The position numbers were made by a program, and so were the translations under genes. From Nocardioides aurantiacus (GTDB lineage: Bacteria > Actinomycetota > Actinomycetes > Propionibacteriales > Nocardioidaceae), in NCBI RefSeq assembly GCF_003752505.1, contig NZ_RKHO01000001.1:3286001-3350000 (forward strand): DNA of 64,000 nt. Direction: 5' to 3'. Shown here one piece after another: positions 1-64,000 of this stretch (position 1 is the first letter of the stretch; the number at the start of each line of letters is the position of its first letter). The notes below the pieces were generated by a model. That model searched no databases. It was not told the origin of the DNA and saw only the letters and a program-made list of their open reading frames with translations.

Positions 1-594
1 GCCGCGGCCGTCGAGCGCTTCGGCGGCATCGACGTGGTGGTCAACAACGCCAGCGCGATCGACCTCAGCGGCACCCGCGAGCTGTCGATGAAGAAGTACG
101 ACCTGATGCAGGACATCAACGCCCGCGGCACGTTCCTGCTCTCCAAGACCGCGCTGCCCCACCTCGAGCGCAGCTCCGGTGCCCACGTGCTCACGCTGTC
201 GCCGCCGCTCGACCTGCGGCCGCAGTGGGCCGGGCAGTACCTCGGCTACACGATGGCCAAGTACGGCATGAGCCTGGTGACGCTCGGGCTGGCCGAGGAG
301 CTGCGCGAGGCGGGCGTCGCCGCCAACTCGCTGTGGCCGCGCACCATGATCGCCACCGCCGCGGTCGCCAACCTGCTCGGCGGCGACGAGGCCGTCGCGG
401 GGTCGCGCACCCCGGAGATGGTCGCGGACGCGGCGTACGCCGTGCTGACGCGTGACCCGCGCACCTGCACCGGCAACTTCTTCATCGACGACGAGGTGCT
501 GGCGCAGGAGGGGATCACCGACCTCGAGGGCTACCGCGCGGTGCCCGGCGGCGAGGCCCCGCTGCGCGAGGACCTGTTCCTCGACCCGATCTGA
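1..594 (+). CDS. SDR family oxidoreductase, C-terminal part
   Basis: Short-chain dehydrogenase/reductase that would move hydride between NAD(P) and a carbonyl or hydroxyl substrate in the cytoplasm. The frame is open from base 1, so the N-terminal TGxxxGIG cofactor loop lies outside the window. The visible 197 residues hold the SDR NNAS motif at 15-18, a serine in the expected catalytic region near 66, and the catalytic YTMAK (YxxxK) at 83-87. The long tail, ending in an FxDDEVL-type stretch, resembles the subgroup related to HSDL2 and the citronellol dehydrogenase-like enzymes; that subgroup call is from memory. It converges with the next gene over a 12-base gap. The substrate cannot be read from the sequence. 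Confidence 0.88.
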   Translation, partial: AAAVERFGGIDVVVNNASAIDLSGTRELSMKKYDLMQDINARGTFLLSKTALPHLERSSGAHVLTLSPPLDLRPQWAGQYLGYTMAKYGMSLVTLGLAEELREAGVAANSLWPRTMIATAAVANLLGGDEAVAGSRTPEMVADAAYAVLTRDPRTCTGNFFIDDEVLAQEGITDLEGYRAVPGGEAPLREDLFLDPI

Positions 595-606
595 GCCGCG
601 ACCGGC

Positions 607-1428
607 TCAGGCGTCGACGCGCCGGCGGGCGCAGGCCAGCTCCGCCGCGAGGTCGAGGCCGTACGTCGGGCCGCCGGTCGCGGCGTACTCCTCGACCCGG
701 CCGGCCCCGCGCTCGAGCAGCCGGGCCGCGCCGACCGCGTTGCCGCGGGCCGCGTGGGTGAGCGCGACGCACAGCTGGGCCAGGCCCTGCCACAGCGGCC
801 GCTCGGCCTCCGGGGCGTCCTTCCACCGGGCCTCGAGCACCTCGTGGGCCGAGAACGGGCGTCCCTGCGCGAGCAGCTCGCGCGCGGACGCGACCGTCTC
901 GAGCGCCGGGAGCGGCTCCTCGGACACCGGCTCGACACCGGTCTCCCCGTAGGGCAGCGGTCGGCCCAGCGCGTCGCGCGGTCGGGCCTGCCGGGCACGC
1001 CCCTCGGGATCCCGGTCGCGGCCCTCGGGCGCCCGGTCGCGGCGCCGCGCCTCGACCCCGGCGTCGTCGCAGAACCCCCCGCCGCTGCGCTTGAGGCAGA
1101 GCAGCCCGAGCAGGGTGCCGCCGTCGTCGACCACCGCCAGCCGGCGTCGCCCGGTGGCCGCCATCTGCTCGAGCAGCTGCGCCACGTCGGCGTCGGGAGA
1201 GGTCGTGCGCCCCTCGAGCTCCGCGACCTCGAGGGCAGGCTGCGCCTCCCCGTCGGCGCGCTCGAGGTCGGACCGGTCGAGGGTGCCGAGGAGCCGGCCG
1301 TCCTCGACGAGGAGCAGCAGGTGGACGTGCGGGTCCTCCAGGGCGACGTGCGCGGCACCGACGGTGAGGTCGGCCGGGTGCACGGTGGGCCGGGTGAGCA
1401 TCGCCCGGGCGGCTGTCAGGGTCGTCAT
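607..1428 (-). CDS. CBS-domain/DUF309 fusion protein
   Basis: A 273-residue cytoplasmic protein with two parts. Residues 1-115 look like a CBS-domain module, with repeated hydrophobic strand-turn patterns such as LLLLVEDGRLLGTL and LAVVDDGGTLLGLL; such modules usually bind adenine nucleotides. A charged Arg/Asp/Glu-rich linker follows at about 120-165. Residues 170-245 carry the DUF309 core: FSAHEVLEARWK, then LWQGLAQLCVALTHAARGN. DUF309 is a small helical family of unknown function in which the HExxE-like helix is conserved. The start overlaps the upstream gene by ATGA, so the two are probably translated together. The family assignment is good; the function is unknown. Confidence 0.8.
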   Translation of the reverse strand: MTTLTAARAMLTRPTVHPADLTVGAAHVALEDPHVHLLLLVEDGRLLGTLDRSDLERADGEAQPALEVAELEGRTTSPDADVAQLLEQMAATGRRRLAVVDDGGTLLGLLCLKRSGGGFCDDAGVEARRRDRAPEGRDRDPEGRARQARPRDALGRPLPYGETGVEPVSEEPLPALETVASARELLAQGRPFSAHEVLEARWKDAPEAERPLWQGLAQLCVALTHAARGNAVGAARLLERGAGRVEEYAATGGPTYGLDLAAELACARRRVDA

Positions 1429-2192
1429 CGGGCGGAACCTCCGAGCTCGTCGAGCCGGCCGGTCCGCGCCCGCTCCACGGCCCGGCCGTCGGCGAGCTCG
1501 TCACGCTCGCGCGGGTGGGTCCGGTAGTGCTCGACCAGGCGGGCGACGAGATCGGGGTCCGAGCGCAGCTCGGGGCCGGGGAGTGCGAGCACGCGTCCGG
1601 AGTACCCCAGGAGCGCCAGCGGTCGCGGTCCGACCCCGGTGAGCGAGCTCCACGGGAGGTGGTCCCGCCCGTCCGGACCGCTCACCTCGACGCCGCTGGC
1701 GTGCAACCGCAACCGGCTGCGCAACCGGCGGCCGGCGAGGACGTGGCGGAGCCCGGCTGTCGCCAGCAGGGCCAGCACCGCGAGCACCGCGACCGGAGCG
1801 GCGGCGTCGAGGGAGGTGGTGCCCGGGGCGAGCGGACCCGGGTCGACCAGGGACAGCACGCCACCGACGAGGGCCAGGACGAGGACGACCGGCGCGGCGA
1901 CGTCGACGGGGCGCGACCACGGCGAGCCCACGACCTCGGTCGTGCCGTCCACGGCGCGGAGGCGGAGCCGGCCGCGCCGCGTGAGCAGGGTGACGAGGAG
2001 GTCCGCCACCCACAGCAGCAGGGCGACGCCCATGGCGCCGAACATCCAGGCCCAGCTGGGCTGCTGAGGTGCCGCCAGCGGCACCGCCACGAGGCAGCCG
2101 AGCGCCACGACCAGCAGGGTGGCGTGCGCCAGGGCGGCGCGCACCGGGGTGACTCCACGCGCGGACACGCCCGTTCGGAGGGTGGTGCGCAT
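1425..2192 (-). CDS. Membrane protein with PH-like C-terminal domain
   Basis: A 255-residue membrane protein. Two hydrophobic segments lie near residues 20-65 and two more near 100-155, followed by a soluble part containing LRLHASGVEVSG and LPWSSLTGVG. That pattern is typical of bacterial PH-like (bPH) domains attached to membrane helices. An in-frame start 23 codons upstream exists, but the ATG chosen here has a clear GGGAGG ribosome site about 8 bases before it. The stop overlaps the CBS-DUF309 start by four bases, which implies an operon. It lies 78 bases downstream of fhs on the same strand. No catalytic motif was seen; a role in envelope homeostasis would be a guess. Confidence 0.7.
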   Translation of the reverse strand: MRTTLRTGVSARGVTPVRAALAHATLLVVALGCLVAVPLAAPQQPSWAWMFGAMGVALLLWVADLLVTLLTRRGRLRLRAVDGTTEVVGSPWSRPVDVAAPVVLVLALVGGVLSLVDPGPLAPGTTSLDAAAPVAVLAVLALLATAGLRHVLAGRRLRSRLRLHASGVEVSGPDGRDHLPWSSLTGVGPRPLALLGYSGRVLALPGPELRSDPDLVARLVEHYRTHPRERDELADGRAVERARTGRLDELGGSAR

Positions 2193-2270
2193 CTGCTGTC
2201 CCTCCCCGAGTGCGGTCGACGCCAGCCTAGGCGCCGGGGTCCTCACCCCTCCCGTACCCACGGAGCCGCG

Positions 2271-3950
2271 TCAGGACAGGCCCAGGATGGTGCCGTCGTC
2301 GGCGAGGTCGATGCGTCCGGCCGCGGGGGTCGCCGGCAGGCCCGGCATCGTCATCATGTCGCCGCACACGACGACCACGAACCCGGCGCCGGCCGAGAGC
2401 CGGACCTCGCGCACGTGCAGCTCGTGGCCGCTCGGGGCGCCGAGCGCCGTGGGGTCGGTGGAGAAGGAATACTGCGTCTTGGCCACGCAGACCGGGAGGG
2501 CGCCGTACCCGTCGCGCTCGATCCGCTCCAGCCGCCGCCGCGCCCTGGCGTCCCAGGTGACCAGCGAGGCGCCGTAGAGCCGGGTGGCCACAGCCTCGAC
2601 CTTCCCGGTCAACGACAGCTCGTCGGGGTAGGTGTAGCCGAACTCGTACGCCGGGGGCTCGGCCAGCGACCGCAGCACTCCCTGCGCCAGGTCGCGCGCC
2701 CCCACGCCGCCGTCGGAGAAGTGCGTGGCCGGGTGGGCCTCGACCCCCTCGGCCGCGCACAGCTCGACGACCTTGGCGACCTCGGCGTCGGTGTCGGTCG
2801 GGAACCGGTTGACCGCCACCACGCACCCGATGCCGTAGACGCCGCGGACGTTGTCGAGGTGGCGGCGCAGGTTGACCATCCCGGCCTCGACGGCGGCGAG
2901 GTCCTCGGCGCCGAGGTCGGCCAGGGCGACGCCGCCGTGGTACTTCAGCGCCCGCACCGTGGCCACCACGACGGCCACGTCGGGACGCAGTCCGGACTTG
3001 CGGCACTTGATGTCGACGAACTTCTCGGCCCCCAGGTCGGCCCCGAAGCCGGCCTCGGTGACCACGACGTCGGCCAGTCGGAGCCCGGCGCGGGTGGCGG
3101 CGACCGAGCTGCAGCCGTGGGCGATGTTGGCGAACGGGCCGCCGTGGACGAAGGCCGGCGCCCCCTCGAGGGTCTGCACCAGGTTGGGTGCGAGGGCGTC
3201 GCGCAGCAGCGCGGCCATGGCGCCGTGCGCCCCGAGGTCACGGGCCGTGACGGGCTGCGAGGAGCGGTCGTAGCCGACCACGATGTCGCCGATGCGGCGC
3301 TTGAGGTCGGCCCACGACTCGGTGAGGCAGAAGATCGCCATCAGCTCCGAGGCGACCACGATGTCGAAGCCGTCCTCCCGGGTGAAGCCGTTGGCGTGGC
3401 CGCCGAGGCCGACCACCACCTCCCGCAGCGCGCGGTCGTTGACGTCGAGCACCCGCTTCCAGGTGATGCTGCGGGTGTCGAGGTCGAGCGCGTTGCCGTG
3501 GTGCACGTGGTTGTCGATCAGGGCGGCCAGCAGGTTGTTGGCGGCCGCGATGGCGGCGAAGTCGCCGGTGAAGTGCAGGTTGATGTCGGTCATCGGCACG
3601 ACCTGGCTCCAGCCGCCGCCGGCCGCGCCGCCCTTCATGCCGAACACCGGACCCATGGAGGGCTCGCGCAGGCAGGCCACCACCCGGTGACCCAGACCGT
3701 GGAGCGCGTCGGTCAGCCCGACCGTGGTCGTCGTCTTGCCCTCTCCCGGCGGTGTCGGCGAGAGCGCCGTGACGAGCACGAGCCGGCCGAGCGGGCGGTC
3801 CTCCAGGGAGGCGAGGTAGCCGAGGTCGACCTTGGCCTTGAAGTGGCCGTACGGCACGAGGTGCTGCTCCTCGATGCCGAGCGTCTCGGCCGCCACCTCC
3901 CGGATGGGCCGCAGCACCGCCGCGTTGGCGATCTCGATGTCGGAGCGCAC
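2271..3950 (-). CDS. fhs: Formate--tetrahydrofolate ligase
   Basis: Ligates formate to tetrahydrofolate with ATP, giving 10-formyl-THF for purine and fMet-tRNA synthesis. The 559-residue length matches the family (about 555). The N-terminus holds the family P-loop [14 protein letters not shown] and the following [19 protein letters not shown] segment. Conserved [15 protein letters not shown] and TQYSFSTDP blocks follow later. The start is a GTG, preceded by a GAGGGGGA ribosome site. A TACGGT -10-like element lies in the 246-base gap that separates it from the divergent wall-protein gene. No second one-carbon gene is adjacent. The initiator tRNA-fMet gene lies about 6 kb away, which is probably a coincidence. 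Confidence 0.97.
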
Positions 3951-4196
3951 GGCTCGTCCCCCTCACGGTCGGGCGGCCCCCCACGGGCCTGCTCCGCACC
4001 GTAGCCCACCGCCCGTCTAGACCGGGTGGACGAAGCGGGCGCAGCACGTCTGCCGCAACGGTAGGTTCCGGCTGCCGGGGGCGCGCCCCGGGCCCCGCCC
4101 GCTGAGGTAGATCCGCCAGCTGCCGGCCGTCAGGTCGTGCTGGACGACGTACTCACCTCTCGGCTCACCGCTGGGCTCGTCTCTTGGGAGACCTCC

Positions 4197-7100
4197 GTGC
4201 TGCTCACCCGCACCCCGTCCGACCACGCCCTCACCCGCCGCCCGGCACGCCGGGTCGGCATCCTCCTCGCCCTCGCCCTCGTGGGCTCGGGCACGTCGCT
4301 GGTCGGGGCGCCCACAGCCACCGGGGCGGTCACTGGGGCAGCCACCGGGGCGGTCACCGCAGCAGCGGCCGACGGCAGCACCACGACCTGCGGCCCGGTG
4401 GAGTGCACCGTGACCTTCGACTACACGGGCGAGGAGACCACCTGGATCGTCCCGACCGGCGTCACCTCGGCCAGGGTCGTCGCCCGGGGCGCCGAGGGCG
4501 GGACCTCCCTCGGCTACGACCGGCGTCCGGGTGGCAAGGGGGCGGTGGTCACCGCGACGGTCCCGATGAGCGGCGGACAACGGTTCCTGGTGACCGTCGG
4601 CGGCACGGCCACGGGGCCCGCCAACACCACCGGCGGCTGGGGGGGCACCGCCCCAGGCGGCCCCGGGTGGTTCGAGGGCGTCGAGGAAAGTCCCGCGGGG
4701 GGCGGCGGCGCCTCCGGGATGACGCTGTCGCCCTACGAGAACGTCCGGGTGGTCGCCGGCGGCGGCGGCGGCGCCGGCGGGCACGGCGTCGGCTCGGCCA
4801 GCAAGCACGGCGGCGCCGGCGGCCCGAGCGGCTCGAACGGCAGCGACGGCGACGCGCAGGAGGGCGACATCCGCACGGCCTCCGGGGGTGGCGGCGGCAA
4901 GGCGGGCACGACCTCCGCCGGCGGCGCCGGCGGTGCCGCGGGCGTCGGCGTGCTCGACTACTGGGGCGGCTCTGCGGGCCAGTCCGCCCAGGGGCGATGG
5001 GGAGCCCCGGGAGCGATCCGCTCCCACCTGGCCAGCGACAACCGCAACGCCGGGGGCGGCGGCGGTGGCGGTGGCGGCTACTTCGGTGGCGGGGGCGGCG
5101 GCACCGGCGGCGTCGCCGACGGGGCCTGGAAGCTGCGCGGTTCCGGCGGCGGCGGCGGGGGCGGCGGGAGCAGCTTCACCACCCCTGGGCTGGTGACCGA
5201 CGCGAGCATCGTCGACGGCGCCCACACCGGCAACGGGCAGATCAGCATCACCTACCGCGTCCCGATCACCACGCCGACGCTGGTCACCAAGCGCGACGTC
5301 CGGGTCGAGGCCGGCAGGATGCTGGTGCAGGTCGCCTCCCTGGAGGGCGGGCACCAGCCCACCGGCGACATCCGGTTCCGGCTGTACGGCCCCTCGGACC
5401 CCACCTGCTCCGGCACCCCCCTCTCCGACAGCACGCGCAGCCTCAGCGCGCAGAGCCTCGGCTCGGTCTTCTCCGCCTACGTCAGGGCCACCCGACCGGG
5501 CACCCACCGCTGGTCCACGACGTACGCCGGCAACGAGGTCAACCGTCCCGTCAGCCAGCTGTGCACCGATGCCTCCGAGGTCGTCCCCGGTCCGCCGGCG
5601 ACCCTGGTGATGACCCCCGCGACCAGCAGCGTGACCGCCGGCGGGAGGCAGGCCTACCGCGTCGTCGGCACCGACGCCTACGGCAACCTGCGCGGCGACG
5701 ACACGGCGACCACCGAGTTCAGCATCGCCGGCGGCGGCACCTGCACCCAGGGCCCGCAGGCCGGGTGCACCTCGCTGGTGCCCGGGACGCACCAGGTCAG
5801 GGCGGTCAACGGCGCGGCCAGCACCACCGGCCAGCTCGTCGTCGAGCCGCTGCGCGTGGGCGTGGACGGCGCACTGCCCACCGGCACCCAGCCGCAGTCC
5901 GTCGCCGTCGACCCGACCACGCACCGCGCCTTCGTGGCCAACTCGGGCAGCGACACCGTGTCGGTCCTCGACGGCGTGACCGGCGCCCTGGTCGCCACCG
6001 TGCCGGTCGGCGACTACCCGACCGCGGTGGCCGTCGACCCGACCACCCACGCGGTCTACGTGAGCAACCTGCGCGACGGCACCCTGTCGATCCTCGCGAA
6101 CGGCGGCACCGGAACGGTGTCGACCGTCGCGGTCGGGCCCTACCCGCTCGGGGTGGGCGTCGACCAGGGCACCGGGACGGCGTACGTCGCCAACAGCGGC
6201 AGCAGCACCGTCACGGTCGTCCGCGACCGCCGGGCCGTGGCCACCGTGCGGGTCGGGTCGCGCCCGCTCGGTCTCGACGTGGACCCCACGACCCACCGCG
6301 TCTACGTCGCCAACTCCGACGCCGGCACGGTCTCGGTGATCGACGGGGCCAGCAACGCCGTGACCGCGACGGTCGACCTGGGGCTCACCCGCAGCCAGCT
6401 GGTCGACGTCACCGTCGACCGGTTCACGCGCGACGTCTACGTCGCCGACCGCGAGGGGGGCCGGGTCCACGTCATCGACGCCGCCACCGACGAGGTGACC
6501 GGCTCGCTGGCCGCCGGGACCCAGCCGAGCGGTGTCGCCGTCGACCCGGGCACCCGGACGACGTACGTCACGGACGCCGGCTCCGACGAGGTCACGGTGC
6601 TCGACCAGCGGAGCGGTCAGGTGCTCGACACCCTCGGCGTCGGGAGGCGCCCCACCTCGGTGGCCGTGGACCCCACGACGCACACGGCGTTCGTCACCAA
6701 CTTCGACGACGGCACCGTCTCGGTGCTGCGGCTCGCCGACGCCGCCCGACCGGTGGTGTTCACCTCGACCCCGCCGAGCCCGGCGCTGCACGAGGGCAGC
6801 TACACCCCGACGGCCGTCGGTCCCGACCCGTCGCGACCGGTGCGGTTCAGCATCGGCGCCACCAGTGACCTCGGCACCTGCGCCATCGACGACGCCGGCG
6901 TCGTGTCGTTCACCGGCACCGGCAGGTGCGTCGTCGAGGCCGACCAGAGCGGCACCCTCGGCTCCGCGTCGGCCGCCGGCGCCCGCCAGACCGTCATCGT
7001 CAGCGCGGCGCCGCGGTTCGTCTCGGCCGACCCGCCCCTGCGGGCTGCGCACGCGACGCCCTACACCGCCGCCTTCCGCGCCGCCGCCTACCCCAGCCCG

Positions 7101-7724
7101 ACCTACTCCCTGGTCGGGGCACCCGGGTTCTTGAGCATCGACCCGGCGACCGGCCGGGTCAGCGGCACCCCGGACGCACCCGACGCCGCCTACACGCCGG
7201 CGACCTTCAGCTACGCCGTGCGCGCCGAGAACCCCGTGGGTGCGGCCACCACCGAGACGTTCACGGTGTCCGTCAGCCCGCAGGCCCTTCCCGGCGGCGA
7301 CCCCGGCCCCCAGGAGCCCGGTCCCCTCACCCCGGTGCCCGGGGGCGACGGGACCGATCCGGGGGACCCGACCGACCCGACCGACCCGACCGACCCGTCC
7401 CTGCCCGACCCGACCACGTCGCCGGTGCCCCCGGTCACGGGCCCTTCCGCGGGACCGGACACCGGACCGCGACCGGACGTGGGACCGGACGTGCCGCTCG
7501 CGTCGTCGTCCCCGCTCGTCCCGGGCGCGGGGACAGCGTCCGGGTCGCCCGCCGCGGCCGGCGGGCCGGTCGTCACCAGGGGGACGACCGCCACGGGCGG
7601 CCCCCTGCCCGACACCGGCGCCCCCACGCACGCCGGCGTGCTCGGCGGGGCCGGTCTGCTGCTGCTCCTCCTCGGCGGCGCCGTGGCGTCGTGCACGCGA
7701 CGTCGACCGGGTCGCGCCGGCTGA
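4197..7724 (+). CDS. Sortase-anchored surface protein with glycine-rich region and YVTN beta-propeller
   Basis: A 1175-residue exported protein. The N-terminus has a basic stretch (RRPARR) and a hydrophobic core (GILLALALVG), a typical signal peptide. Residues about 120-330 are extremely glycine-rich with GGGGGGGG runs. An Ig-like region follows at about 350-555. Residues about 570-840 hold seven repeats of the VDPTTHxxxVxNxxxxTVSVLDG type, forming a predicted YVTN beta-propeller. Two more Ig/cadherin-like segments and a Pro/Asp/Thr wall-spanning region come next. The C-terminus is a full sorting signal: LPDTG at 1137-1141, a hydrophobic helix, then CTRRRPGR. The GTG at 4197 is chosen because GGGAG lies six bases upstream; an in-frame GTG at 4137 lacks a site. 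No sortase gene is in the window. Confidence 0.88.
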   Translation: MLLTRTPSDHALTRRPARRVGILLALALVGSGTSLVGAPTATGAVTGAATGAVTAAAADGSTTTCGPVECTVTFDYTGEETTWIVPTGVTSARVVARGAEGGTSLGYDRRPGGKGAVVTATVPMSGGQRFLVTVGGTATGPANTTGGWGGTAPGGPGWFEGVEESPAGGGGASGMTLSPYENVRVVAGGGGGAGGHGVGSASKHGGAGGPSGSNGSDGDAQEGDIRTASGGGGGKAGTTSAGGAGGAAGVGVLDYWGGSAGQSAQGRWGAPGAIRSHLASDNRNAGGGGGGGGGYFGGGGGGTGGVADGAWKLRGSGGGGGGGGSSFTTPGLVTDASIVDGAHTGNGQISITYRVPITTPTLVTKRDVRVEAGRMLVQVASLEGGHQPTGDIRFRLYGPSDPTCSGTPLSDSTRSLSAQSLGSVFSAYVRATRPGTHRWSTTYAGNEVNRPVSQLCTDASEVVPGPPATLVMTPATSSVTAGGRQAYRVVGTDAYGNLRGDDTATTEFSIAGGGTCTQGPQAGCTSLVPGTHQVRAVNGAASTTGQLVVEPLRVGVDGALPTGTQPQSVAVDPTTHRAFVANSGSDTVSVLDGVTGALVATVPVGDYPTAVAVDPTTHAVYVSNLRDGTLSILANGGTGTVSTVAVGPYPLGVGVDQGTGTAYVANSGSSTVTVVRDRRAVATVRVGSRPLGLDVDPTTHRVYVANSDAGTVSVIDGASNAVTATVDLGLTRSQLVDVTVDRFTRDVYVADREGGRVHVIDAATDEVTGSLAAGTQPSGVAVDPGTRTTYVTDAGSDEVTVLDQRSGQVLDTLGVGRRPTSVAVDPTTHTAFVTNFDDGTVSVLRLADAARPVVFTSTPPSPALHEGSYTPTAVGPDPSRPVRFSIGATSDLGTCAIDDAGVVSFTGTGRCVVEADQSGTLGSASAAGARQTVIVSAAPRFVSADPPLRAAHATPYTAAFRAAAYPSPTYSLVGAPGFLSIDPATGRVSGTPDAPDAAYTPATFSYAVRAENPVGAATTETFTVSVSPQALPGGDPGPQEPGPLTPVPGGDGTDPGDPTDPTDPTDPSLPDPTTSPVPPVTGPSAGPDTGPRPDVGPDVPLASSSPLVPGAGTASGSPAAAGGPVVTRGTTATGGPLPDTGAPTHAGVLGGAGLLLLLLGGAVASCTRRRPGRAG
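7365..7400 (+). repeat. 9-bp tandem repeat coding (DPT)n
   Basis: Four in-frame copies of gacccgacc, the last one changed to gacccgtcc, inside the wall-spanning segment of the surface protein. They encode DPTDPTDPTDPS. The unit length is a multiple of three, so copy-number change would alter stalk length without a frameshift. Confidence 0.85.
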
Positions 7725-7742
7725 GCCGCCGCCGGGAGGCGC

Positions 7743-8597
7743 TCAGGCCTGCTGCTCGGCCTTGAGCAGCCGGCGCTCGAGCAGCACCGCGACGCGGGTC
7801 GCCGTGGCCGGCGCGAGCCGGACCAGTCGGTCGACGGCCACGGCGTCCTTGCCGACCCGGATCCGCGGCCGGCCACGCTCGACGCCGTCGACGATGATCG
7901 AGGCGGCCTTGTCGGCGGGCAGCTTGAGGAGCTTCTCGGTGTAGGTGCGCTGGCGGGCCTCGTGCGCGGCGGTGACCTCCATCCCGCTCGAGCGCGCCCA
8001 CTCCAGCGCGTTGGCGGAGATGGCCGTGGCCACCCCGCCCGGGTGGACGACGCTCACCTGGACCGGGTGACCGGCCAGCAGCATCTCGGCGCGCATCGTC
8101 TCGGTGAAGCCGCGCACCGCGAACTTCGCCGCGCAGTAGTGCGAGAGCCCCGGCTGGGCGAGGTAGCCGTTGAGGCTGGAGACGTTGACGACGTGGCCGT
8201 CGCCGGAGTCCACGAGGTGCGGCAGGAACGCCTGGGTGCCGTGGATGACGCCGTGGAGGTTGACCCGCAGCACCCGCTCGTAGTCGGCCCAACTGCTCTC
8301 GATCACCGGGGCCGTGAAGGCGATCCCGGCGTTGTTGTAGACCTGGTGGACCGCGCCGTGGTGGGCGGCCACGTCCTCGGCGTACGCCTCGACGGCCTCG
8401 CGGTCGCCCATGTCGACCACCGCGGTGTGCAGCTCGCCGCGGGTCAGCGAGGCCGTCTCCTTCAGCCCCGCCTCGTCGACGTCGCAGCCCGCGACCCGGG
8501 CACCGCGCCGATCGAGCTCGAGGACCAGCGCCCGGCCGATGCCGGACCCCGCTCCGGTGACGACGACGACCTTGTCCGCGACGCTGCTCCGACTCAT
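7743..8597 (-). CDS. SDR family NAD(P)-dependent oxidoreductase
   Basis: A 284-residue classical short-chain dehydrogenase. The cofactor loop TGAGSGIG lies near residues 15-22, a D-V pair after the second strand suggests NAD preference, NNAG follows, and the catalytic set is S in VSSLNGY plus YCAAK (YxxxK). The C-terminal basic region (RPRIRVGKDA) is common in the subgroup annotated as SDR family acyl or steroid dehydrogenases. The ATG lies six bases after a TAGCGT element and has no ribosome site, so the mRNA is probably leaderless. It converges with the surface-protein gene over 18 bases. The substrate is unknown. Confidence 0.92.
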   Translation of the reverse strand: MSRSSVADKVVVVTGAGSGIGRALVLELDRRGARVAGCDVDEAGLKETASLTRGELHTAVVDMGDREAVEAYAEDVAAHHGAVHQVYNNAGIAFTAPVIESSWADYERVLRVNLHGVIHGTQAFLPHLVDSGDGHVVNVSSLNGYLAQPGLSHYCAAKFAVRGFTETMRAEMLLAGHPVQVSVVHPGGVATAISANALEWARSSGMEVTAAHEARQRTYTEKLLKLPADKAASIIVDGVERGRPRIRVGKDAVAVDRLVRLAPATATRVAVLLERRLLKAEQQA

Positions 8598-8629
8598 GCG
8601 GCGACGCTACCGGGCGGCGGCGTACGACG

Positions 8630-9826
<1,197 letters not shown>

Positions 9827-9914
9827 TCGGCTCTGTGAACACTACTGCCGTCGCGGGGGTGGGGCCAAATCGGGGGCCGCGCAGGACGCCGTGACGGTGG
9901 TCACGCAGCCACTC

Positions 9915-10496
9915 TCACCCGATGAAGAGCACCACGAGCAGGACCAGCAGGGCCAGGGCCAGGAGCGGGGCGAGGACCGCGATGGCCACCCCCTGCGCGA
10001 CCGAGGCACCGAGGGGGGTGCGGTCACGACCGGCGGGGTCGTCGAGGAGGACGGTCGGCTCGTCGGGGGTCTCGCCGTCCTCGGTGCCGGCGCCGTCCTC
10101 GGTCTGCTCGGCCTCCTGGGGCTCGGGCGGCCGGGCAGGCCGCTCCCGTGGCGCGTCGTCGCGGTCGAGCTCGACGGAGACGGTCTCCTCGCCCTGGGGG
10201 TCCAGCCCGGGCGAGGGGCGCACCTCGCGCCACGGCACGCGCACGGGTGTGACGGGCTCGAGCTCGACCACCTCGACGACGAGGTCGCCGGGCGGACCGC
10301 CGGCCGCGGCCGGAGCGCCGTACCCCTCGAAGACGTGGCGCCCGACCTCGCTGACCTCGCCGACCGCCTGCCCGGTGACGTGGTCGACGACGGTCACGCC
10401 GGCCTCGAGGTCGTCGCGGTAGAAGAAGTGCGTCTGGTGGATGTCGTGACCCCGGCGCGGCGGACGCGCCGGACGACGGGCGGCGGACTCGTGCAC
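9915..10496 (-). CDS. Hypothetical tail-anchored membrane protein
   Basis: A 193-residue protein without a recognised family. The N-terminal 90 residues look folded (FFYRDDLEAGVTVVDHVTGQAVGEV). An acidic, Pro-rich linker occupies about 95-165, and one hydrophobic helix (GVAIAVLAPLLALALLVLL) ends the protein. That arrangement suggests a cytoplasmic domain tethered by a C-terminal helix. The GTG start is chosen over a longer frame because GAGAGGAG lies just upstream. It is divergent from the adenylate cyclase gene across 160 bases. Confidence 0.65.
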   Translation of the reverse strand: MHESAARRPARPPRRGHDIHQTHFFYRDDLEAGVTVVDHVTGQAVGEVSEVGRHVFEGYGAPAAAGGPPGDLVVEVVELEPVTPVRVPWREVRPSPGLDPQGEETVSVELDRDDAPRERPARPPEPQEAEQTEDGAGTEDGETPDEPTVLLDDPAGRDRTPLGASVAQGVAIAVLAPLLALALLVLLVVLFIG

Positions 10497-10656
10497 GGGA
10501 CGCTCCTCTCGGGGTTCGGTCCCCCCAGGGTGCCCCACCGGGCCTGGTCACCGCGATCCCCGCCACATCTCCCCCGCTGCCCGCCGGCGACGCCTAGGCT
10601 GTGCCCGCCCCACGACCCCGTCGCAGCCGTGCGCCCGCCTGGAAGGAGCCGGACCC

Positions 10657-12198
10657 GTGAGTGCCTCCACCTCGGGCTACGGCTCGGTGCTCCTGGGCAC
10701 GCCGGGGCAGAGCCGCCGTCGGCTGCGCGTGCGGGTGCAGGTGCTGCTCACCGTGCTCCTGATCAGCACCAACGTGATCGGCGCGGGCATCGTGTTCGTG
10801 CTCTCCGCGGTCGTCATCCCCAGCCCCGCGGCCAACCGCGGCACGGTGCTGTCGCTGGCGATCGGGGTGCCGGTCTACGTCGGCGTCGCGGTCGTCGTGG
10901 GCGCCGCCTGGGGCACCGCCGGGGCGCTGCGCTCGCTGCGCTGGGCCACCCGCGAGGACGAGCCGACCGAGGAGCAGCGCGTCGAGGCGCTCGGGGTGCC
11001 GTGGTTCCTCACCAAGGTGCAGGCCACCCTGTGGGCCTGCGCCACCGTGCTGTTCACCGCGCTCGCCGTCGTCGTCCAGCCCGAGCGCGCGCTGACCACC
11101 GCCTTCACCGTCGGCATCGCCTCGGCCGTGGTCACCACGATCGCCTACCTGTTCTCGGAGTTCGCGCTGCGCCCCATCGCGGCTCGTGCGCTGTCGGGCG
11201 AGGAGCGGATCAAGGTGCGGCGGGTCGGCGTACGACGTCGGATGCTGCTGTTCTGGGGCCTCGGCACCGGCGCCCCCGTGGTCGGCCTGGTCTCGGTCGC
11301 CATCTTCACGCTCACCCTGCGCGAGGGCGAGGTGACGCTCGACCGGCTGGCCGTGGTGATCCTCGCCCTCGGCAGCGTCGTGCTCGTCTTCGGCGCCCTG
11401 GTGACCTGGCTCAACGCCCGCGCCGTCGTCGCCCCGATCCTCTCGGTCCGCAACGCCATGGAGCGCGTGGAGGACGGCCTGCTCGACACCGAGGTCGAGG
11501 TGTACGACGGCACCGAGCTCGGCCAGCTGCAGGCGGGCTTCAACCAGATGGTGAGCGGACTGCGCGACCGGGAACACCTGCGTGACCTGTTCGGCCGACA
11601 CGTCGGTCGCGACGTCGCCGAGGCCGCGTCGCGGGGCGAGGTCGAGCTGGGCGGGGAGACCCGGGAGGTCTCGGTGCTCTTCGTCGACGTCGTCGGCTCC
11701 ACCACGCTGGCCACCGAGCGCGACCCGGTCGAGGTCGTCGAGCTGCTCAACCGCTTCTTCGCCGTCGTGGTCGAGGAGGTCGACCGCCGCGGCGGGTTCG
11801 TCAACAAGTTCATCGGCGACGCCGCGCTCGCCGTCTTCGGCGCCCCCGTCGAGCTCGACGACCACGCGGGCCAGGCCTTGGCCGCCGGCCGCGCCATGGC
11901 CGCTCGGCTGGCCGACGAGGTGCCGGACCTCGCCGCCGGCATCGGCGTCGCCACCGGCGAGGCGGTCGCGGGCAACGTCGGCGACGAGAGCCGCTTCGAG
12001 TACACCGTCATCGGCGACGCGGTGAACGCTGCCGCCCGCCTCACCGAGCTCGCCAAGGACGTCGACGGCAACCTCCTCGTCGCGATGACCTCGGTCGAGC
12101 GCGCGAGCCAGGACGAGGCGCGCCACTGGCGCGAGCAGGACACCGTCACCCTCCGCGGCCGCTCCACCGAGACCACCTGCGCCGTCCCGGTCGAGTAG
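10657..12198 (+). CDS. Membrane-bound adenylate cyclase (TM-HAMP-class III)
   Basis: A 513-residue class III nucleotide cyclase that would make cAMP at the inner membrane face. The first 270 residues contain about six hydrophobic helices, beginning with VRVQVLLTVLLISTNVIGAG. A HAMP domain follows (VVAPILSVRNAMERVEDGLL to GFNQMVSGL). The catalytic domain starts near 330 with VSVLFVDVVGSTTLA, giving the first metal aspartate; the second lies in FIGDAALAVFGAP, and VIGDAVNAAARL carries the transition-state Asn and related residues. The architecture matches the mycobacterial Rv1318c-Rv1320c/Rv3645 type. The GTG start has AAGGAG eight bases upstream. The ligand of the membrane part is unknown. Confidence 0.93.
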   Translation: MSASTSGYGSVLLGTPGQSRRRLRVRVQVLLTVLLISTNVIGAGIVFVLSAVVIPSPAANRGTVLSLAIGVPVYVGVAVVVGAAWGTAGALRSLRWATREDEPTEEQRVEALGVPWFLTKVQATLWACATVLFTALAVVVQPERALTTAFTVGIASAVVTTIAYLFSEFALRPIAARALSGEERIKVRRVGVRRRMLLFWGLGTGAPVVGLVSVAIFTLTLREGEVTLDRLAVVILALGSVVLVFGALVTWLNARAVVAPILSVRNAMERVEDGLLDTEVEVYDGTELGQLQAGFNQMVSGLRDREHLRDLFGRHVGRDVAEAASRGEVELGGETREVSVLFVDVVGSTTLATERDPVEVVELLNRFFAVVVEEVDRRGGFVNKFIGDAALAVFGAPVELDDHAGQALAAGRAMAARLADEVPDLAAGIGVATGEAVAGNVGDESRFEYTVIGDAVNAAARLTELAKDVDGNLLVAMTSVERASQDEARHWREQDTVTLRGRSTETTCAVPVE

Positions 12199-12210
12199 GC
12201 GGGTGGTGGC

Positions 12211-12245
12211 CGGTCGCCGATCGCCGGTCGCCGGTCGCCGGTCGC
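12211..12245. repeat. 7-bp tandem repeat, five units
   Basis: Five consecutive units of cggtcgc; the second unit reads cgatcgc. The array begins 12 bases after the adenylate cyclase stop codon. Confidence 0.85.
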
Positions 12246-12463
12246 CGCATGTAACGCGGGGTTATTGCATGTGGACAAGGGGCGTACGCCGCTCTGGGCG
12301 GCACAGCACCGCACCAGATGACCCGTGGCCCGGCCCACGGACGGCCGATCCGCCCGGTGGGCGGTCGTCGACGCGCCGGTCGGGCGAGCGAGCGGCGTAC
12401 GGACAAGTCGGGCGGTGACCTGACCGAAACTGCCCATCAGCGCCCGGTTCGTCCCGATCCTGC

Positions 12464-12497
12464 GGGCAGTTTCACCGGCTGGCCGGTGAAACTGCCC
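12464..12497. terminator. Perfect 15-base-arm palindrome, likely bidirectional terminator
   Basis: Arms 12464-12478 (gggcagtttcaccgg) and 12483-12497 are exact reverse complements around a 4-base loop (ctgg). It lies five bases beyond the UPF0182 stop on the minus strand and also downstream of the cyclase on the plus strand. The conserved half gaaactgccc is repeated at 12426. Confidence 0.75.
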
Positions 12498-12502
12498 AGC
12501 CC

Positions 12503-15487
12503 CTACCCCTGCGAGCTCAACGCCCGCTCGACGAGGGCCTTGGCCTCGTCGACGGCGCTGGCGTAGCCCTGGAGGTCGCCGTCGGCGAGGGCCCGGTCGG
12601 CCTCGGCGAACTTGGCGTCGGCCTGCTGGAGCAGCTCGAGCGCGTCCTGCGGGAGTTGCTCGCCGGTGCCGCCACCGCCACCGCTCTCCTCGCCGGACCC
12701 GCTGCCCTCGTCGGGCGTCGGCGCGGGGGTGTCGCTGCCGGCGTCGCCGCCGCCGCTCTCGATGACGTTCTCGAGGGCCTCGGACAGCGTGGCGCCGATG
12801 CCGACCTCCTCGCCGAACGAGGCGACCACGAACCGCAGCAGCGGGTAGGTGCCGTCGCCGCCGGTCCGCTCGGTGTAGAGCGGCTGCACGTAGAGCAGGC
12901 CGCCACCGACCGGGAGCGTCAGCAGGTTGCCGTACTGCACGTTGGCGTCGGCCTGGATGAACGGCCGCAGCGCTGCCGCCACCTTGGTGTCGTTGCTGAA
13001 GTTGTTGGCGATCTGCTGCGGACCCGGGACCTGGGTGCCGGGCAGCCGCAGGATCTGGAACTTCCCGTAGGTCTCGGGGTCCGAGGCGTCCGCACCGACC
13101 GCCATGAACGACGCGAGGTTCTGGCGGTTGCGCGGCACGTAGGTCGAGGTCAGCGAGAACACCGGGTCGTCGGCGCCGGGGGCCGCCACGGAGAGGCGGT
13201 AGGCCGGCTGCTTGCGCGAGGAGCGGGAGTCCACCGGGTCGGTCGGGACGACCCACTCGTCGCTGCCCTCGTAGAAGGTGCGGGGCTCGAGCACGTGGTA
13301 GCGGGCGAGCATCTCGCGCTGCACCTTGAACAGGTCCTCGGGGTAGCGCATGTGGTCGAGCACCTCGTCGGGGATGTCCGACTTGGGCTTCACGACGCCC
13401 GGGAAGGCCTTCTCCCAGGTCTTCAGGACGGGGTCCTGGTCGTCCCACTCGTAGAGCGTCACGGTGCCGTCGTAGGCGTCCACGGTCGCCTTGACCGCGT
13501 TGCGCATGTAGTTGACCTGGTCGGTCGGCAGCGTGGCGTACGCCGAGCGCGGGTTGATCGCGTCGGAGGTCATCTCCTCCAGCGATCGCTTCTGCGCCTG
13601 CGGGAACTTGTCGCTCGTGGTGTAGCCGTCGAGCAGCCACACCATCTTGCCGTCGACGACGGCCGGGAGCGCGTCGCGGTCGACGGTCAACCAGGGGGCG
13701 ACCTTCTGCACCCGCTCGCGGGGCGACCGGTCGTAGAGGATCTTGCTGTTCTCGTTGACGCGGCCCGAGAGCAGGATGTTGGCGTCGCCGAACTTGGTGG
13801 CGTAGAGCAGCTTGTTGAACACGTTGCCGACCGAGACACCGTCCTTGCCGGCGTACGTCGTGGACGTGGAGCCGCTCGGGGAGTCGCCGTCGCTGGTCGG
13901 GACGTCGAGCTCGACGTCGTTGCCGCCGGAGCGCTTGCCCACGATGGAGTACGTCGGGCTCTGCTCGCCGAAGTAGATCTGGGCGCGGTACTGGCCGTCG
14001 GGCTGCGACTCGCTGATCGCCCCGTTGGGCGGGAGGTTCTCCTCGGCCCAGACCGGCTCGCCGCCGGTCGCCGCGGGCTCGTCCTCGGCGTTGCGCTGGT
14101 TGCCGAAGGCGCCGATCAGGCCGTAGCCGTGGGTGTAGACGGTCTTCTCGTTGGACCAGTTCTTCTGGCTCTCCGGGATGCCGGCGAGGTTCATCTCGCG
14201 GGCGGCGACCACCACGTCGCGCGTGGTGCCGTCGATGTCGTAGCGGTCGACGTCGAGGACGTCGGGCACGCTGTAGTAGCCGCGCACCTGCTGCAGCTGC
14301 TCGAAGGTGTCGGAGACCAGCTGCGGGTCGACGAGCCGCACGCCCTCGGTGGTGGCGGCGCTGTCGGCCAGCTCGGACTGCGAGAGCTCGGTCGAGGCGG
14401 CGTACGACGTGGAACGGCTGTCGGCGATCCCGAAGGCGTTGCGGGTGGCCTGGATGTTGGCCCCGATGTACGTCGACTCGCGGTCGGCCTCGTTGGGCTT
14501 GACCTGGAACCGCTGCATCAGCCCGGGCCACACCCCACCGAGGAGCACCGCCGAGATGGCGAACAGCGCGAGGCCCACGCCCGGCAGCAGCCAGGTGCGG
14601 CGCACGATGTTGGCGAAGAACAGCAGCGCGCAGATCACCGCGATGAAGATCAGGATGGTCTTGCCGGGCAGCACCGCGTTGTCGCGGGTGTAGGTCATGC
14701 CGGTGACCAGACCGCCGTTCTGCGAGGTCAGGTCGAAGCGGTCCAGCCAGTAGTCGACGCCCTTGAGCAGCAGGAAGGTGCCGAACAGCGCCGAGAGCTG
14801 CCCCACGGCCGCGCCGGAGAACCGGTCGCTGGCCGACTGCAGCCGGATGCCGCCGTAGAGGTAGTGCACGACCGCGGCCAGGGCCAGGGCGGTGAACACG
14901 ACCGTCATCGAGAAGTCGACGAGGAAGTGCAGCCAGGGCAGGTCGAAGACGAAGAAGCCGATGTCGCGACGGAAGTAGGGGTCGTTGCGACCGAACTCCT
15001 CGCCGTTGCGCCACAGCAGGAAGGTGCGCCAGCGACCGGTCGCCGACATGCCGGCGAAGACGCCGAACACGAGCGAGACCACGACGAGCAGCAGCCGGCG
15101 CATCGGGGTGACGACCTCGCGGTAGCGCTCCAGGTTGGCCTGCTCGGGCGAGTGCGGCCGGAACATCGGGCGCATCCGGTAGGCCAGCCACAGGTTGAGG
15201 CCGACCACGACCGCCATCAGGCCGCCGAAGGCCAGGAACAGGCCGACGCGGGTCCAGATCAGGGTGCTGAAGACGGCGCCGTAGCCGAGGCTGGTGAACC
15301 ACAGGCGGTCGGTCCAGATGCCCGAGAACAGCGAGAAGCCGAGGACGACGGCGCCGACCACGATGATCGCCATGAGCAGCGGCCGGGGGCGGCGCGATCC
15401 TCTGGCGGGTCCCCGGGGCGGCGGTGCGCCCCCGGATCCGTCCCCACCGGGGGCACCGGCGGGCTGGGCGGCGAAGAAGTCACTCAT
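12503..15487 (-). CDS. UPF0182 family membrane protein
   Basis: A 994-residue protein of the large UPF0182 family found in actinobacteria and cyanobacteria; function unknown. The N-terminal third holds about seven membrane helices, starting with LLMAIIVVGAVVLGFSLF. The remainder is a large extracytoplasmic region with family blocks such as SYAASTELSQ, RNAFGIADSRST and YMRNAVKATVDAYDG. A Gly/Glu/Ser-rich linker precedes a C-terminal helical LLQQADAKFAEADRAL segment. The ATG shares one base with the upstream stop (TGATG), so it is coupled to the PPA1309 gene. The much longer open frame upstream is a shadow of neighbours. M. tuberculosis Rv3193c appears to be the counterpart. Confidence 0.95.
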   Translation of the reverse strand: MSDFFAAQPAGAPGGDGSGGAPPPRGPARGSRRPRPLLMAIIVVGAVVLGFSLFSGIWTDRLWFTSLGYGAVFSTLIWTRVGLFLAFGGLMAVVVGLNLWLAYRMRPMFRPHSPEQANLERYREVVTPMRRLLLVVVSLVFGVFAGMSATGRWRTFLLWRNGEEFGRNDPYFRRDIGFFVFDLPWLHFLVDFSMTVVFTALALAAVVHYLYGGIRLQSASDRFSGAAVGQLSALFGTFLLLKGVDYWLDRFDLTSQNGGLVTGMTYTRDNAVLPGKTILIFIAVICALLFFANIVRRTWLLPGVGLALFAISAVLLGGVWPGLMQRFQVKPNEADRESTYIGANIQATRNAFGIADSRSTSYAASTELSQSELADSAATTEGVRLVDPQLVSDTFEQLQQVRGYYSVPDVLDVDRYDIDGTTRDVVVAAREMNLAGIPESQKNWSNEKTVYTHGYGLIGAFGNQRNAEDEPAATGGEPVWAEENLPPNGAISESQPDGQYRAQIYFGEQSPTYSIVGKRSGGNDVELDVPTSDGDSPSGSTSTTYAGKDGVSVGNVFNKLLYATKFGDANILLSGRVNENSKILYDRSPRERVQKVAPWLTVDRDALPAVVDGKMVWLLDGYTTSDKFPQAQKRSLEEMTSDAINPRSAYATLPTDQVNYMRNAVKATVDAYDGTVTLYEWDDQDPVLKTWEKAFPGVVKPKSDIPDEVLDHMRYPEDLFKVQREMLARYHVLEPRTFYEGSDEWVVPTDPVDSRSSRKQPAYRLSVAAPGADDPVFSLTSTYVPRNRQNLASFMAVGADASDPETYGKFQILRLPGTQVPGPQQIANNFSNDTKVAAALRPFIQADANVQYGNLLTLPVGGGLLYVQPLYTERTGGDGTYPLLRFVVASFGEEVGIGATLSEALENVIESGGGDAGSDTPAPTPDEGSGSGEESGGGGGTGEQLPQDALELLQQADAKFAEADRALADGDLQGYASAVDEAKALVERALSSQG

Positions 15488-16095
15488 CAGGGGTGGGGGT
15501 CTCCGTCGGAGGTGGGGGCGGGGCTGGGGTCGGACTCGTCGTCGGACTCCTCGTCCAGGGCGTCGTCCGGGGCGGGCTCGAGCGTGGTGTGCAGCAACTG
15601 TAGGAGGCCGGGCACAAGGTCCGGCCCGGTCAGCACGAGGTCGTCCTCGTCGTGCCCGCGCTGGCGCACCGCGCACCACGCGGCCCCCGAGCGCAGCACG
15701 CCGGCGACGACGCGGGCCTCCTCGCGGTCGGGGTCGCTGCTGGCGCGGGTGGCGAGGTCCTCGGCCGCGGTCGGGTCCTCGGGCAGGGCGCCGGCCTCGG
15801 GAGGCAGCGTGGTGGCCTCCAGGACCACCGCGCAGCCCGCCACCTCGGGCGGCCAGACGATGCGGGGCAGCAGCTCCTCGAGGCTGCCGCCCGAGGTCTC
15901 CTGCTCGACCGGGGTCAGCGAGCCGGGCGCGGCACCGTCGTCGGCGCCGAGCAGGGCGGCCAGCTGGGGCTCGCGCTGGGCGAGCTCGTCGGTGTCGACC
16001 AGGGCGAAGAGCTGCGCCGGCTGGTCCCACCCGGCGCGCGAGGCGTGCAGCTCGACCTCGCGGACGACCTCGGCGAGGCGCTCGTCGGCGCTCAT
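15487..16095 (-). CDS. PPA1309 family protein
   Basis: A 202-residue soluble protein of the actinobacterial PPA1309 family. The start MSADERLAEVVREVELHA, the WDQPAQLFALVDT segment and the WPPEVAGCAVVLE core are characteristic. The C-terminus is acidic. It lies in a three-gene operon: its ATG overlaps the PDZ protease stop (ATGA), and its stop overlaps the UPF0182 start. Constant linkage with UPF0182 and the PDZ/S16 protease suggests a shared envelope task, which is inference only. Confidence 0.85.
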   Translation of the reverse strand: MSADERLAEVVREVELHASRAGWDQPAQLFALVDTDELAQREPQLAALLGADDGAAPGSLTPVEQETSGGSLEELLPRIVWPPEVAGCAVVLEATTLPPEAGALPEDPTAAEDLATRASSDPDREEARVVAGVLRSGAAWCAVRQRGHDEDDLVLTGPDLVPGLLQLLHTTLEPAPDDALDEESDDESDPSPAPTSDGDPHP

Positions 16096-17207
16096 CGGGT
16101 GCACCGCGGGAGGTCGGCGGCGGGGTCCTCGACCCAGGCCTTCACGTCGGCGAGCGCGTCCTTCAGGGTCTCCACCTTCACCAGTCGCATCCTGTCGGGG
16201 TCGTAGTTGCCGCCGAGCGCCTCGGCGCAGTTGCCGGCGGGGACGAGGAACAGCCGGGCGCCGTCGTCCTGGGCCCCGACCAGCTTCTGCTGGATCCCGC
16301 CGATCTCCCCGACGCGGCCCTCGGGGTCGATCTCGCCGGTCCCGGCGATGACCTTGCCGCCGGTGAGCGAGCCCGGGGTGAGCACGTCGTAGATCCCCAG
16401 CGCGAACATCATCCCGCCCGACGGGCCGCCGATGTTCTGGCTGATGTTGAGGTCGACGTCGAAGGGGAAGTCGTAGCAGCACACCGCCACGCCGATGCGC
16501 ACCGCGCTGGCCTGCGGGTCGTCGGTGGCGCCGACCGTGCGCAGGCCCTCGGTGACGGTGCGGCCGTCGCGGCGTACCTCGATGCGCACGCGGGTGCCCA
16601 CCGGCAGCGCGCGCACCGCCCTGGTGACCGACTCGACGTCGGTGATCCGGCGTCCCTGCACCCGCAGCAGCTGGTCGCCGGCCTCGAGCCGCCCCTGGGC
16701 CGGCCCCTCGGGGTCGACGCTCGCCACCCCGACACCCTCGTCGAAGTCAATGCCCAGGGCGGTCAGCGCGGCCGCGACGGCGTTCTCCTGCGAGGAGGTC
16801 ATCTGCGCGGCGGACTGCTGGCGCACGGTCTTGCTGGTCTCCTCGCTGCCGTAGACCGCGTCGTACGGCAGGACCGAGACGTCGGGGTCCATCCAGGACC
16901 GGACCAGCTGCACCAGGTTGACCTTCTCCCCCGGCGCGCTGGGGATGACGGTGACCAGGCGGAGACCGCCCTCGTCGGAGTAGGTCCTGCGGTCCTCGAC
17001 CTCGATGATCGGCTTGCCGTCGAACTCGCTCAGCACGTTGACCGTGGGCCCGGGCGAGAAGGTCGCGTAGGGCACCGGCTCGCGCAGCGCGAGGAACCCG
17101 GTCACCAGCACCAGGAGCAGCGCCAGCAGGCTGGCCCACGTGCGTCGACGGTCGGTGCGCGCCGGCGCCCCCTCCCCCGCAGGCGGGTGCTCGGGGGCGC
17201 TCGTCAT
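16092..17207 (-). CDS. PDZ-domain Lon-like (S16) membrane protease
   Basis: A 371-residue membrane-anchored protease of the YlbL/Rv3194c type. One helix near residues 24-43 (WASLLALLLVLVTGF) anchors it. A PDZ domain spans about 140-215 (VASVDPEGPAQGRLEAGD, then VRIEVRRDGR). The S16 catalytic domain follows with Ser263 in GGPSGGMMFAL and Lys308 in GGIQQKLVGA, so the Ser-Lys dyad is intact. The usual Lon ATPase part is absent, as in the rest of this family. It is the first gene of the PDZ-PPA1309-UPF0182 operon. Confidence 0.93.
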   Translation of the reverse strand: MTSAPEHPPAGEGAPARTDRRRTWASLLALLLVLVTGFLALREPVPYATFSPGPTVNVLSEFDGKPIIEVEDRRTYSDEGGLRLVTVIPSAPGEKVNLVQLVRSWMDPDVSVLPYDAVYGSEETSKTVRQQSAAQMTSSQENAVAAALTALGIDFDEGVGVASVDPEGPAQGRLEAGDQLLRVQGRRITDVESVTRAVRALPVGTRVRIEVRRDGRTVTEGLRTVGATDDPQASAVRIGVAVCCYDFPFDVDLNISQNIGGPSGGMMFALGIYDVLTPGSLTGGKVIAGTGEIDPEGRVGEIGGIQQKLVGAQDDGARLFLVPAGNCAEALGGNYDPDRMRLVKVETLKDALADVKAWVEDPAADLPRCTR

Positions 17208-17279
17208 GGCGTCACCTTCTCACCCTGCGGCAACACGCCCCGGGAGCAGGTCCGGGGTCTGCGTGCTGCGCCGCGGGCC

Positions 17280-17561
17280 TCAGGCCGAGCGGCGGGTCTC
17301 GTCGGCGCGGTCGCGAGCGGTCGGCACCGGACGCTGCGAGGGGCGTACGGCGATGCCGGTGCTGCGCTCCCGGACCGGCCGGACGGCGTGCACCTGTCGG
17401 GCCGCGGCGGGGAGGTCGCGCTCGATCGCCGCCCGGAAGCGCTCCTGCGCCGCGTCGGAGCGGTCGGGCTCGGTGGAGCGGGCGCGACCGGCCCAGCCGA
17501 CCCACACCATCGCGCCCGCGGTCACGACGACGGGCGGCAGCCACCAGAGCAGGATCTCCAC
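17280..17561 (-). CDS. Small single-helix membrane protein
   Basis: A 93-residue protein starting at GTG with EILLWWLPPVVVTAGAMVWV, one membrane helix, followed by a basic tail with many Arg residues. No family is recognised. A longer frame exists upstream, but the GTG directly before the helix gives the more sensible topology. It lies between moaE and the PDZ operon on the same strand. Whether it belongs to either transcript is unclear. Confidence 0.6.
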   Translation of the reverse strand: MEILLWWLPPVVVTAGAMVWVGWAGRARSTEPDRSDAAQERFRAAIERDLPAAARQVHAVRPVRERSTGIAVRPSQRPVPTARDRADETRRSA

Positions 17562-17631
17562 GGGCCCATGGTGGCCCGCGCGGACGCCCCGTCGCGGCCA
17601 CGACACGCGCGACCGCCCGGAACCGCGGCGG

Positions 17632-18105
17632 TCAGGGGGTGCCGACCCACTCGTCGTGCCCGTCGGCGAACACCTGGTGCTTCCACACCGGCACCTCGGC
17701 CTTGAGCCGGTCGATGAGGGCGCGCGAGGCGTCGTAGGCCTGGCCGCGGTGCGCGGCCGAGGCGGCGACGAGCACCGCGGTGTCGCCGACGTGCAGCGTC
17801 CCGGTGCGGTGCACCGCGGCGACCGCCGTGACCTCGAAGTCGCGGACCACGCCCTCGGCGACCTCGCGGAGCCGGGCCAGCGCGGTCGGGTGGGCGGAGT
17901 AGTCGAGGTGGTCCACCGACTCGCCGCCGTCGTGGTCGCGCACCACCCCGACGAAGAGGTTGACGCCCCCGGCCGAGGGGTCGTCGACCGCCGCCAGGAC
18001 CTCGGCGGCGTCGAGCGCCTCCTCGCGCAGGTCGAGCAGCCGGATCACGGCGTCGGCTGCGTCTGCGGCTGCGTCTGCCGGGCCGGCGGGGGTCTCGGAG
18101 GTCAC
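17632..18105 (-). CDS. moaE: Molybdopterin synthase catalytic subunit MoaE
   Basis: Large subunit of molybdopterin synthase, which inserts sulfur carried by MoaD into precursor Z. The 157-residue protein shows the family blocks GGVNLFVGVVRDHDGG, YSAHPTA, HRTGTLHVGDTAVLV and LKAEVPVWKHQ; the two lysines in the last block correspond to the active-site lysines. The GTG lies six bases after a TACGCT element with no ribosome site, so translation is probably leaderless. No moaD or other molybdenum cofactor gene is adjacent. moeZ lies about 26 kb away and belongs to the same sulfur relay. Confidence 0.93.
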   Translation of the reverse strand: MTSETPAGPADAAADAADAVIRLLDLREEALDAAEVLAAVDDPSAGGVNLFVGVVRDHDGGESVDHLDYSAHPTALARLREVAEGVVRDFEVTAVAAVHRTGTLHVGDTAVLVAASAAHRGQAYDASRALIDRLKAEVPVWKHQVFADGHDEWVGTP

Positions 18106-18199
18106 CGCGGCAGCGTAGCGCCGGGCCTGCCCGGCGCCACCCCGCCCGCGCACCGGCGGTGCACAGGGACCGCTCAGGGAACAGCGGTATTTTGGGCCC

Positions 18200-19570
18200 A
18201 TGAGCAGCAACCCCGGCGGACCCGACGACAACCCCTTCAAGGGCACCCCCTTCGAGCAGATCTTCCAGGCGCTCGGTGGCGGCGCCGGGGGCACGGGCGG
18301 CGCCGGGATGCCCGACCTGTCGGCGCTGATGGGGCAGATGCAGGCCATGATGCAGCCGTACGACGGGCCGGTGAACTGGAGCCTGGCGACCGACATCGCC
18401 CGCCGCACCACCGCCCAGGAGCCCGACCCGACGCCGGGTCGCGCCGAGCAGACCCGCGTCGCCGACGCCATCCGGCTGGCCGACCACTGGCTCGACAGCG
18501 CGACCGTGCTGCCGTCGGGGGTGACCACCAGCGCCGCCTGGAGCCGCGCGGAGTGGATCGAGCAGACCACCGAGGTGTGGCGCGTCCTGGTCGAGCCGGT
18601 CGCCGAGCACGTCGTGGGCGCGATGGGCAAGGCGATGCCCGAGGAGGCCCGCGCCATGGCCGGACCGCTCATCGGCATGCTCGGCAAGGCCGGCGGGGCG
18701 ATGTTCGGCAGCCAGGTCGGTGCCGCCCTGGGCGGCCTGGCCGGCGAGGTCCTCACCGCCAGCGACATCGGCCTCCCGCTGGGCCCGGCCGGCAAGGCCG
18801 CGCTGGTCCCCCACAACATCGCGGCGTTCGCCGAGGGCCTCGACGTGGGCGTCGAGGACGTCACCCTCTACCTCGCCCTGCGCGAGGCGGCCCACCAGCG
18901 CCTGTTCGCCCACGTCCCGTGGCTGCGCGCCCACCTGATCTCCTCGGTCGAGGACTTCGGCCGCGGCGTGACCATCGACGTCTCCGGCATCGAGCAGGCC
19001 ATGGGCGGGCTGGACCCGACCAACCTCGAGGCGATGCAGGAGGCGCTGCAGGGCGGTCTGTTCGAGCCCAAGCAGACGCCGCAGCAGGCGGCCGCCCTCG
19101 AGCGGCTCGAGACCACGCTGGCGCTGGTGGAGGGCTGGGTCGACGAGGTCGTCGGCCAGGCCACCGCCGAGCGGATGCCCGCCGCGGCCAAGATGCACGA
19201 GGCGTTCCGTCGTCGTCGCGCCGCGGGCGGTCCCGCCGAGGAGACCTTCGCCGCGCTCGTGGGCCTGGAGCTGCGGCCCCGCCGGCTGCGCGACGCCTCC
19301 ACGCTGTGGGGGGCACTGCGCTCCAAGCACGGCACCGAGGAGCGCGACGCCGTCTGGGCGCACCCCGACCTGCTGCCCACCGCCGCCGACCTCGACGACC
19401 CGCTGGGCTTCCGCGAGGACCTCCCCGAGGTGCCCGAGCTCAGCGACGAGGACTTCGACCGCGAGCTCGGCAAGCTGCTCGACGCCGGCAGCGACGCGGG
19501 CCCCGAGGGCCCCGAGGGCCCGGACACCACCGACGGCCCCGGCGACGCGGACCCGCGCCCCGGCGCGTGA
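18200..19570 (+). CDS. DUF2342 putative zinc metallopeptidase-like protein
   Basis: A 456-residue protein of the actinobacterial DUF2342/TIGR03624 family, usually listed as putative zinc-dependent metallopeptidase or hydrolase. The N-terminus is Gly/Pro-rich with NPFKGTPFEQIFQALGG, a common lead-in. The core holds LADHWLDSAT, WSRAEWIEQT and LGQVGAALGGLAGE-like blocks. The segment equivalent to the metal helix reads LREAAHQRLFAHVPWL, so the first His of an HExxH is Arg here. The C-terminus is acidic. It overlaps the Nudix gene start by GTGA, forming a two-gene operon. Enzyme activity is not established by the sequence. Confidence 0.8.
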   Translation: MSSNPGGPDDNPFKGTPFEQIFQALGGGAGGTGGAGMPDLSALMGQMQAMMQPYDGPVNWSLATDIARRTTAQEPDPTPGRAEQTRVADAIRLADHWLDSATVLPSGVTTSAAWSRAEWIEQTTEVWRVLVEPVAEHVVGAMGKAMPEEARAMAGPLIGMLGKAGGAMFGSQVGAALGGLAGEVLTASDIGLPLGPAGKAALVPHNIAAFAEGLDVGVEDVTLYLALREAAHQRLFAHVPWLRAHLISSVEDFGRGVTIDVSGIEQAMGGLDPTNLEAMQEALQGGLFEPKQTPQQAAALERLETTLALVEGWVDEVVGQATAERMPAAAKMHEAFRRRRAAGGPAEETFAALVGLELRPRRLRDASTLWGALRSKHGTEERDAVWAHPDLLPTAADLDDPLGFREDLPEVPELSDEDFDRELGKLLDAGSDAGPEGPEGPDTTDGPGDADPRPGA

Positions 19571-20136
19571 CCCTGCACGACACCGCGCGGGCGGCGCTGG
19601 CCGGCTGGACGGCGCCCGGCGCCGACCAGGAACGGCTGCGCACGTCGTACGTCGCCCACCTCGACGCCCGTCCCGACGGCGTGCGCCGCGCCTGCTTCCC
19701 CGCCCACCTCACCGCCGGCGCGCTCGTGCTCAGCGACGACGGCGACCACGTGCTGCTCAACCTGCACCGCAAGGCGCGTCGCTGGTTCCACTTCGGCGGC
19801 CACCTCGAGGACGGCGACGCGACCCTCCAGGAAGGCGCGCGCCGCGAGGCGACCGAGGAGTCCGGTCTGCCCGACCTCGCCGTCGACGCCGAGCCGCTGC
19901 ACCTGTCGCGGCACCGCGTCGAGTTCTGCGATCCCCGGGGGCCCGTCGACCACCTCGACGTGCGGTTCCTGGCCAGGGCCGCGGCCGGGGTCGAGCCGGT
20001 GGTCAGCGACGAGTCGCTCGACGTCCGGTGGTGGCCGGTCGACGCGCTGCCGACGCAGGACGCCGACATGGTCGAGATGATCGGCCTCGCCCGGGACCGG
20101 GCCCGCTCGGCCGACCGGGCGGGACCGGCCTGCTAG
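19567..20136 (+). CDS. Nudix hydrolase
   Basis: A 189-residue Nudix protein that would hydrolyse a nucleoside diphosphate linked to another group. The Nudix region reads FGGHLEDGDATL followed by REATEESGL, a variant with a one-residue insertion before REA that is common in actinobacterial members. Upstream are ALVLSDDGDHVLLNLHRK strands typical of the fold, and WWPVDALP ends the domain. The GTG overlaps the DUF2342 stop. Its own TAG stop falls inside a CTAG shared with the convergent metallopeptidase gene. The substrate is unknown. Confidence 0.88.
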   Translation: MTLHDTARAALAGWTAPGADQERLRTSYVAHLDARPDGVRRACFPAHLTAGALVLSDDGDHVLLNLHRKARRWFHFGGHLEDGDATLQEGARREATEESGLPDLAVDAEPLHLSRHRVEFCDPRGPVDHLDVRFLARAAAGVEPVVSDESLDVRWWPVDALPTQDADMVEMIGLARDRARSADRAGPAC

Positions 20137-20669
20137 GCGTCGTCGACCTCGCTCGGGCCCGACGCGTCGGCGTGGGCGACGCCGGCCAGGAACCCCTTGG
20201 CCCGCTCGGCCCGCGGCAGCACGTCCACCAGGGCCCAGAAGCTCGGGCCGTGGTGGGGCTCGACGAGGTGCGCCAGCTCGTGGAGCAGCACGTAGTCCAC
20301 GACCCAGGCCGGCATCGCCTGCAGCCGGTCGGACATCCGGATCTCGCCGGTGCCGGTCGTGCAGGAGGCCCACCGCGTCGTCATGGTGCCGACCCAGCGG
20401 ACCGAGGTGGGGGCCGTGCCCGGCGGGAGGTGGGCGGCGCACAGCTGCCGGGCGCGCTCCATCAGCTGGTCGTCGCTGCGACGGGTGCGGCGCTCGGAGC
20501 GCTCCAGGCGGCCGAGCATCTTGGTGACCCACTCCTGCTCCTCGGCGCGGGAGAAGCGGTCGGGGATCAGCACCACGACCCGGCCGTCGCGGCGGTAGGC
20601 CGAGACGGTGCGGGTGCGCCGCCGGGAGCGGCGTACCTCCACCGGCGGGTGGGACTGCTCGGCGCTCAC
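20133..20669 (-). CDS. YgjP-like (DUF45) metallopeptidase-fold protein
   Basis: A 178-residue protein of the YgjP/DUF45 family. The metal site is clear: VVDYVLLHELAHLVEPHHG contains HELAH plus a third His. Upstream, RWASCTTGTGEIRMSDRL matches the family WGSCS region. Members are listed as M48-like metallopeptidases, and E. coli YgjP has been linked to UTP pyrophosphatase activity, so the true reaction is open. The GTG overlaps the PHP gene stop (GTGA), so the two are coupled. Its stop shares CTAG with the Nudix gene on the other strand. Confidence 0.85.
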   Translation of the reverse strand: MSAEQSHPPVEVRRSRRRTRTVSAYRRDGRVVVLIPDRFSRAEEQEWVTKMLGRLERSERRTRRSDDQLMERARQLCAAHLPPGTAPTSVRWVGTMTTRWASCTTGTGEIRMSDRLQAMPAWVVDYVLLHELAHLVEPHHGPSFWALVDVLPRAERAKGFLAGVAHADASGPSEVDDA

Positions 20670-21712
20670 GCCGGCCGCGCCCAGTCCAGGAGCCGCTCGG
20701 TGGTCCAGGTGTTGACGATGCGCTCGGGGTCGAGGCCGAGCTCCTCGGCGCGGGCGCAGCCGTAGACCTGGAAGTCCAGCTGGCCCGGCGCGTGGGCGTC
20801 GCTGTCGATCGAGAACAGGCAGCCCGCGTCGATGGCCTGCTGGAGCAGGCGCGTCGGCGGGTCGCGCCGCTCGGGCCGGCTGTTGATCTCCACGGCCGTG
20901 CCGGTCTCCGCGCAGGCGGCGAAGACCGCCTCGGCGTCGAACTCCGACTGGGCTCGGGTGCCGCGGTTGCCGGTCACCAGCCGACCGGTGCAGTGGCCCA
21001 GGACGTTGGTCCACGGGTCGTGCACCGCGGCGACCATCCGTCGGGTCATCGCGTCGCGGTCCATCTTCAGCTTGGAGTGCACCGAGGCGACGCGCACGTC
21101 GAGCCGGGCCAGCATCTCCTCGGTCTGGTCGAGGGAGCCGTCGTCGAGGATGTCGACCTCGATGCCGCGCAGCAGCCGGAACCCGCCGTCGAGGTGCTCG
21201 TTGACGGCGTCGACGACCTCCAGCTGGCGCGCGAGCCGCGCCGCGGAGAGGCCGTTGGCGACGGTGAGCCGCGGCGAGTGGTCGGTCAGCACGAGGTAGT
21301 CGTGGCCGAGCTCCATGGCGGTGAACGCCATCTCCTCGATCGGCGAGCCGCCGTCGGACCAGTCGCTGTGGGAGTGCAGGTCGCCGCGCAGCGCCGCGCG
21401 GACCTGCTCGCCGCCCTCGACGAGGGGGCCGCCGACCTCCTGCTCCAGCTGCGCCAGGCGCCGGGGCACCCGACCCTGCACCGCCGCCTCGATCACCTCG
21501 GCGGTCGACGCCCCGATGCCGGGGAGCTCGCGCAGCGTGCCGGCCTCCACCCGGGTGACCACCTCCTCGCCCAGCGGCAGGATGGTCGCCGCCGCGGCAC
21601 GGAAGGCCTTGACCTTGTAGGTCTCCGCCCGGCTCCGCTCCAGCAGGAAGGCGATCCGCCGCAGCGCCTGCACCGGCCCGGGGGGTGCCTCGGTCGTCTC
21701 GCTCGTCGCCAC
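20666..21712 (-). CDS. PHP-domain protein with PolX-like helix-hairpin-helix N-terminus
   Basis: A 348-residue protein. Residues 10-90 resemble the N-terminal 8-kDa/HhH part of family X DNA polymerases (LRRIAFLLERSRAETYKVKA, then ELPGIGASTAEVIEAA). Residues 105-345 are a PHP phosphoesterase domain: GDLHSHSDWSDGG, LTDHSP, GIEVDIL, VASVHSK, GHCTGR and DSDAHAPG give the metal ligands. The polymerase palm that separates these parts in bacterial PolX is absent. That suggests a DNA-linked 3' phosphatase or exonuclease, by analogy only. The GTG start follows a CACAAT-like -10 by six bases. A DnaA-box-like cluster lies 60-120 bases upstream. Confidence 0.85.
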   Translation of the reverse strand: MATSETTEAPPGPVQALRRIAFLLERSRAETYKVKAFRAAAATILPLGEEVVTRVEAGTLRELPGIGASTAEVIEAAVQGRVPRRLAQLEQEVGGPLVEGGEQVRAALRGDLHSHSDWSDGGSPIEEMAFTAMELGHDYLVLTDHSPRLTVANGLSAARLARQLEVVDAVNEHLDGGFRLLRGIEVDILDDGSLDQTEEMLARLDVRVASVHSKLKMDRDAMTRRMVAAVHDPWTNVLGHCTGRLVTGNRGTRAQSEFDAEAVFAACAETGTAVEINSRPERRDPPTRLLQQAIDAGCLFSIDSDAHAPGQLDFQVYGCARAEELGLDPERIVNTWTTERLLDWARPA

Positions 21713-21771
21713 CGGGCCATTGTGGCCCGCGCCGCCGACAGTGCCCGGACGGGCACGGTCCGGGCTCGGCG

Positions 21772-21833
21772 AGGTCCACAGGGCCCGCAGCCTCGTCCAC
21801 ACGTCGACGACGTTGTCCACAGGTCTGTCCACA
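21772..21833 (+). promoter_or_regulatory. Cluster of four DnaA-box-like sites
   Basis: Four same-direction 9-mers ending in GTCCACA: aggtccaca (21772), tcgtccaca (21793), ttgtccaca (21813) and ctgtccaca (21825). The third equals the actinobacterial DnaA box consensus TTGTCCACA. Start spacings are 21, 20 and 12 bases, so the first three lie on one face of the helix. They sit in the 404-base gap between the PHP gene and the Kai operon. Confidence 0.55.
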
Positions 21834-21895
21834 GCGGTGCACAACCGCACCGGGGCCCGTCGGACCACCGGGCGCCGCCCGTCGCGCCGACTCCA

Positions 21896-21925
21896 TTGAC
21901 CCGTCGGCGTCCCCGGCCCTAACGT
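21896..21925 (+). promoter_or_regulatory. Predicted promoter of the Kai operon
   Basis: TTGACC at 21896-21901 and TAACGT at 21920-21925, 18 bases apart, fit a housekeeping sigma promoter. Transcription from about 21932 would give a leader of about 185 bases before kaiC. I see no other strong candidate between 21834 and 22078; the remaining bases of that gap carry nothing recognisable. Confidence 0.5.
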
Positions 21926-22078
21926 GTCGGGCAGAAGGGGCCCTCGTCGGTCTCCGCGTTCGCAAGGGGAAGGCAAGCGCGGACGACCCGACGGGGGCCC
22001 CGACGACGTTTCCCCCGCCGACGTGCGACTTCTGGCGCAAACCCCCACGGCGCGTGCACGGACAAGGGAGACTGCCGC

Positions 22079-22120
22079 GTGGAGCACCGTCGCGCAATCA
22101 GTGAAGGAAGTGACACGTGA
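22079..22120 (+). CDS. Possible 13-codon leader peptide coupled to kaiC
   Basis: A short frame begins at GTG, has AGGGAG eight bases upstream, and reads [13 protein letters not shown]. Its TGA stop overlaps the kaiC GTG by the same 4-base GTGA arrangement used at the next two junctions of the operon. It could be a translated leader that loads ribosomes onto kaiC. Short frames with a ribosome site do occur by chance, and kaiC has its own AAGGAAG site inside this frame, so the call is tentative. Confidence 0.3.
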
Positions 22121-23835
22121 CCACGTCCGGGAGTGGTGTGACCGGTCTGCGCAAGGCGCCGACCGGCATCACCGGGTTCGACGAGATCACCAACGGGGGC
22201 CTCCCCCGCGGCCGTCCGACCCTCGTCGCCGGCTCGGCGGGCGCGGGCAAGACGCTCTTCGGGCTGGAGTTCCTGGTGCGCGGGGCCATCGAGCACGACG
22301 AGCCCGGGGTGCTGCTGGCCTTCGAGGAGGCCGCCCCCGACATCGCCACCAACGTCGCGTCGATGGGCTTCGACCTCCCGGCGCTCGAGGCCGAGGGCAA
22401 GATCGCGATCGACTCCTTCCGGCTCGACCCGGCCGACTTCATCGAGGCCGGCCAGTTCGACCTCGAGGGGCTGTTCATCCGCCTCGAGCTGGCGGTGGCC
22501 TCCGTCGGCGCCCGGCGCGTGGTGCTCGACACCATCGAGGTGCTCTTCGCCGCGCTGCCCAACGTGGCCGTGGTCCGCAGCGAGCTCAACCGGCTGTTCC
22601 GCTGGCTCAAGGAGCGCGACCTCACCGTCGTGATCACCGGCGAGCGCGGCGGCGGCGAGGACCAGCTGACCCGCATCGGGATCGAGGAGTTCGTCTCCGA
22701 CTGCGTCGTGGTCCTGGACCACCGTGTCGAGGACGGCCTGTCGACGCGACGGATGCGCGTCACGAAGTACCGCGGCTCGCTCCACGGCACCAACGAGTAC
22801 CCCTTCCTGATCACCGCCACGGGCATCGTCGCGGTCCCGATCACCTCGATGGGCCTCACCTACGAGGCCTCGGACGAGCGGATCACCACCGGGATCGCCG
22901 AGCTCGACGAGATGCTGAGCGGCGGCATCTACCGCGGCTCGGCGATGATGATCAGCGGCTCCGCCGGCACCGGCAAGACCAGCATCGGCGCGACCATGGC
23001 GGCCGCCTCGTGCGCCCGCGGCGAGTCGGTGCTGTTCGTCTCCTTCGAGGAGTCGCCCGCCCAGCTGACCCGCAACATGCGTTCGATCGGGATCGACCTC
23101 GAGCGCTGGACCGAGGCCGGGCTGCTCCAGCTGCACTCGGTGCGTGCCACCGCGTTCGGGCTGGAGGAGCACCTCGCCCAGCTGCACCGGCTGGTCGACG
23201 AGCACCAGCCGCGGCTGGTCGTGCTCGACGCCGTGGTCAGCCTGGGGCGGAGCGGTTCGGGCCACGACGCCTCGCAGGTCCTGGCCCGCGACCTCGACCT
23301 GCTCAAGAGCCGCGGCGTGACCTCGGTGATGACGACGCTGACGCGCACCACCGAGGCCGAGAACAGCGAGGTGGAGGTCTCCTCGCTCGTCGACACCTGG
23401 CTGCTGCTGCGCAACCACGAGACCAACGGCGAGCGCAACCGGCTGATGTTCGTGATCAAGAGCCGCGGCACGTCGCACTCCAACCAGGTGCGCGAGTTCG
23501 TCCTCAGCGGCGACGGACCTCACCTGGTCGAGGTCTACGTCGGACCCGAGGGCGTCCTGACGGGCTCCGCGCGGGTCGAGCAGTCGCTGCGCGAGCAGGC
23601 CATGGCCGCCGCACGCGAGGACGAGCGGGTCCGCCGTCGTCGGTCCCTGGACCAGCGCTCGGCCGCGCTGGAGGCACAGATCGCCTCCCTGCGGGCGGAG
23701 CTGGACTCCGACCGCGAAGAGTTCGAGAGGTTGGTCGCGGAGGAAGCAGCCGCGCACGAGGTGGACGAGGAGGCACGAACGTCGATGGCACAGCGACGAG
23801 GAGCCCAGGACGTCCGGTCAGGGGCGGGGTCGTGA
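22117..23835 (+). CDS. kaiC: KaiC-like double RecA-fold ATPase
   Basis: A 572-residue KaiC homologue, the ATP-driven autokinase/ATPase core of Kai timing systems. Both RecA domains are complete. The first has Walker A GSAGAGKT at 39-46 and the catalytic Glu pair at 70-71; the second has GSAGTGKT at 281-288 and Glu pair at 311-312. The residues aligned with the cyanobacterial phosphosites S431/T432 are S422/S423 in EVSSLVDTW. The [16 protein letters not shown] block matches the KaiC end of the second domain. An added tail of about 85 residues (about 485-572) is predicted coiled coil ([20 protein letters not shown]), longer than cyanobacterial KaiC (519). It is the first main gene of the kaiCB-PAS-receiver operon. 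No kaiA is present. Confidence 0.95.
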
Positions 23836-24173
23836 CGGAGACCTGGGAGGACGACGACACCGCGGGTGCGACCGGGCAGGGACGCGAGCTCTACGACCTG
23901 CGGCTCTACGTGGCCGGACAGTCACCGCGCTCGGTCCGGGCGGTGGAGAACCTCCGCCGCGTCTGCGACGAGCACCTCGCGGGCCGCTACCGCGTGGAGG
24001 TCATCGACCTCCTGGTCAACCCCGCGCTGGCCCGCGGCGACGAGATCGTGGCCGTGCCGACCTTGGTGCGCAAGCTGCCCGACCCGATCCGCAAGATCAT
24101 TGGGGACCTCTCCGACACCGACAAGGTGCTGGTGGGCCTGCAGCTGCGCGCACCCGAGAGCGGTGGCGCGTGA
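23832..24173 (+). CDS. kaiB: KaiB-like thioredoxin-fold protein
   Basis: A 113-residue KaiB homologue. After an acidic 20-residue start, the core reads [21 protein letters not shown], then [12 protein letters not shown], and the signature [20 protein letters not shown]. The length and motif order match KaiB, which binds the KaiC ring after a fold switch. The GTG overlaps the kaiC stop (GTGA) and its own stop overlaps the PAS gene, so the four genes are strictly coupled. In known systems KaiB opposes KaiC phosphorylation; here, without KaiA, it may instead set ATPase or reset timing, which is inference. Confidence 0.95.
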
Positions 24174-24934
24174 GCACGGCCCGGGACGACGACGACACCG
24201 TCTTCCTGGCCCAGCTGCAGGAGCAGATCTCCACGCTGCAGCGCACCCTCAACGCCATCGGCGGCGGCAGCGGCATCGACGCCGTCGTCCTCGGCGAGGG
24301 TGCGGACGAGCAGGTCTTCTCGCTGACCAGCGCCGACCGGCCCTACCGCGTGATCGTGGAGAACATGGGCGAGGGCGCGATGACGGTCTCCGAGCACGGC
24401 GTGGTCCTGTACGCCAACCCGCAGGTCGCCTCGTTCCTCGGCGTCGACGCCCAGTCGATGCCCGGACGCGACATCGCCGACTACGTCTCGGTCGACCAGC
24501 TCCCCACCCTGACCACGCTGCTCACCTCCTCCGAGCAGCCGACCCGGCGCGCGGAGCTGACGCTGCCCACCACCGAGGGCGAGCTGCCGTGCCTGGTCGC
24601 GGCGACCGACCTCGACGTCGACGGCGTGCTGGTGCGCTGCCTGGTCTTCACCGACCTCACCATGCAGAAGCTGGTCGAGCACCAGGTCGCCGTCGACTCC
24701 GCCCGCGCCGAGCGGACCCTCGTGGCCGCCGAGGTCAACGACACCATCGTGCAGGGGCTGGTGGCCGCCGAGATGGCGCTCGACCTCGGCCAGACCGACT
24801 TCGCCCGCAGCATCGTGGCCCGGACCTCCGGCCACGCCCGCCACTGGATCGGAGAGCTGGCCGGGGGTGAGTCGGTGGAACCGGGAACCGCCGTACGCAC
24901 CGGGCCCGCTCGGAGCGGCTCGGAGAACCCATGA
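24170..24934 (+). CDS. PAS protein with histidine-kinase-like dimerisation segment lacking the His
   Basis: A 254-residue cytoplasmic protein. A short coiled coil (about 10-30) precedes a PAS domain (about 58-165: [30 protein letters not shown], and a C-terminal FTDLT strand). Residues 178-232 resemble the HisKA_3-type phospho-transfer helix pair: [17 protein letters not shown] aligns with ERxRIARELHDxxxQxL, but the His position is Asn190. No ATP-binding HATPase domain follows. It therefore looks like a sensor/dimeriser rather than a working kinase. It lies between kaiB and a receiver gene, with 4-base overlaps on both sides, so it probably links KaiBC state to the receiver. Confidence 0.8.
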
Positions 24935-25323
24935 CGACCGGACTCAACGTGATGGTCGTCGACGACTCCGACGACCTGCGCGACCTCATCAGCATGGTGA
25001 TCCGTCGCCACCCCCACGGGTGGCGCGTCGTGGCCACGGCGACGGAGGGACGTGAGGCCGTCGACGAGGCCCGCGCCAACCAGCCCGACCTCGTGCTGCT
25101 CGACATCGCGATGCCGGTGATGGACGGCATGGAGGCGCTGCCGCTGATCCGGCAGGCCGCGCCCGGTGCCACGGTCGTGATGCTCTCGGGCTACCCGTTC
25201 GAGACCGCCGGCCGCGGGGCGCTGGACGCCGGGGCGCACGGCTACCTGGAGAAGTCCGACCTGGTCAAGAGCCTCATCCCCCGCCTGGAGAAGATCCTCG
25301 AGGGCAGCCCGCGGGGGGCCTGA
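24931..25323 (+). CDS. Stand-alone response regulator receiver
   Basis: A 130-residue CheY-like receiver without an output domain. The acidic pair is D11-D12, the phospho-acceptor is D58 in LLDIAMP, the switch Ser is S86 in VMLSG, and the conserved Lys is K108 in YLEKSD. All phosphorylation residues are intact even though the neighbouring PAS protein lacks its His. A phosphate donor must therefore be another kinase, KaiC itself or a small molecule. The ATG overlaps the PAS stop by ATGA, and it is the last gene of the Kai operon. No hairpin terminator was seen in the 40 bases before the convergent hydratase gene. Confidence 0.93.
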   Translation: MTTGLNVMVVDDSDDLRDLISMVIRRHPHGWRVVATATEGREAVDEARANQPDLVLLDIAMPVMDGMEALPLIRQAAPGATVVMLSGYPFETAGRGALDAGAHGYLEKSDLVKSLIPRLEKILEGSPRGA

Positions 25324-25363
25324 CCCGCTCGCCCCGGCCCACGCCGGCCCACGCCAGGTCCCC

Positions 25364-26173
25364 TCAGACCCCGCGGAACTCCGCGGGTCGCTTCTCGCGC
25401 GCTGCGCGGATGCCCTCCTGGAGGTCGGCCGTGGCCAGGGTGACCGGCTGTGCGAGCGCCTCCCACTGCAGGCAGGACTCCAGGTCGGGGTGCCCCTCGC
25501 CGCGCAGTGCCAGCGTCGTGTAGCGGCTCGCGATCGGGGCGGTGGCCGCGATCCCCGCCGCGATCTCCTCGACCTGTGCCGAAAGCTCCTCGCCGGGCAG
25601 CACGCGGGAGACCAGCCCGAGGCCGAGGCCCTCCTCGGCGGTCACGATGCGGCCCGTCAGCAGCAGGTCGCGGGCCACGGCCCGGCCGACGACGTCGGGC
25701 AGCAGGAAGGTGGCCGCCATGCCGGGGTTCATGCCGAGCTTGACGAACGGGGCGCCGAGCTTGGCGCCCGCGGCGGCGTACCGCAGGTCGCAGGCCAGCG
25801 CCAGGCACAGCCCGGCCCCGATCGCCGCACCGTTGACGGCCGCGATGGTCGGCACCTCGAGCGAGCGGATCGAGAGCCAGGCCCGGTAGAAGGCCATCAT
25901 CCGCGTGCGCAGCCGGTCGACGCCCGCGTCGGGCTCGCTGGCGATCCAGCTGGTGTCCCCGCCGGAGCAGAAGGCCGACCCCTCCCCGGTCACGACGACC
26001 ACGCGGACCGTGGGGTCCTCCCGGACCTGCGCGACCGCGCTCGTCCACGACTCCGTCATCGGCGCCGACATGGCGTTGCGCTGCTCGGGGTTGTCCAGCA
26101 CCAGACGGACCACGCCGTCGGAGGGGCGCTCGAGTCGCAGGTGGGTCAGGTCGAGGCTGTCCGTGTCTGGCAT
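25364..26173 (-). CDS. Enoyl-CoA hydratase/isomerase family protein
   Basis: A 269-residue crotonase-fold enzyme. The oxyanion-hole segments are FCSGGDTSW and NGAAIGAGLCLALACDLR, and the C-terminal REKRPAEFRG is typical of fatty-acid enoyl-CoA hydratases. In place of the two classical Glu residues, the second catalytic region reads GMNPGMAATFLLPDVVG, so hydratase chemistry is not certain and an isomerase or hydrolase relative is possible. The ATG lies seven bases after TAGCCT, so the transcript is probably leaderless. It converges with the Kai operon. Confidence 0.88.
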   Translation of the reverse strand: MPDTDSLDLTHLRLERPSDGVVRLVLDNPEQRNAMSAPMTESWTSAVAQVREDPTVRVVVVTGEGSAFCSGGDTSWIASEPDAGVDRLRTRMMAFYRAWLSIRSLEVPTIAAVNGAAIGAGLCLALACDLRYAAAGAKLGAPFVKLGMNPGMAATFLLPDVVGRAVARDLLLTGRIVTAEEGLGLGLVSRVLPGEELSAQVEEIAAGIAATAPIASRYTTLALRGEGHPDLESCLQWEALAQPVTLATADLQEGIRAAREKRPAEFRGV

Positions 26174-26210
26174 GCGGCGGAGGCTACCGCCCGGCGGGGC
26201 GGGCGTGGAC

Positions 26211-26241
26211 TAGGGTCGAGCGAGGTCCGGGCTACCGGACC
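26211..26241 (+). promoter_or_regulatory. -10 element and 5' UTR hairpin of DUF5679 gene
   Basis: TAGGGT at 26211-26216 is followed by a 7-base-arm hairpin, ggtccgg (26224) and ccggacc (26235), near the expected transcript 5' end. A leader of about 77 bases would separate it from the ATG. Confidence 0.4.
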
Positions 26242-26299
26242 CCGGCGGCGCTGCGTGCACCGCCGCCACGAGCTGGTCACACGATGCGAGGAGTCCCTC

Positions 26300-26458
26300 A
26301 TGGCCGAGACCTGGAGCGGCGAGTTCTACTGCGTGAAGTGCAAGGAGAAGCGCGAGGCGGAGGGCGAGGTGAAGGTGAACGACAAGGGCACCCGGATGGC
26401 CAAGGCCGTCTGCCCCGTCTGCGGCACCAACCTCAACCGCATCCTCGGCAAGGCCTGA
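26300..26458 (+). CDS. DUF5679 small zinc-ribbon protein
   Basis: A 52-residue protein with two CxxC pairs, FYCVKCKEKR and AVCPVCGTNL, spaced as in a zinc ribbon. It belongs to the small actinobacterial DUF5679 family, whose members look like nucleic-acid or protein binding ribbons of unknown role. The ATG has GAGGAG at the correct distance. It is followed 34 bases later by a strong terminator, so it is a single-gene transcript. Confidence 0.85.
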   Translation: MAETWSGEFYCVKCKEKREAEGEVKVNDKGTRMAKAVCPVCGTNLNRILGKA

Positions 26459-26491
26459 CCCGAGCCGTACGCCGCCCCGCGGCGCGAGCGC

Positions 26492-26528
26492 CCAGGACGG
26501 CGGGACCCCACGGGTCCCGCCGTCCTGG
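26492..26528 (+). terminator. Strong hairpin terminator after DUF5679 gene
   Basis: Perfect 17-base arms, 26492-26508 and 26512-26528, around a 3-base loop (cac). It isolates the small zinc-ribbon gene from the downstream cyclodehydratase-like gene. Confidence 0.85.
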
Positions 26529-26588
26529 CACGTCCGGACCTGTGGACGACCGCAGCGCGCTCCGTCCCGGGCGCCCTACGGTCACGGC

Positions 26589-27461
26589 GTGCCAGCCACG
26601 TCACCCTTTCCGCTCCCCGGCCTGCACCCCGACCCGTACGCCGCCGACGGCCGCGCCCGGCTCGCGCCCGGGCTGCGCGTGGTGCGGCGTGGCACCGACC
26701 TGCTGCAGGTCGGCCTCGAGCCCGACCGCCGGGTGCTGCTGCCCCGCGACCCTGCGTCCGCCGAGGTGCTGCACGCCCTGCGTGCCGACGCGCCGCTGCC
26801 CACGTCGCCCGCCGCCCGCCGGGTGGTCCACGCCCTGCTCGAGCGGGGCTGTCTGCAGGTGCGTCCCGACGCCGCACCCGCGGCGGCCGTGGCGCTGCTC
26901 GACGACCTGGCGGGCGACCCCGACGACCCGGTGAGCACGGTGCGGCTGCTCGAGGGCGCCGGGGTGGCGGTCACCCCCTGGACCGAGGGCGCCGACGCGG
27001 TGCTGGTGCGCTCCCGCGGTGAGTGCGACCGCGACCGGCTCGACCCGCTCGTGCGGGCCGGCACCCCGCACCTGCTGCTGCGGCTCGTCGACGGCGAGGC
27101 GCTGCTCGGCCCCTTCGTCGCCCCCGGGCTGACCTGCTGCCTGCGCTGCGTCGACGCGCACCGTGCCGTGACGGACCCCGACCACCACGCGGTCACCACC
27201 CGCTACGTCGAGGCAGGCGCCCGACCGCGCGAGGACGGCGTCCCCGACCTCGCCGACCCGGCCCTGGTCGCGCTCGTGACGGCCGCCGCGGTGCGCGAGG
27301 TGGCGGCGTACGTCCGGGGCGAGGAGCCGCCCGGCTGGTCCCGCACCCGCCGCTGGACCGGGACCGCCGACGAGCCGGTGGTGCAGGCGTGGGCACGCCA
27401 CCCGCGCTGCGGCTGCAGCTGGGCGCCCGACGACCACGCGTGGGGCACGATGGGGGTATGA
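26589..27461 (+). CDS. Orphan TOMM cyclodehydratase-like protein
   Basis: A 290-residue protein resembling the TIGR03882 region (bacteriocin biosynthesis cyclodehydratase domain), which in azole-peptide pathways presents the precursor peptide. Supporting blocks are GPFVAPGLTCCLRCVDAHR in the middle and a C-terminal CGC, which together give four cysteines suited to zinc. No YcaO, dehydrogenase or precursor peptide is nearby, so a thiazole/oxazole product is unlikely to be made here. It lies 34 bases upstream of an ABC1-type kinase on the same strand, a pairing also kept in mycobacteria as far as I recall (Rv3196-Rv3197). The GTG lies six bases after TACGGT. Confidence 0.7.
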   Translation: MPATSPFPLPGLHPDPYAADGRARLAPGLRVVRRGTDLLQVGLEPDRRVLLPRDPASAEVLHALRADAPLPTSPAARRVVHALLERGCLQVRPDAAPAAAVALLDDLAGDPDDPVSTVRLLEGAGVAVTPWTEGADAVLVRSRGECDRDRLDPLVRAGTPHLLLRLVDGEALLGPFVAPGLTCCLRCVDAHRAVTDPDHHAVTTRYVEAGARPREDGVPDLADPALVALVTAAAVREVAAYVRGEEPPGWSRTRRWTGTADEPVVQAWARHPRCGCSWAPDDHAWGTMGV

Positions 27462-27495
27462 GGTCCGGCCGGAGCACCCGCACGCAGGCGCCGCG

Positions 27496-28827
27496 ATGAG
27501 CGAGATCCCGCGGCGGGCCGTGCGACGCACGGCACGCCTGGCGGCCCTCCCCCTGGGGTACGCCGGCCGCACCGCGCTCGGCTTCGGTCGCCGCATGGGC
27601 GGGGCGTCCGCCGAGAGCGTCCTCTCGGAGGTCCAGCAGCGGACCGCCGAGCAGCTGTTCCGCACCCTGGGCGAGCTCAAGGGCGGGGCGATGAAGTTCG
27701 GCCAGGCGCTGTCGGTCTTCGAGGCGGCACTGCCCGACGAGCTCGCCGGCCCCTACCGCGAGCAGCTGACCAAGCTCCAGGACTCCGCGCCGCCGATGCC
27801 CACCATGACGGTCCGCGAGATTCTCGCCCGCGAGCTCGGCAGCGACTGGAAGCAGCACCTCGTCGAGCTCGACCCGATGCCCGCCGCCGCTGCCTCCATC
27901 GGGCAGGTCCACCGCGGCCGGTGGGCCGACGGCCGCGACGTCGCGGTCAAGGTGCAGTACCCCGGCTCCGCCGAGGCGCTGACCTCCGACCTGCGCCAGC
28001 TCTCCCGCGTCGCCCGCGGCCTGGGCCCGCTGGTGCCCGGCCTGGACGTCAAGGCGTTGATCGCGGAGGTGCAGGCCCGCGCGGTGGAGGAGCTCGACTA
28101 CCAGCTCGAGGCCGAGGCCCAGCGCGGCTTCGCGGCGGCCTTCGCCGCCGACGAGGCCTTCGTGGTGCCCGACGTCGTGGCCGACGCCGGCACCGTGCTC
28201 GTGACCGAGTGGATGGACAGCCACGGCTCGCTGGCCCGGGTGATCCGCGAGGGCACCCAGGAGGAGCGCGACCACCTCGGCGAGCTGTTCCTGCGCTTCA
28301 TGTTCGAGGCGCCCGGCCGTACCGGCATGCTGCACGCCGACCCGCACCCCGGCAACTTCCGCCAGGTCCTCGACCCCGACGGCGGGCCCGATCGGCTCGG
28401 CGTCCTCGACTACGGCGCCGTGGCGCGACTGCCCGAGCGCAGCCTGCCCACCTCGATGGGCACGCTGATCCGGATCGCGATGCTGGAGGACTACGACCAG
28501 CTCGTCGAGCAGCTGCGCGCCGAGGGCTTCATCCGCGACAAGATCCGGCTCGACCCGGAAGCGCTGAAGGCCTACCTCGGGCCCTTCCTGGAGCCCGCGA
28601 GCGTGGAGACCTTCCACTTCTCCCGGGCCTGGATGCAGGAGCAGTTCCAGCGGGTCCAGGACCCCCGGAGCGACGCCTACAGCACGATGCTGCGGCTCAA
28701 CCTGCCTCCGTCGTACATGTTGATCCACCGGGCCTTCGCGGGCGGCATCGGCGTGCTGAGCCAGCTCGAGGCGCGGGTGCCGTTCCGTCGCGTGCTCGAG
28801 GAGACGCTGCCCGGCTTCGCCGGCTGA
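27496..28827 (+). CDS. ABC1/AarF (UbiB) atypical kinase
   Basis: A 443-residue member of the ABC1/UbiB/ADCK atypical kinase family. The signature KxGQ appears in LKGGAMKFGQALSVFEAALP. Later come the nucleotide-binding Ala-rich loop (PAAAASIGQVHRG), the invariant Lys in VAVKVQYPG, GMLHADPHPGNF with the HxDxxxxN catalytic set, and LDYGAVARL in place of DFG. Relatives influence quinone or lipid metabolism through ATP turnover. It is probably co-transcribed with the cyclodehydratase-like gene and lies beside whiB7, as in Mycobacterium; in that setting the family has been linked to intrinsic drug tolerance. Confidence 0.93.
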   Translation: MSEIPRRAVRRTARLAALPLGYAGRTALGFGRRMGGASAESVLSEVQQRTAEQLFRTLGELKGGAMKFGQALSVFEAALPDELAGPYREQLTKLQDSAPPMPTMTVREILARELGSDWKQHLVELDPMPAAAASIGQVHRGRWADGRDVAVKVQYPGSAEALTSDLRQLSRVARGLGPLVPGLDVKALIAEVQARAVEELDYQLEAEAQRGFAAAFAADEAFVVPDVVADAGTVLVTEWMDSHGSLARVIREGTQEERDHLGELFLRFMFEAPGRTGMLHADPHPGNFRQVLDPDGGPDRLGVLDYGAVARLPERSLPTSMGTLIRIAMLEDYDQLVEQLRAEGFIRDKIRLDPEALKAYLGPFLEPASVETFHFSRAWMQEQFQRVQDPRSDAYSTMLRLNLPPSYMLIHRAFAGGIGVLSQLEARVPFRRVLEETLPGFAG

Positions 28828-28836
28828 GCCGGGCGG

Positions 28837-28998
28837 CTACCACCACTCGGAGTCGAGCTTGCCCTCCATCGACCGGAGGTGCTCACGCGAGCAGGTGTCG
28901 CAGAACCACCGCTGCCGGCCGCGCTCGACGGCCGTGGTCCAGGTGAGCGGCGGCGTCTCCCCCTCGACTGCCCGACCGCAGCACGCGCACGTGACCAT
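28837..28998 (-). CDS. Small zinc-finger protein (53 aa)
   Basis: A short gene reading MVTCACCGRAVEGETPPLTW and ending in WFCDTCSREHLRSMEGKLDS plus EWW. Two CxxC pairs (CACC and CDTC) suggest one zinc site. The stop lies 10 bases beyond the convergent ABC1 kinase gene. No ribosome site is obvious. The Cys pairs and the family-like HLRSMEGKLD tail favour a real gene. No function is known. Confidence 0.7.
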   Translation of the reverse strand: MVTCACCGRAVEGETPPLTWTTAVERGRQRWFCDTCSREHLRSMEGKLDSEWW

Positions 28999-29042
28999 GC
29001 GCCCACGCTAGACCCGCCCGGCTCCCCCGGGAACGGCGACGA

Positions 29043-29070
29043 GCCCCGGGGAGGGCGTCCTCCCCGGGGC
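29043..29070 (-). terminator. Hairpin terminator of the whiB7-linked small gene
   Basis: Arms gccccggggagg (29043-29054) and cctccccggggc (29059-29070) are perfect complements around gcgt. It lies 43 bases downstream of the stop of the 68-residue gene on the minus strand. Confidence 0.75.
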
Positions 29071-29113
29071 CCGTGGCTCCCGGTGGTGCTGGCGTGGTGC
29101 GGGGTGGGTGGGC

Positions 29114-29320
29114 TCAGATGACGCGGGCGACCGCGACCCGGGCCCGCGCTGCGACGCGCTCGGCCCGGACGGTGGCCCGCTCGGCCCGGAGGGCCAGGCG
29201 GGTCGCCCGGCGCTGCAGCCGAGCCGCGGCTGCGACCCGGCCCGCCCGGCGGGCGTGCTCGGCCTCGGTGCGGCGCTCCTCGTGCCGCTCGAGGGCGAGG
29301 TCGATCGAGGTCAGGCTCAT
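29114..29320 (-). CDS. Ala/Arg-rich helical small protein
   Basis: A 68-residue protein, about half Ala and Arg, predicted to form one long amphipathic helix (ALERHEERRTEAEHARRAG onward). No known family. The ATG is preceded by AAGGAG at good spacing, which supports translation. It is 84 bases downstream of whiB7 on the same strand and ends before a strong terminator, so it is probably the last gene of the whiB7 transcript and may be induced with it. Confidence 0.6.
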   Translation of the reverse strand: MSLTSIDLALERHEERRTEAEHARRAGRVAAAARLQRRATRLALRAERATVRAERVAARARVAVARVI

Positions 29321-29404
29321 CGACGTGCTCCTTGCTGGTGGTGGTGCGGACGGTGGGGGTGGTGGTGCGGGGGTCGGTCACGGAGTGCTCCTGGGGACGG
29401 GGGA

Positions 29405-29683
29405 TCAGGCGGCCACGACGGCGTCCTTGCGGGGACGCCCGCGGGGTCGCTTGCGGGGGATCACCCGGCCCTGGGCGAAGAGCTCGCCGCCCCACACGCC
29501 CCAGGGCTCGCGGCGCTCCAGCGCCCCGTCGAGGCAGGCGGCCCGCACCGGGCACGCCCGGCACAGCTCCTTGGCCAGCTCCACGTCGGCCGGGGACTCG
29601 GCGAAGTAGAGCTCGGGGTCCTTGCTGTGGCAGGGCAGTCCCGCCTCGTCGGTCCGTGGTCGGTCGACAGCACTGGTGTTCAT
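29405..29683 (-). CDS. whiB7: WhiB7-type iron-sulfur transcription factor
   Basis: A 92-residue WhiB regulator. The four cluster cysteines are C18, C41, C44 and C50, followed by the turn EPWGVWGGE. The C-terminus has an AT-hook, RGRPR at 81-85, within a basic tail, which separates WhiB7 from other WhiB proteins. WhiB7 binds the primary sigma factor and turns on intrinsic antibiotic-resistance genes. The ATG is chosen because GGAGG is eight bases upstream; a GTG three codons earlier abuts the ribosome site. The position next to uvrD2 matches mycobacteria. A leader ORF and a 15-base-pair hairpin lie upstream. Confidence 0.93.
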   Translation of the reverse strand: MNTSAVDRPRTDEAGLPCHSKDPELYFAESPADVELAKELCRACPVRAACLDGALERREPWGVWGGELFAQGRVIPRKRPRGRPRKDAVVAA

Positions 29684-29761
29684 CTCGGTCACCTCCTCGT
29701 GAACGAAGTCGGGTCGAAGCGAGTGGCTCCGCGACCTGCTCCTCGTGCCCGGGAAGCACGA

Positions 29762-29794
29762 AGGCCGCGGAATCCCGGTGGGGTTCCGCGGCCT
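29762..29794 (-). terminator. Attenuator-type hairpin in whiB7 leader
   Basis: A 15-base-pair stem with a 3-base loop (outer arm aggccgcggaa, one G-T wobble) lies 30 bases after the leader ORF stop and about 80 bases before the whiB7 ATG. A terminator in this place would stop transcription unless it is prevented from forming. Confidence 0.7.
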
Positions 29795-29824
29795 CGAGGC
29801 TGCCGACGTGTCTGAGCCGAAGGC

Positions 29825-30031
29825 TCAGGTGGTCGGTGGACTGGAGGTGCGGAGACCCGGGTCGGCGTCGAAGCCGCCCATGGCGGCGACCGGGGAGGTC
29901 ACGTCCTGGGCGAGGGTGTCGACGCGGCGACGGCCCGTCTGCGGACGGACCTCTCCCCCGGCACCGAGCAGGACGGGCGAGACGGGACCGTGACGCAGAG
30001 CGGTCGCGGGGGTGTGGTTCCAGAACTTCAT
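29825..30031 (-). CDS. whiB7 leader open reading frame (68 aa)
   Basis: A 68-codon frame beginning MKFWNHTPATALRHGPVSPV, with an excellent AAGGAGGTG ribosome site seven or so bases before the ATG. It matches no protein family that I recognise. It occupies the whiB7 5' leader between the predicted promoter and the attenuator hairpin. In mycobacteria and streptomycetes, whiB7 leaders contain an upstream ORF whose slowed translation under ribosome-targeting drugs lets transcription pass a terminator; this frame fits that role. The peptide itself may have no function. Confidence 0.65.
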   Translation of the reverse strand: MKFWNHTPATALRHGPVSPVLLGAGGEVRPQTGRRRVDTLAQDVTSPVAAMGGFDADPGLRTSSPPTT

Positions 30032-30097
30032 CTCGCACCTCCTTCGGTGGCTGGGGGGCAGCGGCGGTCGGCCGGGCCCGGGGACGTGGTGCACAGC

Positions 30098-30136
30098 ACG
30101 GTAGTGGCCCCCTGCGCGAGGACGCAACGCATTTAA
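30098..30136 (-). promoter_or_regulatory. Predicted WhiB7-dependent promoter
   Basis: On the minus strand, TTAAAT (30131-30136) lies three bases before TTGCGT (-35, 30122-30127), with TACCGT (-10, 30098-30103) 18 bases on. An AT-rich patch just upstream of the -35 element is the known hallmark of WhiB7-controlled promoters, bound by the AT-hook. It precedes the whiB7 leader ORF by about 60 bases and suggests autoregulation. Confidence 0.55.
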
Positions 30137-30203
30137 CGCCGACCGTGTCACGAGGGCCCTGCGACGGCCGGGAGACCGCCGGGTGCGGGCCGGGCGACGG
30201 GAC

Positions 30204-32300
30204 TCAGGCGAGCAGGGCGAGCAGCTCGTCGGCGTACTTCTCCAGCTTGGCGCGACCGATGCCGTTGATGCCCTGCAGCCCGGTGTGGGTGGTCGGCCTG
30301 ACCTCGGCCAGCGCCTCCAGGGTGGCGTCGGAGAGGACCACGAAGGCGGGCACGCTCTGGGCGTCGGCCTGCGCCTTGCGCCAGCTGCGGAGCGACTCGT
30401 AGAGCTCCTCGTCGTAGGGCACCGGGCAGTCGGCGCAGTAGCCCCGGTTGCGCTCGCGGGAGCTCGCCAGCGGGCGCTGGCACTGCTGGCAGGTCGCGGC
30501 CCTGCGGGAGGTACGCCGGGCCGGCCGGCCGACGGCAGTCCCCGTGGCGCGATCGGTCGCCGACGTGGGCCGCAGCCCGTCGAGGAACCGTGAGGGCTTG
30601 CGCCGGGCCTGCCCGCCGGGGTTGCGGGCCAGCGACCAGGAGACCCACAGGTGCGTGCGGGCGCGGGTGACGCCGACGTAGAGCAGCCGGCGCTCCTCCT
30701 CGACCCCGGCCGGGGTGTCGGCGTGGACGATCGGCATCGAGCCGTCCTGCATGCCGACGAGGAACACGGCGTCCCACTCCAGGCCCTTGGCGGCGTGGAG
30801 GGTGGCCAGCGTGACGCCCTCGGCGACGGGGGCGTGCTGCTCGTGGGCGCGGCGGTCCAGGTCGGCCACGAAGGCCCCCAGCGTGGCCGGCTGCTCCTCG
30901 CCGGCCGCGGCGACGAACGCCTCGGCCTGCGAGTGCAGCGCCTGCAGCGACTCCCACCGGTCGCGGGCCTGGCCGCGGGCGGCCGGCGCCCGGGTGGACC
31001 AGCCCATGCCGCCCAGCACGCCGGTGACCTGCTCGAGCAGGTCACCGGCCGGGGTGGTCAGCTCGCCGGCGTCGGCGGCCCGCTCGGCCGCGCGGACGTC
31101 GCCGCGCAGCAGCGCGACGGCCTGCCGCACCTCCTGGCGCTCGAAGAAGCGGGCGGCGCCGCGCAGGACGTAGGGCAGCCCGTGCGCGGTGAGGGCCTCC
31201 TCGAAGGCCTCGGACTGGGCGTTGATGCGGAACAGCACCGCCATCTCGCGCAGCGGCACGCCGCGGTCGCGCAGCGCGGCCACCCGGGTCGCCACTGCCT
31301 CGGCCTCGGCGACCTCGTCGCTCGCCTCGCGCCAGGTCACCTCGGGACCGCCCGAGGACTGGGAGCGCAGCGTCACGCTGCGGGTGGTGCCGCCCGCGAG
31401 CACCCCGTTGGCCGCGGCGATCACCTGCGGTGTGGAGCGGTAGTTGCGGACCAGCTCGACGCTCGTCGCGCCGGGGAACTTGGTGGTGAAGTCGGACAGG
31501 AAGGCCGGCTGCGCGCCGGCGAAGGAGTAGATGGTCTGCGCCGGGTCGCCCACGACGCAGAGCTCGTCGCGGCCGCCGAGCCACAGGTCGAGCAGCGCGC
31601 TCTGGATGGGGCTGACGTCCTGGAACTCGTCGACCACGAACCACTTGTACTGGCGACGCACCTCGGCGGCCACGCGCTCGTCGTCGCTGAGCAGCGCCGC
31701 CGCGCACAGCAGCACGTCCTCCATGTCCATCCGGCCCTGCTCGCGCTTGGCCTCCTCGTAGGTGGCGAAGACCCGGGCCACGGTGGCGGCGTCGGCGCCG
31801 GTGACCTCGCGTCCGCGGGAGACCGCCAGCCGCTCGTAGTCGTCGGGCCGCACGTTGCTGACCTTGGACCACTCGACCTCGCTGGCCAGGTCGCGCAGCA
31901 GCGCCTGGGAGGTCTCGACCCGGTTGCGCCGGGCCGCGGCCGCCAGCACCGGGATCTTGGACTCCATCAGCTGCGGGGGCTCCCCGCCGTAGACCTTGGG
32001 CCAGAACCACCGCACCTGGCGCAGCGCCGCGGAGTGGAAGGTGCGGGCCTGGGTGAGGCCGGCCCCCATCGTGCGCAGCCGCGCCCGCATCTCGCCCGCC
32101 GCCCGGGTGGTGAAGGTGACGGCGAGGACCTCGGTGGGGTTGTAGACGCCCGTCGCGACGCCGTAGGCGATGCGGTGGGTGATCGCGCGGGTCTTGCCCG
32201 TGCCTGCGCCCGCGAGCACGCGCACCGGCCCGCGCAGGGCGCTGGCGACCTCGCGCTGCTCGGGGTCGAGCGCCGCCAGCAGGTCATCGGACGACGGCAC
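30204..32300 (-). CDS. uvrD2: UvrD2-type ATP-dependent DNA helicase
   Basis: A 698-residue superfamily 1A helicase, 3'-5', acting in DNA repair. Walker A is AGAGTGKTRAITHRI; the Walker B region reads FVVDEFQDVSP, then GDPAQTIYSFAG, and motif VI is VTRARTHL. After the motor come a tetracysteine segment (CQQCQRPL and YCADCP) and a C-terminal HRDC domain (YESLRSWRKAQADAQSVPAF). Cys-motif plus HRDC is the UvrD2 arrangement known from mycobacteria, where it is essential. The GTG has GAGGGAG upstream, and a TAGGCT -10-like element lies at 32341-32346 on the minus strand. It is divergent from mycoredoxin. Confidence 0.95.
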   Translation of the reverse strand: MPSSDDLLAALDPEQREVASALRGPVRVLAGAGTGKTRAITHRIAYGVATGVYNPTEVLAVTFTTRAAGEMRARLRTMGAGLTQARTFHSAALRQVRWFWPKVYGGEPPQLMESKIPVLAAAARRNRVETSQALLRDLASEVEWSKVSNVRPDDYERLAVSRGREVTGADAATVARVFATYEEAKREQGRMDMEDVLLCAAALLSDDERVAAEVRRQYKWFVVDEFQDVSPIQSALLDLWLGGRDELCVVGDPAQTIYSFAGAQPAFLSDFTTKFPGATSVELVRNYRSTPQVIAAANGVLAGGTTRSVTLRSQSSGGPEVTWREASDEVAEAEAVATRVAALRDRGVPLREMAVLFRINAQSEAFEEALTAHGLPYVLRGAARFFERQEVRQAVALLRGDVRAAERAADAGELTTPAGDLLEQVTGVLGGMGWSTRAPAARGQARDRWESLQALHSQAEAFVAAAGEEQPATLGAFVADLDRRAHEQHAPVAEGVTLATLHAAKGLEWDAVFLVGMQDGSMPIVHADTPAGVEEERRLLYVGVTRARTHLWVSWSLARNPGGQARRKPSRFLDGLRPTSATDRATGTAVGRPARRTSRRAATCQQCQRPLASSRERNRGYCADCPVPYDEELYESLRSWRKAQADAQSVPAFVVLSDATLEALAEVRPTTHTGLQGINGIGRAKLEKYADELLALLA

Positions 32301-32365
32301 GAAATGAACTCCCTCTGCGGTGCGTTGGCCAGGGGTCAGAGCCTAGATGCGAGAGAGGACAGCCC

Positions 32366-32656
32366 GTGACCGACCACCAGTCCGGCCCCACCACCCCGAG
32401 CACCCGTGGGGGCGCCGCCTTCACGATGTACAGCACCCCGTGGTGCGGCTACTGCCACCGGCTGCGCAGCCAGCTCGACCGCGAGGGGATCGCCTACGAC
32501 GTGGTCGACATCGAGCAGGACCCCGCCTCGGCCGAGATCGTGATGCAGGTCAACCGCGGCAACCAGACCGTGCCGACGCTCGTCTACAGCGACGGCTCGG
32601 CCCAGACCAACCCCTCGCTGAAGCAGGTCAAGGAGAAGATCGCCGCGCTGGCGTGA
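32366..32656 (+). CDS. Mycoredoxin (glutaredoxin-like)
   Basis: A 96-residue thioredoxin-fold oxidoreductase. The active site is TPWCGYCHRL, a CxxC type, followed by a cis-Pro in NQTVPTLVYSDG. Mycoredoxins reduce mycothiol mixed disulfides on proteins in actinobacteria. The GTG has GAGAGGA upstream. It is divergent from uvrD2 and convergent with nudC, the same order as in Mycobacterium, where the equivalent gene is mrx2. Confidence 0.9.
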   Translation: MTDHQSGPTTPSTRGGAAFTMYSTPWCGYCHRLRSQLDREGIAYDVVDIEQDPASAEIVMQVNRGNQTVPTLVYSDGSAQTNPSLKQVKEKIAALA

Positions 32657-32676
32657 TCCGCGAGGCGCACGGTCCG

Positions 32677-32712
32677 CTCACCACGGGACTCACCACGGGC
32701 CTCACCACTGGC
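32677..32712 (-). repeat. 12-bp tandem repeat carrying three in-frame stops
   Basis: Three copies of a 12-base unit: ctcaccacggga, ctcaccacgggc and ctcaccactggc. On the minus strand each unit contains TGG TGA, and the unit length keeps the frame, so nudC is followed by three TGA codons in one frame. Confidence 0.8.
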
Positions 32713-33622
32713 CGGTGAGCGGGCCGCCGTACCAGTCCTCGATGAGCGAGCGCGAGATCGAGACCCCGCTGGGCAGCACCAGCGTGCCCGCCTCGGACTG
32801 GGTCCGCAGGTCCTCGCGGGTGAACCACCCGGCGGCCTCGATCTCGGCGCCGTCGACGTCGACGCGGGTGCTCGTGGCCCGACCGGTGAACCCCACCATC
32901 AGGCTCGCCGGCATCGGCCAGGGCTGGCTGCCGAAGTAGGCCACCTCGCCCACCTCGACGCCGGTCTCCTCGGCGACCTCGCGGCGTACGGCGTCCTCCA
33001 TGGTCTCGCCGGGCTCGACGAACCCCGCGAGCGTGGAGTAGCGACCGGCGGGCCAGGCGGGGCTGCGGCCCAGCAGCGCCCGCTCCTCGGGCGACCCGGG
33101 CTCGCCGTCGGTGACGAGCATGATCACGGCCGGGTCGGAGCGAGGGAACTGGTCGCGCCCGCAGCGCGGCGAGTGCAGCACGTGCCCGGCCTGCCGCGGC
33201 TCCAGGCGGTCGCCGCAGCGCGGGCAGAACGTGGTCGCCGCGTGCCACTCGGCCATGCCGATGGCGTGCATCACCAGCGGACCGTCCTCGATGGTGTCGT
33301 CGACCAGCCCCATCACGACCGAGCGCAGCGGCACCCACTCCTCGCGGTCCCCCGGTGCCTCGGTGGGGTCGACGAGCAGCGCGAAGTGCTCCACCTCGTC
33401 ACGCTCCCCCAGGAGCAGCCGCAGGCCCCCGGGCGGGGCGTCGGCGGAGGGCACCCAGGCGACCTTCCCGTCGACCGGGCGCAGCCGTGCGCCGGAGATG
33501 ACCAGGACCCGGGTGGCCGCGTCGTGCCAGCGCTCGTCGAGCCAGGCCTCGTCGCGGCGCAGCTCGCCGTGACGGTCGTGCGCGTGCTGCGAGAGCGCGA
33601 CGTGGGGCAGGGTGCGGTTCAC
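32702..33622 (-). CDS. nudC: NAD(+) diphosphatase / RNA-decapping Nudix enzyme NudC
   Basis: A 306-residue NudC-type Nudix enzyme that splits NADH to NMNH and AMP and removes NAD caps from RNA. The Nudix box is GFVEPGETMEDAVRREVAEE, and the family SQPWPMPASLM motif follows. A zinc-ribbon precedes it, FCPRCGDRL and HSPRCG; only three of the usual four cysteines are present, with His or Ser in the fourth place. The GTG overlaps the M3 peptidase stop (GTGA). The last codons overlap a 12-base repeat. Confidence 0.93.
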   Translation of the reverse strand: MNRTLPHVALSQHAHDRHGELRRDEAWLDERWHDAATRVLVISGARLRPVDGKVAWVPSADAPPGGLRLLLGERDEVEHFALLVDPTEAPGDREEWVPLRSVVMGLVDDTIEDGPLVMHAIGMAEWHAATTFCPRCGDRLEPRQAGHVLHSPRCGRDQFPRSDPAVIMLVTDGEPGSPEERALLGRSPAWPAGRYSTLAGFVEPGETMEDAVRREVAEETGVEVGEVAYFGSQPWPMPASLMVGFTGRATSTRVDVDGAEIEAAGWFTREDLRTQSEAGTLVLPSGVSISRSLIEDWYGGPLTGQW

Positions 33623-35544
33623 AGGTGGTCCTCGCCTCGGTGGTCGAGCCAGGCGCTGAACGCCCGGTCGTCGTAGGGCCGGCCGAGGAAGTCCTCGACC
33701 AGGTCGGCGGCGTCGCGGGACCCGCCCGCGGCGAGCACCGTGTCGCGGTAGCGACGGGCCACCTCGGGCGCGAACAGGTCGTCCGCGTCGAAGGCGGAGA
33801 AGAGGTCCTGGGCGATGACCTTGCTCCACAGGTAGGTGTAGTACGCCGAGGTGTAGCCCTCCAGGTGACCGAACCCGGCGTGGAAGTGGGTGTCGGTCAC
33901 CAGCTCGACGAGGCTGTAGCGCGCCATCAGCTCGCGCAACCGGGCGGTCAGGTCGGGCGGGCACTCCTGGTGGAAGGCGTAGGAGATCGCGGCGTACGCC
34001 GTCTGGGTGCGGGCCAGGAGTGCGGTGCCGAGCTCCTGCGCCGCCCGCATCCGGCCCACCAGCTCGGAGGGGATGGGCGTGCCGTGCTCGTCGGTGGCGA
34101 AGCTCGCGAGCACGCCGGCGTCCCAGGCCCACTCCTCGAGCAGCTGCGAGGGCGCCTCCACGAAGTCCCACTCGGTGCTGACCCCGGAGAAGCGCACCCA
34201 GTCGTGGCGGCCGGCCAGCACGTGGTGGAGCAGGTGACCGAACTCGTGGAACAGCGTGACCACGTGGTCGAGCTCCATCAGCCCGCGCGAGAAGTTGCAG
34301 ACCAGCACGCCCTCGGGCAGCAGCCGGTCGCGCACACCGGGGACGAGGCTGAACTGGGCGGCGTGGTGGTACTTGTCCGGCCGCGGGTGGAGGTCGAGGT
34401 GGACCCGGCCCAGCAGGGTGCCGTCCTCGAGGTGGACGTCGTGGCTGGTGACCTCGGGGTGCCAGGTGGGCGCGTCGACCGGCTCGTAGCGCAGCCCGAA
34501 CAGCCGGCCGGTCACCTCGAGCAGGCCGGCACGGACCTTGCCGGCGTCGAGGTAGCGGCGTACCTCCTGGGTGTCGACGTCGAACCGCTCGCGGCGCAGC
34601 GTCTCCAGGTGGTGGCGCCAGGAGGAGAAGTCGACGACGTCCTCGCCCGCGGCACGGGCCACCTCCAGCAGGTCAGCCAGGTCGCGGCGCCCGGGTGCGT
34701 CGGCGGCCTCGGCGACGCGGTCGACGAACTCCGGGATCCGGTCTCCCTCGCCGATCATCTTCAGCTCCGCGTCGTACGACGGCCAGTCGGCGTGGCCCAG
34801 CAGGGTGGCCCGCTCCCGCCGGGTCGTCAGCAGCTCGGCCAGCACCGCGTCGTTCTCCGGCCAGGCGACGTTGTGCATGGTGCGCGCCACCGCCCGTCGC
34901 GCCTCGGCGTCGCGGGCGTGGGTGAGGACCGGCAGCGTGTCGGGGTAGTCGGTGCTCACCTCGACGGTGCCGTCGGCGTCGGCGGGGTGCGCGGCGAGCC
35001 AGTCGGCGGGCAGGTCGGCGAGCGAGGCCGCGGGCACCCGCGTGGTCCGACGCCCCTCCCGGATCGCGCGCGAGAAGGACTGGCCCAGCTCCTGGGCCCG
35101 GCGGTCGAGCTCCCGCACCCGCTCGCGGGTGGCGTCGTCGCGGTCGACCCCGGAACGCCGGAACGCCCGCAGGGCGTCGGCCAGCACACGCCGTGCCGGC
35201 GCGTCCAGCGCGTCGGCGTCGAGCGCGGCGAGGCGGGCGTGCACCTCGGCGTCGAGGTAGACGTCGGTGGCCAGGCGCCGGGTCGCGAGATCGTGCGACT
35301 CGGCGGCCTCGCGGACGGCCCCGTCGGGGTGCACCGCGCCCAGCAGCGAGACCAGCGACAGCACCTGCGACAGCGCGACCTCGACGTCGTTCCAGCGGGT
35401 CAGCGCCACCGGGTCGCCGGGTGCTGCGGCGCGGAGGTCGGCCAGGCCCGCCTCGGCCGCGGCCACGCCCTGCTCGACCCGGGCGTCGGTCCACGGCAGC
35501 CAGTCGCCGGCGGTGGCGGGGAGCGCGAGGGGCTGGAGGTCCAT
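33619..35544 (-). CDS. M3 family oligopeptidase
   Basis: A 641-residue cytoplasmic zinc metallopeptidase of the thimet oligopeptidase (M3A) type, which trims short peptides. The HEFGH motif lies at 433-437 with the following [16 protein letters not shown]; the distal Glu lies in [35 protein letters not shown] is the usual C-terminal block. Length fits the family. It is coupled to nudC by a 4-base overlap and is divergent from deoD over 32 bases. A TACGCT element eight bases before the ATG may give a nearly leaderless transcript. Confidence 0.95.
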
Positions 35545-35576
35545 GTCGGCCGAGCGTACGACCTAGGTTGTCCCGC

Positions 35577-36287
35577 ATGAGCACCCACATCGGCGCCGAG
35601 CCCGGCCAGATCGCCCCGACCGTCCTGCTTCCCGGCGACCCGCTGCGCGCGCGCTGGATCGCTCGGACCTTCCTCGACGACGCGGAGTGCCACAGCGAGG
35701 TGCGCGGGATGCTCGGCTACACCGGCACCTGGCGCGGGCAGCCGGTCTCGGTGCAGGGCTCGGGGATGGGCCAGCCCTCGATGTCGATCTACGTCAACGA
35801 GCTCCTCGACGACTACGACGTGCAGACCGTGGTGCGGGTCGGCTCGTGCGGCGCGCTCACCGAGCGGGTGGCGATCCGCGACCTCGTGATCGCCTCCGGC
35901 GCCTGCACCGACTCCTCGATGAACCGGCTGCGCTTCGGCGGCCTCGACTACGCCCCGGTGGCCGACTTCGGCCTGCTGCGGGCGGCGTACGACGCGGCGG
36001 CCGCGCGTGAGGACGTCACCGCCCACGTCGGGCTGATCCTCTCGGGCGACACGTTTTACAACCCCCGTCCCGAGCTGACCGCCCCGCTGGTCGAGCACGG
36101 TGTCCTCGCCGTCGAGATGGAGGCCAGCGCGCTCTACACCCTCGCCGCCGCGAAGGGCCGCCGGGCGCTGGCGATCTGCACCGTCAGCGACCACGTCGTC
36201 ACCGGCGAGGAGACCACCTCCCAGGAGCGCGAGGAGACCTTCGGCGCGATGGTCGAGGTGGCGCTGGAGGCGGCGCTGGGCGCCTAG
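35577..36287 (+). CDS. deoD: Purine-nucleoside phosphorylase, DeoD type
   Basis: A 236-residue hexameric-type phosphorylase for purine nucleosides. Motifs are [39 protein letters not shown], and [13 protein letters not shown], with the catalytic Asp in ICTVSDHV. The ATG lies seven bases after TAGGTT, with no ribosome site, so the mRNA is probably leaderless. The stop lies in a CTAG shared with the convergent adnB gene. Confidence 0.96.
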
Positions 36288-39200
36288 CCGGGACGCACCA
36301 GCGCCTCGAGCGCCGCCCGGTCGGGCAGGTCGGTCGGGCGCACCGTCTCGCCCGACCGCACGTAGTGGAACGCGGCGTCGACGTCGTCCGGGGGGACGCC
36401 GACCAGGTCGGCCCACGCCAGGCGGTAGAGCGCGAGCTGGAGCGGGTCCTCGTCCTGGTGGCTGCTGGTCTTCCAGTCCACGACCAGCCAGCGGCCGTCG
36501 GGCTCGGCGTACACCGCGTCGATGCGGCCCCGCACCACCTGCCCGCCCAGCACGAGCGAGAACGCCGCCTCGACCGCGTGGGGGACGCGGTCGGCGAAGG
36601 GTCCGGCCTCGAACCGGCCGACCAGCTCGCGCAGGTCGTCCTCGTCGTCGATGCCGAGGTCGCCGCGGCCCGGGAGGTCGTCGGGGTCGAGCAACGACTG
36701 CTGGCCGAAGCGTGCCTCGACCCAGGCGTGGAAGCGGGTGCCGAAGCGGGCCGCGGGCGACGGGCGGCGCGGCATCGGTCGCGCGAGGTCGCGCGCGAAC
36801 GCCTCGGGGTCCTGGCGCAGCCGCACCACGGCGGTGGCCGACAGGCTGCTGGGGAGCGGCACGTCGACCACGTCGGCGCGGTCGGCCCGCGCCTCGGTGA
36901 GCAGCCGGTCGATCTCGGCGTCCCAGTCGCCCACCCGGGCGGTCTCGACCATGTCGAGGTCGTGGTCCTCCCCGTCGGGGTCGCTGGCGCGCACCAGCTC
37001 GGCGGCGGCGAGCCGGAGCGTGGCCTCGCGCCCGAGCCCGCTGAGCGGCCAGGGCGAGGACCGGTCGACGTCGTCGTAGGGGTTGGGAGCGCCCTTCTCC
37101 GGCTTGTCGAGCCAGGTCACCTCCTCGCCCCACGCCTCGACCTGCTCGCGCAGCCGCTGCTGGTAGGACGAGGGTCCGTAGGGCGTGGCCCGGGTGCCCC
37201 ACAGGTGGGAGGTCACCGAGAGCCGGCGCGCCGCCCGGGTGAGGGCGACGTAGCCCAGGCGCAGCTCCTCCTCCGCGTCGTGTGCCCGCGTGGCGGCGCG
37301 GTAGGCGTCGAGCGCCGCCTTGTCGTGGCCGTGCAGCTGCGGCTGGTCGGCCGCGTCGCCGCGCAGCGGGGCGGGCAGCACCGCCGGCGAGGAGGTCCAC
37401 AGCGTGCGCGAGCGGTTGGAGGGGAAGCGCGTCTCGCACACGCCCACCACGAACACCGAGTGCCACTCCAGTCCCTTGGACCGGTGCACGGTCAGCAGCT
37501 TGACCGAGTCGGCCTCGGTCGGGGTGGCCACGTCGAGGCCGTTGCCCTGGTCGTCCTCGGCCGTGAGGTAGGCCAGCAGGGCGGGCAGGGTGACGTCGCC
37601 GTCGACGGCCTGGAACTCCGCCACCGCCTTGAGGAACAGGTCGAGGTTGTCGCGGCGCGCGGCCGCGGCCGGGCTCACCGCGGAGGCCAGCTCGACGTCG
37701 ACCCCGGTGGTGTCGACGATGCGGCGCACCACGTCGAGGATCGGCTCGCCGACGGCCGCACGCAGCCCTCGCAGCTCCCCGGCCAGCAGGCCGAAGCGCT
37801 CCAGCGCCTCCGGGGAGTACGCCGCGTCGCCGGGGTCGGCGAGCGCGTCGGAGAGCGCGGCCGCCTCGGCGGGGTCGATGCCGTCGGCGATCTCGGTCAG
37901 CTCGCGTGCGATCGAGACCGGCCCGTCGGCCCGACCACGCCGTCCGGCGATCTCGGTCGCGCGCTCCCCCAGCAGCCGGAGGTCACGAGGACCCACGGCC
38001 CAGCGCGGGCCGGTCAGCAGGGTCAGCAGCGCCGGGTTGGCGGTCACGTCGTGGAGCAGGGTCAGCACCGCGACGACCTCGGCCACCTCGGGCAGCCGCA
38101 GCAGGCCCGAGAGCCCGACGATCTCGACGGGCACGCCGCCCGCGGTCAGCGCGTCGAAGACCGCCTCGGCGGTGCTGTTGTCACGGGTCAGGACGCCGAT
38201 GTCGGACCAGGCGACCCCGCTGCCGGGCGGTCCCCCGGGGTCGTGGGTGGCCTGGACCTCCTCCAGCAGCCACGCCAGCTCGGCGTCGGCCGTCTCGAAG
38301 ACCTGCGTGGTCACCCGACCCTCGCGCTCGGCGGCGGGGACCAGGGGCGCGACGTCCGGCAGGGCGGCGTACAGCGGCTCGGCGAGGGTGTTGGCGACCT
38401 CGAGGATGCGGCGGTCCGAGCGCCGGTTGACGGTCAGCGGCAGCACCGGGACGGACCCGTCGACCGCCGGGAAGGTCGAGCCGAAGCCGAGGATGTTGGA
38501 CACCGAGGCGCCGCGCCAGCCGTAGATCGCCTGGTTGGGGTCGCCGACCGCGGTGACGGCGTGACCGAGCCCGGTGTCGGGCGTCGGGCCCGAGAACAGC
38601 CGGGCCAGCATCTGTGCCTGGGCCACCGAGGTGTCCTGGTACTCGTCGAGCATCACGACCCGGAAGCGGGACCGCTCCAGCGCCCCGACCTCGGGCTGCT
38701 CCTGCGCCAGTCGGGCGCCCAGGGCGATCTGGTCGGCGAAGTCCATCAGCCCCAGGTCGGCCTTGAGGCGGCGGTAGGACCGCACCAGCCCCATCAGGTC
38801 GGCCCGGCGGTCGATGGCCGAGACCGCCTTGGCGAGCGGCTCCAGATAGGTCTTGCGGTTCTTGCCGGCCGCCTCCTCCTCGTGCGCGCGCAGGAACCCC
38901 GCCCGGGCCTCGGCGTCGAGCGCGAGCACCTGGGCCGGGCTGACGAGGTGTTCGGTCATCGCCCCGTCGAGCGCGAGGAGGTTCTGGATCACTGTGGGCG
39001 GGTGGTCGGAGAGCACGTGGACGTCACCGGCGTAGCGCTCCACCGCCCGCGCCCCGAGCTGGAACCGCGACGCGTCGGTGATCACCCGGGTGTCGGGCTC
39101 GTGCCCGATGCGCAGCCCGTGGTCGGCCAGCAGCGAGGCGGCGTAGGCGTTGTAGGTCACCACGGTGGGCTCGAGCGCGTCCTCCGGGTCCTCGCCCGGC

Positions 39201-39511
39201 GCGAGCGCGGCAGGGCGTACGTCGGGACCGAGCACGCCGGCGACCACGAGGGCGTCGCGGATCCGCGCCCGCAGCTCGCTGGCCGCCTTGGTGGTGAACG
39301 TCAGGCCCAGCACCTCGTCGGGTCGCACCTGGCCGGTGACCACGAGGTAGACCACGCGCGCCGCCATCAGCGTCGTCTTGCCCGACCCGGCCCCGGCGAT
39401 GACCACGGCCGGGGACAGCGGCGCCGAGATCGCCTGCCACTGCTGCCGGCTGACCTCGTAGTCGCTGCGCATCACCTCGCGCAGGTCGGCCGGGCTGTCG
39501 ATGCGCCTCAC
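36284..39511 (-). CDS. adnB: AdnB-like helicase-nuclease subunit
   Basis: A 1075-residue UvrD-like motor fused to a RecB-type nuclease, one half of the AdnAB double-strand-break resection machine. Walker A is [31 protein letters not shown] and [14 protein letters not shown] are motifs II-III, and [15 protein letters not shown] and [13 protein letters not shown] are motifs V-VI. The nuclease domain near the end has [10 protein letters not shown] and VVDWKTSS, so the D-x-K active site is intact. The GTG overlaps the adnA stop (GTGA). The open frame extends far upstream, but that part is an out-of-frame shadow of adnA. Confidence 0.95.
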
Positions 39512-42500
39512 TGCTGGACCACCGAGCCGGCGCTCCGGGCCGGGCACACGGGCACGAAGGAGCAGTCCTGGCAGTGCGGTCCCGGCGTGGCCGGGAAGAC
39601 CTCGGACCGCAGGTGGCCCGCGGCACGGCCCAGCTCGCCGCGCAGCACGTCGCGCTCGGCCCCGCCCTCGGGCTGCACCGGCTGCTGCTGGACCACCGCG
39701 TCGGGGGACTCGTCGAGCCTGCCCAGCTGCACCAGCTCGGCTCCCCCGGCCCGGCCCGGGACCGGCAGCTCGTGGCCGGCGAGGAGGTCGTCGACGGCAC
39801 CGTGGTCCACGGCGTACTGGTAGAGGCCGAGCTGGCGGTGGCGCTCGACGGCCACCTTGCTCGGCACGGTGCGGCCGGTCTTGAGGTCGACCACGACGAC
39901 GTGGCCGTCCGCGTCGACCTCGACGCGGTCGGCGTAGCCGGAGATGCGGACGCGCTCGCCGTCGTCGAGCACGACGTCGGTGGCGAAGTGCGTCTCGGTG
40001 CCGAGCAGCCGGCGGGGGTTGTGGCGGTGCCACTGCAGGAACCGGCCCAGCGCCGCGCGCACCCGGGCGTGCTCGCGCTGCCGCGACCACGGGGTGCGGA
40101 ACTCCAGCCGGTCCCACACCGCCTCGACGTGGGCCATCAGCTCGCCGACGGCCTCGGGGTCCGCGGGCAGCTCGCCGGAGGCGACCCGGTCGGCCAGCGC
40201 GTGCAGCAGCTGGCCGAGGTTGGCCGACTGGTGCACCCGGTCGGTGCCGCCGGCCTCGCGCTGGAGGAACCACTGGGTCGGGCAGACCGCCATGGCGTCG
40301 AGCACGCTCGCCGAGACCGGCACCGGGCGCTCGGGGTCGCGCACCGGCTGCTCGGAGCGGCTGGCCGCGCGGGTACCCCACCAGGTGGCCGGGTCGGCGG
40401 TCGGCACCAGCGCGCGGCCGCTGCCGGTGGTCTCCCGGGACAGCCGGGCGAGCCGGGTGGCCGCCGCGGCGCGCAGCGCCGGGCTGGTCGCCGGGTCGGT
40501 GACGGTGCGGCGCAGCTCGCCCACCAGCCCGGCCATCGACAGCGGCCGCGGTGGGCGGCCGGTGACGCGGCGGGGCTCGAGCCCGAGCTCCTCGAGGAAC
40601 CGGCTGGGCTGCTCGCCGTCGTCCTCGGGCGAGGCGACGGCCGTGACCACCAGCCGCTCGCGGGCGCGGGTGCAGGCGACGTAGAAGAGCCGGCGCTCCT
40701 CCACGAGCAGCTCGCGGCTGGTCAACGGCGGGACCAGCTCGCCCGCCCCGATCCGGTCGGCCTGCAGCAGCGTGGTGCGGCGGCGCAGGTCGGGCCAGCC
40801 CTCGGCCTGGACGTGCGCGACGACCACCAGGCGCCACTCCAGGCCCTTGGAGCGGTGGGCGGTCAGCAGCCGCACCGCCGAGCCGCGCACGCCCTGCTCG
40901 GCGAGGGTGTCGGCGGGCAGCTGCTGCGCGACCAGCGTGGCCACGAACGACTCCACGCCGTGGTGGTCGCGCTGCTCCTCGGCCCGCGCGGCGGCGGCGC
41001 ACAGCGCCACGACCGAGTCGAGGTCGCGGTGGGCGCGGCGCGCCGATGCGCCGCCGGCCTCGACCGCGCGACGCAGCCGCCCGGGCCAGCTGGTGCCCGA
41101 CCACAGCTCCCACAGCAGCTCCTCGGCCGACGCCCCGGCGACGAGGTGGTCCTGGGCCCCGCGCAGCAGCCGGTGCAGCGCACGGGTCCGCAGCACCTCG
41201 GGCCCCTCGGGCAGTCCGTCGAGGAACCCGGGCCGCAGCAGCGCCAGCCGCAGCAGCTCCCGCGACGTGCGCGGACGCGCGACGTCGGCGGGGCCGGGCT
41301 CCGGGCCGGGTCGTGGCGCGGGCTCCCCGGCCGGCTCGTGGGCGAGGTCCTCCTCCACCCGGTCCTCCAGCGCGAGCTTCTCCCGGCTGCGCAGCGCCCG
41401 CGCCAGGCGGCGTACGTCGCTCGCGTCGAGGCCGCCGAGAGGGCCGGTCAGCAGCGCCTCCACCCGCCCGGCGTCGAGGTGGCCGAGGTGGTCGGGGTCG
41501 TCCACGTCGAGGTGCAGCACCGCCCGCAGCGCGTCGAGCAGGGGTCGCACGGAGGGGTCGCGCACCAGCGGCACGTCGTCGCCCGCGACCTCGACGGGCA
41601 CCCCGGCCGCCCCCAGCGAGCGGCGCAGCCCGGGGATCGAACCGCGGCCCGAGCGGACCAGCACCGCCATCTCGTGCCAGGGCACGCCGCCCTCGAGGTG
41701 GGCCCGGCGGAGCAGGTCGGCGAGGTGCTCGCTCTCGGCGCGCTCGGTGTCGAAGGTCATCACCTCGACGCGACCGGCGACGGGCGCCTGCGCCACCGGG
41801 TGCAGGAACGCCTCGCGCGCCTGCTCCGGCAGCCCGCCGGGGAGCGGCAGCCGGTGGGCGACCCGCTGGGTCGCCGCCAGCACCCGGGGCCCGAACCGGC
41901 GGGTGGTGCCGAGGGCCACGACCTCGGCCGGGCGGCCGTCGGCGCGGGGGAAGGCGTGCGGGAAGTCGAGGATGCCGCGCACGTCGGCGCCGCGGAAGCC
42001 GTAGATGGACTGGTGCGGGTCGCCGACCACGGTCAGGTCGCGACCGTCGCCCGCGAGCGCGCGCAGCAGCGCCACCTGGCCGGGGTCGGTGTCCTGGTAC
42101 TCGTCGACGAAGACGTGCTGGAGCTGCTGACGCAGCTCGGTCTGGTGCACCTGGGCCTCGAGGGTGGCCCGACGGATCAGGTCGGCGTAGTCGGTGGCCC
42201 CGAGGTCGTCGAGGATCGTGAGGTACTGCTCGAGGAAGTGGCCCGCCGCGACCAGCTCGGGCAGGTCGTGACGGCGGCCCAGGTCGGCCAGCTCGTCGCC
42301 GTCGAGGCCCTTCTCCCGGGCCCGTCCGAGGACCGCGGCCACCTCGTGGGCGAAGCCACGCGTCCCGGCGGCCCGGCGCAGCGACTCGGGCCAGCGCACC
42401 GACTCGGGCGTCTCGAGGAGCAGCTCGCGCAGCACGACGTCCTGCTCGGGGGCGCTGAGCAGGCGCAGCGGGCCGGCGTAGAGCTCGGGCGGGGAGTAGC

Positions 42501-42852
42501 GGCGGATCAGGCCGTAGGCGAAGGAGTGGAAGGTCGAGCACATCGTCGTGGCGGTGGTGCGGCCCAGCCGGGCGGTCACCCGGTCGCGCAGCTGCTCGGC
42601 GGCCTTGCGGCTGAAGGTCAGCGCGAGCACCGAGGACGGGTCGGCCCCGCCGCGCTCGACCCGGTCGACGATCGCCTCGACGAGCGTCGTGGTCTTGCCC
42701 GTGCCCGGCCCGGCGAGCACGAGCAGCGGCCCCCCGGCGTGGTCGACGACCGAGCGCTGGGCGGCGTCGAGCGGCGGCGGTGCGGTCGCAGCGGTGGCCG
42801 GGAGGGCGAGGCGGTAGCGCGGGGAGCGCGGAGTGCGGGCCTCGGGTCTCAC
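39508..42852 (-). CDS. adnA: AdnA-like helicase-nuclease subunit
   Basis: A protein of about 1114 residues pairing with AdnB. Walker A is LAGPGTGKTTTLVEAI, FVDEYQDTDPGQ and GDPHQSIYGFRGAD follow, with [14 protein letters not shown] and YVACTRARERL later. The nuclease domain has YADRVEVDADG and VVVDLKTGR. Cysteines in MAVCPTQWF and HCQDCSFVPVC resemble the four-Cys iron-sulfur site of AddB/RecB-like nucleases. The start is uncertain: GTG at 42852 is taken here, while a TTG four codons upstream (42864) is also open; neither has a good ribosome site. In M. tuberculosis the pair is Rv3202c-Rv3201c. Confidence 0.94.
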   Translation of the reverse strand: MRPEARTPRSPRYRLALPATAATAPPPLDAAQRSVVDHAGGPLLVLAGPGTGKTTTLVEAIVDRVERGGADPSSVLALTFSRKAAEQLRDRVTARLGRTTATTMCSTFHSFAYGLIRRYSPPELYAGPLRLLSAPEQDVVLRELLLETPESVRWPESLRRAAGTRGFAHEVAAVLGRAREKGLDGDELADLGRRHDLPELVAAGHFLEQYLTILDDLGATDYADLIRRATLEAQVHQTELRQQLQHVFVDEYQDTDPGQVALLRALAGDGRDLTVVGDPHQSIYGFRGADVRGILDFPHAFPRADGRPAEVVALGTTRRFGPRVLAATQRVAHRLPLPGGLPEQAREAFLHPVAQAPVAGRVEVMTFDTERAESEHLADLLRRAHLEGGVPWHEMAVLVRSGRGSIPGLRRSLGAAGVPVEVAGDDVPLVRDPSVRPLLDALRAVLHLDVDDPDHLGHLDAGRVEALLTGPLGGLDASDVRRLARALRSREKLALEDRVEEDLAHEPAGEPAPRPGPEPGPADVARPRTSRELLRLALLRPGFLDGLPEGPEVLRTRALHRLLRGAQDHLVAGASAEELLWELWSGTSWPGRLRRAVEAGGASARRAHRDLDSVVALCAAAARAEEQRDHHGVESFVATLVAQQLPADTLAEQGVRGSAVRLLTAHRSKGLEWRLVVVAHVQAEGWPDLRRRTTLLQADRIGAGELVPPLTSRELLVEERRLFYVACTRARERLVVTAVASPEDDGEQPSRFLEELGLEPRRVTGRPPRPLSMAGLVGELRRTVTDPATSPALRAAAATRLARLSRETTGSGRALVPTADPATWWGTRAASRSEQPVRDPERPVPVSASVLDAMAVCPTQWFLQREAGGTDRVHQSANLGQLLHALADRVASGELPADPEAVGELMAHVEAVWDRLEFRTPWSRQREHARVRAALGRFLQWHRHNPRRLLGTETHFATDVVLDDGERVRISGYADRVEVDADGHVVVVDLKTGRTVPSKVAVERHRQLGLYQYAVDHGAVDDLLAGHELPVPGRAGGAELVQLGRLDESPDAVVQQQPVQPEGGAERDVLRGELGRAAGHLRSEVFPATPGPHCQDCSFVPVCPARSAGSVVQQ

Positions 42853-42900
42853 CGGGACACCCAAACACCCGCCACCGACAACGGACCGCTCAGGGGCTGC

Positions 42901-43224
42901 TCACGGGCCGGGGGTCCCGTCGTCGGGGTCCCAGAAGGCCCGCGGCATGTCCACGCGCCCGCTGGGGCGCAGCGCCGTCCCCTCCTCGAGGTACGCCGCC
43001 CGCGCCTCGTCGTCGTGCGAGGGCGGCAGCGAGCCGTCGGCCCGGACGACGCGCCACCAGGGCACCCCTCCGCCCTGCTGCGACATCACCCGGCCGACCG
43101 AGCGGGGACCGCGCCGGCGGGGGTCGGCGACGTGCTCGGCGATCGCGCCGTACGTCGTGACGCGTCCACGGGGGACGCGCTCGACCACCGACAGCACGCG
43201 CTCGACGTAGTCCTCGGGGTCCAC
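42901..43224 (-). CDS. Alkyltransferase-like (ATL) MGMT-family protein
   Basis: A 107-residue MGMT-fold protein. The family core GRVTTYGAIAEHV, GRVMSQQGGGV and RVVRADGSL is present, but the alkyl-acceptor motif PCHR reads PWWR at 55-58, so there is Trp where the active Cys should be. Such ATL proteins bind O6-alkylguanine and hand it to nucleotide excision repair rather than removing the alkyl group. It lies just upstream of adnAB on the same strand, so it probably belongs to a DNA-repair unit. Confidence 0.9.
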   Translation of the reverse strand: MDPEDYVERVLSVVERVPRGRVTTYGAIAEHVADPRRRGPRSVGRVMSQQGGGVPWWRVVRADGSLPPSHDDEARAAYLEEGTALRPSGRVDMPRAFWDPDDGTPGP

Positions 43225-43245
43225 CCGCAGATCCTGCCCCAGGGG

Positions 43246-44112
43246 TCAGAGCACCGGGTCGAAGGGCTCGGTGCCGTTCACCAGCGTCAGGCCGGCGATC
43301 CCCGAGTTCTGCTGCGCGAAGGCCAGCTCCCGCGACAGGTCGCCGATGTTGTTGGAGGCGGGCAGCGGCGCGAGGCCGAGGGTGGACAGCGTGCCCACCG
43401 CCTGGCCGTCCTGCGAGAGGAACGCCGAGCCGGAGTCGCCGGGCACGCCCGGGGTCACGGTGTAGAGCGGGTGGCTCCAGCCGCCGTCCGCCGCGTCGTC
43501 GCCGAGGCTGACGCCGGTCTTGGGCGAGAGCGGCTCGAGGCCGGCGCGCAGGCTGGAGTTGCCGTAGCTGAAGACGCGGTCGCCGGCGGTGGTGCCGTCG
43601 GTGTCGATGCCGGCGGGGCCACCCCAGAACGGGATCGAGGGGTTGACCTCGGCGACGTCGTCGGCGTCGACCTTGACGAGCGCGAAGTCGTTGTAGGCGC
43701 AGGTGTCGGCATCGGTGGTGCCGATGCGGTCCATGGTGTCCCAGGAGCTGTAGGCCAGGGTGCCCTCGCCCAGGGTGGTGCCCTCGGAGGCGAGGTTGCC
43801 GCCCTCGGCGAACCGGACCCGGGTGCCGAGCGGCAGCGAGTCGGCGACGCACCCGTCGGTGTCGGTCGCGGCGCCGGTGCCGGCGCAGTGCGCGGCGTAC
43901 CCCACGTAGACCGCGCCGGCGCCGTCGGTGAAGACGAAGTTGGCGGTGCACTGGGCGCCGTCGGTGTACATCTGCGTGCCGGGCGTGATGGTCGCGGTGT
44001 CGGCCGGGGCCCACTGCGGGGCGGCCTCGGCGGTGGCGGAGGTGGCGCTCAGGCCGGCGGCGGCGAGCACCGTCGCGGAGGCGGTGGCGAGCAGGGTGCG
44101 GGACAGGCGCAT
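43246..44112 (-). CDS. Secreted trypsin-like serine protease (S1)
   Basis: A 288-residue exported protease. The signal peptide (MRLSRTLLATASATVLAAA) probably ends near AEA at 28-30. The catalytic triad is His75 in GYAAHCAG, Asp142 in YNDFALVKV and Ser227 in PGDSGSAFL. Cys residues at 55, 76, 88 and 138 could form two disulfides. The long insertion between His and Asp and the NNIGDLSRELAFAQ tail fit the actinobacterial extracellular S1 group. GGAAGG lies before the ATG. It has no evident link to the repair genes beside it. Confidence 0.92.
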   Translation of the reverse strand: MRLSRTLLATASATVLAAAGLSATSATAEAAPQWAPADTATITPGTQMYTDGAQCTANFVFTDGAGAVYVGYAAHCAGTGAATDTDGCVADSLPLGTRVRFAEGGNLASEGTTLGEGTLAYSSWDTMDRIGTTDADTCAYNDFALVKVDADDVAEVNPSIPFWGGPAGIDTDGTTAGDRVFSYGNSSLRAGLEPLSPKTGVSLGDDAADGGWSHPLYTVTPGVPGDSGSAFLSQDGQAVGTLSTLGLAPLPASNNIGDLSRELAFAQQNSGIAGLTLVNGTEPFDPVL

Positions 44113-44166
44113 CGCAGGGGACCTTCCGGGGTCGCGGACGTGAGGTACAGGTCACAACGCGGGTGA

Positions 44167-44186
44167 GCGCCCGGAGTTACGGGCGC
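44167..44186. repeat. Short inverted repeat upstream of S1 protease gene
   Basis: Arms gcgcccg and cgggcgc, seven bases each, around gagtta. It lies about 55 bases upstream of the protease ATG and could be an operator or part of the leader. Confidence 0.4.
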
Positions 44187-44232
44187 TACGCCCCGGGGTT
44201 GCGCAGGGAGCTGCTCGCGGGGTCGCGCACGA

Positions 44233-44265
44233 CGACGGCCCGCCCCCGGTGGGGACGGGCCGTCG
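44233..44265 (-). terminator. Hairpin terminator of moeZ
   Basis: Arms cgacggcccg (44233-44242) and cgggccgtcg (44256-44265), with a further inner CCCC/GGGG pairing, lie 29 bases downstream of the moeZ stop on the minus strand. Confidence 0.75.
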
Positions 44266-44294
44266 GACGTGCGTCGGTCAGCGCAGCGGGTGCG

Positions 44295-45497
44295 TCAGTA
44301 CGACGGCTGCGAGGGGTCGATCTGGTTGACCCACGCGACCACGCCGCCGCCCACGTGGACGGCGTCGTCGTAGCCCGCGCCCTTGAGCACGGCCAGCGCC
44401 TCGGCCGAGCGGACGCCCGACTTGCAGTGCAGCACGACGGGCTTGTCCTGACCGAGCTGGTCGAAGACGTTGCCGTTGAGGAACTCGCCCTTGGGGATCA
44501 GCACCGAGCCGGGGATCCGGTTGATCTCGTACTCGTTCTGCTCGCGCACGTCGACGAGGGTGAAGTCGCGGCTGCCCTCCTCGCGCTCCTTGAGCATGTG
44601 CTCGAGCGTGGTGACCGAGATCGTCGAGCCGGCGGCGGCGTCGGCGGCCTCGTCGGAGACCGCGCCGCAGAACGACTCGTAGTCGATCAGCTCGGTGACG
44701 TCGGCGTTCGGCCCGCACAGGCGGCAGTTGGGGTCCTTGCGGACCTTCAGGGTGCGCCACTCCAGCTCGAGGGCGTCGTAGATGACCAGCTTGCCGACGG
44801 CCGGGTCGCCGATGCCGGCGAGCAGCTTGATGGCCTCGTTGACCTGGATCGAGCCGATGCTCGCGCACAGCACGCCCAGCACGCCGCCCTCGGCGCAGCT
44901 CGGGACCATGCCCGGCGGCGGGGGCTCGGGGTAGAGGCAGCGGTAGCAGGGGGCGTCCGCACCCTCGAGCGTCGGCCAGAAGACGCTGGCCTGGCCGTCG
45001 AAGCGGTAGATCGAGCCCCAGACGTAGGGCTTGTTCAGGAAGTACGCCGCGTCGTTGACCATGTAGCGGGTCGCGAAGTTGTCCGTGCCGTCGACGATCA
45101 GGTCGTACTGGGCGAAGATCTCCAGCACGTTGTCGTTGTCGAGCCGCTCGTCGTGGACGACCACCTCGACCAGCGGGTTGGTCTCCGCGATCGACTCCTT
45201 CGCCGAGACCGCCTTGGACTTCCCGATGTCGGACTGGCCGTGGATGATCTGGCGCTGCAGGTTGGACTCGTCGACCTCGTCGAACTCCGCGATGCCGAGC
45301 GTGCCGACGCCGGCCGCGGCGAGGTAGAGCAGGGCGGGGCTGCCGAGACCGCCGGCGCCGATGACCAGCACCTTGGCGTTCTTCAGACGCTTCTGCCCGG
45401 TCATGCCGACGTCGGGGATGATGAGGTGGCGGCTGTAGCGGCGTACCTCGTCGATGGTCAGCTCGGTGGCCGGCTCGACCAGCGCGGGAAGGGACAC
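44295..45497 (-). CDS. moeZ: Adenylyltransferase/sulfurtransferase MoeZ
   Basis: A 400-residue fusion of an E1-like adenylating domain and a rhodanese. It activates the C-terminal GG of sulfur-carrier proteins such as MoaD and CysO and delivers sulfur to them. The E1 part has VIGAGGLGSPALLYLAAAG, the metal Cys pairs CYRC and CRLCG, and the loop PSCAEGGVLGVL. The rhodanese part carries its catalytic Cys in VVLHCKSGVRSAE. GTG at 45497 has GAGGAG about nine bases upstream; the longer frame is spurious. It belongs functionally with moaE at 17632. Confidence 0.95.
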   Translation of the reverse strand: MSLPALVEPATELTIDEVRRYSRHLIIPDVGMTGQKRLKNAKVLVIGAGGLGSPALLYLAAAGVGTLGIAEFDEVDESNLQRQIIHGQSDIGKSKAVSAKESIAETNPLVEVVVHDERLDNDNVLEIFAQYDLIVDGTDNFATRYMVNDAAYFLNKPYVWGSIYRFDGQASVFWPTLEGADAPCYRCLYPEPPPPGMVPSCAEGGVLGVLCASIGSIQVNEAIKLLAGIGDPAVGKLVIYDALELEWRTLKVRKDPNCRLCGPNADVTELIDYESFCGAVSDEAADAAAGSTISVTTLEHMLKEREEGSRDFTLVDVREQNEYEINRIPGSVLIPKGEFLNGNVFDQLGQDKPVVLHCKSGVRSAEALAVLKGAGYDDAVHVGGGVVAWVNQIDPSQPSY

Positions 45498-45683
45498 GAC
45501 GACTTCTCCTCGGGTTTGCGGGGTTGCTGCGATGCACAACACGGCGCCGTGCGTGGCTGTTCCCGCCGGCGCCGCGGCTCCATGCTCCCCCGCGGGCCAC
45601 ACCGCTCCGGCCGTGCCCGCCATCCGGACGCCCCCCGCGGCTGCTGCCCGGCCACGGGCGAGCCTGCTTGTAGGCTTCGCCGG

Positions 45684-46352
45684 GTGAGCAGGATCGACGA
45701 GACTCGGCGCGACCCGCGGGAGGGCACCCTCCCGGGCGCCACACCCACCGGACGCGGGGTGCGCCTGCCGCGCCGCGCACGACGGGCGCAGCTGCTCACC
45801 GCCGCCCGCGAGGTGTTCGTCGCCCAGGGCTACCACGCCGCCGCGATGGACGACATCGCCGAGCGGGCGGGCGTCTCCAAGCCGGTGCTCTACCAGCACT
45901 TCCCCGGCAAGCTCGACCTCTACCTCGCGCTGCTCGACGAGTCGTGCGACGCGATGATCGACGCCGCGCGCGCCGCGCTGGAGTCGACCGACGACAACAA
46001 GCAGCGCGTGACCGCGACGATGCACGCCTTCTACCAGTACGTCGCGGGCGCCGAGGGCGCCTTCCGGCTGGTCTTCGAGTCCGACCTGACCAACGAGCCC
46101 GCCGTCCGGGCGCGGGTCGACCGCGTCACCACCGAGTGCGCCAAGCTGATCGCCCACGTGATCCGCGACGACACCGGCCTGCCCGCCGAGCAGTCGCAGC
46201 TGCTCGCGGTGTCGCTGGTCGGAATGGGCCAGGTCAGCGCGCGGTTCTGGCTCCAGGAGACCGGCACCATCCCCCAGGGTGACGCCGCGTCCCTGGTCGC
46301 CGGCCTCGCCTGGCGCGGCATCGGCGGCTACCCCCGCACCGACGAGCGCTGA
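45684..46352 (+). CDS. TetR family transcriptional regulator
   Basis: A 222-residue TetR repressor. The DNA-binding region at about 32-78 reads RRAQLLTAAREVFVAQGYHA and MDDIAERAGVSKPVLYQHFP, a standard HTH; the C-terminal ligand domain is longer and contains VSLVGMGQVSARFWLQ. The GTG follows TAGGCT by seven bases, so it is probably leaderless. It lies upstream of the DUF3107 gene on the same strand, matching the M. tuberculosis Rv3208-Rv3208A pair. The effector is unknown. Confidence 0.93.
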   Translation: MSRIDETRRDPREGTLPGATPTGRGVRLPRRARRAQLLTAAREVFVAQGYHAAAMDDIAERAGVSKPVLYQHFPGKLDLYLALLDESCDAMIDAARAALESTDDNKQRVTATMHAFYQYVAGAEGAFRLVFESDLTNEPAVRARVDRVTTECAKLIAHVIRDDTGLPAEQSQLLAVSLVGMGQVSARFWLQETGTIPQGDAASLVAGLAWRGIGGYPRTDER

Positions 46353-46437
46353 GGCGGCGCCGGCCCGCCGGCCGGTCCCGTCGCGCTCGGCTCCACCCAC
46401 CCCGGCACCGCCCGAACTACACGAGGAGGCCCTCCGC

Positions 46438-46659
46438 ATGGAGGTCAAGATCGGCGTCCAGAACGTCGCCCGCGAGATCACGATCGACACCACGCTCGAC
46501 GCCGACGCCGTCGAGGCGGCGGTCGCCGCGGCCATGGCCGACGGCGGTGTGCTGGCCCTGACCGACGCCAAGGGCCGGCGTGTGGTGGTCCCCGGCAGCA
46601 CCCTCGCCTACGTCGACATCTCCACGAGCGTCACCGGGACGGTCGGCTTCCGCTCCTGA
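46438..46659 (+). CDS. DUF3107 small protein
   Basis: A 73-residue protein of the actinobacterial DUF3107 family (M. tuberculosis TB9.4 type). It begins MEVKIGVQNVAREITIDT and ends with VPGSTLAYVDIS and a VGF strand, suggesting a compact alpha-beta fold. A CGAGGAGG ribosome site precedes the ATG. It follows the TetR gene by 85 bases. Its last 29 bases overlap the 3' end of the convergent HxlR gene. The function is unknown. Confidence 0.88.
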   Translation: MEVKIGVQNVAREITIDTTLDADAVEAAVAAAMADGGVLALTDAKGRRVVVPGSTLAYVDISTSVTGTVGFRS

Positions 46660-47056
46660 CGTCCCCGGCGGACCCGACGCCCCCGTCACCGGCGGGGGCG
46701 TCGTACGCCGCCCGGGCCTGCTCGATCACGCCGATGTGCTCGACGGCCCACGCCTCCAGCACGGCCAGCGGCCCGCTGAGCGACCGGCCGAGGTCCGTCA
46801 GCTCGTAGTCGACCCGCACCGGCACCGTCGCGTGCACCGTGCGGACGAGCATCCCGTCGCGCTCGAGGTGCCGCAGCGTCTGCGTGAGCATCTTCTGGCT
46901 CACCCCCTCGATCGCACGGGCGATCTCGCCGTACCTCCGCGGCCCGGTCGCGAGCACCCCGAGCACGAGCACCGTCCACTTGTCGCCGATCCGGTCCAGC
47001 AGCTGGCGGCTGGGGCAGGCCCCGGAGTAGGGGTCGGGTGCGTGGGTCGCGGTCAT
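46631..47056 (-). CDS. HxlR family transcriptional regulator
   Basis: A 141-residue winged-helix regulator of the HxlR/DUF24 family. The core is LLDRIGDKWTVLVLGVL, RRYGEIARAIEGVSQKMLTQ and TVPVRVDYELTDLGRSL. The conserved N-terminal Cys, in YSGACPSRQLL, is the redox-sensing residue in QorR- and YodB-type members. It is divergent from a quinone-reductase-like gene, the arrangement known for qorR/qorB. It probably senses quinones or oxidants through this Cys, which is inference. An ATG start at 47056 is used. Confidence 0.9.
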   Translation of the reverse strand: MTATHAPDPYSGACPSRQLLDRIGDKWTVLVLGVLATGPRRYGEIARAIEGVSQKMLTQTLRHLERDGMLVRTVHATVPVRVDYELTDLGRSLSGPLAVLEAWAVEHIGVIEQARAAYDAPAGDGGVGSAGDVRSGSRPSR

Positions 47057-47078
47057 GGCTCTCCTCGGGGTGGCTACA

Positions 47079-47092
47079 GCACTTCAAGGTGC
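47079..47092. promoter_or_regulatory. Candidate HxlR operator
   Basis: The imperfect palindrome gcacttcaaggtgc (GCAC-N6-GTGC) lies in the 123-base gap between the divergent regulator and reductase genes, close to a TACAGC -10-like sequence. It is a candidate binding site only. Confidence 0.35.
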
Positions 47093-47179
47093 CTGCTCTC
47101 CAACGGGAAGTGACCCGGGGCTGTTCCCGTTGCGCTCCTGCCGGGCCGCACCCGCGGCCCCACCACCGGGAGGAACCCC

Positions 47180-48034
47180 ATGTCCATCGTCGTCACCGGC
47201 GCCTCCGGCCACCTCGGCCGGCTGGTCGTCGAGTCCCTGCTCGCCCGCGGCACCGACCCGGCCCGCATCGTGGCCACGGCCCGCCGCCCCGAGGTCCTCG
47301 ACGACCTCGCCGCGCGCGGGGTCGAGGTACGCCGCGCCGACTACGACGACCGCGCCTCGCTCGAGAAGGCCTTGGCCGGCGCCGAGCGGGTGCTGCTGGT
47401 CTCCGGGACCGCGTTCGGCCGGCGCGTCGCCCAGCACACGGCCGTGATCGAGGCCGCCGTGGCCGCCGGGGCCTCGCTGGTCGCCTACACCTCGGCGCCG
47501 CGCGCGAGCACCACCTCGCTGCTGCTCGCCGCCGAGCACGCCGCCACGGAGGAGGTGCTCCTCGCCGCCGACGTCGACCACGTGCTGCTCCGCAACGCGT
47601 GGTACGTCGAGAACTACACCGACCAGCTCCCGACGTACGCCGAGCACGGGCTGGTCGGCGCCACGGGCGAGGGGCGCGTCAGCCTCGCCCTGCGCCGGGA
47701 GTACGCCGAGGCGGCCGCGGCCGTGCTGGTCGGCGACGGCCACGCCGGCCGGACCTACGAGCTCGGCGGACCCGCCGTCACCCTGGGCGAGCTCGCCGCC
47801 CAGATCGGTGGGGCGAGCGGCCGGGAGATCGGCCACACCGACCTCGACGTCGCGGCCCTCCAGCAGGTGCTCGAGGGCGCCGGGGTGCCCGGACCCGCCG
47901 CGGAGGTCTTCGCCGACGTCGACCGCGGCATCGCCGAGGGCGAGCTGCTGGTGCCGACCCACGACCTGGCCCGGCTGCTCGGCCGGGAGCCGCTGGCGGT
48001 GGCCGATGCCGTGCGCGAGGCGCTGCGGGCCTGA
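47180..48034 (+). CDS. NAD(P)H-binding quinone reductase-like protein (QorB/NmrA type)
   Basis: A 284-residue atypical SDR. The N-terminal VVTGASGHLGRLVVESLL gives the NAD(P)-binding GxxGxxG, and VLLRNAWYVENY plus REYAEAAAAVLV are typical of the QorB/NmrA-like group, which reduces quinones with NADPH. No YxxxK motif is needed in this group. The divergent HxlR gene strengthens the quinone-response reading. It ends before a strong bidirectional hairpin. Confidence 0.88.
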   Translation: MSIVVTGASGHLGRLVVESLLARGTDPARIVATARRPEVLDDLAARGVEVRRADYDDRASLEKALAGAERVLLVSGTAFGRRVAQHTAVIEAAVAAGASLVAYTSAPRASTTSLLLAAEHAATEEVLLAADVDHVLLRNAWYVENYTDQLPTYAEHGLVGATGEGRVSLALRREYAEAAAAVLVGDGHAGRTYELGGPAVTLGELAAQIGGASGREIGHTDLDVAALQQVLEGAGVPGPAAEVFADVDRGIAEGELLVPTHDLARLLGREPLAVADAVREALRA

Positions 48035-48050
48035 CCCGGCTCGGACGCAG

Positions 48051-48082
48051 CACGGCCCCCGTCATGGTGGACGGGGGCCGTG
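48051..48082. terminator. Bidirectional hairpin terminator
   Basis: Perfect 13-base arms, cacggcccccgtc (48051-48063) and gacgggggccgtg (48070-48082), around atggtg. It lies between the stops of the quinone reductase (plus) and the MFS transporter (minus) and can serve both. Confidence 0.85.
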
Positions 48083-48097
48083 GTGCAGCGGGGCGGC

Positions 48098-49693
48098 TCA
48101 GACGAGGGCGTCCTCGACGGCGCGGCCCTGCTCGGGCTCCGGCTCGGTCTTGCGGATCGTGGTCCGCAGCTCGGTGACCGGCATCAGCGACACCGCGACC
48201 AGGGTCACCAGGGCGACGAGCCCGGCGATCAGGAAGATCTCGGCGGTCGAGTCGGCGTACGCCGCCCGGATGGTCTCCACGACCGGGGCCGGGAGCCCGC
48301 TCAGGTCCAGCGTGCTGCCGGTGCTGCCGGCTCCCCCGCTGGTGCCCAGCGCCGAGGCGATCCGGTCGCTGACGCTGCTGGCCAGGACCGCACCGAGCGC
48401 CGCGACCCCGATGGTGCCGCCGAGCGAGCGGAAGAACGTGACCACGCCCGACGCCGCCCCGACGTCGGTGACGTCGACGGTGTTCTGCACCACCAGCACG
48501 AGGTTCTGCATCAGGGCGCCGGTGCCGAGGCCCATCACGACCATGTAGGCCGAGAGGTGCCACAGCGGGCTGGTGTGGGAGACGGTGCCCATGAGCAGCA
48601 GGCCGCCGGAGAGCAGCACGCCACCGAGGACCATGACGCCCTTCCACCGGCCGGTGCGGGTGATGTACTGCCCCGACCCGGTGGCGCCGACGAGGTTGCC
48701 GACGATGAGCGGCAGCATCAGCAGGCCGGCCTCGGTCGGGGTGTGACCGCGGGCGACCTGGAAGTACTGGCTCAGGAACACCGAGGCACCGAACTGCGCG
48801 ACGCCGACCGCGAGGCTGCCGGCGATCGAGAGCATCGTCATCTTGTCGACGATGATGCGCGGCGGCACCAGGGCGTCGGGGTGGCGCCGCTCGACGACGA
48901 CGGCGGCGGCGAGGGCGAGCAGCGTGCCCACCCAGAAGTACGCCGTCTCGCGCGACCACCAGGCGAAGCTGGTGCCGGCGAAGGAGACCCAGACCAGCGG
49001 CAGCGCGGCCGCCGCGGTGATGGACAGGGCGCCGAGGACGTCGATGCGGACCTCGCGGCGGATGGTCTCGACGTGCAGGAACTTCTGCAGCATCGCCAGG
49101 CCGGCGACGGCGAACGGCACGGCCACCCAGAAGCACCAGCGCCAGCCGAGGCTGTCCACGATGACGCCACCCAGGAGCGGGCCGGAGACGGTGGCGACGG
49201 CCATCACGCCGGCCATGTAGCCGCTGTAGCGACCGCGCTGCCGCGGCGGGATGATCGAGGCGATGATCGACTGCGTGAGCGCGATCAGGCCACCCATGCC
49301 GAGGCCCTGCAGGGCGCGGGCGGCGAGCAGCTGCGGCACGTCCTGGACGGCGCCGGCGGCGAGCGAGCCGAGGACGAAGATGCCGATGGCCAGCTGCACC
49401 AGCAGCTTCTTGTTGTAGAGGTCGGAGAACTTCGACCAGATCGGGCTGGTCACGGTCATCGCCAGCAGCGAGGCGGTGACGACCCAGGTGTACTGCGTCT
49501 GGGTGCCGTCGAGATCGGCGATGATCGTCGGCAGCGCCGTCGAGACGATCGTGGTCGACAGGATCGCCACGAACAGGGCGGAGAGCAGGCCGACGAGGAC
49601 CTCGACGATCTCCTTGTGCGTGGGCTCGGCGGTGGACGGGGCGGTCGACGAGGTGGTGCGCGCGACGGCGGACGGGGCCGCGGTGTCGGTCAT
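48098..49693 (-). CDS. MFS drug efflux transporter (DHA2/EmrB-QacA type)
   Basis: A 531-residue proton-drug antiporter with about 14 membrane helices. The DHA2 signatures are STTIVSTALPTIIADL at helix 1, the motif-A-like SDLYNKKLL, and ARALQGLGMGGLIALTQ. GYMAGVMAVATVSGPLLGG is motif C of antiporters. The ATG has AAGGA upstream and overlaps the marR stop (ATGA). The MarR-transporter operon suggests drug-inducible efflux. Confidence 0.94.
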   Translation of the reverse strand: MTDTAAPSAVARTTSSTAPSTAEPTHKEIVEVLVGLLSALFVAILSTTIVSTALPTIIADLDGTQTQYTWVVTASLLAMTVTSPIWSKFSDLYNKKLLVQLAIGIFVLGSLAAGAVQDVPQLLAARALQGLGMGGLIALTQSIIASIIPPRQRGRYSGYMAGVMAVATVSGPLLGGVIVDSLGWRWCFWVAVPFAVAGLAMLQKFLHVETIRREVRIDVLGALSITAAAALPLVWVSFAGTSFAWWSRETAYFWVGTLLALAAAVVVERRHPDALVPPRIIVDKMTMLSIAGSLAVGVAQFGASVFLSQYFQVARGHTPTEAGLLMLPLIVGNLVGATGSGQYITRTGRWKGVMVLGGVLLSGGLLLMGTVSHTSPLWHLSAYMVVMGLGTGALMQNLVLVVQNTVDVTDVGAASGVVTFFRSLGGTIGVAALGAVLASSVSDRIASALGTSGGAGSTGSTLDLSGLPAPVVETIRAAYADSTAEIFLIAGLVALVTLVAVSLMPVTELRTTIRKTEPEPEQGRAVEDALV

Positions 49694-50211
49694 GGACGTT
49701 CCTTCACAGCTGCGTGGGTGGTGGTGGGGAGCGGACGGGAGAAGGGCTCGTGGAGGCGTCGGCCCAGGTCCTCGACCACCGCGGTGGCCTGGACGACCTG
49801 CTCCACGTCCCAGTGGTCGAGGCGGTCGCCGAGCGCGGCACACATGGTGCGGCGGGCCTCGCGGAGGCGCTCGTGACCGGCCGGGGTGAGCGAGATCAGC
49901 TCGGCGCGACGGTCGGCGGGGTCGGTCCCCCGCGCGACGAGGCCGAGGCGGTGCAGGCCGGCCAGCTGGCGGCTGACGACGGAGGGGTCGACGCCGAGCT
50001 TGGCGGCGATGTGACCGGGGCGGATGGCCTCGTGGACGCCGACCACACCGAGGGTGACGAGGTCACCGCGGGACAGGTCGTCGGACAGCGTGGCCCAGTC
50101 CGAGCCCCGCGCCCTCACCGAGCGGCTGAACTCCAGCAGCGCGTCGAAGAGCCCGGAGACCGCCTCGGTACGCCGCGGCTCGAGGCCGGCGGCAGGAGAG
50201 GTCGTTGACAT
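49690..50211 (-). CDS. MarR family transcriptional regulator
   Basis: A 173-residue winged-helix repressor. The DNA-binding region spans about 65-115: IAAKLGVDPSVVSRQLAGLH and the wing RGTDPADRRAELISLT. It is the first gene of an operon with the MFS transporter and probably represses it until a drug binds. The ATG is six bases after a TATAGT -10 element, so the transcript is leaderless, and a palindrome covers the start codon. Confidence 0.93.
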   Translation of the reverse strand: MSTTSPAAGLEPRRTEAVSGLFDALLEFSRSVRARGSDWATLSDDLSRGDLVTLGVVGVHEAIRPGHIAAKLGVDPSVVSRQLAGLHRLGLVARGTDPADRRAELISLTPAGHERLREARRTMCAALGDRLDHWDVEQVVQATAVVEDLGRRLHEPFSRPLPTTTHAAVKERP

Positions 50212-50248
50212 AGGTCAACTATAGGCTTACTTGGTTGTCGCAAGCAAC
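50204..50248 (-). promoter_or_regulatory. marR-MFS promoter with two candidate MarR operators
   Basis: On the minus strand, -35 TTGCTT (50242-50247) and -10 TATAGT (50218-50223) are 18 bases apart. Operator 1, GTTGAC-ATAG-GTCAAC at 50204-50219, spans the start codon and touches the -10. Operator 2, GTTG-N7-CAAC at 50234-50248, overlaps the -35. Confidence 0.6.
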
Positions 50249-50324
50249 TTGTTTAGGAGTGAGTCCGTCCACTCCGCCGGGGAGCCTGGTGCCGCACCGG
50301 GGCCGCTTCCCCGGCGCAGCATCG

Positions 50325-50348
50325 GTTTCCCGAGGTCGCTCGGGAAAC
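50325..50348. terminator. Hairpin terminator after ferritin-like gene
   Basis: Arms gtttcccgag and ctcgggaaac, ten bases each, around gtcg. It lies about 43 bases downstream of the ferritin-like gene stop on the minus strand and shields the marR promoter. Confidence 0.75.
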
Positions 50349-50390
50349 TGTCACCGGCGACGACACCACCGCCCCACGGACAGGAAGGGC

Positions 50391-51128
50391 CTAGGAGGCC
50401 AGGCCGAGCTCCGCCATCCGCTTGGCGTGGTTCTCGGTGAGGCGGCCGAACATGCGGGCCAGGGCGGCGAGGTCCATGCCGGGGCGGTCGACGCCGCCGG
50501 CCAGCAGGGCGGCCAGCGAGTCGCGCTCGGCGGCGACACGCTGGGCCTGCGAGAGGGCCTCCCCCATCAGGCGGCGGCCCCACAGCGCCAGCCGGCCGCC
50601 GACGCGGTGGTCGGCGGCGATCGCACGGCGGACGCGGTCGACGACGAAGTCGGCCTGCCCGGCGTGTGCGAGGGAGTCGATGACCAGCTGGCGGGTGCCG
50701 GCGTCGAGGAACATGGCGATCTCGACGTAGAAGTCGGCGGCCAGCCCGTCGCCGACGTAGGCCTTGACGAGGCCCTCGAGCCAGTCGTTGGGCGCCGTGG
50801 CGGTGTGGAAGACGTCGAAGGCCTGCACGAACGGCGCGACGGCCTCGAGCGGGTCGGCACCGAGAGCGGTGAGGCGGTCCATCAGCGCCGGCACGTGGCC
50901 GAACTGGACGGTGGCCATGGTGGCGAGCGCGACCCTGTCCTCGAGGTCCGGCGCGAGCTTGGCGTCGTCGGCCAGCCGCTCGAAGGCGGAGATCTCGCCG
51001 TAGGTGATGACGCCCAGCAGGTCGACCACCGCGGCCCGGTAGGCCGGGTCGTCGAAGGCCACCTGGTCGGTGTCGTACGCCGTCGCTGCCGACGGCGCGG
51101 AGGTGTCCTCGGGCGACGGTTCGGTCAT
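50391..51128 (-). CDS. Ferritin-like fold protein
   Basis: A 245-residue all-helical protein of the actinobacterial ferritin-like (MiaE-related) family represented by M. tuberculosis Rv3210c. Four long helices include VVDLLGVITYGEISAFERLA and DFYVEIAMFLDAGTRQ, whose Glu residues are candidates for a di-iron site, although a full E-ExxH pattern is not clear to me. The ATG is six bases after TAGGGT. It is divergent from the DEAD-box gene over only 27 bases. Activity unknown. Confidence 0.8.
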   Translation of the reverse strand: MTEPSPEDTSAPSAATAYDTDQVAFDDPAYRAAVVDLLGVITYGEISAFERLADDAKLAPDLEDRVALATMATVQFGHVPALMDRLTALGADPLEAVAPFVQAFDVFHTATAPNDWLEGLVKAYVGDGLAADFYVEIAMFLDAGTRQLVIDSLAHAGQADFVVDRVRRAIAADHRVGGRLALWGRRLMGEALSQAQRVAAERDSLAALLAGGVDRPGMDLAALARMFGRLTENHAKRMAELGLAS

Positions 51129-51155
51129 GGGCGCACCCTACCGATAGGCTGGGCC

Positions 51156-52829
51156 GTGGGCCGCAGGCTCGATGCCCTCGCACCGCCTCGACGGCGGCGT
51201 CGCAGGAGTGCCTCTCAGCACCCCCGCGACGATGCCCTGCGAGCGGCTCGCCCTGGTCGTGACACGACCCCCAGACCATCGACCCGCAGCGTCGGGTCAC
51301 GCACAGAACAGGCCAAGATCCTGACCACCTTCCGAGAGCTCGGGGTGCTCCCCGAGATTGCCGAGGCGCTCGAGAGCGTCAACATCACCGCACCCTTCCC
51401 GATCCAGGAGATGACCCTCTCGGTCGCCCTGATGGGCACCGACCTGATCGGCCAGGCCCGCACGGGCACCGGCAAGACCCTCGCGTTCGGCATCCCCGTG
51501 GTGCAGCGCGCCATCGCCCAGCACGACCCCGACTACGCCGACCTCGCCGCCCCCGGCAAGCCCCAGGCCCTGGTCGTGGCCCCCACCCGTGAGCTCGCGC
51601 TCCAGGTCAGCAAGGACCTCAAGCTCGCCGGCTCGGTGCGCGGCATCCGTGTCCTCACCGTCTACGGCGGCGTCCCCTACGAGGGCCAGCTCGACGCGCT
51701 CGAGTCCGGCGTCGACGTCGTCGTCGGCACGCCCGGCCGCCTCATCGACCTGATGAACCGCCGCGCGCTCGACATCTCCCACGTGAAGTCGCTCGTCCTC
51801 GACGAGGCCGACGAGATGCTCGACCTGGGCTTCCTGCCCGACGTGGAGCGGCTGCTCAAGCAGACCCCCGAGACCCGGCAGACGATGCTGTTCTCGGCCA
51901 CCATGCCCGCCGCCATCGTGGCCCTGGCCCGCACCCACATGCGCCACCCGATGAACATCCGCGCCGAGTCGGGCGAGGACAACCAGATGGTGCCGGCCAC
52001 GGCCCAGTTCATCTACCAGGCCCACGACCTCGACAAGCCGGAGATGCTCGGCCGCCTGCTGCAGGCCGAGGGCGCCGACCTGATGATCGTGTTCACCCGC
52101 ACCAAGCGCCAGGCGCAGCGGATCTCCGACGACCTCGAGATGCGCGGCTTCGTGAGCGCGCCGCTCCACGGCGACATGGCCCAGGCCGCCCGCGAGAAGG
52201 CGATGACCAAGTTCCGCGAGGGCAAGCTCCAGGTGCTCGTGGCCACCGACGTGGCCGCCCGCGGCATCGACGTCACCGGCGTCACGCACGTCGTGAACTA
52301 CACCTGTCCCGAGGACGAGAAGACCTACGTCCACCGGATCGGCCGCACCGGCCGCGCCGGCGCCACCGGCATCGCGATCACCTTCGTCGACTGGGCCGAC
52401 CTGCACCGCTGGAAGATGATCAACAAGGCGCTCGACCTGCCCTTCGACGAGCTGGTCGAGACCTACTCCAGCTCGGAGAACTTCCTGCACGACCAGGGCA
52501 TCCCGAAGGGGATCAAGGGCCGGGTCATCCCCGAGGGCCAGGTCGTCATCGCCCGTGAGCCGCGCACCGACGGCCGCGGCGGCAGCGGTGGTCGTGGCGG
52601 CCGCGACGGTGGTCGTGGACGCGACGGCGGCAGCCGTGACGGCGGTCGTGACCGGGGTCGCGGCGGTCGCAGCGAGGGTGGCCGCAAGGAGGGCGCCGCT
52701 CCCGACGCCCCCGCCGCCTCGGGCCCCTCCGGCGAGGGCGGCGACGGCGCGAGCCGCCCGCCCCGCAAGCGCAACCGCAGCCGGCAGCGCACCCGCGGCG
52801 GGTCCCCCGCCGCCAGCACCGACAGCTGA
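51156..52829 (+). CDS. DEAD-box RNA helicase
   Basis: A 557-residue DEAD-box ATPase that would unwind RNA during decay, ribosome assembly or cold adaptation. Motifs are Q (FPIQEMTLS), I (ARTGTGKTLAF), Ia (PTRELALQ), Ib (TPGRLIDL), II (LDEADEML), III (FSATM), V (ATDVAARGIDV) and VI (HRIGRTGRAG). The 90-residue tail is RGG-like (GRGGSGGRGGRDGGRGRDGG), suited to RNA binding. GTG at 51156 lies five bases after TAGGCT and adds a basic N-terminal extension of about 50 residues. The next internal start would remove the Q motif. Confidence 0.93.
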   Translation: MGRRLDALAPPRRRRRRSASQHPRDDALRAARPGRDTTPRPSTRSVGSRTEQAKILTTFRELGVLPEIAEALESVNITAPFPIQEMTLSVALMGTDLIGQARTGTGKTLAFGIPVVQRAIAQHDPDYADLAAPGKPQALVVAPTRELALQVSKDLKLAGSVRGIRVLTVYGGVPYEGQLDALESGVDVVVGTPGRLIDLMNRRALDISHVKSLVLDEADEMLDLGFLPDVERLLKQTPETRQTMLFSATMPAAIVALARTHMRHPMNIRAESGEDNQMVPATAQFIYQAHDLDKPEMLGRLLQAEGADLMIVFTRTKRQAQRISDDLEMRGFVSAPLHGDMAQAAREKAMTKFREGKLQVLVATDVAARGIDVTGVTHVVNYTCPEDEKTYVHRIGRTGRAGATGIAITFVDWADLHRWKMINKALDLPFDELVETYSSSENFLHDQGIPKGIKGRVIPEGQVVIAREPRTDGRGGSGGRGGRDGGRGRDGGSRDGGRDRGRGGRSEGGRKEGAAPDAPAASGPSGEGGDGASRPPRKRNRSRQRTRGGSPAASTDS

Positions 52830-52838
52830 GCGTCGCGC

Positions 52839-52888
52839 GGGACGTCATGCGGATCGTGGCCTGGAGCCACCGGTCCGGATGACGTCCC
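52839..52888. terminator. Palindromic element after DEAD-box gene
   Basis: Arms gggacgtcat (52839-52848) and atgacgtccc (52879-52888) flank a 30-base centre. It starts 10 bases after the helicase stop and probably ends both convergent transcripts. It shares ggacgtcatgcg and an ATGACG end with the repeat units at 57285-57436. Confidence 0.6.
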
Positions 52889-52909
52889 GTGGTCGCGTCC
52901 GGGGCCGGT

Positions 52910-53530
52910 TCAGGCCGTGACGACGACCGTGCGACCCACGGGCGCGAAGTCCCACAGGGCACGCGCGTCGGGACGCCACTGCCGGATGCAGCCGTGCGAG
53001 AGCGGCGTCCCGAGCTGGCCGCGGGTCTGCACCGGCTCCCCGTCGCTCACCGGGATGCTGTGGAAGCCGATGGCGGCGTTGGCGCCGCGGGTGAAGCGCA
53101 CGAAGTACTCCATCGTCCCGGAGTCGCCGATGCCGGTGGCGTGCCGCGAGCGGGAGTAGACCTCGAACGTGCCCGGCTGCAGGTTGTCGTAGACGCTGCC
53201 CGAGGCCAGGTGGGTACGCCGCACCACGTCACCGCGCTCCCCCGCCTCGACCAGCCACACCCGCTGCTCGCCGATCGAGAACACCACCCGGGTGCCCCTG
53301 CCGCTGTCGTCCGGGAGCGCCGGGGCGGTGGCCTGCACCGTCCGCGGACCGCGGCGGCCGTCGGGCAGCACCGTCTGGGAGGCCAGCGACGCGGACACCG
53401 CGCCCGAGCCGGCGCTCGCGGGTCCGGCGGGAAGCACGCCCACCCCGCCGAGCAGCGAGACCAGGGTGGTCAGCACGGCGAGCGCGACGACGGCCGGCCG
53501 CGACCAGGTCACGTCGGCGGGGCGGACCAC
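52910..53530 (-). CDS. Exported L,D-transpeptidase (YkuD)
   Basis: A 206-residue secreted or membrane-anchored L,D-transpeptidase acting on peptidoglycan. After an N-terminal hydrophobic segment (VVALAVLTTLVSLLGGVG), the YkuD domain carries IGFHSIP and LGTPLSHGCIRQ, with catalytic Cys181 and the conserved His and Arg. GTG at 53530 is preferred because AAGG lies nine bases upstream; a GTG six codons later is possible. It begins four bases after the parA stop, so the two are probably co-transcribed. Confidence 0.88.
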   Translation of the reverse strand: MVRPADVTWSRPAVVALAVLTTLVSLLGGVGVLPAGPASAGSGAVSASLASQTVLPDGRRGPRTVQATAPALPDDSGRGTRVVFSIGEQRVWLVEAGERGDVVRRTHLASGSVYDNLQPGTFEVYSRSRHATGIGDSGTMEYFVRFTRGANAAIGFHSIPVSDGEPVQTRGQLGTPLSHGCIRQWRPDARALWDFAPVGRTVVVTA

Positions 53531-53534
53531 CGGA

Positions 53535-54293
53535 TCAGACCTTGGCCCGCAGCGCGGTGGCGACGTCGCGGTAGGCCTGGGCGCCCTTGCCGGTCCTCGC
53601 CGTCTTGAGGATGGAGCGGCCCGCCGCCGGCGCCTCGGCGAAGCGGATCGACTTGGGGATCGGCGGCTCGACGACGGCGAGGTCGTAGGTCTCGGAGATG
53701 GTCTCGAGCACGGTGCGGGCATGGTTGGTGCGGCCGTCGTACAGCGTCGGGAGCACGCCCCACACCTCGAGCTCGCGGTTGGTGAAGCGGCGTACGTCGT
53801 GGACCGTGTCGAGCAGCTGCCCGACACCGCGGTGGGACAGCGTCTCGCACTGCAGCGGGATCAGCACCCCGGTCGCGGCGGTCAGGGCGGCGACGGTGAG
53901 CACGCCGAGCGAGGGCGGGCAGTCGAGGATGACCCAGTCGTAGCCCTCGGTGTCCTCGACGGCGGTGCGGATGACGTACTCGCGGCCGGTCCGGGTGAGC
54001 AGGTCGGCCTCGGCGCGCGCCAGCTCGATGGTGGCGGGCAGCAGGTCGACACCGTCCTCGGTGGCGATGATGACCTCGGCCGGGTCGAGGCCCTTGGTCA
54101 GCACGTGGTGGACCGAGACCTCGAGGTCCTCGGGGTCGATGCCGAGGCTGAAGGTCAGGCAGGCCTGGGGGTCGAGGTCGACGAGGAGGACGCGTTGTCC
54201 CTGCTCGGCCAGGGCGGCGCCGAGCGAGGCGACGGTGGTGGTCTTGGCGACCCCACCCTTCTGGTTGGCCACGGCCAGGACATGAGTGCTCAT
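53535..54293 (-). CDS. ParA family ATPase
   Basis: A 252-residue ParA/Soj-type ATPase. The deviant Walker A is NQKGGVAKTTTVASL with both lysines, then LVDLDPQACLTFSLG and LDCPPSLGVLTV. The FAEAPAAGRSI block fits the ParA/MinD fold. No parB is adjacent, so it is unlikely to be the chromosome partition ParA; it corresponds by position to M. tuberculosis Rv3213c. It is upstream of the transpeptidase, which may hint at envelope-linked positioning. The role is not settled. Confidence 0.9.
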   Translation of the reverse strand: MSTHVLAVANQKGGVAKTTTVASLGAALAEQGQRVLLVDLDPQACLTFSLGIDPEDLEVSVHHVLTKGLDPAEVIIATEDGVDLLPATIELARAEADLLTRTGREYVIRTAVEDTEGYDWVILDCPPSLGVLTVAALTAATGVLIPLQCETLSHRGVGQLLDTVHDVRRFTNRELEVWGVLPTLYDGRTNHARTVLETISETYDLAVVEPPIPKSIRFAEAPAAGRSILKTARTGKGAQAYRDVATALRAKV

Positions 54294-54368
54294 CACTGCG
54301 CATTGTGCCCCACCGGCGGCGGTTCCCCGCCCGACGTCCCACGCCCGCGCGCCATCTGCCGCGGCGTC

Positions 54369-55004
54369 TCACCAGGTGGGTCGGGGCCCGCCGAACGGCA
54401 TCTCGAGGGCCTCGGGCCCGAACCCGGTCACGTCGGCCAGCAGCCAGTCGTCGCTCAGCAGCAGCGCCGCCGAGGCCGGCCGCATCACGAGCCACAGCCA
54501 GCGACCGTCGGCCTCCCCCGCGAAGGTCGCCCGGGCCAGCAGCTCGTCGTCCTCGCCGTTGCCCTCGACCAGCCACAGCGGCACCGGCCGGCCGCCGGCG
54601 CGGACCTTGATCGCGGGCGGACCGTTGCTGACCTGCGGGCCCGGGTCGTCGTACGTCGTGCCGCTGCACCGGGCTCCCAGCCCGACCCCGGGGTCCTCGG
54701 AGACGACCGTGACCTCCACCGCGCCGTCGAGGTCGCTGGTGCCGACGATCGTGGTGACCGTGGCCCGCACCCGCGACCCCTGGCCGACGCAGCCGAAGTC
54801 GGCGATGGTCCACCCGGGGCTCATCGGCCACGGCAGGTAGGTGGGGGCGTCGTCGATGCGGCTCACCAGCTCGGCGAAGGCGTCGTACCCCGCGACGTCG
54901 GGACGCCACAGCGGGTCGGTCGGGCCGTGGGTCAGGCACGCGAACGAGCTGCCCTCGCCCGACACGGGCGAGGTGCACCGGGGACACGAGGCCGCGAGCG
55001 ACAC
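54369..55004 (-). CDS. DUF6758-type protein with N-terminal zinc ribbon
   Basis: A 211-residue protein. It starts with a CPRCTSPV and FACLTHG pattern, which looks like a small zinc-binding region, then LWRPDVAGYDAF. The remainder is a beta-rich domain (WPMSPGWTIADFGCVG, WLVEGNGEDDELL and DVTGFGPEALEMPFGG). This fits an actinobacterial family that I recall as DUF6758; no activity is known. GTG lies seven bases after TAGGCT, so it is probably leaderless. It sits between parA and the histidine phosphatase. Confidence 0.75.
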   Translation of the reverse strand: MSLAASCPRCTSPVSGEGSSFACLTHGPTDPLWRPDVAGYDAFAELVSRIDDAPTYLPWPMSPGWTIADFGCVGQGSRVRATVTTIVGTSDLDGAVEVTVVSEDPGVGLGARCSGTTYDDPGPQVSNGPPAIKVRAGGRPVPLWLVEGNGEDDELLARATFAGEADGRWLWLVMRPASAALLLSDDWLLADVTGFGPEALEMPFGGPRPTW

Positions 55005-55021
55005 GTGCCGCAGCCTAGGGC

Positions 55022-55603
55022 TCAGGCGTTCCAGCGCGCCACGGCCGGAGACTCGCGTTCCCAGCCGAGGGTGGACAGCGTGGCGGTGCCGAGCACGAAG
55101 TGGCGCCCGTCGACGGCCTCCAGACCGAGCCAGCGGGCGGCCAGCACGCGCGAGGCGTGGCCGTGGCTGAACACGATCGCGCGGCCGCCGTGCTCGCGGA
55201 CGCGCTCCACGACCCGGTCGAGGCGCGTCGCCACCCCGGCGGCGTCCTCGCCCCCGGGGCAGGGGTGCGACCAGACCGTCCAGTCCGGCACCGTCTCGCG
55301 GATGTGGGGCGTGGTGAGGCCCTCGTAGTCGCCGTAGTCCCACTCGGCGAGGTCCTCGGTGGTCTCCACGTCGGCGAAGCCGGCGAGACCGGCCGTGCGC
55401 ACGGCGCGGAGCCGCGGGCTGCTCAGCACCAGGTCGAACCCCTCGGTGCCCACCGCGTCCTCGAGACGGCCGGCCAGCCCGCGCGCGATCTCGGCCCCCT
55501 CCTCGGTCAGGTCGAGGTCGGTGGTCGAGGTGTGCCGGCCGTCGCGGCTCCACTCGGTCTCACCGTGGCGGACGACCCAGAGCTCGCTGTCGGTGGCGGC
55601 CAC
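55022..55603 (-). CDS. Histidine phosphatase family protein
   Basis: A 193-residue phosphoglycerate-mutase-fold phosphatase. The catalytic RHGET is at 12-16 with VVRHGETEWS, followed by SSPRLRAVRTA, the proton donor in EWDYGDYEG, and the second His in IVFSHGHASRVLA. It corresponds by position to M. tuberculosis Rv3214. Members act on small phosphate esters. GTG has GGAGG upstream and lies three bases after the MaoC gene stop, so the two form an operon. Confidence 0.93.
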   Translation of the reverse strand: MAATDSELWVVRHGETEWSRDGRHTSTTDLDLTEEGAEIARGLAGRLEDAVGTEGFDLVLSSPRLRAVRTAGLAGFADVETTEDLAEWDYGDYEGLTTPHIRETVPDWTVWSHPCPGGEDAAGVATRLDRVVERVREHGGRAIVFSHGHASRVLAARWLGLEAVDGRHFVLGTATLSTLGWERESPAVARWNA

Positions 55604-55606
55604 GGC

Positions 55607-56140
55607 TCAGCCCGCCTCCGGCCCGGGCCAGTTCTTGTCCGGCTGCGGGACCGGCCGGCCGGGCTGCTCGCCACCGCGCTCGGTCAGGTAGCTGTCCTTG
55701 GGCACCATCACCTTGCGCCGGAACAGGCACACGACCTTGCCGTCCTGGTTGTAGCCCACGGTCTCGACGTGCACGACGCCCCGGTCGTCCTTGCTCGTGG
55801 ACTCCCACTTGTCGAGCACGCGGGTCTCGCCGTACAGGGTGTCGCCGTGGAAGGTCGGCGCGACGTGGCGCAGCGACTCGATCTCGAGGTTGGCGATCGC
55901 CTTGCCGGAGACGTCCGGGACGCTCATGCCGAGCAGGATCGAGTAGACGTAGTTGCCCACCACGACGTTCTTGCCGAACTGCGTCGTCTCGCCGGCGTAG
56001 TTGCTGTCGAGGTGTAGCGGGTGGTGGTTCATCGTCAGCAGGCAGAACATGTGGTCGTCGAACTCGGTGACGGTCTTGCCGGGCCAGTGCTTGTACGTCG
56101 CCCCGACCTCGAACTCCTCGTAGCTGCGACCGAACTGCAT
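55607..56140 (-). CDS. MaoC family dehydratase
   Basis: A 177-residue hot-dog-fold enzyme of the MaoC type that hydrates enoyl-CoA thioesters. The core FGRSYEEFEVGATYKHWPGK, TEFDDHMFCLLTMNHHPLH and NVVVGNYVYSILLGMSV matches the mesaconyl/beta-methylmalyl-CoA hydratase-like members, with Asp and His in the usual hydratase helix. GAGGAG precedes the ATG. It is co-directional with the histidine phosphatase and starts close to the leaderless start of the lipoprotein gene on the other strand. Confidence 0.92.
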   Translation of the reverse strand: MQFGRSYEEFEVGATYKHWPGKTVTEFDDHMFCLLTMNHHPLHLDSNYAGETTQFGKNVVVGNYVYSILLGMSVPDVSGKAIANLEIESLRHVAPTFHGDTLYGETRVLDKWESTSKDDRGVVHVETVGYNQDGKVVCLFRRKVMVPKDSYLTERGGEQPGRPVPQPDKNWPGPEAG

Positions 56141-56257
56141 GCGGGCTCTCCTCGTGGACGGCGGTGACGACCGCCTCATCCTGTCGGACCCGGCCCGGCA
56201 CCGGGAGGGGGCGTGGGATTCCTCACGCCGGGGCGGGTCGGCGCCTACGATCCCGAT

Positions 56258-57253
56258 GTGTCCCCCGCCTCGCGTCCCGCTGCAGGGTCGGTCGTGCTGG
56301 GACTGCTCGCGGCGACGCTCGTGGCGACGGGCTGCGCCCGCGAGGACCGGGCGGCGGCGGACCCGACGCGAGGTCCGCGGGACGCCGAACCGCGCAGCCG
56401 CTCCGTCGACGTCCAGGGATCGCCGAGCGAGGTCGCGGCTGTGGCCGGAGGCGTCTGGGTGACACAGCCCGAGCGACGCTCGCTGTGGCGCGAGGGCGCC
56501 GCCTCCGTCCCGGTCCCCGGCGAGCCGCTGGACCTGGTCGAGACCCCGTTCGGCGTGTGGGTGGCGCTCGGCGACGGGGTCGGCGGATCGCTGGTCCGGG
56601 TCGACGCGTCCACCGGTGAGATCCGGCAACGGGTGTCCCTCACCTCGGACGACACCGCGCCCACCCGGCTCTCCTACGACGGTCAGCGCCTGTGGGTCCT
56701 CGATGCCGCGCGCGCGAGCGTGGTGGTCGTCGACCCGGCCACCGGCCGCGTCGATCGCCGGATCATGGTGGACGCGCGCACCCAGGAGGTGGCGTCGGGC
56801 GGCGCCGGGACCTTCACCACCGGGCAGGCCGAGCTGCCCCTGGCCTACCTGGCCGACGACCGCGAGGGCATCTACCGGGTCGCGAGCGAGGTCTGCACCT
56901 TGCCGGACGAGCTGGCCGTGAGCATCGACGTGGTGTGGGTCGCGTGCACCGATGCCGGCCGGGTGGTGGCCGTCGACCCGGGTGCCGACAGCCCTGCGGC
57001 CATCGCCGACCTCGAGCGGCCCGACGACGTCGTGCTGACCTCACGGGGGACGGTGGTCGCCCTGTCCGAGGGCCCCACCCTGGTGCTGCTCGACCCTGCC
57101 GACGGCACCGAGCGAGCCCGGCTCCGGCTCGGCGACGACCCGGCACCCGTGTCCGGTGGCGTCGAGCTGGCGGAGGTCGGCGTCGACGTCGTCGTCCTCC
57201 ACCCGGGCACCGAGCGGCTCTACCGCGTCCCGCTGACCGACCTGGAGCGCTGA
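56258..57253 (+). CDS. Lipoprotein with beta-propeller-like repeats
   Basis: A 331-residue exported lipoprotein. The signal peptide ends in a lipobox LVATGC, with the lipid-modified Cys near residue 26. The mature part has repeated strand patterns (GGVWVTQPERRSLWR, LWVLDAARASVVVVDPATG and VVWVACTDAGRVVAVDPG), which suggest a WD/YVTN-like propeller of about six blades. GTG at 56258 is six bases after TACGAT with no ribosome site, so it is leaderless; a start 15 codons upstream is rejected. Ligand unknown. Confidence 0.8.
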   Translation: MSPASRPAAGSVVLGLLAATLVATGCAREDRAAADPTRGPRDAEPRSRSVDVQGSPSEVAAVAGGVWVTQPERRSLWREGAASVPVPGEPLDLVETPFGVWVALGDGVGGSLVRVDASTGEIRQRVSLTSDDTAPTRLSYDGQRLWVLDAARASVVVVDPATGRVDRRIMVDARTQEVASGGAGTFTTGQAELPLAYLADDREGIYRVASEVCTLPDELAVSIDVVWVACTDAGRVVAVDPGADSPAAIADLERPDDVVLTSRGTVVALSEGPTLVLLDPADGTERARLRLGDDPAPVSGGVELAEVGVDVVVLHPGTERLYRVPLTDLER

Positions 57254-57284
57254 GGCGGGTCCGCGGCGACGACCTCTCGTCGCC

Positions 57285-57436
57285 CTGGACCGTCACGCGA
57301 GGTGGTCGTCGGGAGCACCGGCTCGTACGACGCGTCAGGACGTCATGCGCAGTGGTCGCCGGTGGTCCCGGAACGTATGACGCACCTGGACGTCGTACGA
57401 GGTGGTCGTCGCGGGCACCAGGACGTAGGACGCACC
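57285..57436. repeat. Three degenerate ~50-bp tandem repeats
   Basis: Units at 57285-57334, 57335-57385 and 57386-57436. They share TGGTCGYCG in the first half and a CGTA-N-GACGC end. The array lies between the stops of the lipoprotein and the convergent DUF5302 gene. Unit 2 also resembles the palindrome at 52839. Confidence 0.8.
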
Positions 57437-57465
57437 GTGGGCGGGTCGGCGACTCCCCGCCGAGC

Positions 57466-57663
57466 TCAGCTCCCGCCGCCACCCGCCTTGCGGCGGTGCA
57501 GCTGCGGGCCGGCACCGCCGACGACCTCGGAGCCGTGGGCCTTCTCCTTGGAGCCGGCGCGGTCGTCGGGGTGGCGGGCGCCGCGCTTGCGGTCGAGCGC
57601 CTCACGCATCTTGGCCTTGATCTCGTCCTGGCTGGGTGTGTCCTGGGGCTTCGCGTCGGCCAT
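57466..57663 (-). CDS. DUF5302 small protein
   Basis: A 65-residue, highly charged protein of the actinobacterial DUF5302 family. The N-terminal QDEIKAKMREALDRKR helix and the GPQLHRRKAGGG tail are characteristic; no Cys or membrane segment is present. GGGAGGA precedes the ATG. The function is unknown; the composition suggests an intrinsically disordered or nucleic-acid-associated peptide. Confidence 0.85.
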   Translation of the reverse strand: MADAKPQDTPSQDEIKAKMREALDRKRGARHPDDRAGSKEKAHGSEVVGGAGPQLHRRKAGGGGS

Positions 57664-57757
57664 GGCTGGTCCTCCCGTCGGGCCGGGCCCCGGTGCCCGG
57701 CGTGCGTCCCCACCCTCGCACCCCGGCCCCGGGAGGGCGAGGGGATTTCGGCCCGGG

Positions 57758-58828
57758 CTACGCCCAGGTGGTCGGCAGCCCGTGGGGAACGGCGTGGCCG
57801 AGCACGCGCGGCTCGCCGTCACCCGGCCGACCGCTCCACGTCCGCAGCTCGACCGGGAACCCCCCGGGGGTGCCCGCCCCGCGCTCCCCTGCCGGCTCCA
57901 TCGTGAGGTGCGCCAGCGGAGCCGTGGGGGTCGCCTGCGACCCGAGGCGCTCGACCCGGTCGTCGAGGTGCTGCTGCTCCCCCGCGTCGAGGTACTGCCG
58001 CACCACGCTGTGCCACACCACCGTCGTGGTCCCCTCGCGCAGCCGCAGGTCGTCGAGGAACGCTCCCGCCGGCTGCTGCCGGACGTCCGGGGGGTCTGCG
58101 GCGGCCGCGACCGCGAGGGCACCCCGCAGCCGCTCCAGCCGGTCGACCTGGTCGGGCCAGACGTACGCCGTGAGCGCCAGCCGTCCCGCCGTGCTCCGCG
58201 GGTCGATCGGGCGCGGGTCGCAGCCCGCCCGCTCGACGAACCGCAGCCCCGGCCACGGCCGCAGCCGACGACCGGCCCACCCCCGCTCCAGCCGTACGAC
58301 GGACGAGGGCCGGCCGTGCACGAGGCCGGACCCGTCGCCGACGGCGTACTGGTCGGCCAGCAGGTTCAGCCCCGCCGAGCAGCCGAGCTCGGCGAGCCGC
58401 ACCGGCAGCCGGAGGTCGTCCTCGAGGTGCAGCAGCCCGCCGACCAAGGTCGCCGATCGGCCGACCTCGTTGGTCTGCGGCGGCCGGTCGAGCCACTCGC
58501 GCACCGCATCGGGCTGCTCGGACAGCAGCGCCAGCACCGCCTCGGGCCCGCCCACCGGGTCCCAGGTGCCGCCCACGCTGGGGTAGAGCACGCCCACGGC
58601 GCCGGCCCGCCGCTCCAGCACCAGCCGGTGCACGCTGCCGAGCAGCCGCAGCGCCAGTGCCGAGGCGGCCGGCAGGTCCTCGTGGCCGGCCAGCACCCGT
58701 GCCGTCGGACCACCCGCGGCGACGTCGTCGGCGAGCCGGGCCAGCAGGTCGGCGTACATCGGCGACCCGAGGGCGGCGCACGCCTCGCCCTGCCGCCGCA
58801 GCGCCTCGTCCGGCCTCACGCGACCCAC
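57758..58828 (-). CDS. DUF2332 family protein
   Basis: A 356-residue protein of the DUF2332 family. The blocks SPMYADLLARLADDVAAGG, LPAASALALRLLGSVHRLVL and ELGCSAGLNLLADQY are characteristic; the last resembles a SAM-binding GCSxG loop, so a methyltransferase-like fold is possible. It is usually seen as a single gene in actinobacteria. Two GTG starts, three codons apart, are open (58828 and 58819), and neither has a clear ribosome site. Function unknown. Confidence 0.85.
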   Translation of the reverse strand: MGRVRPDEALRRQGEACAALGSPMYADLLARLADDVAAGGPTARVLAGHEDLPAASALALRLLGSVHRLVLERRAGAVGVLYPSVGGTWDPVGGPEAVLALLSEQPDAVREWLDRPPQTNEVGRSATLVGGLLHLEDDLRLPVRLAELGCSAGLNLLADQYAVGDGSGLVHGRPSSVVRLERGWAGRRLRPWPGLRFVERAGCDPRPIDPRSTAGRLALTAYVWPDQVDRLERLRGALAVAAAADPPDVRQQPAGAFLDDLRLREGTTTVVWHSVVRQYLDAGEQQHLDDRVERLGSQATPTAPLAHLTMEPAGERGAGTPGGFPVELRTWSGRPGDGEPRVLGHAVPHGLPTTWA

Positions 58829-58913
58829 CCTCGCAGACGCCTCACGGCGCTCTCACCGGGACGTCACCGTCGTCGCGACCCGTGCCCGACGAACCTCGTG
58901 TCCCGGCAGCGCG

Positions 58914-60113
58914 TCAGCCCTTGATCGCGTAGTCCTTGAGCAGGCTGCGGCCGATGATCATCTTCTGGATGTCGGCCGTGCCCTCGCCGATGAGCATGAA
59001 CGCCGACTCGCGGTAGAGGCGCTCGATCTCGTACTCCTTGGAGTAGCCGTAGCCGCCGTGGATCCGGAACGAGGCCTCGACGACCTCGTTGCAGTACTCC
59101 GCGGCGAGGTACTTCGCCATGCCGGCCTCGACGTCGTTGCGCTCGCCCTTGTCCTTGAGGCGGGCGGCCTTGACCATCATCGCGTGGGCGGCCTCGACCT
59201 TGGTCGCCATCTCCGCGAGCCGGAACAGGATCGCCTGGTGCTGGGAGATCGGCTTGCCGAAGGTCTCGCGCTGCTGGGAGTAAGAGATGCCGAGCTCGAA
59301 GGCCCGGTTGGCGATGCCGCAGGCACGGGCGGCGACGTTGACGCGGCCCACCTCGACCCCGTCCATCATCTGGTAGAAGCCCCGACCGGCCTGACCGCCG
59401 AGGACCTGGTCGGCCGAGACCTGGTGGTTCTCGAAGATCGCCTCGGTGGTGTCGACGCCCTTGTAGCCCATCTTGTCGATCTTGCCGGGGATGGTCAGGC
59501 CCGGCGCGGTCTCCCCGAAGCCGGGCTCCTTCTCCACCAGGAAGGTCGTCATGTTCTTGTAGACCGAGTCGGCGCCCTCGTCGGTGCGCACCAGCACCGC
59601 GATCAGGTTGGACGAGCCGCCGTTGGTCAGCCACATCTTCTGACCGGTGATGGCGTAGCCGCCGTCCGCGTCCTTCACGGCCTTGGTCTTGATCGCCGAG
59701 ACGTCGGAGCCCAGCCCGGGCTCGGACATCGAGAACGACCCACGGACCTCGCCGGTCGCCATCCGCGGCAGGTACTTCTGCTTCTGCTCGTCCGTGCCGT
59801 GGTGCATCAGCATGTACGCCACGATGAAGTGGGTGTTGATCACGCCCGAGACGCTCATCCAGCCGCGCGCGATCTCCTCCACGGCCAGGGCGTAGGTCAG
59901 CAGCGACTCCCCGAGGCCGCCGTACTCCTCGGGGATCATCAGCCCGAAGATGCCGAGCTCCTTGAGGCCCTCCACGATCTCCGTGGGGTACTCGTCAGCG
60001 TGCTCGAGCTCGGTCGCGACCGGGATGATCTTGTCCTCCACGAACGACCGCACGGCCTTGAGGATCTCGGTCTGGATGTCGGAGAGACCCTCGGTCTCGC
60101 AGAGGCGACCCAT
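58914..60113 (-). CDS. Acyl-CoA dehydrogenase
   Basis: A 399-residue flavoprotein that introduces a double bond into an acyl-CoA. The FAD/acyl motifs are FSMSEPGLGSDVSAIKT, ITGQKMWLTNGG and FGKPISQHQAILFRLAEMAT, and the end region YRESAFMLIGEGTADIQKMI carries the likely catalytic Glu. GAAGGG precedes the ATG. It is a single-gene unit, with small gaps to its co-directional neighbours. Chain-length preference cannot be read; ECH and MaoC genes elsewhere in the window would serve the same kind of pathway. Confidence 0.95.
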   Translation of the reverse strand: MGRLCETEGLSDIQTEILKAVRSFVEDKIIPVATELEHADEYPTEIVEGLKELGIFGLMIPEEYGGLGESLLTYALAVEEIARGWMSVSGVINTHFIVAYMLMHHGTDEQKQKYLPRMATGEVRGSFSMSEPGLGSDVSAIKTKAVKDADGGYAITGQKMWLTNGGSSNLIAVLVRTDEGADSVYKNMTTFLVEKEPGFGETAPGLTIPGKIDKMGYKGVDTTEAIFENHQVSADQVLGGQAGRGFYQMMDGVEVGRVNVAARACGIANRAFELGISYSQQRETFGKPISQHQAILFRLAEMATKVEAAHAMMVKAARLKDKGERNDVEAGMAKYLAAEYCNEVVEASFRIHGGYGYSKEYEIERLYRESAFMLIGEGTADIQKMIIGRSLLKDYAIKG

Positions 60114-60209
60114 GTCGTGCCCTTCGCTGGTGGGGAGGGGGCTCCGCGCGGAGCCCCGAGGAGGCATGGCGAGGCTACGCGCCAGTAGGTCGCGCAGCCA
60201 TGACCAAAC

Positions 60210-61391
60210 TCACGTCCTGCGAGCGACCCGCAGCAGGCCCTGCTTGACCTTGGAGCCGGCATGGCGCCACAGCGGCGGGAGCGGGGGCGGGGGCGTCGCC
60301 AGCCGGGCCTCCAGTGCGCGCACCTCCTGGCGGGCCAGCCGGGCCTCGCGGCGGTGGGCGAACTTCTCGCGGCGCAGGTCGCGCACGTCGGCGAGCAGCC
60401 CGGCGACCACGTCGGTGGCGACGTCGGCCACCTCCGCATCGGTCACCGAGGCGACCTGACGGCGCTCGGGCAGGTCGTCGGGCACCAGGAGGTCCTCGGG
60501 GTCGCCGACGACGTCGAACCCCCGCTCGCGCACGAGGTCCCGGGCCCGTACGCCGCGTGCCCGGGCGTCCTCGACCTGCGCCGGGGTGGGCCAGTAGCGC
60601 TCGCCCCCGCGCGGGACGAGCCGCTCGTCGGCCAGGAAGGTGCGCAGCAGGTTGCCCCGCTCCAGGGCCGACTCGAGCTCCTCGCGGGCGGCCAGGTGCT
60701 CGTTGACCCGCCGCAGCGTCTCGGCCTCGACCACCCCCATCGAGGAGTTGGCGAAGCCGGTGCCGAGGTCGTAGGCGTGGGAGTCCAGGCCCAGCAGGCC
60801 GGCGAACCGGTGCCAGATGGTGTCGCGGGGGGCACCCCCGCGCGGGAGCGGCAGCACGTGCACGCGCTCGGGCGGCACCACGCCGCCCCAGCGGTCGAGC
60901 ACGAGTCCGAGGTCGAGGGTGCGCCAGTTCCAGATCGACGAGGGACTGGTGGACTCCTCGGTCGCGAACTCCTCCATCCGCTCGGTCGCGCGGTTCTTCA
61001 GGCTCTCCTGCCAGCCCGCGGCGAACAGGCCGAGCGGCTCCCGGGCGGTGACCACGACGTGGACCTCGGCCGGGGCGAGCTGGGCGACCATCGTGGCCGC
61101 CTGCTCGGACGAGGCGGCCGCGAAGAACTCGTGGGAGACCAGCGCCCGGCCCTGCCAGGCGACGACCTCGGCGCGCAGCCGGTCCCACGCCGTCTCGGCG
61201 CGCGCGTCGGGGGTGCTGCGGGCGGCCTCCCCGCGCACCAGGCGGGAGGACCACAGGTGGTCGCGCCGCTCGGCACCGGGCACGAGCAGGCCCTCCGCGC
61301 GCAGCTGGTCGCGCGACTCCCACAGGATGGTCTGCAGGTAGGTCGTGGCCGTCTTCGGCAGCCCGATGTGGACGAAGACGCGCTCGGCCAC
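60210..61391 (-). CDS. Sulfotransferase family protein
   Basis: A 393-residue PAPS-dependent sulfotransferase. The 5'-phosphosulfate loop is FVHIGLPKTATTYLQTILW near the N-terminus; VVTAREPLGLFAAGWQE is the 3'-phosphate-binding region. The C-terminal third is charged and partly coiled coil (VRDLRREKFAHRREARLARQ), ending in a basic helix. It starts three bases after the stop of the small coiled-coil gene, itself coupled to the LicD-methyltransferase gene. A role in sulfating a surface glycan is the natural reading. Confidence 0.88.
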   Translation of the reverse strand: MAERVFVHIGLPKTATTYLQTILWESRDQLRAEGLLVPGAERRDHLWSSRLVRGEAARSTPDARAETAWDRLRAEVVAWQGRALVSHEFFAAASSEQAATMVAQLAPAEVHVVVTAREPLGLFAAGWQESLKNRATERMEEFATEESTSPSSIWNWRTLDLGLVLDRWGGVVPPERVHVLPLPRGGAPRDTIWHRFAGLLGLDSHAYDLGTGFANSSMGVVEAETLRRVNEHLAAREELESALERGNLLRTFLADERLVPRGGERYWPTPAQVEDARARGVRARDLVRERGFDVVGDPEDLLVPDDLPERRQVASVTDAEVADVATDVVAGLLADVRDLRREKFAHRREARLARQEVRALEARLATPPPPLPPLWRHAGSKVKQGLLRVARRT

Positions 61392-61394
61392 CGT

Positions 61395-61643
61395 TCAGAG
61401 GCTCCGGCGGAACCGGGCCAGGGCGTCCTCGACGCCCGCCTCGTCGCGGGACGCGAGCGGCACCAGCAGCTCCTCGACGACGTCGAGGAGCTCGGCGAGC
61501 CGCAGGCCGTGGCGACGCAGCTCGGTGTTCTCCGCCTCCAGCGCCTCGACCCGCGTGCGCAGGTCACGCACCTCGCGCCGGAGGCCGTCGGTGAACGGGT
61601 GCCGCGGGGAGATCTCGCGGCCGCGCAGCCTCAGTCGTGCCAC
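61395..61643 (-). CDS. Small coiled-coil protein in glycan-modification group
   Basis: An 82-residue protein whose middle part is a leucine-zipper-like coiled coil (LRREVRDLRTRVEALEAENT, then ELRRHGLRLAELLDVVEELL). Similar small proteins accompany actinobacterial sulfotransferase and glycan genes, as I recall under DUF6752. It overlaps the LicD-methyltransferase gene by 13 bases and precedes the sulfotransferase by three bases, so it is fixed in this operon. It may hold the two enzymes together, which is conjecture. Confidence 0.65.
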   Translation of the reverse strand: MARLRLRGREISPRHPFTDGLRREVRDLRTRVEALEAENTELRRHGLRLAELLDVVEELLVPLASRDEAGVEDALARFRRSL

Positions 61644-63199
61644 TGGGCCACCACCCGTCCGATGGTGCGCGTGTCGTCGCTGTCCACGGTCGTCCTCTCG
61701 TACTTCTCCTCGTGCACGATGCGTGCACCCCGGGCCTCGAGCTCGCGGCGCACCAGCGCCGGCGAGAGCCGACGGTGGCCGGGGTGCTCCGCGCTGCCGC
61801 CCCGGACCCAGTGCTCCAGGTGCAGCTGGCCGCCCGAGCGTAGTGCCATCGAGCAGAGCCGCCACAGCACGTCGCGGCCGCCGGCGGTGGTGGAGTCGGC
61901 GAGGTGGCGCGCCATCAGCGCGCGCGGTCCCCCGCGAGCTGCCCCGCGGCGTGCCTCGGTCGCGCCGACGGCGAGCACGGAGCGCCACTCGTGCAGGTTG
62001 AGGGGCTCGACGTCGAGCCGGAGGCCCTCCGCCTGCGCGGCGGCACGCGCCTCGGTCGCTCCCCGCACCACGAAGTCGTAGGCCGTGACCTCCAGGCCCT
62101 GCCGGGCCAGCCACAGCGCGTCGCGGCCGTTGCCGGCCCCGAGGTCGACCACCCGGCCGTCGCTCCCGAGCGAGGCGGCGACCGCCCGGGCGAGCTCCGA
62201 GGGCTCCTGCTCCGGGCGGCGGCCCTCGGCCGTGCTGTAGCGCCGCTCCCAGGCCTCGCGGTGCACCCGCGTGCCGCGGAACCAGCCGTTGAGCGCTCGC
62301 TGCACCCACGGCGGCGTGCTGAACTGGTACGCCGGGTCGGGCACCCGCCACGACGGCCCGTACATCGCCTCCAGCAGCTTCTCCGGCCGCGCGGGCACCG
62401 GGACGGAGCGACCCTCGAGGGTCGCCTCGCCCAGCGGGAAGACCCACTCGGGCTCGAAGGGCACCCCCACCTCGCCCATCAGGAACAGCCGCCCGGCGTC
62501 GAGGTAGCCGCCGAAGAGGTCCAACCCCCGCCACGAGCCGTCGGCCTCACGCACGTCGATGCGGAAGGCGGCACCGCTGTAGCGCACCACGGTGTAGCCC
62601 ATGTCGGTGAGCCGGCGCTGCAGCGCGAAGGACTCGCGCACCACGTCGACGGGGTGGGTGTGCCGACTGACGTAGCCGAGGTCGGCGTCGCTGTCGTGGC
62701 CGATCAGGCGCTGCTCGCGGACCGCGCCGAGCAGGGTGCCGTAGGCGACGAACGCCTCGATGCCGGCCTCGCGCAGGGCCCGGAGCACCTCCTCGACCGC
62801 GTCGAGGAGCGGGCCGACGTGCTCGGCGCTGCGGGTGTCGAAGGTCTGTGCCATCCGCCCGGACTTGTCGATGCCGAGCGGCTTGCCGGCCTCGTTGACG
62901 ACGGCGATCCGCTCCTCCCCGGTGCCGAAGCGGCGCTCGGCGTCGTGCAGCACGCGCCCGCTGACGTGCTCGGCCACGGTGAGGCGGGTGTGGCCGCTCA
63001 GGAAGGTGCGCAGGGGGGCCGGCCAGGCGACCAGGCGGGCGTCGGCCGGCCCGTCGGGGTCGGGCCCGGTGTCGCGCTGCACCCAGAACGACCAGATGCG
63101 CCGTTCGTCGAGGAGCACGTCGACCACGACGTCCTCACCAGGCGGTACGCCGAGCCGGAGCCCCGCATCGTCGACCGCGTCGACCCGGGGCTGTCCCAT
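61631..63199 (-). CDS. LicD-like nucleotidyltransferase fused to SAM methyltransferase
   Basis: A 522-residue protein with two catalytic parts. Residues about 115-330 show the LicD/fukutin-type core: FVAYGTLLGAVREQRLIGHD, then SDADLGY with the metal aspartates, typical of phosphocholine or related phosphotransfer to surface glycans. Residues about 365-520 are a class I methyltransferase with VVDLGAGNGRDALWLARQG. The N-terminal 100 residues are a separate beta-rich region. ATG at 63199 replaces a longer frame. A TAGATT element at 63264-63269 overlaps the upstream stop and may be the -10. With the sulfotransferase it forms a surface-glycan modification set. Confidence 0.82.
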   Translation of the reverse strand: MGQPRVDAVDDAGLRLGVPPGEDVVVDVLLDERRIWSFWVQRDTGPDPDGPADARLVAWPAPLRTFLSGHTRLTVAEHVSGRVLHDAERRFGTGEERIAVVNEAGKPLGIDKSGRMAQTFDTRSAEHVGPLLDAVEEVLRALREAGIEAFVAYGTLLGAVREQRLIGHDSDADLGYVSRHTHPVDVVRESFALQRRLTDMGYTVVRYSGAAFRIDVREADGSWRGLDLFGGYLDAGRLFLMGEVGVPFEPEWVFPLGEATLEGRSVPVPARPEKLLEAMYGPSWRVPDPAYQFSTPPWVQRALNGWFRGTRVHREAWERRYSTAEGRRPEQEPSELARAVAASLGSDGRVVDLGAGNGRDALWLARQGLEVTAYDFVVRGATEARAAAQAEGLRLDVEPLNLHEWRSVLAVGATEARRGAARGGPRALMARHLADSTTAGGRDVLWRLCSMALRSGGQLHLEHWVRGGSAEHPGHRRLSPALVRRELEARGARIVHEEKYERTTVDSDDTRTIGRVVAQWHD

Positions 63200-63266
63200 G
63201 CCGTGACCGTCCTCGTCCCTCGTCGCCGTCGTTGACGGACCCAGGGTGCCCGTCGGACGCAGCAAT

Positions 63267-64000
63267 CTAGTCCAGGCGCACCGAGGTGGCGACGATCCAG
63301 TGGTCGGTGGCGTAGCGGGCGAGCGGGGGCTTCGTCGCGGCGTACGCGCTGAAGGTGCCGTTGCCGAAGATCCAGTCGATCCTCATGCCGGAGGGAGCCT
63401 TGCAGGTGGTGCCGTCGTGGATGCCGCCGGCGGAGGACTCCAGGTCCGTCCGGGCCAGCACCGTGCACATGGCGCGGCTGGTCTCGTTGAAGTCGCCGCC
63501 GAGGAAGACCGGCGTGCCGTCGGCGCGCAGCTCGTTGATCTTCGCGGTCTCCAGCACCAGGTCGCGGTCGCGCTCGGCCTGGCGGTCGCCGGGGCTGTTG
63601 TGGATGTTGAAGTACCAGAAGGTGCGGGCGGTGCTGCGGTCCTTGAGCAGGACGTAGGGCATCCGGCGCGTCTCCCCCATCGAGGGCACCTCGACGTAGC
63701 CGGCGTCGAGCCGGGTGAAGCGCGACGCGTTCCAGATGATCTGGTTGGGGCGGCCGAGCGACCCGTTGGCGAGCACCGGCCACATGTCGTATCCGGGGAG
63801 CTCACGCTGGAAGGCCGCGATCTGCTCGGGACGCACCTCCTGCATCCCCACCACGTCGGCCCGCTGGTCGCGCACCAGGTCCGCGCCCCACTGCGAGCGC
63901 AGCGCGGAGGGAGCCATCTCGTCGTGCATGCCACCGGGCTCGGTGTGGTGGCTGCCCAGGAGGTTGTAGGTCATCAGCCGCAGCGTCAGCGGCGGTCCGT
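63267..64000 (-). CDS. Endonuclease/exonuclease/phosphatase family protein, C-terminal part
   Basis: The last 244 residues of an EEP-fold hydrolase; the gene continues past the window edge, as the frame stays open upstream of the internal ATG at 63974 (PPLTLRLMTYNLLGSHH). Active-site blocks are VVGMQEVRPEQ (metal Glu), WYFNIHNSPG, FLGGDFNETS, MRIDWIFGNG and ATDHWIVATSV (final His). Members include DNases, sphingomyelinases and inositol phosphatases. Secretion is likely in similar actinobacterial proteins, but the N-terminus is not visible. The stop codon lies within a CTAG. Confidence 0.88.
   Translation of the reverse strand, partial: GPPLTLRLMTYNLLGSHHTEPGGMHDEMAPSALRSQWGADLVRDQRADVVGMQEVRPEQIAAFQRELPGYDMWPVLANGSLGRPNQIIWNASRFTRLDAGYVEVPSMGETRRMPYVLLKDRSTARTFWYFNIHNSPGDRQAERDRDLVLETAKINELRADGTPVFLGGDFNETSRAMCTVLARTDLESSAGGIHDGTTCKAPSGMRIDWIFGNGTFSAYAATKPPLARYATDHWIVATSVRLD

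Follow-up and report, generated by a model that had tools for sequence, protein, structure and literature searches.

The window analysed here, a stretch of 64,000 nucleotides of Nocardioides aurantiacus DNA, contains four genes, all on the + strand, for a KaiC, a KaiB, a PAS protein and a stand-alone receiver, with the following features:

22117..23835, + strand: kaiC, GTG start, 572 aa, kaiC2 type with two ATPase domains
23832..24173, + strand: kaiB, GTG start, 113 aa, GTGA overlap with kaiC, single copy
24170..24934, + strand: PAS protein, GTG start, 254 aa, GTGA overlap with kaiB; coil, PAS and C-terminal hairpin
24197..24700, + strand: coil+PAS module of the PAS protein, residues about 10-177, common to kaiB-adjoining proteins
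24695..24916, + strand: HisKA_3-like hairpin of the PAS protein, lacking the acceptor His and an ATPase domain
24931..25323, + strand: receiver, ATG start, 130 aa, ATGA overlap with the PAS gene, full catalytic set

The four ORFs, their junctions and the family scores agree with the gene set and the GTGA, GTGA and ATGA overlaps claimed in the initial annotation, whose guess of a dedicated signalling module also proved right. Its span correctly took in four genes up to 25323, but its start at 22079 lies outside the kaiC frame. A 13-codon ORF begins there and stops within the kaiC start codon; by eye, it is kept in the closest relative but was not seen in the remaining four or five sequences of the alignment, and it was probably a chance ORF rather than a real gene. 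A single sub-threshold Rfam match, located within kaiC, was likewise taken as chance and not as an RNA element. The 4-base overlaps are kept across relatives more than by chance: counting the window and its relatives, they are found in 9/9 kaiB-PAS junctions, 8/8 PAS-receiver junctions and seven of the eight junctions between kaiC and the first kaiB (the exception being L087). All eight gene-by-relative comparisons of cassette genes gave dN/dS below 0.5, with the highest values (0.36 and 0.46) for the PAS gene.

KaiB was found in six of 24 sampled genomes of the same genus, all six of which carry the whole cassette, bearing out the expectation that the gene order is conserved in relatives. The two genes that flank the cassette are directly adjacent in ten of the 12 cassette-free genomes of the genus that were inspected (12 of the 18 without KaiB; L202 and L203 did not show the two side by side), which is consistent with an insertion into an otherwise conserved region, as had been proposed. 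Three flanking proteins gave a tree too weak to separate gain from loss, and the history of the cassette may be either one gain or repeated loss. In the open-access literature searched, no study of a Kai timer in an actinobacterium turned up, and a passage of PMC8591293 describes two freshwater actinobacteria as devoid of Kai homologues.

The PAS fold of the third gene product scores 36.5 bits (cut-off 22.6). Its coil and PAS could be aligned across 16 kaiB-adjoining proteins, the window's included, with nine invariant columns, and the outputs attached to this module in kaiB-adjoining proteins of several phyla are of the kinase, GGDEF/EAL, HD or SpoIIE kind. Nine other genomes of the phylum sample gave a match starting at residue 16 or earlier, seven of them beside a KaiB above cut-off; in the remaining two, G526 (L123) and G622 (where the match is weak), the module occurs without KaiB. 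The gene set, the coupling and the order given in the initial annotation all stood, but it had missed a C-terminal histidine-kinase-like hairpin in the PAS protein, on account of which a plain input sensor was rejected.

In the ten-residue stretch at positions 188-197 of this hairpin, Asn190 occupies the place where a His is expected, while Asp191 and Gln195 of the DxxxQ motif are intact. The acceptor position is Asn in all eight aligned short PAS proteins, the window's among them, and an eleven-residue stretch of the hairpin is identical in all eight, even though the most distant is 41% identical overall; together with dN/dS values below 0.5, this identity rules out a decayed gene. HisKA_3 model positions 1-33 align with hairpin residues 6-38 and place Asn190 at the His position, as read from the kinases of the N. 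aurantiacus genome, and the HisKA_3 Pfam score stays below the cut-off of 24 bits both for the whole protein (12.5) and for the hairpin (15.2). A Pfam search found no HATPase domain in the PAS protein, in which only five residues follow the hairpin. The HisKA_3 kinases of the same genome, used as a control, show the opposite pattern, with His in 7/7 and the DxxxQ Gln in 5/7. In a structure model of modest confidence (mean pLDDT 72.6, pTM 0.47), D191 and Q195 fall within a predicted helix (164-205) that is followed by a second one (209-230). The four best Foldseek matches of this model are LOV-histidine kinases; TM-scores are low (0.32-0.43 among the 50 matches listed), and most matches are bare PAS domains.

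A census of 53 hairpin copies, drawn from two profile searches plus the cassettes after removal of duplicates over residues 11-40, found the Asp in 53 and the Gln in 52, with Asn in 34, His in 14, Gln in three and Ser in two at the acceptor position; the copies are not independent of one another, and seven rows were read by eye. Without the seven cassette rows, the acceptor counts are Asn 27, His 14, Gln 3 and Ser 2 of 46, and a rough reduction at 60% to 39 copies gives Asn 25, His 10, Gln 2 and Ser 2. Profile A4 was built solely from Asn-bearing hairpins and is biased toward Asn. Profile A6, to which His and Gln members had been added, was run on 66 genomes of another class and gave 11 positives, five of which were among the 21 positive genomes of the earlier search. 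Two of those 21 (G511 and G399) contain only apparently ordinary HisKA_3 kinases (L167 and L168); L168 was removed from what were 54 census rows, and L167 is below the census threshold. Among 29 diverse hairpins the Asp of DxxxQ is the sole column without exception. HisKA_3 matches are weak in nine of 12 members (best E 1.2e-4) with the window's member below cut-off, five other members gave weak Pfam matches to single unrelated families, and NCBIfam gave weak kinase matches only (best E 3.9e-4), so that neither collection supplied a known family for the hairpin. As judged from the aligned residues, the hairpin thus represents a family that keeps the DxxxQ pair while the acceptor position varies. 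According to a passage of PMC3510030, NarX and CheZ need DxxxQ to act as phosphatases, suggesting that the cassette hairpin may be a kinase-dead receiver phosphatase.

The putative target lies next door. The receiver scores 81 bits (cut-off 30), and D11, D12, D58, S86 and K108, which we take to be the catalytic residues of CheY-like receivers (DD, D, S/T, K), are invariant in 8/8; a family scan of the protein detected no output domain. Across the hairpin family, a receiver adjoins (33) or is fused to (four) the hairpin in 37 of the 53 census copies, or 30/46 without the cassettes, and 16/53 have no adjoining or fused receiver within the stretch examined. At L151, a hairpin is fused to a receiver and a kinase lies further downstream. 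In 23 of 30 hairpin-receiver loci outside kai cassettes, the best receiver outscores the best other receiver of the N. aurantiacus genome (60.2 bits), the receiver compared being the best-scoring one per locus and not always the adjoining one.

Such a pairing would also be compatible with a non-catalytic adaptor that binds, holds or releases the receiver, with Asp and Gln forming part of a docking face. The loss of both His and ATPase domain from the hairpin, the proximity of receivers that are related between loci, and the missing output domain of the receiver all fit this view. Since conservation also reaches at least 90% in hairpin columns A11, L22, A25 and R68, docking could account for part of the conservation. 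However, an Asp invariant in 29 diverse hairpins and a Gln kept in 52/53 beside a variable acceptor are the pattern expected for a phosphatase pair, and we therefore regard a pure adaptor as rather unlikely.

Alternatively, the hairpin might partner a separate full kinase, in a mixed dimer or relay with a HisKA_3 kinase of the genome, and KaiBC might act on that kinase. The N. aurantiacus genome has seven HisKA_3 matches, and because 14 of the 53 family members retain His, some hairpins may join in phosphotransfer. Asn in 8/8 short PAS proteins, however, leaves no relay through the PAS protein, and the cassette itself has no kinase gene, so that we consider this arrangement quite unlikely.

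If the hairpin is indeed a phosphatase, its input would be set by the Kai proteins. KaiC passes NF006799 (658 bits, cut-off 408) and fails the cyanobacterial KaiC model TIGR02655 (336 bits, cut-off 546), while KaiB passes Pfam KaiB (90 bits, cut-off 27) and falls short of the KaiB equivalog NF006798 (100.4 bits, cut-off 110). The two ATPase domains of KaiC carry Walker A motifs GAGKT and GTGKT and EE pairs, the phospho-site VSSLVD has its SS at residues 422-423, and the tail, counted from GVLTG to the C-terminus, measures 94 residues, against 97 in Rhodobacter sphaeroides and 29 and 31 for a pair of cyanobacterial KaiC1s. The best PDB matches of both proteins come from R. sphaeroides (8dba for KaiC, E 5.9e-171, query 7-562; 8fwj_M for KaiB, E 7.8e-31). 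In a KaiC tree that left out two KaiC pieces (L188), the cassette KaiC groups with the kaiC2/R. sphaeroides type on the opposite side from the two cyanobacterial KaiC1s, and its sister group consists of Geodermatophilaceae KaiCs (L140-L142) and four cyanobacterial KaiC2s. Passages of PMC10076222 define the kaiC2 group by two phospho-site serines and a long C-terminal tail, and describe R. sphaeroides KaiBC as an ATP/ADP-driven hourglass whose kinase is KaiA-independent; on the kaiC2 side of our tree, L086, L091, L101, L107, L114 and L116 do not combine both features. By scores, tree and motifs, the cassette KaiC is of the kaiC2 kind and closest to this KaiA-independent hourglass; the Kai identity given initially was right as to the presence of KaiC and KaiB and incomplete as to the type, which is not cyanobacterial KaiC1. 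KaiA had no match in the N. aurantiacus genome, in a search that picked out S. elongatus alone among 14 control genomes. The genome has one KaiB match and no second KaiB domain at E 0.001 or less, and thus no SasA-like protein was seen.

Whether such a core keeps time at all may be asked, since it could instead be a kaiBC-type stress or energy regulator. The named relatives are Marmoricola and Nocardioides, neither of which is, to our knowledge, known as a phototroph. Furthermore, a passage of PMC9846126 reports that a kaiC2B2 knock-out left rhythm and fitness of Synechocystis unchanged; it also cites an effect on fitness for KaiC of this group in Rhodopseudomonas. Nevertheless, PMC10076222 presents the same-type KaiBC of R. 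sphaeroides as an hourglass timer, and a role without time-keeping seems highly unlikely to us. A cyanobacterial-type circadian clock that sustains itself is exceedingly improbable and was rejected: KaiC and KaiB are present and intact, but KaiA and a SasA-like protein are missing from the matches and the KaiC is of the other type.

We tentatively favour, at a little short of even confidence, an hourglass-type timer or energy-state sensor made of KaiC2 and KaiB without KaiA. Its output would be a phosphatase, dead as a kinase, that works on a receiver of its own. By analogy with the R. sphaeroides relative, KaiC would autophosphorylate on two serines, driven by the ATP/ADP ratio, with its long C-terminal tail standing in for KaiA, and KaiB would bind KaiC and help to reset it. 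The linkage to kaiB and the exchangeable outputs suggest that coil+PAS reads the KaiC/KaiB state, which PAS may relay along the long helix to the hairpin. Having neither His nor ATPase domain, the hairpin is predicted to be unable to accept or transfer phosphate, and its motif suggests that it dephosphorylates the receiver via Asp and Gln, as do CheZ and HisKA_3 kinases. With this putative phosphatase under PAS control, KaiBC would therefore set the rate or the occurrence of phosphate loss from a receiver that may obtain its phosphate from another kinase or from acetyl phosphate. The receiver would act through protein contact because it has no output domain. It is further possible, albeit doubtful, that such a timer writes time by dephosphorylation with a plug-in output: a kinase remnant under PAS control, with neither His nor ATPase domain, from an unnamed family of HisKA_3-hairpin receiver phosphatases, inherited with its own receiver, while coil+PAS would be a general socket by which kaiC2-kaiB cores of several phyla take up kinases, cyclic-di-GMP enzymes, HD hydrolases and phosphatases.

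The KaiC/KaiB core with a two-component output recalls the KaiABC-SasA-RpaA system of Synechococcus, from which the cassette differs in the lack of KaiA- and SasA-like matches in its genome, in its KaiC clade and in its single-domain receiver. Closer in gene order is the kaiC-kaiB-HWE histidine kinase operon of R. (Cereibacter) sphaeroides KD131 (plasmid pRSKD131A; PDB 8dba, 8fwi, 8fwj), whose KaiC likewise has the SS site and the long tail and whose sensor opens with the same coil+PAS (residues 15-171 versus 8-158, E 1e-7); this sensor is an HWE kinase, in place of which the cassette has the hairpin lacking His and ATPase domain, plus a receiver encoded separately. The kaiC-kaiB-kaiB-PAS-SpoIIE loci of Geodermatophilaceae (L140-L142) also share coil+PAS and have KaiCs that are sister to those of the cassette, but contain two kaiB genes instead of one and a SpoIIE-type phosphatase domain as output (by Pfam scan for L141 and L142, by eye for L140). 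The hairpin resembles NarX-type HisKA_3 kinases and CheZ in bearing DxxxQ on a helix; it differs from the former in lacking His and ATPase domain, it would be PAS-controlled, and its likeness to CheZ lies in the motif, with a putative activity. Clusters in which kaiC and kaiB precede a gene for a histidine kinase or a GGDEF/EAL protein are known as the first kaiC context in a passage of PMC3164672, which makes no mention of a version with hairpin and receiver. With signalling genes already described downstream of kaiBC, there and in the R. sphaeroides operon, the combination of genes does not by itself make the cassette new.

The output of the cassette would come down to a small PAS protein and a single receiver, both co-encoded with the core; the families identified include no predicted membrane parts. 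With four proteins, the way in which KaiBC systems that lack KaiA pass on their state in bacteria other than cyanobacteria becomes testable in vitro. The hairpin family retains those residues with which histidine kinases act as phosphatases and drops the kinase ones, and some 'PAS protein' genes of Actinomycetota may thus encode dedicated receiver phosphatases.

The cassette in the window comprises four genes, each assigned with Pfam and NCBIfam:

22117-23835, forward strand: kaiC
23832-24173, forward strand: kaiB, its start overlapping the kaiC stop by 4 bases
24170-24934, forward strand: PAS protein, its start overlapping the kaiB stop by 4 bases
24931-25323, forward strand: single, complete receiver, its start overlapping the PAS gene stop by 4 bases

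The initial annotation had placed this cassette at 22079..25323; its genes and overlaps proved exact, while its start at 22079 lies outside the kaiC frame. That start perhaps stems from a 13-codon ORF at 22079-22120, probably a chance occurrence, which ends in a GTGA overlap with the start of kaiC and is kept in Marmoricola sp. Leaf446. An AGACTGC box at 22069-22075, about 45 bases 5' of kaiC, is identical at 7/7 bases in six aligned cassette upstream regions, where little else is identical, and may be a promoter element or a site for a regulator. On its single contig of 4.06 Mb, the genome has one KaiB match; a KaiA match was not found.

The window KaiC carries SS at its phospho-site, and counted from the GVLTG motif its C-terminal part is 94 residues long, resembling the long tail of R. 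sphaeroides KaiC (97 residues), in contrast to two cyanobacterial KaiC1s with ST and only 29 and 31 residues. R. sphaeroides KaiC is also the closest solved structure, aligned over residues 7 to 562 including the tail. Phylogenetic analysis of 48 KaiCs united the nine from cassettes in one clade (99/95), with three Geodermatophilaceae and four cyanobacterial KaiC2s as sister, and the longest inner split separated the cassette KaiCs from cyanobacterial KaiC1 and other short-tailed KaiCs. The R. sphaeroides KaiBC system, already well studied, is reported to work as an hourglass that needs no KaiA and is driven by the ATP/ADP ratio, with the KaiC tail contributing to a bundle of 12 helices (PMC10076222); by analogy, the window KaiC may function likewise. 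A second, ST-type and short-tailed KaiC kind occurs with KaiB in Actinomycetota, own family included (L092, L097, L110, L111); receiver proteins lie near some of these loci, and no coil+PAS match was found in the stretches around them. In one genome of the family (G175), which also holds the partial cassette L096, a single protein adjoining a kaiC combines KaiB domain, PAS, HisKA and HATPase in a SasA-like layout (L095, 6929-8485).

Over its first ~175 residues, the PAS protein comprises a coil and a PAS domain together with the stretch AIxxGxxDAxV. Nine columns of this part are invariant in an alignment with 15 other kaiB-adjacent proteins, which come from Actinomycetota, Cyanobacteria, Alphaproteobacteria and a Syntrophaceae MAG; the part also aligns pairwise with the R. 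sphaeroides counterpart. Among 20 such proteins scanned, 19 of which adjoin kaiB (L123 has none in its stretch), the outputs behind coil+PAS were kinase (8), GGDEF+EAL (4), SpoIIE (3), GGDEF (2) and HD (1); of the two left unassigned, one is cut by a contig end and one is followed by a separate kinase gene. In the phylum sample, nine other genomes had a match reaching residue 16 or earlier; KaiB over the cut-off adjoined it in seven, and a KaiB match was absent in two (G526, G622). These associations suggest that coil+PAS reads the KaiC/KaiB state.

The last 75 residues, the hairpin, align weakly with HisKA_3 (E 0.22 with the whole protein, 0.032 with the hairpin alone). Asn190 takes the place of the acceptor His, and since only five residues follow the hairpin, the protein has no ATPase domain. 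A stretch of 11 hairpin residues is identical in 8/8 aligned proteins. The predicted structure places helices at 164-205 and 209-230 (pLDDT block means 77 to 93 for residues 181 to 230), and the four best Foldseek matches were LOV-histidine kinases, with low TM-scores, the other matches listed being mostly PAS domains. The DxxxQ motif (Asp191, Gln195), reported to be required for the phosphatase activity of NarX and CheZ (PMC3510030), is retained.

Profile searches for the hairpin gave matches in 21 of the 296 phylum genomes covered, of which two were positive only through apparently ordinary kinases, in 11 of 66 genomes of another class, and once in the own genome. Across 53 distinct copies (seven rows read by eye), Asp is present in 53 and Gln in 52, and the acceptor position holds Asn (34 copies), His (14), Gln (3) or Ser (2); for the 46 copies outside the seven cassette ones the numbers are 27, 14, 3 and 2. 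The seven own-genome HisKA_3 kinases, as control, have His in 7/7 and the Gln in 5/7. It is mainly because the phosphatase pair is kept and the His let go that the hairpin is read as a putative phosphatase; conservation of four further hairpin columns leaves room for a docking role.

As for the putative partner of this candidate phosphatase, a receiver adjoins the hairpin in 33/53 copies, is fused to it in 4/53 and was not seen next to it in 16/53. The window receiver scored at best 60.2 bits against the 26 other own-genome receivers, and the best receiver in 23 of 30 kai-less hairpin-receiver loci exceeds this, so the two appear to move as a pair. One-chain fusions (L151 (L131), L164, L172, L219) are natural test objects for hairpin-receiver contact.

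KaiB is patchy, being found, own genome counted, in 15/245 genomes of the family and, over the cut-off, in 22/396 of the phylum. In the own genus, whose 24 genomes are part of the 245, it occurs in six, all carrying kaiC-kaiB(-kaiB)-PAS-receiver, and two genomes from a different genus in the family carry the cassette whole (L093) or in part (L096). Named carriers, several of them the same genomes as in these counts, are Marmoricola sp. Leaf446, Marmoricola sp. URHB0036 and Nocardioides aequoreus, as well as a Marmoricola MAG, Nocardioides sp. CFH 31398 and an uncultured Nocardioides, with N. psychrotolerans carrying the cassette in part. A tandem kaiB pair occurs in several relatives (L084 5523-6235, L087 7080-7804 and others) vs the single kaiB of the window. 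In the six own-genus loci with both flanks seen (window, L084, L087, L088, L089, L090), a putative PHP-domain gene and a putative enoyl-CoA hydratase gene, named from their translations, enclose the cassette; this pair is adjacent, at most ~600 bases apart, in 10 of 12 KaiB-less own-genus genomes examined (of 18), L202 and L203 differing in arrangement. At L136 and L096 (N. psychrotolerans), PAS protein and receiver are kept beside a damaged kaiB, and kaiC was not detected in either stretch, which for L096 spans 14 kb; the output pair may thus outlive its timer.

We picture KaiC/KaiB translating the ATP/ADP ratio into a slow state, which coil+PAS would read; depending on that state, the hairpin would take phosphate off the receiver or leave it on, the receiver being charged from elsewhere and acting by contact. 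The sequences themselves establish the gene set and its conservation, the absence of His and ATPase domain, the kept DxxxQ and the complete receiver; the activities and contacts in this picture are all predicted. That a KaiBC timer has its output through a kinase-dead phosphatase hairpin on the co-encoded receiver is a reading we hold tentatively, with slightly more doubt than belief. That a kinase or GGDEF/EAL gene can lie downstream of kaiBC was published in 2011 (PMC3164672). In the open-access literature we found no publication that deals with a Kai timer in Nocardioides or in other actinobacteria, nor, at listing level, one on a hairpin of this kind. A bolder and distinctly more doubtful possibility is that these hairpins constitute an unnamed receiver-phosphatase family that would serve as timer output.
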